From Comamonadaceae bacterium (lineage in GTDB: Bacteria; Pseudomonadota; Gammaproteobacteria; Burkholderiales; Burkholderiaceae_C): 33,920 nt of DNA. Each line of letters opens with the position of its first letter. Position 1 is the first letter of the stretch. The notes below the pieces were generated by a model. The model did no database searches, was not told the origin of the DNA, and worked only from the letters and a program-made list of their open reading frames with translations. Location of the stretch: assembly GCA_013823655.1 (NCBI GenBank), contig PNMN01000005.1:1-33920 (forward strand). Direction: 5' to 3'. The position numbers were made by a program, and so were the translations under genes. Shown piece after piece: positions 1 to 33,920 of this stretch.

Positions 1-1
1 G

Positions 2-262
2 CGCCACCACCTGTTCGAAGAACGGCTGGCGCGTCAGCTCAAGCAGGCCTGTGCATCGGCAGGTATTGCCAAGCACGTGACGGTGCACACGCTGCGTCAC
101 TCCTTCGCCACGCACCTGCTGCAGGCAGGCACCGACATCCGCACGGTGCAGGAGCTGCTGGGACATTCGGACGTGTCCACGACCATGATCTATACGCATG
201 TGTTGAAGGTGGCGGCGGGTGGGACGGCCAGCCCGCTGGATGCGATGGCATTTGCGAACTGA
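2..262 (+). CDS. intI: Integron-integrase-type tyrosine recombinase, C-terminal fragment (5' end outside window)
   Basis: Frame open from base 2: [86 protein letters not shown]; [12 protein letters not shown], [16 protein letters not shown] and terminal SPLD are typical of IntI catalytic C-termini. Confidence 0.85.
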
Positions 263-335
263 AGGTCTGGTTTTCGGAAAGTGGGGGAAGGACTGCAACG
301 GGTCGCAAGCCGTCCATCCCCAACTTCCAGCCAGC

Positions 336-1520
336 TCATCCCCCGGCACCCGGCAAAACAAAGTCCCGCCAGCCGATCAAGCGCACGCCGCTGCGTTCGT
401 GCGATGCATCGCCCGCGTACACCAGCCAGGGCAACAAGGCCGCGTCGCCCGCGAAGCGCCCGCTTTTCTGGCCGGCGCGGACGAGGTCGGTGGTGGCGGT
501 GTGGCCCGATTTGATTTCCACCGTTTGCAGGCCGGCCGGGGTTTCAAACATCAGGTCGGCCTCCACGCCGTTGTTGTCGCGCCAGAAGTACAGCTGCGGG
601 CTTTGACCCGCGTTGAGCCGGGCCTTCAGGGCTTCGCTGACGATCAGGTTTTCAAACAGGGCGCCGCGCATGGGGTGCAAGGCGAGTTGGCTGGTGTCGC
701 GCAGGCCCAGCAGCCAGGCGGCCAGGCCGGTGTCCAGAAAATACAGCTTGGGGCTTTTGACCAGCCGTTTGCCGAAGTTGACGAAGTACGGCGGCAGCAG
801 GTGCACGATGTAGCTGGCTTCCAGCACCGACAGCCAGGCCCGCGCCGTGCTCTGGTTGATGCCGGTTTCCACCGCCAGGGCCGACAGGTTGAGCAGTTGC
901 CCGGTGCGACCGGCGCACAGGCGCAGAAAGCGCTGGAACACCGAGAGGTCTTGCACGCGGGTGATGTGGCGCACGTCGCGTTCCAGGTAGGTCATCACGT
1001 AGCTGGCAAACCAGTCGGCGGGCTGCGCGGGGCCGGTGTGCAGGGCCGGGTAGCCGCCGCGCAGCATCCAGTCGTCCACGGTGTACGACGCGCCCACGGC
1101 AGTGGGCAGTTCGCTCCAGGCCAGCGGGGCCAGTTGCGTCATGCCGACGCGCCCGGCCAGCGACTGGCTGATGCCCGAGATCAGATCAAATTGTTGCGAA
1201 CCGGTCAGCACGAAGCGACCGGGGCGCCGGTCCTGGTCCACCAGCCCTTGCAGATAAGAAAACAGGTCGGGCCAGCGCTGGGCTTCGTCGAACACCGCGC
1301 CCTGGGCAAAGCGCGCCAGAAAGCCGCGTGGGTCTTCCTGCGCAAAAGCGCGCTCGGCCGGGTCTTCCAGGCTGATGCAGGGCAGCTCGGCAAACAGGTC
1401 GCGCGCCAGTGTGGTTTTGCCGGACTGGCGCGGCCCGGTGATCGCGAGCACCGGAAATTGCCCGCGCAGGCGCTGCAGCGTGAGGCGCAGATGCCGGGGA
1501 ATGGTGGGGGTAAAATTCAT
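336..1520 (-). CDS. AAA ATPase with DUF4143-type C-terminus
   Basis: Walker A GPRQSGKTTLA, FDEAQRWPDLFSYLQGLVD, LTGSQQF, C-terminal FWRDNNGVEADLMFE...VEIKSG nuclease-like motif. Confidence 0.9.
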   Translation of the reverse strand: MNFTPTIPRHLRLTLQRLRGQFPVLAITGPRQSGKTTLARDLFAELPCISLEDPAERAFAQEDPRGFLARFAQGAVFDEAQRWPDLFSYLQGLVDQDRRPGRFVLTGSQQFDLISGISQSLAGRVGMTQLAPLAWSELPTAVGASYTVDDWMLRGGYPALHTGPAQPADWFASYVMTYLERDVRHITRVQDLSVFQRFLRLCAGRTGQLLNLSALAVETGINQSTARAWLSVLEASYIVHLLPPYFVNFGKRLVKSPKLYFLDTGLAAWLLGLRDTSQLALHPMRGALFENLIVSEALKARLNAGQSPQLYFWRDNNGVEADLMFETPAGLQTVEIKSGHTATTDLVRAGQKSGRFAGDAALLPWLVYAGDASHERSGVRLIGWRDFVLPGAGG

Positions 1521-1620
1521 ACAATATCAGGAAATAATCCGGGAATTGTATGGATTTTTGAGAAAAATGAAACCCAGGCGCCGCTGAATGGCTTGTTCGG
1601 AGCGGTTTGTTTTCAGTCCC

Positions 1621-2526
1621 TCAACCCCGCACCACCAGCACCTTCAGCGCCCGGTCGCTGGACACATCGGCAAACACCGCCGGGTTCGGCAGGCGCTGCA
1701 GCAGTTCCAGCTCGGGTGCCTCAGTGGCCAGCACATCGCGCAGGAATTGTTCGGGCAGTTCTGGTGCGTTCAGGCAGAGCAGGGCGTGGCCGCCGGGGCG
1801 CAGCAGCTCGGGCAGGCGGCGCACCAGGCGCGGCCAGTCTTTGGTGGCGACGAAACTGCCTTTCTGGTAGCTCGGCGGGTCGGCGATCACCAGCCCGAAC
1901 GGCCCCATTCGGGTGACCTTGCCCCACGACTTGAACAGGTCGTGCGCGAGGAATTTGGCGCCGCTGGTGAAGCCGTTCTGCTGGTGGTTCTGCTGGCCGG
2001 TGGTGAGCGCGCTCTGGGCCATGTCGAGGTTCACGACCGCTTTGGCGCCGCCTTGCATGGCCGCCACCGAGAAGGCGCAGGTGTAGGCAAACAGGTTGAG
2101 CACCTTGTGGCCTTGCGCGTGCGCGCGCACCCAGCGCCGGCCCTCGGCCATGTCCAGAAACAGGCCGTGGTTTTGCCCGCGCAGCAGGTTGACGCGGTAC
2201 TGGGCACCGTCTTCCGTGACCCCATGCGGTTCGGGCACGCGGCCGGCCAGCACGGTGGTTTCGCTGCGGCCTTCCAGGCGCGTTTGCAGCACGGCGTTGA
2301 GCGGCTGGGCGGGTGCGGTCTGGGCCTGGCGGGCCTGCAGTGCGGCGGTGAGCGCGACCTGCTCGTCGGGCCTGGCTTCGCCAAACTTGGTCACCAGCCA
2401 CACCGGCGGGTAGGCGTCGAGCGTCCAGGCCTCACAGCCCGGGTGCAGGCCGCCGCGGCCGTGGAAGAGGCGTTGCGCGTCGGTGGGCATGGTCACCGTG
2501 GCGATGGCGTCGAGCAGGGCTTGCAT
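1621..2526 (-). CDS. Class I SAM-dependent methyltransferase (RlmI/RlmK-like)
   Basis: VLNLFAYTCAFSVAAMQGGAKAVVNLDMAQSAL and VIADPPSYQKGSF motifs; start placed at internal ATG 2526, avoiding overlap with the upstream ORF. Confidence 0.85.
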   Translation of the reverse strand: MQALLDAIATVTMPTDAQRLFHGRGGLHPGCEAWTLDAYPPVWLVTKFGEARPDEQVALTAALQARQAQTAPAQPLNAVLQTRLEGRSETTVLAGRVPEPHGVTEDGAQYRVNLLRGQNHGLFLDMAEGRRWVRAHAQGHKVLNLFAYTCAFSVAAMQGGAKAVVNLDMAQSALTTGQQNHQQNGFTSGAKFLAHDLFKSWGKVTRMGPFGLVIADPPSYQKGSFVATKDWPRLVRRLPELLRPGGHALLCLNAPELPEQFLRDVLATEAPELELLQRLPNPAVFADVSSDRALKVLVVRG

Positions 2527-2542
2527 GGTGTTCAGATGCGGG

Positions 2543-2863
2543 TCAAACGCCGAAGGATGCGCCCAGCGGCGCCAGCCCGTGGCGGCGGCGCGCCTGGGCG
2601 CAGGCGTCGCTGCCTTCTTCAAATTCGCGGCACGGGTTGGGGCGCCACTCGTAGATGCCGCAGGTGGCTTTTTCACCGACCTTGCCCGAGAGCGCGGCGC
2701 AGCGCGGGCGGCCGTGGTCGGTGCCACGCAGGCGGGCGATGCGGTCCGTCACGGGCACCCACAGGCCGTCGGGCACGCTGCCGCCTTCGGACTGGGTCTC
2801 AAACACGGAGAAGTCGACACGGAAACTGGCGCAGCAGGCGCCGCAGGTGGTGCAGACGCTCAC
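2543..2863 (-). CDS. YkgJ-family cysteine cluster protein
   Basis: VCTTCGACCASFRVDFS ... RCAAL ... CGIYEWRPNPCREFE cysteine pattern; GTG start proposed at 2863. Confidence 0.8.
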   Translation of the reverse strand: MSVCTTCGACCASFRVDFSVFETQSEGGSVPDGLWVPVTDRIARLRGTDHGRPRCAALSGKVGEKATCGIYEWRPNPCREFEEGSDACAQARRRHGLAPLGASFGV

Positions 2864-2871
2864 GAGGCGCT

Positions 2872-3819
2872 TCAGGTCAAACGGCCGAGCAGCAGGTACT
2901 CCATCAGCGCCTTCTGCACGTGCATGCGGTTCTCGGCCTCGTCCCACACCACGCTCTGCGGGCCGTCGATCACTTCGGCGCTCACCTCTTCACCGCGGTG
3001 CGCGGGCAGGCAGTGCATGAACAGCGCGTCGGGCCTGGCCACGGCCATCATGGCTTCGTCCACGCACCACTGAGCGAACGCGGCGCGGCGCACTTCGTTT
3101 TCGGCCTCAAAGCCCATGCTGGTCCAGACGTCGGTGGTCACCAGGTCGGCGCCTTGGCAAGCTGCCTTCGGGTCGCTGAAGACCTTGTAGCCAGCCGGGT
3201 TCGTGATGCCGGCCAGCTTCGCGTCCACCTCGTAGCCGCTGGGCGTGCTCACGTGCACCGTGAAGCCCAGCAGCTCGGCGGCCTGCAGCCAGGTGTTGGC
3301 CATGTTGTTGCCGTCGCCCACCCAGGCCACCACCTTGCCCCGGAGTGCATCGAGCGGGTTGCCACTGGCAGCCGGGCGGTGCTCGACCAGGGTGAACAGG
3401 TCGGCCAGGATCTGACACGGGTGGAACTCGTTGGTCAGGCCGTTGATGACGGGCACGCGCGAGTGGGCGGCGAAGCGTTCCAGCTTGCTTTGTTCATAGG
3501 TGCGGATCATCACCAGATCGACCATGCGGCTGATCACCTTGGCGCTGTCCTCGATGGGTTCGGCGCGGCCGAGCTGGCTGTCGCCCGTGGTCAGGTGCAC
3601 CACCGAGCCGCCGAGCTGGTACATGCCGGCTTCGAAGCTCACGCGGGTGCGGGTGCTGGCTTTCTCGAAGATCATGGCCAGCGTGCGGTCCGGGTCGGCA
3701 AAGGGCTGGTGTTTTTCCACCGCCTTGAACTTGGCCTTGATGAAGGCCGCGCGCGCGAACAGGTAGGCGTACTCGTCGGCGCCCAGGTCCTTGAACTGCA
3801 GGTAGTGGCGGATGTTCAT
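2872..3819 (-). CDS. argF: Ornithine carbamoyltransferase
   Basis: MNIRHYLQFKDLG..., FEKASTRTRVSFE, MHCLPAHRGEEV; start overlaps argD stop by ATGA (3816-3819). Confidence 0.96.
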   Translation of the reverse strand: MNIRHYLQFKDLGADEYAYLFARAAFIKAKFKAVEKHQPFADPDRTLAMIFEKASTRTRVSFEAGMYQLGGSVVHLTTGDSQLGRAEPIEDSAKVISRMVDLVMIRTYEQSKLERFAAHSRVPVINGLTNEFHPCQILADLFTLVEHRPAASGNPLDALRGKVVAWVGDGNNMANTWLQAAELLGFTVHVSTPSGYEVDAKLAGITNPAGYKVFSDPKAACQGADLVTTDVWTSMGFEAENEVRRAAFAQWCVDEAMMAVARPDALFMHCLPAHRGEEVSAEVIDGPQSVVWDEAENRMHVQKALMEYLLLGRLT

Positions 3820-5021
3820 GGGTTTTCCGACAGGAAGGTGGCAATGATCGGCAGCAGGATCGCCGCCACTTCGTCGGCTTCGGCGGCGGTCATGATCAGC
3901 GGCGGCACCAGGCGGATCACGCTGTCGGCGGTGACGGAGAGCAGCAGACCGGCGTCGGCCGCGCGCTGGGTGATGACGCCACAGGGCTTGTCCAGCTCGA
4001 TGCCGATCATCAGGCCCTGACCACGCACCTCTTTCACGCCGGGTTTGTGCAGCAGGGCTGTGAGCAGCCGGGTCTGCAGGTGCGTGCCGACGCGCGCGGC
4101 GTTCTCCAGCAGACCGTCTTCTTCGATGATGCGGATGGTCTCGACGCCCGCGCGCATGGCCAGCGGGTTGCCGCCAAAGGTGGTGCCGTGGTTGCCCGGC
4201 TGGAATATGTTCGCGGCCTTCGGGCCGGCCACCACAGCGCCGATCGGCACGCCCGAGCCCAGCCCCTTGGCCAGCGGCATCACGTCGGGCTGGATACCGG
4301 CCCACTGGTGCGCAAACCACTTGCCGGTGCGGCCCATGCCGCACTGCACCTCGTCGATCATCAGCAGCCAGTCGCGGGTATCGCACAGCGCGCGCACGGC
4401 CTGCAGGTACTCGGCACGCATCGGGTTCACACCGCCTTCACCCTGGATGGTTTCGAAGAACACCGCCACCACGTTCGGGTTGCTTTCGGTGGCCTTCCTG
4501 ATGGCCTCGATGTCGTTCGCCGGCACGCGGATGAAGCCCTCCACCAGCGGGCCGAAACCGGCCTGGATCTTGGGGTTGCCGGTGGCCGACAGCGTGGCGA
4601 TGCTGCGCCCGTGAAAGGCCTTCTCAAAGACCACGATCTCCGGGCGCTCGATGCCTTTGTCGTGACCGAACTTGCGCGCCAGTTTCAGCGCGGCCTCGTT
4701 GGCTTCCAGGCCGGTGCTGCAGAAAAACACGTTGCTCAGGCCCGAGCGCTCCACCAGCATCTGCGCCAGGCGCTCCTGGTCGGGCACGTGGTAGTAGTTG
4801 CAGCAATGCATCATCCTGGCCACCTGGTCCTGCAGGGCGGGCACCAGTTTGGGGTGGCCATGGCCCAGGGTGTTGACGGCGATGCCGGCCAGCGCGTCCA
4901 GGTACACCTTGCCGTTCAGGTCCCAGACGCGGCAGCCCTTGCCGTGCGACAGGGCGATCGGCAGTCGGCCGTAGGTGTTCATCACGTGGGGCGACGACGG
5001 GGCGGCGGGGGCGGCATGCAT
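3816..5021 (-). CDS. argD: Acetylornithine aminotransferase
   Basis: VWDLNGKVYLDALAGIAVNTLGHGHP, IDEVQCGMGRTGKWFAHQ, PLAKGLGSGVPIGA; start at MHAAPAAP (5021) preceded by GGAG. Confidence 0.95.
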   Translation of the reverse strand: MHAAPAAPSSPHVMNTYGRLPIALSHGKGCRVWDLNGKVYLDALAGIAVNTLGHGHPKLVPALQDQVARMMHCCNYYHVPDQERLAQMLVERSGLSNVFFCSTGLEANEAALKLARKFGHDKGIERPEIVVFEKAFHGRSIATLSATGNPKIQAGFGPLVEGFIRVPANDIEAIRKATESNPNVVAVFFETIQGEGGVNPMRAEYLQAVRALCDTRDWLLMIDEVQCGMGRTGKWFAHQWAGIQPDVMPLAKGLGSGVPIGAVVAGPKAANIFQPGNHGTTFGGNPLAMRAGVETIRIIEEDGLLENAARVGTHLQTRLLTALLHKPGVKEVRGQGLMIGIELDKPCGVITQRAADAGLLLSVTADSVIRLVPPLIMTAAEADEVAAILLPIIATFLSENP

Positions 5022-5058
5022 GCGGAACTCCGGAGTGGGAAGGATCAAAAGAAGGCTC

Positions 5059-5091
5059 AAAAAAAAGCGGCTCAACGCAGGTTGAGCCGCT
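5059..5091 (-). terminator. Rho-independent terminator, read on minus strand
   Basis: Perfect 11-bp inverted repeat AGCGGCTCAAC-GCAG-GTTGAGCCGCT (5066-5091) followed on the minus strand by an 8-base T run (5066-5059). Confidence 0.88.
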
Positions 5092-5219
5092 GAAAAGCGA
5101 TTTTAGAGGCAGGGAACGGCTTCATCTTTGCGGGTTGGGCATCAGAGCCATGCGGCACACCCGTCGCCCACAAACCGCGACTCACCCCCGTGCCCAGCAG
5201 GGGGTGCAGGGGCCGGAGC

Positions 5220-8200
5220 TTACAGCTTGCCCAGCAGATTCACAAACCAGCCGCGGCTGCGGTAGCTCATGTCGGTCAAATCGTCCGAGAAGGTGGTGAA
5301 GTTGTAACCCAGGCCGAGCTTGACATTCGGGTTGATGTGGCGGTACACGCCCAGCAGAGCCCCGGACTTGGCGTCCTGCGCCTCCTCGGCTGCGAGATGC
5401 CGCAATTCGCCCATGATGTCCCACTTGTGCACCACGTGCCAGTCGACCCGTGCAATGGCCAGCCAGGCGCTGCTGCGGAACCAGTTGCCGCCGAGCTGGC
5501 TGGTGTCGCGCAGTTCGCCGAAACGGTAGCCCAGCTTGCCTCCCACCGACAGCCTGGGCATCAGATCGTAAATGGCGTCCACCGACAGCACATGGCTGCG
5601 TTGCTCGTACACATTGACCGCCCCGGCAGCGCCGACCTGTCCCGGGCTGGGCAGGTCTGACAGGTAGGTGTACTTGAAGAGCGCGTTGAGCCGGTCGTTC
5701 AGAACCGGGCGATAAGCGAGCCCGAGCACGCCTTCCGTGAAGTTGGCGTCGCCCGTGCTGCCAGCCCTGGCCTGGCTGCGCGCCAGATTGAGCCGACCCA
5801 GCAAACGCCAGTCGGGTGTGGCCTGGTAGCCCAGCGTGTTCTTCAGCAGCCAGCTCTCGCGCTGGCCGCTCTGGTTGCCGTCTTCGGTGCGGTACTCGAT
5901 CACACCGGTGTACCGGATTTTTTCGAACCGGTACCCCGCCGACAACGACATCGCACTGCGCTCCAGATCGCCGGTGGCGGGCTCGGCGCTGCTGCCCTGC
6001 TCCAGACGCGCGCCCAGCGTCCAGCGATCACTGGCCGCCAGGTCCAGGCCAAAGGCATGGATCAACCCGGAAGAGCCGTTGGCCGCCTCCTGGTAGCGCG
6101 ATTCGGTGTACACGGAAAGACTGTCGCTGTAACGCGATTTCACGCCCGCCGTGATGCCGCCCACGCGAGCGCGGTGGCCGGTGTCGCTGCGGTCGGGGTC
6201 GAGCAGGTAGTTCAGGTAAACGCTGCTGCGGTCGGACAGCCGGTAGTCCAGCGCCAGCTTGGCACCCGCACCACCATCACCCTCGCTGATCTCGCCGGAC
6301 ACATTGGCCCGGTCGTTCACCTGGTACTGCGCACCCACGGCGATGCGGTCGTTCTCGCTGCGGCTGGCGTCGTGCTGCGCGGTGCCCTGCAACAGGCCGT
6401 AAACGCCCCAGCGCCCCGGTTGACCCTTCTCGTCGACCGGGTGGTAGGCCAGCTTGGCGGCGACGTCGGTGCGGGCACCGGTTTCGGCCAGTATCGCGCT
6501 CGCGCCAGCGGCCAGCGCGGTTTCCCGCTCGTCCCGGCGCACCCCCAGAGAGGCGGCCACACTGGGTGTGACCGCATAGGTGGCGTTGACTTCTGCCGAC
6601 TGGTTGGCCCCCGAGAGTCGCCCGTCCTTTCGGTCTACCCGGGCCAGCAGTTCGAGTTTGTCGCTGGCCTGGACTTTGCCCTGCACACCGATCTGTTCGA
6701 TGCCTTCGCTGGTGATCTGCCCCGGGGCCGAGTAACCGTCCTCGCGCTTGACCCAGTAGGCGTTCACGCTGCCTGGCAGCGTCGCGCCGAGTTCCCGGAG
6801 ATCGGCCGCAGCCTCCACCCGATGCGCCTGCGCCTCGATGCCTGCGGTGGTGGTTTGCGCCACCGTGCCAAAATTGAAACCGCCGTTTTGCGAACTCAGC
6901 GCGCCATTGCCAGGACCACTGGACTGGGCGGTTTCCAGTTTCAGATAGGTGCCCGGCTGGTAGCGCAAAGTCAGATCGGCACCCAGCAACTCCTGCTCGG
7001 TCCCCACGCCGTCCTGCCGGTAGCCGGTGATGCCGAGCTTGACCCGGTCACCCAGCCAGTGGCTGGCGCGGCCACCGAGCGTGAGGTTTTCCGCCGCCGT
7101 CAGCCCAGGGGTGAACTCGTAGCCCACCACCAGGTAGGTCGGATGTCCGGAGAGCGCACCCGAGAGCACCAGGGTGTCGGCACTGGCCGTGGCAGCCAGG
7201 GGCGTGCGCAAGATCACGCGGCCCTGGAGGCTGTTGAGTTCGTAGTCTTGTCCGTGCACCAGGGTGGTGGATTTCAGCACGATGCCGGAATCCTTGTCCC
7301 GCACCTCGACACGCAGGCGTTCGGAGCCCACCAGAATGTCCTGATTGCGCAGGTAATACAGTGAGCCACCGGTGCCACGGAATTCCTCCACCGACGCCAG
7401 GGTGCCGGGGTCGGCGGCAAACAGATCCACCTCGCTGCGCCGCTCGCCAAAGGCGGTTGCCTCGGAACTCTGGTAACGCGCCTGTGCGCCGTACAAGCCA
7501 CGGCTGTAGTTGACCAGATCGGTGCCGCTGAGTTTGGTCTGGAAACTGCCCCACAACACGTGCGAGTCGTTGCGCTGCAGCTTCACGTAAAACTTGCCCT
7601 GGGTGGGTGCGTCCTCCACCAGCGTGGAGTCGTCCCCGTACACAGGGTAGTAGGCATTGGGGTCCAGGCGACGCAGCAGGTACCGAGGGTCCTTGCTGTT
7701 GAAGTTGGAGAACAGGTCCCCGATGGGCTGCTCGCGCGTGTCGGCGCTGGCGGTCAGCAGCGTCTCGCCCTTGATCTTGCCTTTGAGATAAAACGCCAGA
7801 CGGCCATCGACGTGGATTTTTTCCTCGTAGCGTCGGCTGGTGTCTCCGGTGACGAGTTGTGCCGGGCCAGTGACCCGGTTCTGACCGATGGTCAAATCCG
7901 CCAGCGCGACGTAGAACCAATCGTTGTGCGGAATGTAGATGTGGCGCTTGAACTCCGCGCGCTGCCCCCCGCTCTGTGTGGCGATATCGACCACATGGCG
8001 GCCGGGCGGCAAAATCTGCCGCAGCGCAAACTTGCCCTGTGCGTCCACCGGCACCGCACGACCGAGCACGGTGACTGCGCTGCCCGGCGCGAGTCGGTCA
8101 CCGTTGACGGTGACGGCGCCACCCCGCACCGGGATGTTTTTCAGATGGCGGTGATTTTCACCGTAGCCGATCAGGTCCTCGCGCGGCTGCGGCTCCTCGT

Positions 8201-9449
8201 CGGCCAGCGGGTTTCTGGCATCCAGCAGGCGCAGCGTCTTGGGGCGGCTTTCATCAAAGCGCCCTTGCGCGTCGTACACGCGCAGCAGGTACTGCACGGC
8301 GTTGCGGTCTTGCGGGGCCGTCCACTGGGCCACCGTATCGACCCGGGGATCGAGTGCAATCACCGCCAGGGGCGTTTTTTGCGTCGAATCGTCGGCAGCA
8401 AACACCCGCACTTCGGCCTTGCTGATGAAGGCGGCGTAGTTGCTGTAGGGGGTGAATCGCACCGCTGCGCCACGCACGGCAGCATCGGGGTGCACCGTCA
8501 GGTTGAGCACCGGCGTGGCCTCCAGGCCGTCAAAGCGCAGCTGGATGTCGGCTTTCTCCAGCGCCACGTCGGTGCAGCGCGTGGTGTCGGCGCTGTTGGG
8601 CAGGTCCTGCCGAGCCAGGGGCACGCCGTCGACGGAAATCCGGAACGGCAAACCGGCGTCGCCACCCAGCTGGTCCTTGCACGCCGGCGGCGCGGGCTGG
8701 GGCGGCGGCGCCACGGCGGGCACCGGCACGGCCTCTGTGGTCACGCCCACCTGCTGGTCGTACCAGACCTCGATCTCGACACGCCGGTTCGGTGCCAGGC
8801 AGGCCTTGTAGTCGATCATGTCCTGCTCGTTGCCCGCGTAGGCAGCCTTGGCGTCGCAGCTCTGCAGCGGCACCGTGTCGCCCCGCCCCAGCACCTCCAT
8901 CGGCACCGCCGCCATGCCGGGAAAACCGCGCAAGAAGTCTTGCACCTGCGTGGCGCGGGCTTGCGACAGGCCCTGGTTGTCGCCGAAGCGTTTTCGCGTC
9001 GCCGGTGTCATGCGCTGAACGTCGGCATGGCCTGTCAATCGCAGCCTCAGGCCTGGCTTGCCGGCCAAACGTTGCGCCAGCGCGCTCAGTGCGTCGCGCT
9101 CGGGTTGACTCAGGAGATCGAACCCGGATCCAAACAGCGGCAGCACCGTGGGCTTGGCCCCGGGTCGGTTGGCCAGCACCGGCACTTCCCGGCTGCTGGC
9201 CGCGGGGGTGGCGACTGGGCTGCTTGCCCTGCTCACCACCACCACCTCATTCGGTCGGCGGTATTCGACGCTGGGTGCAACGGCACCGATGGGCCGGGTG
9301 AGGACATGGCTGTCCTGGCGGGCTTTGCCGGCTTGTTCCGGCACGGCGCAGCCGGTCTTGCCATCACTCTTGCCATCACAAACGCCCGCCGCCACGGCGG
9401 GAGCACAGACCAGGGTGGCGATCAGACTCGCGAGCAGTGTTTTGTTCAT
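5220..9449 (-). CDS. Outer-membrane protein: N-terminal OmpA-like domain, Ig/carboxypeptidase-regulatory-like segment, large C-terminal beta-barrel
   Basis: Signal peptide MNKTLLASLIATLVCAPAVAA; OmpA-like LRLTGHADVQR...NQGLSQARATQVQDFL...NRRVEIEVW; C-terminal half shows alternating aromatic/polar barrel strands. Confidence 0.8.
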   Translation of the reverse strand: MNKTLLASLIATLVCAPAVAAGVCDGKSDGKTGCAVPEQAGKARQDSHVLTRPIGAVAPSVEYRRPNEVVVVSRASSPVATPAASSREVPVLANRPGAKPTVLPLFGSGFDLLSQPERDALSALAQRLAGKPGLRLRLTGHADVQRMTPATRKRFGDNQGLSQARATQVQDFLRGFPGMAAVPMEVLGRGDTVPLQSCDAKAAYAGNEQDMIDYKACLAPNRRVEIEVWYDQQVGVTTEAVPVPAVAPPPQPAPPACKDQLGGDAGLPFRISVDGVPLARQDLPNSADTTRCTDVALEKADIQLRFDGLEATPVLNLTVHPDAAVRGAAVRFTPYSNYAAFISKAEVRVFAADDSTQKTPLAVIALDPRVDTVAQWTAPQDRNAVQYLLRVYDAQGRFDESRPKTLRLLDARNPLADEEPQPREDLIGYGENHRHLKNIPVRGGAVTVNGDRLAPGSAVTVLGRAVPVDAQGKFALRQILPPGRHVVDIATQSGGQRAEFKRHIYIPHNDWFYVALADLTIGQNRVTGPAQLVTGDTSRRYEEKIHVDGRLAFYLKGKIKGETLLTASADTREQPIGDLFSNFNSKDPRYLLRRLDPNAYYPVYGDDSTLVEDAPTQGKFYVKLQRNDSHVLWGSFQTKLSGTDLVNYSRGLYGAQARYQSSEATAFGERRSEVDLFAADPGTLASVEEFRGTGGSLYYLRNQDILVGSERLRVEVRDKDSGIVLKSTTLVHGQDYELNSLQGRVILRTPLAATASADTLVLSGALSGHPTYLVVGYEFTPGLTAAENLTLGGRASHWLGDRVKLGITGYRQDGVGTEQELLGADLTLRYQPGTYLKLETAQSSGPGNGALSSQNGGFNFGTVAQTTTAGIEAQAHRVEAAADLRELGATLPGSVNAYWVKREDGYSAPGQITSEGIEQIGVQGKVQASDKLELLARVDRKDGRLSGANQSAEVNATYAVTPSVAASLGVRRDERETALAAGASAILAETGARTDVAAKLAYHPVDEKGQPGRWGVYGLLQGTAQHDASRSENDRIAVGAQYQVNDRANVSGEISEGDGGAGAKLALDYRLSDRSSVYLNYLLDPDRSDTGHRARVGGITAGVKSRYSDSLSVYTESRYQEAANGSSGLIHAFGLDLAASDRWTLGARLEQGSSAEPATGDLERSAMSLSAGYRFEKIRYTGVIEYRTEDGNQSGQRESWLLKNTLGYQATPDWRLLGRLNLARSQARAGSTGDANFTEGVLGLAYRPVLNDRLNALFKYTYLSDLPSPGQVGAAGAVNVYEQRSHVLSVDAIYDLMPRLSVGGKLGYRFGELRDTSQLGGNWFRSSAWLAIARVDWHVVHKWDIMGELRHLAAEEAQDAKSGALLGVYRHINPNVKLGLGYNFTTFSDDLTDMSYRSRGWFVNLLGKL

Positions 9450-9451
9450 GG

Positions 9452-12400
9452 TTATTCACCCACCTTGCGGGACGGTTGGGCAGGCAGAAAGAGTTCCTCC
9501 TCGATCAGCAAGCCATGGCAGCAGCCTTGCCTGGCCCACGCCTCCTGGAGTTGCTGGCGCACCGCCAGCAAGCGCTCGCGCGCCAGCCCTTCGCCCTCGC
9601 CTGCGGCCTGGTAGGCCAGCCGCAGCACCGAGGGCCGGGCCTGAAACTGCTCGGGCAGGGCGGAGAATTGCCGCACCCAGTCGGGTTTGAGCGTGGTCTG
9701 GCCGGGCTCGAACGCGGCGTCACTCATGTCCACGCGCACCACCTTGTGGATGGTGGCGCCGAAATTGAGCTTGCTCAGCTTGCCGCGGGTGAGTCGCACG
9801 TCGCGCGGGTTTTCGGTGGTCACGCGGTAGCCGGTGGGCAGGGTGCGTTCGTCGAGCTTCATGACGAAGTTGCTGCCCCGGTCGGCATCGGGTATGGCCG
9901 CGCAGGCGACATGGAACCGGCCTTCGGCATCGGTGTTCACCAGCCAGCCGCGCGCGGTGGCCAGGCGCACGCCGGGCAAGCCGGGCTCGCCCTCGTCCTG
10001 GTAGCCATTGGCGTTGCGGTCGTCGAACACCTTGCCAATCAGGTCCGAGCAGTCGAAGGTCGGGTCGGGGACCACCCGAACCACGGCGGTTGACAGGTTT
10101 GACACGGCATTCGAATGGGGCGGCGGCACCTGGTTGTTGAACGCCTGCGCCGTATTCACGTACTCACCCGGCTGCACGCCCGCGCCGACCACCAGAACCA
10201 GCTTCACCGTGCGCGTGACATTGGGCGCAAAGACCAGGCTGCTCCAAGTCAGCACGCGACCGTTGACGGTCGGTTCCGCCGCCACGCCATCGAGCGTGGC
10301 GCTGCCTGGCACGTATTTGAAGCCCGGTGGCAGCGTGTCGCGAATGTCGATGTGGGTCAGATTCGCCGCCAGCGTATTGCGCGCGGTGATCGTGTACGGC
10401 ACCAGCTGCCCCACGCTCACGTTGACCAGCGGCGTGGTCTTGATCAGCGCCAGCGCACCACCCAGCACCGGGTCGATGGGGATGTGGTTGTTGACCACGC
10501 CCACGCCCGAGAGCGTCAGGGCGAAGCTGAGGTAGTAGGTGGTGGCGTCGGCGCCGGTCGGGGCACCCGGCTGCGGCTGCATCGCAAACACGCTGCCCGG
10601 TGGCCCCGCCGGTGGCGTGAAGGGGCCTGCCTGTGGCGGGATGATGTTCGAAGGCGGCGGCAGATAGCCGCCGGGCTGCACCACCTGCAAGGTGTAGGTG
10701 GCATTGCCCGGACAGCCCGGGGGCGCCGGGTTGATCAGCAGGTACTGGTACGAGCCGGTGGCGCCGGTGGTCTGGGCATTGACGCCGCCCACCAGGCACG
10801 CATCAGCCACTTGCACGCCACCGGCCAGCAGCGTCACCACCGCGCCCGCCACCGGGGCGCGGGTCACCGAGTTGTACACCACACCCGCCGGGTCGAGCGG
10901 CAGGTTCTGTTGCAAGGTGGTGGTGCCGCTGGCCAGTTGCAGGGCCGTGATCACGCCGTTGCTGATCACGCCGTTGCGCGTTGGCGTGGGGTCGGCCGAT
11001 TGCGCAATGCCGTAGATCGCGCCGCTGGCGGGTTCGCGAAAGCGCACCGAGTAGTAGGTGGCAGGATTGCCCGGGGTGGACGGGAACAGGCCAGCCACGC
11101 TGTAGTTGCCACTGGCATCGGTGGTTGCCGTGCTCAGCACGGTGCCTGCGGCATTCAGCACTTCGACGATGAAGCCCTGCACCCGGTTGCTGATCAGGGG
11201 GTCGTTGTTCACCCGATCATGGTTGGCGTCCAGATACACCGTGCCGCTGACCGCAGACAGCGTGCCGGCGGCAAAGCTCACCGGCGTCGGATCGTTCTCG
11301 CCCGCGTCACCGGGGTTGCCGTTGCCGTTCGGGTCGGGGTTGCTGCCGTCGTCGGACGCATCGCTGGCAATCACCGGGCCAGCGGGCGTGGACGCCGTGG
11401 TGGCCAGCGCCTGGTTGTTTTGCACCGCAGAGGGCAAGGGGTTGGTGCCAAAGTCGATCTCGGTCGTGAAGCTGATGCTGCAGCGCTCACCCGGTTGCAG
11501 GTTCTGATTGCCCGCCAGCAGCCGGTTTTGCCCGCTGCCGGTGAAAGCCGCTGGTGCCACGTTGAGCACGGTGCCGGTGCAAGCCGACACCGCTGCCGCT
11601 GCGCTGATGCTGCGACTCTGCGCCGTCGGGAACGTGGCGAGCAGGTCATCCGTCACCTGCACGTTGGTCGCCGTCACGCTGGTGCTGAGGTTTTGCACCA
11701 CGATCGAATACGACACGCGGTAGCGCTTGTGGCCAACCTGCACCACACCCGTGACCGCTTTCGCCACGCCGATCACCTGCGCCGACAGGTTCACCACGGT
11801 GGGGGATGCGTCGTCGGTCGGGTCGCCGTTGCCGTTGGCGTCCGGGTTGGCGCCGTTGACGCTGTCGTCGCTGACGTTGCCGCCTGCGGGCGAGACGCCG
11901 GTGCCGGTGGCGGTGTTGTTGAACGGACCCGCCGTGGTGGGGAAGAAGCGCAGCGTGAATTGGATCTGGGCGCTCGATGGGTTGGCGCCAAAATTGGGCA
12001 GGCTGGAGCTCGCTGGCACCAGCAAAGCGCTGCCCGCACCGCTGCCGGTGAACACGCCCGCAGCCACTGGCGTGAGCGTGGCACCGTGGGTTTGCACCCC
12101 CACCACCGGGGCGCCAACGACCGTGTACTCGTTCGGCCCCGGAATGGCATTGGCGGTGTAGGTGCCAAATTGCGGCAGTGCGCCGTTGATCGCATCGGTG
12201 ATCTGCACATTCGCCAAGGGCGTCTGACCGGCATTGACCACGGTCAAAGTGAAGGGCACGCTGTAGCTGCCGTCACCGTGGTTGACCACCGCAGCGGCGG
12301 ACTTGGCCAGCCCGATGTGCGGAATCGGCACCGGCGTCGGGTCGTTCTCACCCGGCTCGTTGGCGTTGCGGTTGCCGTTCGGATCGGGGTTGCTGCCGTC

Positions 12401-12619
12401 GTCTGAACTGTCGGCGGCGGTACTGCCCGAGAACGCCCCGGTGCCGGTGCTGGTCGCCTGGTTGGTGTAGGCCTGCCCGGGCTGCGGAACAAAGCGAAAG
12501 CCAAATTCCAGCGTGCAGGTTCCATTGATCGGCAGTTGCGCGATGGACGCCGCCAGCGCGGCACCGGAACCATCAAAACCCGCATTCACCATGCCCGTTG
12601 CGCAAGCGCCCACAAACAC
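9452..12619 (-). CDS. C-terminal portion of giant DUF11/SdrD-B-like repeat protein (separated from the N-terminal portion by a frameshift)
   Basis: Continues the repeat register of the upstream ORF; GTG 'start' at 12619 lies inside a repeat; contains GKVFDDRNANGYQDEGEPGLPGV SdrD-B-like motif. Confidence 0.8.
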   Translation of the reverse strand: MFVGACATGMVNAGFDGSGAALAASIAQLPINGTCTLEFGFRFVPQPGQAYTNQATSTGTGAFSGSTAADSSDDGSNPDPNGNRNANEPGENDPTPVPIPHIGLAKSAAAVVNHGDGSYSVPFTLTVVNAGQTPLANVQITDAINGALPQFGTYTANAIPGPNEYTVVGAPVVGVQTHGATLTPVAAGVFTGSGAGSALLVPASSSLPNFGANPSSAQIQFTLRFFPTTAGPFNNTATGTGVSPAGGNVSDDSVNGANPDANGNGDPTDDASPTVVNLSAQVIGVAKAVTGVVQVGHKRYRVSYSIVVQNLSTSVTATNVQVTDDLLATFPTAQSRSISAAAAVSACTGTVLNVAPAAFTGSGQNRLLAGNQNLQPGERCSISFTTEIDFGTNPLPSAVQNNQALATTASTPAGPVIASDASDDGSNPDPNGNGNPGDAGENDPTPVSFAAGTLSAVSGTVYLDANHDRVNNDPLISNRVQGFIVEVLNAAGTVLSTATTDASGNYSVAGLFPSTPGNPATYYSVRFREPASGAIYGIAQSADPTPTRNGVISNGVITALQLASGTTTLQQNLPLDPAGVVYNSVTRAPVAGAVVTLLAGGVQVADACLVGGVNAQTTGATGSYQYLLINPAPPGCPGNATYTLQVVQPGGYLPPPSNIIPPQAGPFTPPAGPPGSVFAMQPQPGAPTGADATTYYLSFALTLSGVGVVNNHIPIDPVLGGALALIKTTPLVNVSVGQLVPYTITARNTLAANLTHIDIRDTLPPGFKYVPGSATLDGVAAEPTVNGRVLTWSSLVFAPNVTRTVKLVLVVGAGVQPGEYVNTAQAFNNQVPPPHSNAVSNLSTAVVRVVPDPTFDCSDLIGKVFDDRNANGYQDEGEPGLPGVRLATARGWLVNTDAEGRFHVACAAIPDADRGSNFVMKLDERTLPTGYRVTTENPRDVRLTRGKLSKLNFGATIHKVVRVDMSDAAFEPGQTTLKPDWVRQFSALPEQFQARPSVLRLAYQAAGEGEGLARERLLAVRQQLQEAWARQGCCHGLLIEEELFLPAQPSRKVGE

Positions 12620-15040
12620 CGGGGGCTCTGGATCGTGTACTGCCCCGCCACCAGCACCGCGCCCGCACCACCCGCCACGTGCGTGCCGAACCGGGGCACG
12701 GCACCGCTCATCAGATCACTGACGCTGACGTTGTTGAGTTCTTCGTTGCCCAGGTTCTGCACCGTCATGCGGAAGCTGCCGCTGTAGCTGCCATTGCCGT
12801 TCACCAGCAAACCGGACTGCAAAACCTTGGCGATGCCGATGGAGGCCGTGTGCGTGTAGCCCACCGGTGTGGGCGTGTTGTTGTTGGTCGGGTCGCCGTC
12901 GCTGTCGCTGTCTGCGTTGCTGCCGTTGTTCGACGTGTCGGTGACCGCACCCAGCGTGAACTCGCCCGTGCCAGCACCGGTGGCCACATTGCTGTAACCG
13001 CCCACCGGCGACGGACTTTGTGGACGGAAGCGCAGACTGAGGTCGAATTCACACGCCGCGCCCACTTCAAGGCGGCTCAGGCTGGCGATCTGGCTGTTGC
13101 CAGGCGCGCCGGTGAATCCCGGCGTCAGGGTGGCCACAGGGCAAGCCCCTTGAACCGTGGGCGCAGCCTCGATGGTGTATTCGCCGTTGTTCAGGCTGGC
13201 CGCTGGGCCACCGGCCACAAAACTGCCGAATGCCGGTGCCGCGCCCGCCACCAGATCCGACACCGTCACATTCAGCAGGGGCTCGGTGCCGAAGTTCTGC
13301 ACCCGGATGCGGAAGGGCACGCTCACGCTGCCGTTGGCATGGATGAGCTCGGCCATCGGCTTGGCTTTGGCCAGGCCAATGCGCGGGGTAAAGCTCAGGA
13401 GGACCCTGGTGGGGTCGTTCTCACCGGTCTCGTTGCCGATGCCGTTGTTGTTGGCATCCGGGTTGCTGCCGTCGTCCGACAAGTCGTTCGTGACCACACT
13501 GCTTTGCGCACCCGTGCCTGCTGCCTGTGCCTGGTTGAGGTAGGCGCCACCCACGGGCAGCGGCGGCAATGGACGAAAGCGAATGCTGACATTGACCGTG
13601 CAGCTCGCGTTCACCGAAAAACCGCTGATGTTGGCCAGCAAAGTGACCGCGTCGCCGTTGAAGGCGGCGTTGGCGCTGCCGCCTGCGCAGGCGCCACCAA
13701 AGGCGGGCGCCGTCTGCACGGTGTACTGCCCGGGGGCCAGCGCAGCCGCTGCGCCGCCGGTGACAAAGGTGCCAAAACTCGGCTTGGCGCCCGATAGCTG
13801 GTCTGTCACGGCAACGCCGTTCAACACTTCGCCCCCGGTGTTGCGCACCACCATCTGGAACGGAACCGTGAACGTGTCATCGCCATTCGCCGTGTGCGTT
13901 GTATTGACGCGCTTGGCGATCGCTACCCGCGGATAAGGCACTGGCGTCGGGTCGTTCTCGGTGGCTTCGCTGGCATTGCCGTTGCCGTTCGGATCGGGGT
14001 TGCTGCCGCTGTCTGAAAGGTCTGTGACCAACGCACCCGAGAAAGCGCCCGTGCCCGCCGCCAGCGCCTGGTTGGTGTAGATCGTCACCGCCCTGGGCAT
14101 GAAACGGTAGGTGAAGCCCATGGTGCACGATGCGGCCGGCTCCATGCCGGACATGCTGGCCACTTCAAGGCCACCCGCAGCGCCGCTGAAGCCCGCAGTC
14201 AAGGCGCCATTGGTGCACAGCCCCTCGAAAGCCGGCGCGGTCTGCAGCGTGTATTGGCCGCTGGCCAGCGTGGCCGCAGCCCCGCCCGACACAAAAACAC
14301 CAAACTGGCCGCCCGCCGCCGATGCCAGGGGGTCGGTCACCGCCACGTTGGACAGAGGCTCGTTGCCGACGTTGCGCACCAGCAACCGGATCGGCACCAC
14401 GATGCTGCCGTCGCTTTGCACCGAGACACCCGGGCTGATTTCTTTGGCGATGCCGATGGCGCTGTTGAATACCGGGTTCACCGGCGTCGGGTCGTTCTCA
14501 CCGGCCTCGTTGGCGCGGCCGTTGCCGTTCGCATCGGGGTTGCTGCCGTTGTCGGACAGGTCTTGCAATTGCGGCTGGGTCGCAGAGGTTTGCCCAGACA
14601 GCGCACCGGTGCCGATCACCGTGGCCTGGTTTTCGTAGCGACCACCGGAGGGCAACAGTGGCGGCCAAGGTGCCGTTGCCCGAACGCGGATGGCGATGTC
14701 GATCTGGCACGACGCGCCTGCCGCCAGCGCAAAGCCGCTGGCGACGTTGGTGTCGGCAGCGCCGTTGAACCCTGGGTTGAGTCCGCCGCAGGTGCCGCTG
14801 GGCGCGGTCAAACGGGTGTACTGGCCATTGAGCAGCGGATCGGTGGCCGGATTGGCCAGCGTGACGTGGGTGCCAAAGCGCGGCGCGGGCCCGGCCAGTG
14901 GGTCGGTCACGGTGATGCTGTTCAGTTCCTCGAGGCCGAGGTTGCGCACAAACAGGCGGAAGTTGACGTTGAAGCTGCCATCGGCGTTGATGCTGGGGCT
15001 GCCGGCAACAAGCTGCTTGGCAATGCCGATGCGCGCCTGC
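11270..15040 (-). repeat. Seven tandem ~540-bp coding repeats, each ending in an Asp/Asn-rich linker
   Basis: [GA][ILV]AK repeat starts near 15020, 14450, 13920, 13372, 12832, 12308 and 11768; linkers of type GSNPDPNGNGNxxExxENDPTPV. Confidence 0.85.
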
Positions 15041-18000
15041 GGGACTTCGGCAAAGAGGTAGCCGGTGGCGGCGGTGTTGGACGGCAGGGCGATGGCCGAA
15101 ATGACGTCGTTGACCGCGGTGCTGCCGCCAGCGCTGCCAGCGCTGTCGATGCCGTCCACCAGGTTTGTCTCGCTGACCGTGCCCTGGGTGATGGTGTAGC
15201 TGCCTTGGGGCACAAAGTTGAACACGAAGTTGCCGCTGGGGTCGCTGGGGTCTCTGGTGGCGCTGCGGTTGAGCGCCACGCCGTCAAAGGTGGTGCCGCT
15301 CAGCGTCAGGGGGACGCCATCGATGCCGGTGTCGCCCGCGTCCACCAGACCATTGTTGTTGAAGTCGCGGAACACGCGCCCGGCCAAGGAAGACGAGTTC
15401 ACCGTCACGCTGCCGCTGTTGCTGTTGTTGGCCGGGACGGTGTCGAGCGAACTGGTGGCGACGCTGGCGGTGTTGGTAAAGACCTGCGGGTAGCTGGTGA
15501 CCGTGGTCAACTCGACCGGTACGGTGATGTCGATCTCGGCACCGTTGCTGACCGTGCCCAGCGCACAAGTGAAGCTGGTGCTGCCCGCAGCGCCGGTACA
15601 CGTGGTGGTGCTGGCGCTGCCGGAAACGATGGCCACGGTGGGCGCGCCGGTGAGCACCATGTGGGCCGGCAGGTTGTCGGTGAGCACCACGTCGTCGGCT
15701 TCGGCCAGCCCGGCGCCGGTGTTGTTGCGCACCCGGATCACGAAGCTGAAGTCGTCGCGCAGGTTGACGGTGGCGGCAGACGGCGTTTTGCTCACCACCT
15801 GCATGTCGGCCTTGGTGCGCACCGTGGTGGTTTCGGTGACGCTGTTGTTGGCCGGGTTGCTGTCAAAGCCAGCCGCCACCTCGTCCGAACTCACGCTGGC
15901 GCTGTTGGTGCTCACGCCTTTGGCAACCCCCTGCATGGTGATGGTCAGGCTGCTGATTTGGGACGCCGCAAGGTAGGGAATCTGGCACACCAGGGTGCCG
16001 CCGATGTTGTCCACCGCAGGCACGCTGGAGCAGCTGCCGCCGCTGGGAACGGTGTGCGACTGAAAGCTCAGCCGGGTCGGTGGCAGGGTGTCGGTGATGA
16101 CGACGTTTTCTGCCGCCGACGGCCCCTGGTTGGTGACCGTGATGGTGTAGACCGTGTTGTCCCCAGCCGCCACCGGGTCAACACTGTCGGTTTTGTTGAT
16201 CAGCAGGTCGAGCGCGGGCGGGGTCACCGGCGTGCTCACCGTGGCGCTGTTGTTGCCAGTGTTGGTTTCCGCCGTGCTGGTGCTCACCACCACGCTGTTG
16301 GTCAGCGTGGTGTTCCGGGTGGCTGTGTTGGGGCGCACCACAATGGTCGCCGTTCGCTGCGCGTTGTTGGCAATGGTGCCGAAATTGCAGACCACCTGGT
16401 TGTTGCCTGGGCCGGTGGTGCTGTTGGCCGCAGGCGCGCTGCAGCTGCCGCTGGACGGCGCGACGGAAATGAAGGTGACGTTGCTGGGCAGGGTGTCGGT
16501 GATGGTGACCGCTGCTGCTTGCGACAGGCCGTTGTTGAGGTTGATTGCCGTGACCACATAGGTCAGGTTCTGACCTGCGGGCACGTTGACTGGTGTGGCT
16601 GTTTTGGTGACGGTGACATCCGCGCGCGGATCCACCATGCTCGACACCGACGCAACACGGTCGATCGAATCGGGATCCGCCGTATCGTGCGAATTCACGT
16701 ACACCCAGTTACTGCGGCTGCCGCCGTTGCCGCCGGGGCGCACCTGCACGGTAATCACGGGACAATTCGATCCGACAGTACAGACGGGGATGCTGGTGAA
16801 GTTGCAACTCAAGTCGCGGCCTGTGGCGCCACTGGCTGTTGTCGAGCAGCTGCCTCCCGTGGACACCCCCGCACTGATGGTTTGCCCAACATACCCCGCC
16901 CCGGTGGGAGCGACGCTGCTGTTCATCAAGCCGGTCAGGCTGTCGGACAACGCGACCGTAGTGGCAGTCTGCGGACCGGCGTTGACAATTTCCAGCGTGT
17001 ACGTCAGCACCTCCCCGGCAGCGACGGTGGTGGGAGAGACCGATTTCAGCACGGACAGATCAGCTGCGTTGGCAGGCGCGCTACTGGTCACCGCATAGGT
17101 CTCAACGTCGTTGGCGGAATTGGTATCTGCAATGTTGGCGTCGGGCGAGCTCACCGTCATGCGGTTGTTGATGCTGCCGGTCCCCGTGGCCGTGGTGTTC
17201 AGCACCACAGCGGGCGAGGTCGCACCCACCCCGAGCGGCGCGCCCGCGGTGTAGCTGCGATTGCAGGTGATGGTGGCCGGGCCGGTGACCGGCGCAGCGG
17301 GCAGGCAAGCCCAGCCGTTGAGGCTGTAGCTGTCAACCCGCAACCCGGCAGGCAGATCGTCGGTCATCACCAGGGTGCCGTGGAAAGCCGCCGTGCCGAT
17401 ATTGGACGCGCTGATGTTGTAAACGTAGCTGCTGCCCACCACCACCAGCGCCGGGCTGGGGCCGGACTTGTGGGCGCGCAGATCGACCGTGGGCGCCAGA
17501 ATGGTGGCACCGCCGTCGCTGGCGCTGTTGTTGGCCGGGTTCGGGTCGGTCGGGCTGGTGGCAGCGATGCTGGCGCTGTTGATGACAGGGTTGGGGCTGC
17601 CCGGGCTGGCGGCGGTGACCGGGATGACGATGTTGCCCAAGGCCACGTTGTTGCCGGCCACGCTGCCAGCCGCCCGGGTGCAGGTGACGGTTTGCCCGGC
17701 CACGGAGCAGGCCCAGCCGTTTTGCGAGGGCAGCACCGCGCCCACGGTGTAGTTGTCCGGCACCACGTCGGTGATGGTCAAGCCGCTGGGCACGTCGCCG
17801 GTGTAGCGGGGGTCTAGGGTGAAGCTGGCGGCCTGCCCGACCAGCAGGTTGCCGCCGGGTGCGCGGCTTTTGCTGATGCGCACATCGCTGCCCGCCGTCA
17901 CGCTGGTGTTGAACACGGCGGTGTTGTTGCCAGCCACCGGGTCGAGCGGCGCCGTGGAAGCCACGCTGCCCGACGGCGTGATGGTGGAGCCCGCTGCCAC

Positions 18001-18723
18001 CGCAATCTGGCCGCTGAAAGTCCGCGTGACCGTGGCGCCGACGGCCAGCGGACCGGCGATGGTGCAGGCGTTGGGGCTGGAAATGGTACAGCCGGGCGCG
18101 CTGATGTTGTACAGACCGGCGGGCGCAGGAAAAGTCAGCGTCAGGTTGCCTGCGGGGTTGGGCCCGATGTTGCGCGCGCTGAAGGTGTAAGAGGCCACAC
18201 TGCCCGACTGGGCGCTGGCCGGTCCGGCCAGGGTGAGTTCAATGTCGGCACCGGCGTTCACGGTGGTGGACTGGTTGGCCACGTTGTTGCTGCTGTCGGC
18301 GTCTCCGGTCACCGGCACACTGGCGCCCAGGACCACAGTGCCCTGCGCGCTGGTGCGAACCCTGACCAGCACCGTTGCATTGTCGCCAGCCACGCCCGCA
18401 ACCGACAGAGCGGGCACGTTGCAAGTCACCGGCCCGGCGCCGGAGCAAGTCATGCCGCTGGCACTGACGAAGCTGGTGGTGGCCGGAATGCTCAGGGTCA
18501 GCGTGGTCGCCGGTGCGGGATCCGTGCCGTTGTTCCCCACCCTGACGCTGTAGACGATGTCACCACCGGCCGGTATCGGGTCGTATCCGGTGTCGCTGTT
18601 GTTGACCACCCAATCCACACTGGCCCAGGCCATGCCTGGCAGCAACAGGCCGACCACGGCACTCAGCACAGCACTGCGAGCAAAACGCAAGGCACGCGAG
18701 CGGGCGGAGAAATGGGTCGGCAT
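12586..18723 (-). CDS. N-terminal portion of giant DUF11 repeat protein, with signal peptide
   Basis: Start MPTHFSARSRALRFARSAVLSAVVGLLLPGMAWA at 18723 with AGGAG 7 nt upstream; about 8 DUF11-like repeats, SdrD-B-like GRVFRDFNNNGLVDAGDTGIDGV, then tandem ~540-bp repeats. Confidence 0.85.
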   Translation of the reverse strand: MPTHFSARSRALRFARSAVLSAVVGLLLPGMAWASVDWVVNNSDTGYDPIPAGGDIVYSVRVGNNGTDPAPATTLTLSIPATTSFVSASGMTCSGAGPVTCNVPALSVAGVAGDNATVLVRVRTSAQGTVVLGASVPVTGDADSSNNVANQSTTVNAGADIELTLAGPASAQSGSVASYTFSARNIGPNPAGNLTLTFPAPAGLYNISAPGCTISSPNACTIAGPLAVGATVTRTFSGQIAVAAGSTITPSGSVASTAPLDPVAGNNTAVFNTSVTAGSDVRISKSRAPGGNLLVGQAASFTLDPRYTGDVPSGLTITDVVPDNYTVGAVLPSQNGWACSVAGQTVTCTRAAGSVAGNNVALGNIVIPVTAASPGSPNPVINSASIAATSPTDPNPANNSASDGGATILAPTVDLRAHKSGPSPALVVVGSSYVYNISASNIGTAAFHGTLVMTDDLPAGLRVDSYSLNGWACLPAAPVTGPATITCNRSYTAGAPLGVGATSPAVVLNTTATGTGSINNRMTVSSPDANIADTNSANDVETYAVTSSAPANAADLSVLKSVSPTTVAAGEVLTYTLEIVNAGPQTATTVALSDSLTGLMNSSVAPTGAGYVGQTISAGVSTGGSCSTTASGATGRDLSCNFTSIPVCTVGSNCPVITVQVRPGGNGGSRSNWVYVNSHDTADPDSIDRVASVSSMVDPRADVTVTKTATPVNVPAGQNLTYVVTAINLNNGLSQAAAVTITDTLPSNVTFISVAPSSGSCSAPAANSTTGPGNNQVVCNFGTIANNAQRTATIVVRPNTATRNTTLTNSVVVSTSTAETNTGNNSATVSTPVTPPALDLLINKTDSVDPVAAGDNTVYTITVTNQGPSAAENVVITDTLPPTRLSFQSHTVPSGGSCSSVPAVDNIGGTLVCQIPYLAASQISSLTITMQGVAKGVSTNSASVSSDEVAAGFDSNPANNSVTETTTVRTKADMQVVSKTPSAATVNLRDDFSFVIRVRNNTGAGLAEADDVVLTDNLPAHMVLTGAPTVAIVSGSASTTTCTGAAGSTSFTCALGTVSNGAEIDITVPVELTTVTSYPQVFTNTASVATSSLDTVPANNSNSGSVTVNSSSLAGRVFRDFNNNGLVDAGDTGIDGVPLTLSGTTFDGVALNRSATRDPSDPSGNFVFNFVPQGSYTITQGTVSETNLVDGIDSAGSAGGSTAVNDVISAIALPSNTAATGYLFAEVPQARIGIAKQLVAGSPSINADGSFNVNFRLFVRNLGLEELNSITVTDPLAGPAPRFGTHVTLANPATDPLLNGQYTRLTAPSGTCGGLNPGFNGAADTNVASGFALAAGASCQIDIAIRVRATAPWPPLLPSGGRYENQATVIGTGALSGQTSATQPQLQDLSDNGSNPDANGNGRANEAGENDPTPVNPVFNSAIGIAKEISPGVSVQSDGSIVVPIRLLVRNVGNEPLSNVAVTDPLASAAGGQFGVFVSGGAAATLASGQYTLQTAPAFEGLCTNGALTAGFSGAAGGLEVASMSGMEPAASCTMGFTYRFMPRAVTIYTNQALAAGTGAFSGALVTDLSDSGSNPDPNGNGNASEATENDPTPVPYPRVAIAKRVNTTHTANGDDTFTVPFQMVVRNTGGEVLNGVAVTDQLSGAKPSFGTFVTGGAAAALAPGQYTVQTAPAFGGACAGGSANAAFNGDAVTLLANISGFSVNASCTVNVSIRFRPLPPLPVGGAYLNQAQAAGTGAQSSVVTNDLSDDGSNPDANNNGIGNETGENDPTRVLLSFTPRIGLAKAKPMAELIHANGSVSVPFRIRVQNFGTEPLLNVTVSDLVAGAAPAFGSFVAGGPAASLNNGEYTIEAAPTVQGACPVATLTPGFTGAPGNSQIASLSRLEVGAACEFDLSLRFRPQSPSPVGGYSNVATGAGTGEFTLGAVTDTSNNGSNADSDSDGDPTNNNTPTPVGYTHTASIGIAKVLQSGLLVNGNGSYSGSFRMTVQNLGNEELNNVSVSDLMSGAVPRFGTHVAGGAGAVLVAGQYTIQSPRCLWALAQRAW

Positions 18724-18958
18724 GTGGATGCTCCTGGTCATGGTTGCTTTTGCCTGTGGCGCAGGTTGGTATTCGTTCATCGGCGCGCACCGGATTCTAA
18801 GTAACAAAAAGTCACTCAAAATGCAGAAATCGCGCTGAAACCACAGCAAGGCAGCAGTCCGTGAACAATTCACACTTGCTGGCGGCAAAAAGTGCGTCAA
18901 GGCGTTGCGCCCAGGCACCACACCACCATTGCTCCAGCCCTGTGAAGTCTTTGGTCCC

Positions 18959-19032
18959 GTTCGGGCTGAGCCTGTCGAAGCCCTTCGACAGGCTCAGGGC
19001 GAACGGCTGATACGGCTCAGGGCGAACGGCTG
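18959..19032. repeat. REP/REPIN-like palindrome with duplicated tail
   Basis: GTTCGGGCTGAGCCTGTCGAAG-CC-CTTCGACAGGCTCAGGGCGAAC: 22-bp arms, 2 mismatches; GGCTCAGGGCGAACGGCTG directly repeated at 18991-19009 and 19014-19032. Confidence 0.85.
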
Positions 19033-19218
19033 CTGCTTCACCGGGCCGGATCACACGGCGCAGCGCCCCGGGCAACAACGATCAGGTCTGTTTGAGCGCG
19101 GTGATCGCGCACGGGGAAAAGCCGATGAAACGGCGGCTGAACGCGCCATTTCGGCTGCAGATGTCCGTGGGTGTTGACGCTTTGGGCCACGAACACGGCA
19201 CCCCAAAAAGGGGCAGGC

Positions 19219-19270
19219 GCTGGAGGCCCGCTGGAGGCCCGCTGGAGGCCCGATGGAGGCCCGATGGAGC
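19219..19270. repeat. 11-bp tandem repeat, about 4.7 copies (G[CA]TGGAGGCCC)
   Basis: GCTGGAGGCCC x3, GATGGAGGCCC, then partial GATGGAG. Confidence 0.9.
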
Positions 19271-19450
19271 CGCCAGAGCGCGCGCTGGCCGCGCTGCTCC
19301 TCGTGTTGGCGGCGGGCAGTCGCCAGCAGCGCCGTCGCGCCTTGCCAGCCCACCCCTGGCAACCCACTCGGGCTTGCCGAATGGTGCCGATGGATCAGCA
19401 ACCGCCCACCCGGAGGTGGCGGTTTTCACATGGTCGGCCGGGTCTGGGCC

Positions 19451-19477
19451 GGATGCGCTGGATGCGCTGGATGCGCT
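19451..19477. repeat. 9-bp tandem repeat, 3 copies (GGATGCGCT)
   Basis: GGATGCGCTGGATGCGCTGGATGCGCT just downstream of the rplI stop. Confidence 0.9.
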
Positions 19478-19480
19478 GGA

Positions 19481-19933
19481 TCAGGCGGTTTCGCCCAGCA
19501 CCGAGACGGCAACGTCCACCGTCACGTCGGTGTGCAGGTTCACGCTCACCGTGTAGTCGCCCACGTTCTTCAGCGGGCCGTTGGGCATGCGAACTTGCGA
19601 CTTCGCGACGCTGAAGCCCTGCTTGTTCAGCTCTTCGGACACGTCGTGGTTGGTGACGGAGCCGAACAGGCGACCATCGACGCCGGCTTTCTGCGACAGC
19701 TTGAGCGCCACGGCAGACAGCTTTTCACCCAGCGCCCGGGCTTCGGCCAGTTTGGCGGCAGCGACTTTTTCGAGCTCGGCGCGGCGGGCTTCGAATTCGG
19801 CAATGGCCGATTGCGTGGCGCGGCGGGCACGACCGGCGGGGATCAGGAAGTTGCGGGCGTAGCCGTCCTTGACCCTGACCACATCGCCCAGGGCGCCGAG
19901 GTTGACAACTTTGTCGAGCAGAATGATTTGCAT
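19481..19933 (-). CDS. rplI: 50S ribosomal protein L9
   Basis: [32 protein letters not shown]; internal ATG at 19933 is the true start. Confidence 0.96.
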
Positions 19934-19946
19934 GTCAGTTTCCCTT

Positions 19947-20228
19947 TCAGACGCGGTGCTGGTCGCTGTAGGGCAGCATGGCCAGGAAGCGCGCACGCTT
20001 GATGGCGGTGGTGACCTGGCGCTGGTAGATGGCACGGGTGCCGGTCAGACGCGCGGGGATGATCTTGCCGTTTTCGGCGATGAAGTCGCGCAGGACGTCC
20101 ACGTCCTTGTAGTCCACTTCTTCGACGTTGGCCACGGTGAAGCGGCAGAAACGCTTGCGCTTGAACAGCAGCGACTGGGTGTTGCGCTTGGGGCGCTTGT
20201 CTTTGTTGAAACGTTTGGGGGAAGCCAT
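19947..20228 (-). CDS. rpsR: 30S ribosomal protein S18
   Basis: [61 protein letters not shown]. Confidence 0.97.
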
Positions 20229-20240
20229 GATGGGCCTTTC

Positions 20241-20542
20241 CTATGTTTTGCTGAAATCTTGGATATGGAACACAACGCCTTTGCCGTTGCGTGCATTCGC
20301 CAGGAAACCGTGAAACTCACAAACCGAATCCAGGCCCTGTCGGGACAGTGTTTCGGCCTGGGCACCGAAGGCCACGGCCCTCAGTTGCAGCTTCACCTGC
20401 TCGGGGTATCCATTTCGGTGACGGTGGATTCGTGCTCCAGCACGAGGTTCACAGCCGGGATGCCAGCCGGTGTGTAGCGCAGGCTCTGCACCTGCACCAC
20501 GACGGCGGACAACTGGAAACGGTTACCTGCTGACGCTGACAC
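20241..20542 (-). pseudogene. priB: Primosomal replication protein N (PriB) with apparent 1-nt frameshift
   Basis: Manual minus-strand translation gives SAVVVQVQSLRYTPAGIPAVNLVLEHESTVTEMDTP, then in another frame EQVKLQLRAVAFGAQAETLSRQGLDSVCEFHGFLANARNGKGVVFHIQDFSKT; conserved position between rpsF and rpsR. Start codon uncertain. Confidence 0.85.
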
Positions 20543-20550
20543 GCTCCGGA

Positions 20551-20976
20551 TCAGGCTTCGGCGCGCGGTTCGCGGGCTTCGCGCGGCTCACGGGGTTCGC
20601 GAGGTTCGCGGTGCTCACGCTGTTCGGGTGCGGCCAGCTTGCGGGCTTCTTCGCGCTCGACCGACTTCATCATGCTCGAAGGGCCGGTTTCGGCTTTCTT
20701 CTTCTGCACGGTCAGGTGGCGCAGCACGGCGTCGTTGAACTTGAAGGCGTGCTCCAGTTCGGCCATCACAGCCTGGTCGGCTTCGATGTTGACACACAGG
20801 TAGTGGGCTTTGGACAGCTTGTTGATCTGGTAAACCATCTGGCGACGGCCCCAGTCTTCCACGCGGTGGACCTTGCCGCCACCGGCGGTGATCATGCCCT
20901 TGTAACGCTCCAGCATGGCCGGAACCTGTTCGCTTTGGTCCGGATGGATCAGCAAAACGATTTCGTAATGACGCAT
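20551..20976 (-). CDS. rpsF: 30S ribosomal protein S6
   Basis: [29 protein letters not shown]; charged REPREPREP tail. Confidence 0.96.
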
Positions 20977-21169
20977 AGACTCTCCTTGTGGATGACACCG
21001 GGCCGAAAACGACCCCGGTTTCTGATGAACAGCTGCCCCCAGCGTCGGTTTGGGGTGCAGCAAGGCAAGCCCGCGATTCTAGCAAGTTTCAGATGGCCTG
21101 CCAATCGGGCGTCTTCGGGGGCGATGCGGCAGGGCTCCACGAAGGGCTGGCGTTCTTCTGGCAGGAAGC

Positions 21170-21175
21170 TATAAT
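21170..21175 (+). promoter_or_regulatory. Candidate -10 element TATAAT of the rpsU promoter
   Basis: Perfect TATAAT about 130 bp upstream of rpsU; no clear consensus -35. Confidence 0.55.
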
Positions 21176-21303
21176 TCAAGGCTTTGCTGGCAAACCCCCG
21201 TCGGCCAATACTAGTTAACAGGCGGGGGAATTTTGCAGAAACGATGCCTGGGCCCGATCTTCCCGTTCATCCTCTTTCTGTGCATTCTGGAATTTCTTCT
21301 TCA

Positions 21304-21516
21304 ATGACGACCATCCGTGTAAAAGACAACGAGCCGTTTGACGTCGCCCTGCGCCGCTTCAAGCGCACCATCGAAAAACTCGGTCTGCTGACCGACCTGC
21401 GCGCCCGCGAGTTCTACGAAAAGCCGACCGCCGAGCGCAAGCGCAAGAAGGCCGCCGCCGTCAAGCGCCACTACAAGCGCGTGCGTTCGATGCAGCTGCC
21501 CAAGAAGTTGTACTGA
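21304..21516 (+). CDS. rpsU: 30S ribosomal protein S21
   Basis: [59 protein letters not shown]. Confidence 0.97.
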
Positions 21517-21537
21517 TTCTTCAGTCGCTTCGACAAA

Positions 21538-21569
21538 AACCCGCCCGGGACGCCGCAGCGGGTTTTTTT
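21538..21569 (+). terminator. Rho-independent terminator after rpsU
   Basis: AACCCGC ... GCGGGTT arms followed by a T run. Confidence 0.8.
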
Positions 21570-22500
21570 ACGTCTGCGCGCGCTGGTCCAGACGGGTTTT
21601 CAGGGCTTCGGCAGCCTCGCCCAGCGCCGCCTCGAAGTCGGCCCGCAGCGGGTGTTCGGTCCGCCAGCTGGGGCGGATCAGCGCCACGTGGAACGGGATG
21701 CTCACGCTCAGCGGTCGCACCACCAGGCCACCTTCAACCCCGTTGCCCGCCAGCTCCAGCGCCGTCAGCGGGTTGACGATGCCCAGCCCCAGCCCCTGGC
21801 GCACCAGGGCGCAGACCGACACCGCGCTCGGTGTCTCCAGCCGCAGGCTGCGCTCCACCCCGGCGGCGGCGAACAGCGCGTCCACCTGCTGGCGGTAGGG
21901 GTCGGTCGGCGCGAAGCTGATGAAGGGCTGGCCCGCAAAGTCGTCCGGAGTCAGCACCGGTTGCCGCGCCAAGAGGTGACCGGCGGGCAGCACCGCCACC
22001 TCGTCGGCCACCAGCAGGGTTTGCAGCGTGCAGGCGGCAGGCGGCTCGTGGCGTTCGGACAGACCGAGGTCGAAACGCTGCTCGGACAGCGCGGCCTCGA
22101 GCTGCGGCGACTCGATCGGCGTCAGACCCACCGCCGCCTCGGGCCGCTGCTGCACAAAGCGGCGCACCGCATCCGGCAGCAGCGCGTGCGACAGCGCGGG
22201 CAGGCAGGCCAGTTGCAGCCGCCCGTGCGCGTAAGCGCGCAACCCGACCGCGGTGGCCGCGATGCGCTCCAGCCCGACGTAGGACTGCTCCACCTCGTCC
22301 ATCAGCGCCAGCGCCCGCACCGTGGGTTTCAGGCGCCCCCTGATGCGCTCGAACAGGGCGAAGCCCAGCACCTGCTCCAGCCGCGCCAGCTCGCGGCTGA
22401 CGGTGGGCTGCGAGGTGTGCAGCAGCTCGGCGGCGCGCGTGACGTGGCCGGTGCCCATGACGGCGCGAAAGAAGTCGATCTGGCGGTGGCTGATTTTCAT
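21568..22500 (-). CDS. LysR-type transcriptional regulator divergent from lysA
   Basis: N-terminal HTH MKISHRQIDFFRAVMGTGHVTRAAELLHTSQPTVSRELARLEQVLGFALFER; divergent adjacent lysA. Confidence 0.93.
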   Translation of the reverse strand: MKISHRQIDFFRAVMGTGHVTRAAELLHTSQPTVSRELARLEQVLGFALFERIRGRLKPTVRALALMDEVEQSYVGLERIAATAVGLRAYAHGRLQLACLPALSHALLPDAVRRFVQQRPEAAVGLTPIESPQLEAALSEQRFDLGLSERHEPPAACTLQTLLVADEVAVLPAGHLLARQPVLTPDDFAGQPFISFAPTDPYRQQVDALFAAAGVERSLRLETPSAVSVCALVRQGLGLGIVNPLTALELAGNGVEGGLVVRPLSVSIPFHVALIRPSWRTEHPLRADFEAALGEAAEALKTRLDQRAQT

Positions 22501-22519
22501 ATCAATTGTGAATTGATAT
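22499..22519. promoter_or_regulatory. Perfect dyad overlapping the LysR-type gene start codon; candidate operator
   Basis: ATATCAATT-GTG-AATTGATAT in the lysR-lysA intergenic region. Confidence 0.75.
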
Positions 22520-22570
22520 CGGATTATCTGGCATTGCTCAATATGACCAGAACCGCGATCATCCGCACCC

Positions 22571-23821
22571 ATGAACCCCTTCTCCAACGCCCTGCTCCAG
22601 TCCCTGGCCCGCCAGCACGGCACCCCGCTGTGGGTCTACGACGCGGCCACCATCCGCGCACGCATCGCCGAACTGCGCGCCTTCGACACCATCCGCTTCG
22701 CCCAGAAAGCCAACTCCAACGTCCACCTGCTGCGTCTGATGCGCGAGCAGGGCGTGGTGGTGGATGCGGTCTCGCGCGGCGAGATCCTGCGCGCGCTGGC
22801 GGCCGGCTTCACCACCGAATTGAACGCCCAGGGGGCTTCGGGCATCGTCTTCACCGCCGACCTGTTCGACCACGCGACGCTGGCCACCGTCGTCGAACAC
22901 CGCGTGCCGGTCAACGCGGGCTCCATCGACATGCTGCACCAGCTCGGCGCGGTGTCGCCCGGCCACCCGGTGTGGCTGCGCATCAACCCCGGCTTTGGCC
23001 ACGGCCACAGCAACAAGACCAACACCGGCGGCGAACACAGCAAGCACGGCATCTGGCACGCCGAGCTGGATGCCGCGCTGGCCGCCGTGAAGCAGCACCG
23101 CCTGCGGCTCGTGGGCCTGCACATGCACATCGGCTCCGGCGTGGACTACGCCCACCTGCAAGAGGTGTGTCAGGCCATGGCGCAGCTGGTGAAGCGCGCG
23201 ACAGCAAACGAAGGCGTGGACCTGCAGGCCATTTCGGCCGGTGGCGGCCTGTCCATTCCCTACCGCGAAGGCGATGCCCGCATCGATACCGCGCACTACT
23301 TCAGCCTCTGGGACGCGGCGCGGCGCCAGATCGCCGCCCACCTCGGCCACGCGGTGCACCTGGAGATCGAACCGGGCCGCTTCCTGGTGGCCGAGGCGGG
23401 GGTGCTGCTGACCGAGGTGCGTGCCACCAAGCCCATGGGCAGCAAGCACTTCACGCTGGTCGATGCGGGCTTCTCGGACCTGATGCGCCCGTCCATGTAC
23501 GGCGCCTTCCACGGCATGGGCCTGATCCCGGCGGACGCCACGCCGCGCGCCACGGTGGAGACCGTGGTGGCCGGTCCGCTGTGCGAATCGGGCGACGTGT
23601 TCACCCAGGCCGAAGGCGGCGTGGTGCTCACGCGCGCGCTGCCGCAGGCCCAGGTGGGTGATCTGCTGGTGCTGCACGACGCCGGGGCCTATGGCGCCTC
23701 CATGTCCAGCAACTACAACAGCCGCCCGCTGGCGGCCGAGGTGCTGGTGGACGGTGACCGCCACCGGCTGATCCGCCGCCGCCAGACGGTGGAGGAATTG
23801 CTGTCTCTTGAACAGGTCTGA
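22571..23821 (+). CDS. lysA: Diaminopimelate decarboxylase
   Basis: FAQKANSNVHLLRLMREQGVVVDAVSRGEI, HMHIGSGV, EPGRFLVAEAG, VVAGPLCESGDVF. Confidence 0.96.
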   Translation: MNPFSNALLQSLARQHGTPLWVYDAATIRARIAELRAFDTIRFAQKANSNVHLLRLMREQGVVVDAVSRGEILRALAAGFTTELNAQGASGIVFTADLFDHATLATVVEHRVPVNAGSIDMLHQLGAVSPGHPVWLRINPGFGHGHSNKTNTGGEHSKHGIWHAELDAALAAVKQHRLRLVGLHMHIGSGVDYAHLQEVCQAMAQLVKRATANEGVDLQAISAGGGLSIPYREGDARIDTAHYFSLWDAARRQIAAHLGHAVHLEIEPGRFLVAEAGVLLTEVRATKPMGSKHFTLVDAGFSDLMRPSMYGAFHGMGLIPADATPRATVETVVAGPLCESGDVFTQAEGGVVLTRALPQAQVGDLLVLHDAGAYGASMSSNYNSRPLAAEVLVDGDRHRLIRRRQTVEELLSLEQV

Positions 23822-23860
23822 GAAAATCCAGGGCTTTCCGAACACCACAGCGAGAACACC

Positions 23861-24322
23861 ATGAGCCTCAAGGACCAGATCACCGAAGACATGAAGGCCG
23901 CCATGCGCGCCAAGGACAGCGAGCGCCTGGGCACCATCCGCCTGCTGACGGCGGCGATGAAACAGAAGGAAGTGGACGAGCGCGTGGCGCTGGACGACAC
24001 CATGGTGATCGCCATCGTGGACAAGCTGATCAAGCAGCGCAAGGACAGCATCGAGGCCTTCACCAAGGCCGGGCGCATGGACCTGGCCGACAAGGAAAGC
24101 GCCGAGATGAAGGTGCTGCAGGCCTACCTGCCGACGCGCCTGTCGGCAGACGAGGTGATGACCGAGGTCAAGACCATCGTCGCCGAACTCGCCGAAGAAC
24201 TGGGCCAGAAGGTGGGCCCGGGCGACATGGGCAAGGTCATGGGCGCGGTGAAAACCCGCCTGGCCGGCAAGGCCGACATGGGCCAGGTGTCGGCTGCGGT
24301 CAAGGCGGTGCTGGCGGGCTGA
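23861..24322 (+). CDS. GatB/YqeY domain-containing protein
   Basis: MSLKDQITEDMKAAMRAKDSERLGTIRLLTAAMKQKEVDER, QAYLPTRLSADEV, MGKVMGAVK. Confidence 0.93.
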   Translation: MSLKDQITEDMKAAMRAKDSERLGTIRLLTAAMKQKEVDERVALDDTMVIAIVDKLIKQRKDSIEAFTKAGRMDLADKESAEMKVLQAYLPTRLSADEVMTEVKTIVAELAEELGQKVGPGDMGKVMGAVKTRLAGKADMGQVSAAVKAVLAG

Positions 24323-24463
24323 GTGCGCGATTTTGAAAACAAACGATCGGCCATCGACCGCAAGGCAGCAACGGGCTTGAGCCATTGAAACCCCGGCACC
24401 CGATCCACCGACAGCGGCCCCACAGAACCCGAAACCGGGATCGTCGTACCCGTTTGTAGTCGG

Positions 24464-25528
24464 CTAAACCACCACCGGCTCCGGCTCCAGCCGGATGCCG
24501 AAACGTTCGTAGACGCTGGTCTGGATCGCCTTGGCCAGGGTCATGACCTCGCCGCCGGTGCAGGGGTGTTCGGCGTCGCCCTTGTTGACCAGCACCAGCG
24601 CCTGCTTCTCGTACACGCCGGCGTGGCCCACGCTCTTGCCTTTCCAGCCGCAGGCGTCGATCAGCCAGCCGGCCGCCAGCTTGATGCTGCCGTCGGCCAT
24701 GGGGTAATGCACCACCTTGGGTTCGCGCGCGATGATGTCGGCGCACTGCTCGGGCGTGACGGTCGGGTTTTTGAAGAAGCTGCCGGCGTTGCCGATGACG
24801 GCCGGGTCGGGCAGCTTGGCGCGGCGAATCGCCACCACCCAGTCAAAGATTTGCTGGGCATTGGGCGTGTGGAGACCGGTCTCGGCCATCTTGCGTTCCA
24901 GGTCCAGGTAACCGAGCACCGGCTTCCAGGGTTTGGGCAGCAGAAAACGCACCCGGGTGATGAGCGCGCGCCCGGCCAGGCCGAAGCCGCGCGCATCGGA
25001 CGGCGCGTGCTTGAAGACCGAGTCGCGGTAGCCAAAGCCGCACTGCGCGGCGTCCAGCGTGAAGGTTTTGCCGGTGTGCAGATCGACGGCGTCGAGCGAA
25101 TGAAAGCGGTCTTGCAGTTCCACCCCGTATGCCCCGATGTTCTGCACCGGCGAGGCACCCACCGAGCCGGGAATCAGCGCCATGTTTTCCAGCCCGGGCC
25201 AGCCCTGCGCCAGCGTCCAGGCCACGAAAGCGTGCCAGTTCTCGCCCGCACCGGCCTCCACCAGCCAGCCCTTGGGCGATTCTTCCAGCAGGCGCTTGCC
25301 CGGAATGTCCACCTTCAGCACCAGCGCCTTGATGTCGCCGGTGATCACCAGGTTGCTGCCGCCACCGAGCACGAACACCGGCGCGGTGGGCGACGGCGGC
25401 GCCCAGTCGGCGCTGGCCATGAGGGCGGCCAGATCGGCCTCGGAGCGCAGGCGCGCGAGGCGCTGCGCACGCGCCGCGATGCCAAAGGTGTTGAGCGGCT
25501 GGAGCGCCACATTGTTCTCGACTAACAT
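24464..25528 (-). CDS. murB: UDP-N-acetylenolpyruvoylglucosamine reductase
   Basis: [47 protein letters not shown]. Confidence 0.96.
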
Positions 25529-25567
25529 CTGGCGATTGTCTCATTCACACCCTCCGGAACCCGCACC

Positions 25568-26059
25568 ATGCCCTCTTTTGACACCGTCCTTGAAGCCGAT
25601 CTGGTGGAAGTGAAAAACGCCGTCGAGCAGGTGGCGCGCGAAATCGGCACCCGCTTCGATTTCAAGGGCACCAGCGCCGCCATCGAGCTGAAAGACAAAG
25701 AGAAAGAAATCACCCTGTTCGGCGACGCCGACTTCCAGCTCACCCAGGTCAACGATGTGCTGATCGCCAAACTGGCCAAGCGCGGCGTGGACGTGCGCTT
25801 TCTCGACGCGGGCAAGGTCGAGAAGATCGGCGGCGACAAGGTCAAGCAGGTGGTGAAGGTGAAGAACGGCGTCAGCACCGAAGACGGCAAGAAGATCCAG
25901 CAGGTGCTCAAAGGCAGCAAGCTCAAGGTGCAGGGCGCCATCCAGGGCGACGCGGTGCGCGTGACCGGCGCCAAGCGCGACGACCTGCAGGCCGCGATGG
26001 CGCTGATCAAGAGCGAGCTGAAAGACCTGCCGCTGAGCTTCAACAATTTCAGGGACTGA
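25568..26059 (+). CDS. yajQ: YajQ family (DUF520) nucleotide-binding protein
   Basis: [40 protein letters not shown] ... AALALIKSEL-type C-terminus. Confidence 0.93.
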
Positions 26060-26060
26060 G

Positions 26061-26142
26061 GCTCCCCCCGCGCCGCGCTGCGCGCGTCACCCCCCAGGGG
26101 ACGGCGTTGGCGGCCCGGCAAAACCGGTTCCGCGACGCCCTG
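26061..26142. repeat. Two-hairpin intergenic repeat, copy 1
   Basis: CCCC-CCA-GGGG then GGCGT..GCGG.CCGG-CAAAA-CCGG..CCGC.ACGCC; same layout as copy 2. Confidence 0.75.
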
Positions 26143-26156
26143 ATCGACTGCACCTC

Positions 26157-26804
26157 ATGCCCACGCCTTTGCTGCCCGCACTGATCCTTGGCCTCGCTGC
26201 GGGTGCTGCGTGGGCGCAGTCGGTGGCGCTCTCTGGGGTGGCGGGCTCCAGGGCGCTGCTGACCGTGGACGGTGCGGCACCGAAGTTTTTCAATCCGGGA
26301 CAGACACACCAGGGCGTGAAGCTGCTGAGCACCCAGGGCGAGAGCGCGGTGATCGAGGTCAATGGCCAGCGCCAGACGCTGCGCGTGGGCGATGCGCCGG
26401 TGAGCGTGGGGCGCGGCGCAGCCAGCGGAGGTGGGGCGCAGCGCATCGTGCTCACCGCCGACGGGCAGGGCCATTTCATGCCGCAAGGGCAGATCAATGG
26501 CCGGGCGGTGCAGTTCATGGTGGACACCGGCGCCACCGTGGTGGGCATCGGCGCGGCAGACGCCAGGCGCATCAACCTGAACTACGAGCAAGGCCAGAAG
26601 GTGCGCATGAACACGGCCAACGGCACCGCCATCGGTTACCGCATCCAGCTCGACAGCGTGCGCGTGGGCGATGTGCTGGTGCGCAATGTGGATGCCGTGG
26701 TGACGCCACAATCCATGCCCTACATCCTGCTGGGCAACAGCTTTCTCACGCGTTTCCAGATGCAGCGCAGCAACGACCAGCTGACGCTGGAAAAGCGCTT
26801 TTAG
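26157..26804 (+). CDS. Retropepsin-like aspartic protease (TIGR02281-type), secreted or periplasmic
   Basis: Signal-like N-terminus LLPALILGLAAGAAWA; active-site VQFMVDTGATVVGIGAADARRI; MPYILLGNSFLTRFQM. Confidence 0.88.
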   Translation: MPTPLLPALILGLAAGAAWAQSVALSGVAGSRALLTVDGAAPKFFNPGQTHQGVKLLSTQGESAVIEVNGQRQTLRVGDAPVSVGRGAASGGGAQRIVLTADGQGHFMPQGQINGRAVQFMVDTGATVVGIGAADARRINLNYEQGQKVRMNTANGTAIGYRIQLDSVRVGDVLVRNVDAVVTPQSMPYILLGNSFLTRFQMQRSNDQLTLEKRF

Positions 26805-26811
26805 ATTGGGT

Positions 26812-26903
26812 ACACCCCCATCGCCGGTTCGCTGCGCGTAAACGGCTCCGCCCCTCAAGGGGCAACACCTGCGGCCCGGCGGAGCCGGTTCCGCGGTGTT
26901 CTG
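26812..26903. repeat. Two-hairpin intergenic repeat, copy 2 (direct orientation)
   Basis: GCCCCT-CA-AGGGGC then AACACC.GCGG.CCGG-CGGAG-CCGG..CCGC.GGTGTT. Confidence 0.75.
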
Positions 26904-26933
26904 GTTGGGGCATCTTTTCCGGCTGGAGACGTA

Positions 26934-27299
26934 TCAGAACTGGACCTTCTGCGCCGCCGTGACCACGATCTCGATCTTCCAGGCCGGATCGGCCAGGGCG
27001 GCCTGCACGGTGGCGCGCGGCGGCGCGGTGCCGGGCACCACCCAGGCGTCCCACACCTCGTTCATGGCGCCGATCTCGCGGATGTCGGCCAGGAATATCT
27101 GCGTGCGCAAAATGCGCGACTTGTCGCTGCCCGCTTCCAGCAGGCGCTGCTGCACCTGCTCCAGCACATCCTGCGTCTGGGCCCGGATGTCGGTGGCCTC
27201 GCACTCGGGCACCATGCCCGCCAGGTAGACCACGCCGTTGAACACCGCCGCTTCGCTGTAGCGCGCGGCCACGCCGTGGCGGGTGATGTGCTGGCTCAT
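26934..27299 (-). CDS. RidA family protein
   Basis: YSEAAVFNGVVYLAGMVP, RILRTQIFLADI, WVVPGTAPPRATVQAAL. Confidence 0.92.
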   Translation of the reverse strand: MSQHITRHGVAARYSEAAVFNGVVYLAGMVPECEATDIRAQTQDVLEQVQQRLLEAGSDKSRILRTQIFLADIREIGAMNEVWDAWVVPGTAPPRATVQAALADPAWKIEIVVTAAQKVQF

Positions 27300-27925
27300 G
27301 GTTTCTTCGCCCCCAGCTTGCTCTCTTTGCCGGCCAGCAGGCGGTTGATGTTTTCGGCATGGCGCCAGACCAGCAGCAGGCCCATGACCGCCAGACTGAG
27401 GATCATCACACTCGGCGCGTTCCACGCCACGTGGTGGCCAAAGAGGTAGAAGGCCGGCGCGAAGATGGCCGTGACGATGGATGCGAGCGACGAGTAGCGG
27501 AAGAAGGTCGCGACGATCACCCAGGTGAGCAGCGAAGCCAGGCCGAGCCAGGGCTCGAAACCGACGATGACGCCCGCGGCCGTGGCCACCCCTTTGCCAC
27601 CGTGAAAGCCGAAGAACACCGGCCACAGGTGGCCCAGGAACGCGGCCAGGCCGACCAGCGCCACGGTGCCGTCGCCCAGCCCCCAGGCATCGCCCCACCA
27701 CTTGACGGCCACCACCGGCAACCAGCCCTTGAGCGCGTCGAGCAGCAGCGTGACGATGGCCGCTTTTTTGCTGCCCGAGCGCAGCACGTTGGTGGCACCG
27801 GGGTTCTTGCTGCCGTAGGTGCGCGGGTCGTTCAGGCCCATGACACGGCTGACGACCACGGCAAACGACAGCGAGCCGATCAGGTAGGCCACCACGGTGG
27901 CGATCAGGGGGTAAACGGCGTCCAA
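27296..27925 (-). CDS. plsY: Glycerol-3-phosphate acyltransferase PlsY
   Basis: YLIGSLSFAVVVSRVMGLNDPRTYGSKNPGATNVLRSGSK, GFHGGKGVATAAG; TTG start with AGGAG; 4-bp overlap with ridA start. Confidence 0.94.
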   Translation of the reverse strand: MDAVYPLIATVVAYLIGSLSFAVVVSRVMGLNDPRTYGSKNPGATNVLRSGSKKAAIVTLLLDALKGWLPVVAVKWWGDAWGLGDGTVALVGLAAFLGHLWPVFFGFHGGKGVATAAGVIVGFEPWLGLASLLTWVIVATFFRYSSLASIVTAIFAPAFYLFGHHVAWNAPSVMILSLAVMGLLLVWRHAENINRLLAGKESKLGAKKP

Positions 27926-28067
27926 GGCGGGCTCCTCGCGGGAATTCTTTGGGGGGGGTGCGGCCAGGCAGGCCCGGCGCAGGATGCGCTGATCGGCCTA
28001 TTCTGCCAGCGCGCCGTGCACCGACCGGGCGCCCAGCGGTCCGCTCAGCACGGCGCAGGAGCGCCGG

Positions 28068-29109
28068 TCATTGCGCGGGGTCGCGCAATTCCCAGCGGAT
28101 CTGGTCGATCTCCTTGAGCAACCCGGGCGAGAGTTCAACACTCCACGCATCCAGGCACTCGTCGAGCTGCGCCAGCGAGGTCACGCCGATGATGGTGCTG
28201 GCGACTTTCGGGTTGCGGTAGCAGAAGGCCAGCGCCAGCTGCGTCGGTGTGAGGCCGTGCTCGCGGGCCAGCGTGTTGTAGCGCTTCGCCGCCGCCAGCG
28301 CTTCGGGACGCCCCCAGCGCTGCGCCTTCATGCTGTCGTACAGCGCCATGCGACCGTGGCTTCCCACCAGCCCGGTGGCGTCGTACTTGCCGGTCAGCAG
28401 ACCAAAGCCCAGCGGCGAATAGGCCAGCAGGGACACGCCAAGGCGGTGACAGGTTTCGTCCAGCCCGTTCTCAAAGCTGCGGTTGATCAGGCCATACGGG
28501 TTCTGCACCGTGGCCACGCGCGGCAGGCCGTGTTGCTCGGCCAGCCGCACGAATTCGTGCACGCCATACGGCGATTCGTTGGACAACCCCACCGCCCGCA
28601 CCTTCCCGGCCTTCACCAGCTCGCCAGGGCTTCCAGTGCTCCAGCACCGAAGGCGCGGCCCGGTCTTTGGCGGGGTCGAAATACAGCGCTCCAAATGCCG
28701 GCACGTTGCGCGCCGGCCAGTGGATCTGGTAGAGGTCGATCACGTCGGTCTGCAGGCGGCGCAGGCTGCCTTCACACGCCTCGATGATGCCGGCCTTGCT
28801 GACCTCGCTGCGCAGCCAGGGCATGCCCCGCGCCGGGCCGGCCACTTTGGTGGCGAGCACCAGTTTTTGGCGCACGCCAGGGTTCTTCGCCAACCAGTTG
28901 CCGATGATGGTTTCGGTGGCGCCACAGGTTTCTGCCCGGGCGGGAATCGAGTACATCTCGGCGGCATCCAGGAAATGGACGCCGCGCTCCAGGGAGCGGC
29001 CCAGGATGCGATGGGCATCGACCTCGGCGACCTGTTCACCGAAGGTCATGGTGCCCAGGCAGATGGGGGTGACGTGCAAATGGCCGGGGCCGAGTGGAAC
29101 GGTGTTCAT
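28068..29109 (-). pseudogene. Aldo/keto reductase (Tas-like), frameshifted
   Basis: N-terminal half MNTVPLGPGHLHVTPICLGTMTFGEQ..APSVLE in one frame; C-terminal half GELVKAGKVRAVGLSNESPYGVHEF..IIGVTSLAQLDECL in another. Confidence 0.85.
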
Positions 29110-29263
29110 GCAATTTTTTGTAAATGCGGCTTGTGTGCTCTGGCGCACAGAGTGCGGCGGGTATAAGTTTAGAGTGCCTGAAGGAGGTCCGATGGTCGCG
29201 TCCGGGTCAAACCTCGGCAGACCAGTCACCTCAAACCATTTTTTTCAACCAGCCGAGATCGAC

Positions 29264-29941
29264 ATGATGAACACCCCTTTTGCACGCAGCCTGACCGCAG
29301 CCTCCGTCGCCGCCGCGTTGACCCTGAGCGGCTGCGCCAACATGACCGAAACCCAGCAAGGCACGGCCAAGGGCGCCGCCATCGGTGCCGCAGCGGGCGC
29401 GGTGCTCGGCGCCGTCACCGGCAATTCCAGCAGCGCCGCCAAGGGCGCGGTGCTGGGTGCCGGTGCGGGCGCCGTGGGTGGCTACATCTGGTCCAAAAAA
29501 ATGCAGGAACAGAAGGCCGCCATGGAGCAAGCCACGGCGGGCACCGGCGTGGCGGTGACGCAGACGCCGGACAACCGCCTCAAGCTGGACATCCCCAGCG
29601 ACATCTCTTTCGACGTCGGTCGCTCCACCGTCAAGTCCAACATGGCCGGCGTGCTGAACCAGTTCGCCACCACGCTGAACGCCAACCCCGCCACCACGGT
29701 GAGCATCGTCGGCCACACCGACAGCTCCGGCAGCGACGCGGTGAACAACCCGCTGTCGGTGGACCGGGCCAACAGCGCGCGCGACTACCTGATCGCGCGC
29801 GGCGTGGCGGTGGCGCGCTTCACCACGGCGGGCCAAGGTTCGCGCGAGCCGGTGGCCGACAACGGCACGCCCGAGGGACGCGCCAAGAACCGCCGGGTGG
29901 AGATCTTCGTGGCCGAACCGGCGACGACGGCCCAGCGCTGA
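29264..29941 (+). CDS. OmpA family lipoprotein with glycine-zipper region
   Basis: Lipobox LTLSGC; GAAIGAAAGAVLGAVTG; VSIVGHTDSSGSDAVNNPLSVDRANSARDYL; NRRVEIFV. Confidence 0.93.
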   Translation: MMNTPFARSLTAASVAAALTLSGCANMTETQQGTAKGAAIGAAAGAVLGAVTGNSSSAAKGAVLGAGAGAVGGYIWSKKMQEQKAAMEQATAGTGVAVTQTPDNRLKLDIPSDISFDVGRSTVKSNMAGVLNQFATTLNANPATTVSIVGHTDSSGSDAVNNPLSVDRANSARDYLIARGVAVARFTTAGQGSREPVADNGTPEGRAKNRRVEIFVAEPATTAQR

Positions 29942-30004
29942 CCCCGTCCTCCTCCGGTCCTGGCGCCTGAGGGGGAGTGGTCTGCCCCACCAGAAGAGCG
30001 GGCT

Positions 30005-31762
30005 TCAGTCCCGCCCCTGCCGCTGCTCGAAGCGGGCCTGTTCCTGCAGGCGCAGCACGCGCCGCTGCACCTTGCCGGTGGTGGTCATGGGCAGCGCGTC
30101 GACGAATTCGATCTCTTTCGGGTACTCGTAAGGCGCGAGCTGGCCCTTCACATGGGCCTGCAGGTCGGCAATGAGTTCGCGTTCGAAGGTGGCGTCGCCC
30201 AGGCACCGGTCTGGCGAAGTGGCCAGGTAGGTCGGCGCCAGCACCACATAAGCCTTGACCACCGCGCCGCGCTCGGCGTCGGGCTTGGGCACCACGGCGG
30301 CGTTGGCCACGGCCGGGTGCTTGACCAGGCAGTTCTCAATCTCGCTCGGCCCGATGCGGTAGCCTGCGGCCTTGAACACGTCGTCGCTGCGGCCCTGGTA
30401 CCAGAGGTAGCCGTCGGCGTCGCGCGTGGCCAGGTCGCCGGTGCGGCACCAGCTGCGGGCCGGGTCGCCGGTGAACTTGGCGCGGGTCGAGGCTTCGTTT
30501 TTCCAGTAGCCCAGGAAGAAGATCGGATCGGGCTCGCCGTGCACGTCGAGCCGGTGCACCGCCACGTCGCCCGGCACACCCACCGGGCACTCGTTGCCGT
30601 CGTCATCGATCACCGCCACACGATGGCCGGGGTATCCCTTGCCCATGGAGCCCGGTTTTGCCGGATATAGGCGCGCGCAGTTGCCCACGATGTAGTTGAT
30701 CTCGGTCTGGCCGAACATCTCGTTGACGGTCACGCCCAGCTGGTCGCGGCAGTAATCGAACACCGCGTCCCCCACCGCCTCGCCCGCACTCATGATGGCT
30801 TGCAACTTCAGTGCGTACTGCGTGCGCGGCTTCGGGCAGGCCTTCATCATGGCCTTGAGCGCGGTGGGAAACAGGAAGGTGTGCGTCACGCCGTGGCGCT
30901 GCATCAGCTCAAACGCCGTCTGCGGCGAGAAGCGGCCGTTGTGCGCCACGATGGGGCGACCGAAATACAGCGTGGGCAGCAGCGCGTCCATCAGACCACC
31001 GGTCCAGGCCCAGTCGGCCGGCGACCAGAACACCGCCTCGCTCGGCGCCGAGGCGTCCCACGGATCGAAGCCGAACCAGTTCTGGCTGCAGACGAAACCG
31101 GTCAGGTTGCCGATCAGCGCGCGGTGCGGGATCAGCGCGCCCTTGGGGTTGCCGGTGGTGCCGCTGGTGTAGATCAGCACCGCCGCCTCGTCGGCCAGGG
31201 TGTTCACCAGCTTGAACGTGGCGGGCTCCTGCGCCAGCACCGCCGCCCAGTCCAGCGCACCCACACCACCGTCCACCGCGATCACGCTGTGCAGCGCGGG
31301 ACAGTGGGCGCTGACGCCCTGCACCGCCGCAAGCGTGCTGGCGTCGCACAGGGCCACCACGGCTTCGCTGTCGTGCAGGCGGAATTCCAGCGCGTCCGGG
31401 CCAAAAAGCTGTGACAGCGGCATGCCCACGGCACCCATCTGCAGCACGGCCATGTAGGCCACCGCGGTCTCCAAGCGCTGCGGCATCACGATGGCCACGC
31501 GGTCGCCGCGCTGCACGCCCAGGGCCAGCAGCGCGTTGGACAAGCGGTTGGCCTGTGCCTGCAGCCCGGCATAGCTGTGCGCGAGATCGGGCTGGCCGGG
31601 CGCGGTGGCGATGACGGCGGTGCGCTGCGCGTGCGCCGCATCGTCGGCCCAGCGGCGCGAACAGACCTGCGCCATGTTGAAGTGCAGCGGCACCTGCCAG
31701 CCAAAGCGGCGGTGCAGATCGTGGTGGTGATCGGGGGTGTCTCGGCCTTGACGCGAGGGCAT
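30005..31762 (-). CDS. AMP-dependent acyl-CoA synthetase
   Basis: VLIYTSGTTGNPKGALIPHRAL, FGQTEINYIVGN, GRSDDVFKAAGYRIGPSEIE, PMTTTGKVQRRVLR. Confidence 0.95.
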   Translation of the reverse strand: MPSRQGRDTPDHHHDLHRRFGWQVPLHFNMAQVCSRRWADDAAHAQRTAVIATAPGQPDLAHSYAGLQAQANRLSNALLALGVQRGDRVAIVMPQRLETAVAYMAVLQMGAVGMPLSQLFGPDALEFRLHDSEAVVALCDASTLAAVQGVSAHCPALHSVIAVDGGVGALDWAAVLAQEPATFKLVNTLADEAAVLIYTSGTTGNPKGALIPHRALIGNLTGFVCSQNWFGFDPWDASAPSEAVFWSPADWAWTGGLMDALLPTLYFGRPIVAHNGRFSPQTAFELMQRHGVTHTFLFPTALKAMMKACPKPRTQYALKLQAIMSAGEAVGDAVFDYCRDQLGVTVNEMFGQTEINYIVGNCARLYPAKPGSMGKGYPGHRVAVIDDDGNECPVGVPGDVAVHRLDVHGEPDPIFFLGYWKNEASTRAKFTGDPARSWCRTGDLATRDADGYLWYQGRSDDVFKAAGYRIGPSEIENCLVKHPAVANAAVVPKPDAERGAVVKAYVVLAPTYLATSPDRCLGDATFERELIADLQAHVKGQLAPYEYPKEIEFVDALPMTTTGKVQRRVLRLQEQARFEQRQGRD

Positions 31763-31796
31763 GTGCGGTCTCCAGCGGGTCCTTATGATGGGTCGA

Positions 31797-32874
31797 ATGT
31801 ACCAACCTCGCCGACCCTCACGAAGCACGTTTGTGCCCGTCCGACACCTGCAGTACCACCTGCGGCAGTGGGGCGAACCGGTGCCGGGGCAGGCACCGCT
31901 GGTGCTGCTGCACGGCTGGATGGACGTGGCCGCGTCCTGGCAGTTCATGGTGGACGCGCTGCAGACCGACCGCTGGATCGTCGCGCCGGACTGGCGCGGC
32001 TTCGGGCTGACGAAGACCTGCATCGGCGCCGGGCCGCCCCAAGCCGATGCGGACCCCCCTCGGGGGGCAGCGAGCACACGAAGTGGCGAGCGTGGGGGCC
32101 AGGCTTCCCCGCCGGGCCGCCCCAAGGCGAAGCAGCCCCCTCGGGGGGCAGCGAGCACACGAAGTGGCGAGCGTGGGGGCCACTTGCCCAGCGCCCGACG
32201 CCTACTGGTTCGCCGACTACCTGGCCGACCTTGACGTGCTGCTGGACCAACTGGCACCGGACCAGCCGGTGGATCTGGTGGGCCACAGCATGGGCGGCAA
32301 CGTGGCCATGATGTACGGCGGTGTGCGCCCGCAGCGCATCCGCCGACTGGTCAACCTGGAAGGTTTTGGCCTGCCCGCCACCCGCCCGGCGCAGGCGCCC
32401 GAGCGCTACGCGAAGTGGATGGACGAGATCAAGGCCCTGCACCGCGGCGAGATGGACCTCAAGCCCTACGACTCGATCGACGCGGTGGCGCGGCGGCTGA
32501 TGAAGACCAACCCGCGCCTGCCGCAGCACAAGGCCCACTGGCTGGCGCAGCACTGGGCCGCACCGGACGCGCTGGGGCGCTGGCAGATTCTTGGAGACGC
32601 GGCGCACAAAGTGGTGAGTGCGCACCTGTACCAGGTGGAAGAAGCGCTGGCGATCTACCGCCACATCAGCGCGCCGGTGCTCAGTGTCACCGCGAGCGAC
32701 GACAGCCTCTCGCAATGGTGGAAAGGCCGGTTCACACTGGATGAATACCACGAGCGGTTGCAAGCGGTGCCGACGCTGCAACATGCGGTGATCCAGGACG
32801 CGGCCCACATGCTGCACCACGACCAGCCCGAGGCCCTGGCGCGCGCCATCGAAAGCTTCCTGGGCCAGCGCTGA
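31797..32874 (+). pseudogene. Alpha/beta hydrolase interrupted by an insertion that changes frame
   Basis: N-part LVLLHGWMDVAASWQFMVDALQTDRWIVAPDWRGFGLT (frame 3) and C-part DAYWFADYLADLDVLLDQ..VDLVGHSMGGNVAMMYGG (frame 1) separated by repeats. Confidence 0.85.
32031..32181. repeat. Tandem pair of 70/68-bp GC-rich repeats inside the hydrolase gene
   Basis: Copy A 32031-32100 and copy B 32114-32181, both GGGCCGCCCCAAG..CCCCTCGGGGGGCAGCGAGCACACGAAGTGGCGAGCGTGGGGGCC. Confidence 0.92.
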
Positions 32875-32962
32875 ACGGCGACCGCTGGACGGCGACCGCG
32901 TCGCGACCGACCACCGCATGAGAAAATCGGCGGTTTAGACCTTGTCACCAGGAAACCGCCCC

Positions 32963-33920
32963 ATGGAAGCCGAACGCACCAACGCCATCCGCAGCCAGCT
33001 CGCCGACCTGACCACCCGGGTGGTCGAGCTCCGGAGGTATCTTTGACTACGATGCCAAGGCATCGAAACTGAAAGAAGTCGAATCCGCGCTGGAAGACCC
33101 GACGGTCTGGAACGATCCCAAGCGCGCCCAGGACCTGGGGCGAGAGAAAAAATCGCTCGAAGACGTGGTGCTGGTGCTGGACCGCCTCAGCGCCGAACTC
33201 TCGGACAACACCGAGCTGTTTGACATGTCGAGCGAGGACGGCGACGAAGCCGGACTGATCACCATCGAAGGCGAAGCCGCGAAAGTGGCGGCCGAGGTGG
33301 AGAAGCTCGAATTCCGCCGCATGTTCAACAACCCGGCCGATCCGCTGAACTGCTTCCTGGACATCCAGGCCGGCGCCGGCGGCACCGAGGCCTGCGACTG
33401 GGCCAGCATGCTGCTGCGCCAGTACCTGAAGTATTGCGAGCGCAAGGGCTTCAGCACCACGATCGAAGACGAGACCGCGGGCGACACCGCAGGCATCAAG
33501 GGCGCCACCATCAAGATCGAAGGCGACTACGCCTTTGGCCTGCTGCGCACCGAGACCGGCGTGCACCGCCTGGTGCGCAAGAGCCCGTTTGACAGCTCGG
33601 GCGGCCGCCACACCTCGTTCGCTTCGGTGTTCGTGTACCCCGAGATCGACGACTCGATCGAGATCAACATCAACCCGGCTGATGTGCGCACCGACACCTT
33701 CCGCGCGTCGGGTGCGGGCGGCCAGCACATCAACAAGACCGACTCGGCGGTGCGCCTGACGCACATCCCCACCGGCATCGTGGTGCAGTGCCAGGACGGC
33801 CGCAGCCAGCACAGCAACCGCGACGTGGCCTGGAAACGCTTGCGCTCGCGCCTGTACGACTTCGAATTGCGCAAGCAGCAGGAAGAGCAGCAGAAGCTCG
33901 AAGACACCAAGACCGACGTC
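32963..33920 (+). CDS. prfB: Peptide chain release factor 2, with programmed +1 frameshift (3' end outside window)
   Basis: [27 protein letters not shown] then in-frame TGA at 33044; CGGAGGTATCTTTGAC shift site; downstream frame contains [17 protein letters not shown] and [23 protein letters not shown]. Confidence 0.97.

Follow-up and report, generated by a model that had tools for sequence, protein, structure and literature searches.

Related surface protein systems

A survey of fibrillar adhesins found known anchors in about half of its set, and many unknown anchors are suspected (PMC9210967). In Bacteroidota, as in SprB–SprF and PorE–PorP–PG1035, type B CTD proteins are held by PorP-like barrels (PMC9143113). 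DUF11 domains, formerly uncharacterised, are now characterised as CLIPPER domains; they form the stalks of fibrillar adhesins, those with isopeptide triads being typical of exposed stalks, and the CLIPPER structure 9IFR comes from the fibrillar adhesin B9T28_05395 of Acinetobacter silvestris (PMC12617251).

The locus described here encodes a giant DUF11 repeat protein with a terminal SdrD-B-like domain (TSD), followed by a predicted outer-membrane barrel protein. It resembles SprB–SprF and PorE–PorP in three respects: a giant surface protein that is built of repeats and bears a docking domain at its C-terminus (docking is predicted here), a neighbouring outer-membrane barrel gene that holds the giant (required there, proposed here) and a peptidoglycan-binding OmpA-type part at the junction (PorE there). 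However, PorP and SprF are 14-strand FadL-type barrels with export via a separate SprA/T9SS, whereas the present pair matches none of these families, its barrel is predicted to be much larger, and its parts also occur naturally fused. The best reading is that the giant and the barrel work by analogy with SprB–SprF or PorE–PorP–type B CTD systems, to which they do not belong by sequence. B9T28_05395 shares the DUF11/CLIPPER stalk in a Gram-negative bacterium and the OmpA-like anchoring domain at its C-terminus, but is described as one adhesin with heads of the CshA type, and neither a barrel partner nor a TSD is among the features described in the available part of the source (PMC12617251).

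The fused forms of the pair resemble type Va autotransporters, with passenger-like repeats at the N-terminus and a barrel at the C-terminus. Autotransporter barrels have 12 strands and belong to PF03797, whereas the barrel here lacks PF03797, is predicted to be far larger and is often part of a two-polypeptide arrangement. Intimin/invasin inverse autotransporters likewise carry Ig-like domains (Invasin_D3/Big_1-like) beside an outer-membrane barrel; in the present case the order is reversed, with the barrel C-terminal, no IAT_beta match occurs and many loci encode the stalk in a gene of its own. The Deinococcus SlpA/SDBC barrel (8ae1, 7zgx) is also large and sits in an envelope that likewise bears very large surface proteins, but the fold similarity is at the level expected for any large barrel and no sequence relation was found. 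No description of the giant–barrel pairing as a system was found in the literature searched.

Organization of the locus

Both genes lie on the minus strand of the window, i.e., the whole stretch of 33,920 nt that was analysed (Table 1). According to the ORF reading, the giant gene starts with the ATG at 18723 (MPTHFSARS..., putative signal peptide ...AVVGLLLPGMAWA) and stops at 9452 (GTG GGT GAA TAA), with the ATG of the barrel gene following after a gap of 2 nt. The ORF coordinates and the Pfam matches confirmed the layout given in the initial annotation, a repeat protein of ~3,090 aa and, 2 nt away, a 1,409-aa OmpA and barrel partner. One terminator-like hairpin was observed against 0.3 expected.

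Table 1. Features of the giant–barrel locus in window coordinates.
Feature	Position	Strand	Basis or remarks
Giant repeat protein gene	9452..18723	-	~3,090 aa across one frameshift; ORFs 12586-18921 and 9452-12619; intact orthologue L036:2337-9998
Putative Sec signal peptide of giant	18622..18723	-	MPTHFSARSRALRFARSAVLSAVVGLLLPGMAWA followed by S; read from sequence
Eight DUF11 (CLIPPER) stalk domains	15409..18615	-	Pfam and alignment; Lys-Asp-Asn triad in six of eight
SdrD_B-like domain, mid-stalk	15169..15387	-	PF17210, residues 1179-1251 of P0002
CLIPPER_2/DUF7507-like repeat units	12586..15033	-	~180 aa apiece; Pfam and alignment
Frameshift in a run of C inside a repeat unit	12610..12630	-	near 12620; frame open on either side
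Last (ninth, C-terminal) DUF11 domain of giant	10091..10456	-	alignment; with Lys-Asp-Asn triad
Terminal SdrD-B-like domain (TSD)	9716..10072	-	conserved element accompanying the barrel; similar to SdrD B-domain structures
Degenerate OmpA-like tail of giant	9455..9730	-	profile-profile match
Barrel partner P0001 (OmpA, Ig-like, predicted outer-membrane beta-barrel)	5220..9449	-	1,409 aa
OmpA (peptidoglycan-binding type) domain of partner	8844..9134	-	PF00691, residues 106-202; OmpA-like matches in NCBIfam and PDB
Ig-like linker region of partner	7953..8642	-	beta domains; Invasin_D3/Big_1-like in relatives
Predicted large beta-barrel of partner	5223..7952	-	34 strands in residues 771-1407, ~5 earlier
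Intrinsic-terminator-like hairpin	5066..5091	-	11 bp stem, T7; ~130 nt past barrel stop, ahead of argD

The frameshift splits the giant into ORFs of 2,111 and 1,055 aa. In the closest relative, the Thiobacillus sp. 65-1059 MAG (locus L036), the giant is a single open 2,553-aa ORF followed by an identical 2-nt gap, which makes the frameshift either a recent event or an assembly or sequencing error. A programmed frameshift was rejected, the lesion being a single one in a short C run and the orthologue being intact. The dN/dS values relative to L036 were 0.22 for the barrel gene and, for the giant, 0.33 before and 0.25 after the frameshift, indicating purifying selection on both reading frames. 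A phage origin of the pair was considered and rejected.

Domains of the giant protein

The Pfam matches of the giant comprised tandem DUF11 domains (PF01345, E = 1.4e-103) in eight stretches, with one more in the second part, as well as DUF7507 and SdrD_B. The Lys-Asp-Asn isopeptide triad, as defined by the solved CLIPPER domain (PMC12617251), stood in alignment register in seven of the nine DUF11 repeats, the bond itself being predicted. With tandem PF01345 domains in a long protein bearing a putative signal peptide, and with the triad, the giant has the sequence features of a DUF11/CLIPPER fibrillar adhesin stalk. No adhesive head domain was present among the Pfam matches in either half of the giant, N-terminus included, and the label "adhesin" is therefore applied by analogy. 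The TSD matched the solved SdrD B domains 10ps_A (E = 1e-12) and 4jdz_B (E = 1.3e-5), a similarity that places it as a putative SdrD_B (CnaB-like) domain. The tail behind it matched OmpA in a profile–profile comparison (80.7%, E = 1.3e-5), and 20 shuffles all gave 0.18 or worse.

Barrel partner

The PF00691 match of P0001 (30.3 bits against a cut-off of 27.2, E = 5.4e-7) points to an OmpA-family peptidoglycan-binding domain, and the C-terminus of the protein, GWFVNLLGKL, resembles an outer-membrane beta-signal. The barrel part matched no Pfam, NCBIfam or PDB family; beyond OmpA, Pfam gave just sub-threshold generic barrel matches, and the barrel profile found no match among PDB sequences. The matches listed for P0001 and five relatives in a scan of the whole of Pfam included no PF03797 autotransporter, TpsB/POTRA or inverse autotransporter family. 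SprA, LptD and usher families did not appear in the Pfam scan of P0001 and relatives, SprA was also absent from the NCBIfam scan, and PorP_SprF was absent from the Pfam and NCBIfam matches of the same proteins. A whole-genome search for SprA_N found no match, which is a weak negative since the control genomes gave none either. T11SS membership was rejected, as there was no DUF560 match.

AlphaFold was run on single chains with 4–5 sequences in the alignment; viral-contig scans added two sequences to the barrel alignment. The model of residues 232–1409 (4 sequences) reached a pLDDT of 45 and was kept out of the fold comparison. The second run gave 34 successive strands at an overall pLDDT of 60.6, mostly 60–88 in the barrel part, and suggests, with modest confidence, a barrel of 34 or more strands. 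In Foldseek, 49 of the 50 best PDB matches of this model were outer-membrane barrels, with low query-normalised TM-scores of 0.31 or less; a viral fold library returned fragments of porin-like proteins only.

Among the fold matches listed, Deinococcus SlpA, a tether/S-layer barrel of the outer membrane, scored highest (TM-score 0.31), and OmpA-type domains on both partners place the junction in the periplasm. These two observations would agree with a giant that lies entirely or for the most part in the periplasm, or along the envelope, the pair forming an outer membrane–peptidoglycan tether or an S-layer-like scaffold instead of an adhesin. However, ~20 Ig-type domains would far exceed the width of the periplasm, and repeat number and N-terminal sequence were highly variable between loci, which resembles surface-exposed proteins. 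Exposed stalks are also where triad-bearing CLIPPER domains are typically found (PMC12617251), and a periplasmic giant is considered improbable.

Conservation of the pair

The TSD accompanied the barrel at 69 of 71 barrel loci, 42 times on an adjacent giant and 27 times within a single ORF, N-terminal to the fused barrel, in the order DUF11 stalk–TSD–barrel. The two loci without a TSD were L092, at a contig end, and the single locus L153; L103, where the contig ends within the barrel frame, was counted among the 42 with its giant upstream. Gene junctions were usually 4-nt overlaps or gaps of 2–13 nt. Among 300 Burkholderiales genomes, DUF11 occurred in 41 of 42 genomes with the barrel versus 59 of 258 others (p = 1e-21); of the 42 genomes having a strong TSD, 41 also had the barrel. 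The pairing extends beyond Burkholderiales to many Proteobacteria: the TSD–barrel pair was present in 58 of 398 sampled Pseudomonadota genomes, and carriers include Eleftheria terrae, Sinorhizobium meliloti T073 and Acinetobacter haemolyticus w12.

The initial annotation had staked its proposal on conserved co-occurrence of the two genes, and this proved near-absolute both ways, with fusions at 27 of 71 loci in addition. The coupling it had drawn between DUF11 and the barrel is conserved, but the constant partner of the barrel is the TSD and not DUF11 as such.

The OmpA domain was mobile among loci, being found at the barrel N-terminus, at the giant C-terminus (L039, L078, L109) or in a third gene, next in line (L040, L045, L082, L088, L094, L110, L144, L172); it lay at the giant–barrel junction in many loci and was undetected in some. 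A single barrel was accompanied by five TSD giants in genome G321 and three in G164, the last ~800 aa of these giants (TSD included) being more alike than the remainder.

Across 22 unfused loci, the correlation of distances with those of the barrel was r = 0.953 for the TSD, 0.949 for the last DUF11 domain, 0.64 for the middle and 0.55 for the first. Shared inheritance of linked genes accounts for part of the correlated divergence of TSD and barrel.

The window itself shows adjacency only, as would two separately useful envelope proteins that became neighbours by chance. Such a coincidence is scarcely credible against 27 gene fusions, the 41/42 reciprocal co-occurrence and the r of 0.95 in unfused loci.

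Proposed role of the pair

The two genes rather likely form an operon encoding a two-polypeptide fibrillar surface protein, its TSD docking on a dedicated, peptidoglycan-tethered outer-membrane barrel and its stalk directed outward. Both proteins would travel via Sec, as their signal peptides suggest. The barrel protein would insert in the outer membrane and, on its periplasmic face, bind peptidoglycan through its OmpA domain; the TSD with the degenerate OmpA tail would dock onto the barrel protein. Through this docking the DUF11/CLIPPER stalk, to which internal isopeptide bonds would lend stiffness, would be held on the cell and project outward. In other bacteria the equivalent stalk–TSD–barrel unit occurs as a single fused protein, and a single barrel can apparently serve several TSD-bearing giants.

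Export, anchoring or display of the giant by the barrel, as first suggested, is supported by the co-occurrence and the fusions; the choice among the three is one that we infer. Anchoring, presumably by physical contact between the TSD and the barrel, is the well-supported choice, and the barrel probably holds the giant on the cell surface.

Export through the barrel is possible. The barrel may recognise the TSD in the periplasm, thread the N-terminal part of the giant outside and retain the protein by its TSD, like an autotransporter or T9SS in two pieces. The fusions, with the passenger N-terminal and the barrel C-terminal as in classical autotransporters, are consistent with such a channel, as is the presence of several TSD giants beside one barrel, resembling a translocator shared by proteins that carry a C-terminal sorting domain. 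The predicted 34 or more strands would give enough room for a polypeptide, and no other secretion gene was constantly linked among the loci read. However, the barrel has no POTRA, PF03797 or SprA/LptD/usher family match, its model is of modest confidence, with closure, pore and plug below its resolution, and some fused loci hold extra DUF11 proteins without a TSD, whose export the barrel does not explain. The export channel is put forward tentatively.

With similar reserve, the anchoring pair may be an undescribed secretion-and-anchoring system of Proteobacteria, in which a single-chain barrel of 34–40 strands would recognise giant isopeptide-stalk proteins, one or more per barrel, by their C-terminal SdrD-B-like sorting domain, export them and tether them to peptidoglycan. 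If this is true, a secretion-and-anchoring barrel of such size would rank among the largest known.

The TSD–barrel pair is a concrete and widespread candidate for the means by which very long DUF11 proteins of Gram-negative bacteria are retained or secreted. It leads to the simple prediction that the TSD acts as a portable signal for docking or sorting, and it would explain a class of large barrels currently annotated as "OmpA family", "TonB-dependent receptor" or "hypothetical".

The gene pair in the window

A giant repeat protein and a 1,409-aa partner, both on one strand and 2 nt apart, had been described in the initial annotation, and this description was correct. The giant is interrupted by a single frame break, located in a C run around 12620 that falls midway through a repeat unit, and matched DUF11 (1.4e-103), DUF7507 and SdrD_B in Pfam. 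For the partner, Pfam gave OmpA, with generic barrel matches below the threshold only, and the NCBIfam scan returned OmpA-like pieces and otherwise no family. The pair lies between rplI and argD/argF, with a strong terminator-like hairpin 3' of the barrel gene. The closest relative is the MAG Thiobacillus sp. 65-1059, in which the giant is one intact ORF and the spacing is also 2 nt. The dN/dS values relative to this MAG were 0.22 for the barrel and 0.25 and 0.33 for the giant after and before the shift, respectively, which indicates that the frame has been maintained on both sides; judged by this comparison, the frameshift would be young or an assembly error.

Features of the gene pair and its surroundings
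Feature	Coordinates	Strand	Remarks
Giant repeat protein	18723-9452	minus	ORF reading, one frame break
Partner, 1,409 aa	9449-5220	minus	start 2 nt past the giant's end
Inverted repeat CCCTGAGCCTGTCGAAGGGCTTCGACAGGCTCAGCCCGAACGG	18955-19005		upstream of the giant; resembles a dispersed REP-like element
rplI	19481-20035		
Second OmpA protein	28784-29941	plus	unrelated; glycine-zipper domains

The isopeptide bond shown for CLIPPER (DUF11) domains involves a Lys-Asp-Asn triad (PMC12617251), and seven of the nine DUF11 repeats have these three residues. The same source presents DUF11 as a stalk domain of fibrillar adhesins, including an Acinetobacter adhesin with an OmpA-like C-terminal anchor.

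Conservation of the giant-barrel pair

Profile A1 of the barrel matched 42 of 300 Burkholderiales and 58 of 398 Pseudomonadota genomes. DUF11 was found in 41 of the 42 Burkholderiales genomes with the barrel vs 59 of the 258 others (Fisher p = 1e-21). The DNA surrounding the barrels was read and annotated with local profiles. In 39 of 71 loci (L103 counted as upstream), the giant bearing the terminal SdrD-B-like domain (TSD) lay upstream of the barrel, and in 3 it lay downstream. Another 27 loci had it fused with the barrel in one ORF, the domain order in the fusions being DUF11, TSD, Ig-like and barrel. These profiles revealed no TSD giant at two loci, L092, where the contig edge was reached, and L153 (G498:C1), where a DUF11 gene begins immediately downstream of the barrel gene. 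The distribution was patchy inside the sampled genus, as expected for an accessory surface system.

At four fused-type loci (L105, L107, L157 and L172), several small DUF11 proteins are encoded 5' and 3' of the barrel gene in an operon-like arrangement, which suggests a multi-subunit surface structure. In genome G174, one DUF11-repeat ORF, open over 9,316 codons (L175/L176, G174:C1:3760614-3788564) and lacking a TSD, lies directly downstream of, and overlaps, a fused DUF11-TSD-barrel gene; DUF11 ORFs of 7,722 and 5,865 aa occur in the related genomes G272 and G045. Distant fused-type homologues (24-29% identity across 74-83% of the query) were present in the Cyanobacteria Kovacikia minuta (H28) and Synechococcus sp. 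NIES-970 (H29). Two IMG/VR contigs filed as viral (L078, L169) also carry copies of this bacterial system, being either prophage flanks or mis-binned bacterial DNA.

The TSD as the constant element

The number of DUF11 domains per locus ranged from 0 to more than 15, and the TSD position was invariant. A strong TSD (at least 70 bits), SdrD B-type (CnaB-like) by sequence, was detected in 42 of the 300 genomes, 41 of which had the barrel. Across 22 unfused loci, pairwise distances correlated with those of the barrel at 0.953 for the TSD and 0.949, 0.64 and 0.55 for the last, middle and first DUF11, respectively, with shared ancestry contributing to all four values; this gradient points to a barrel-proximal C-terminus of the giant.

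In one genus, a single barrel is accompanied by three TSD giants in G164 and by five in G321, some of them encoded far from it. Their C-terminal ~800 aa are about 55% alike and the remainder about 40%, as would be expected if a common partner recognised a docking or sorting domain. The G164 case is L165 (G164:C1), and in G321 the barrel gene is followed by three in tandem (L163, L143; G321:C22), with more elsewhere in the genome.

The barrel and its probable anchorage

The barrel had no relative in the PDB by sequence. The AlphaFold model of residues 500-1409, built from five sequences, had a mean pLDDT of 60.6; residues 771-1407, mostly at pLDDT 60-88, formed 34 successive strands, with about five more earlier, a strand number that is provisional. 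Foldseek searches of the PDB with this model returned outer-membrane barrels almost exclusively (LptD, BtuB, SlpA, TonB receptors, Mtr) at low TM-scores, and the partner is likely a large outer-membrane barrel. Public annotations read 'OmpA family protein', 'TonB-dependent receptor' or 'hypothetical protein', the second being used for plasmid-borne members (H2, H5, H7-H10, H16); no TonB-receptor family match was found among the members scanned.

The peptidoglycan-binding OmpA domain changes place between loci: it occupies the barrel N-terminus in the window and its closest kin, the giant's C-terminus at L039, L078 and L109, and a third gene at eight loci (L040, L045, L082, L088, L094, L110, L144, L172). 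By hhalign, the 87-aa tail of window-type giants is an OmpA-like domain in degenerate form (80.7%, E 1.3e-5, against 0.18 or higher with shuffled sequences). With OmpA recurring at the junction in these forms, the giant-barrel junction is most likely periplasmic and wall-tied.

Proposed docking, possible export and known analogues

TSD-mediated docking on a wall-tethered outer-membrane barrel is the best supported reading. The giant would dock via its TSD, so that its stalk would point outward. Possible export of the giant through the barrel, the main rival to docking and also an extension of it, is consistent with the stalk-TSD-barrel order in the fusions and with the predicted barrel size. 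For docking, the nearest working analogues are SprB-SprF and PorE-PorP-PG1035, which pair a C-terminal domain with a dedicated barrel and add a peptidoglycan binder (PMC9143113); sequence tests did not place the pair in these families.

No description of the giant-barrel pairing was found in the open-licence literature. The pair probably belongs to a known type, that of a giant surface adhesin with a dedicated outer-membrane partner, and would be categorically new only if the barrel were an independent secretion channel.
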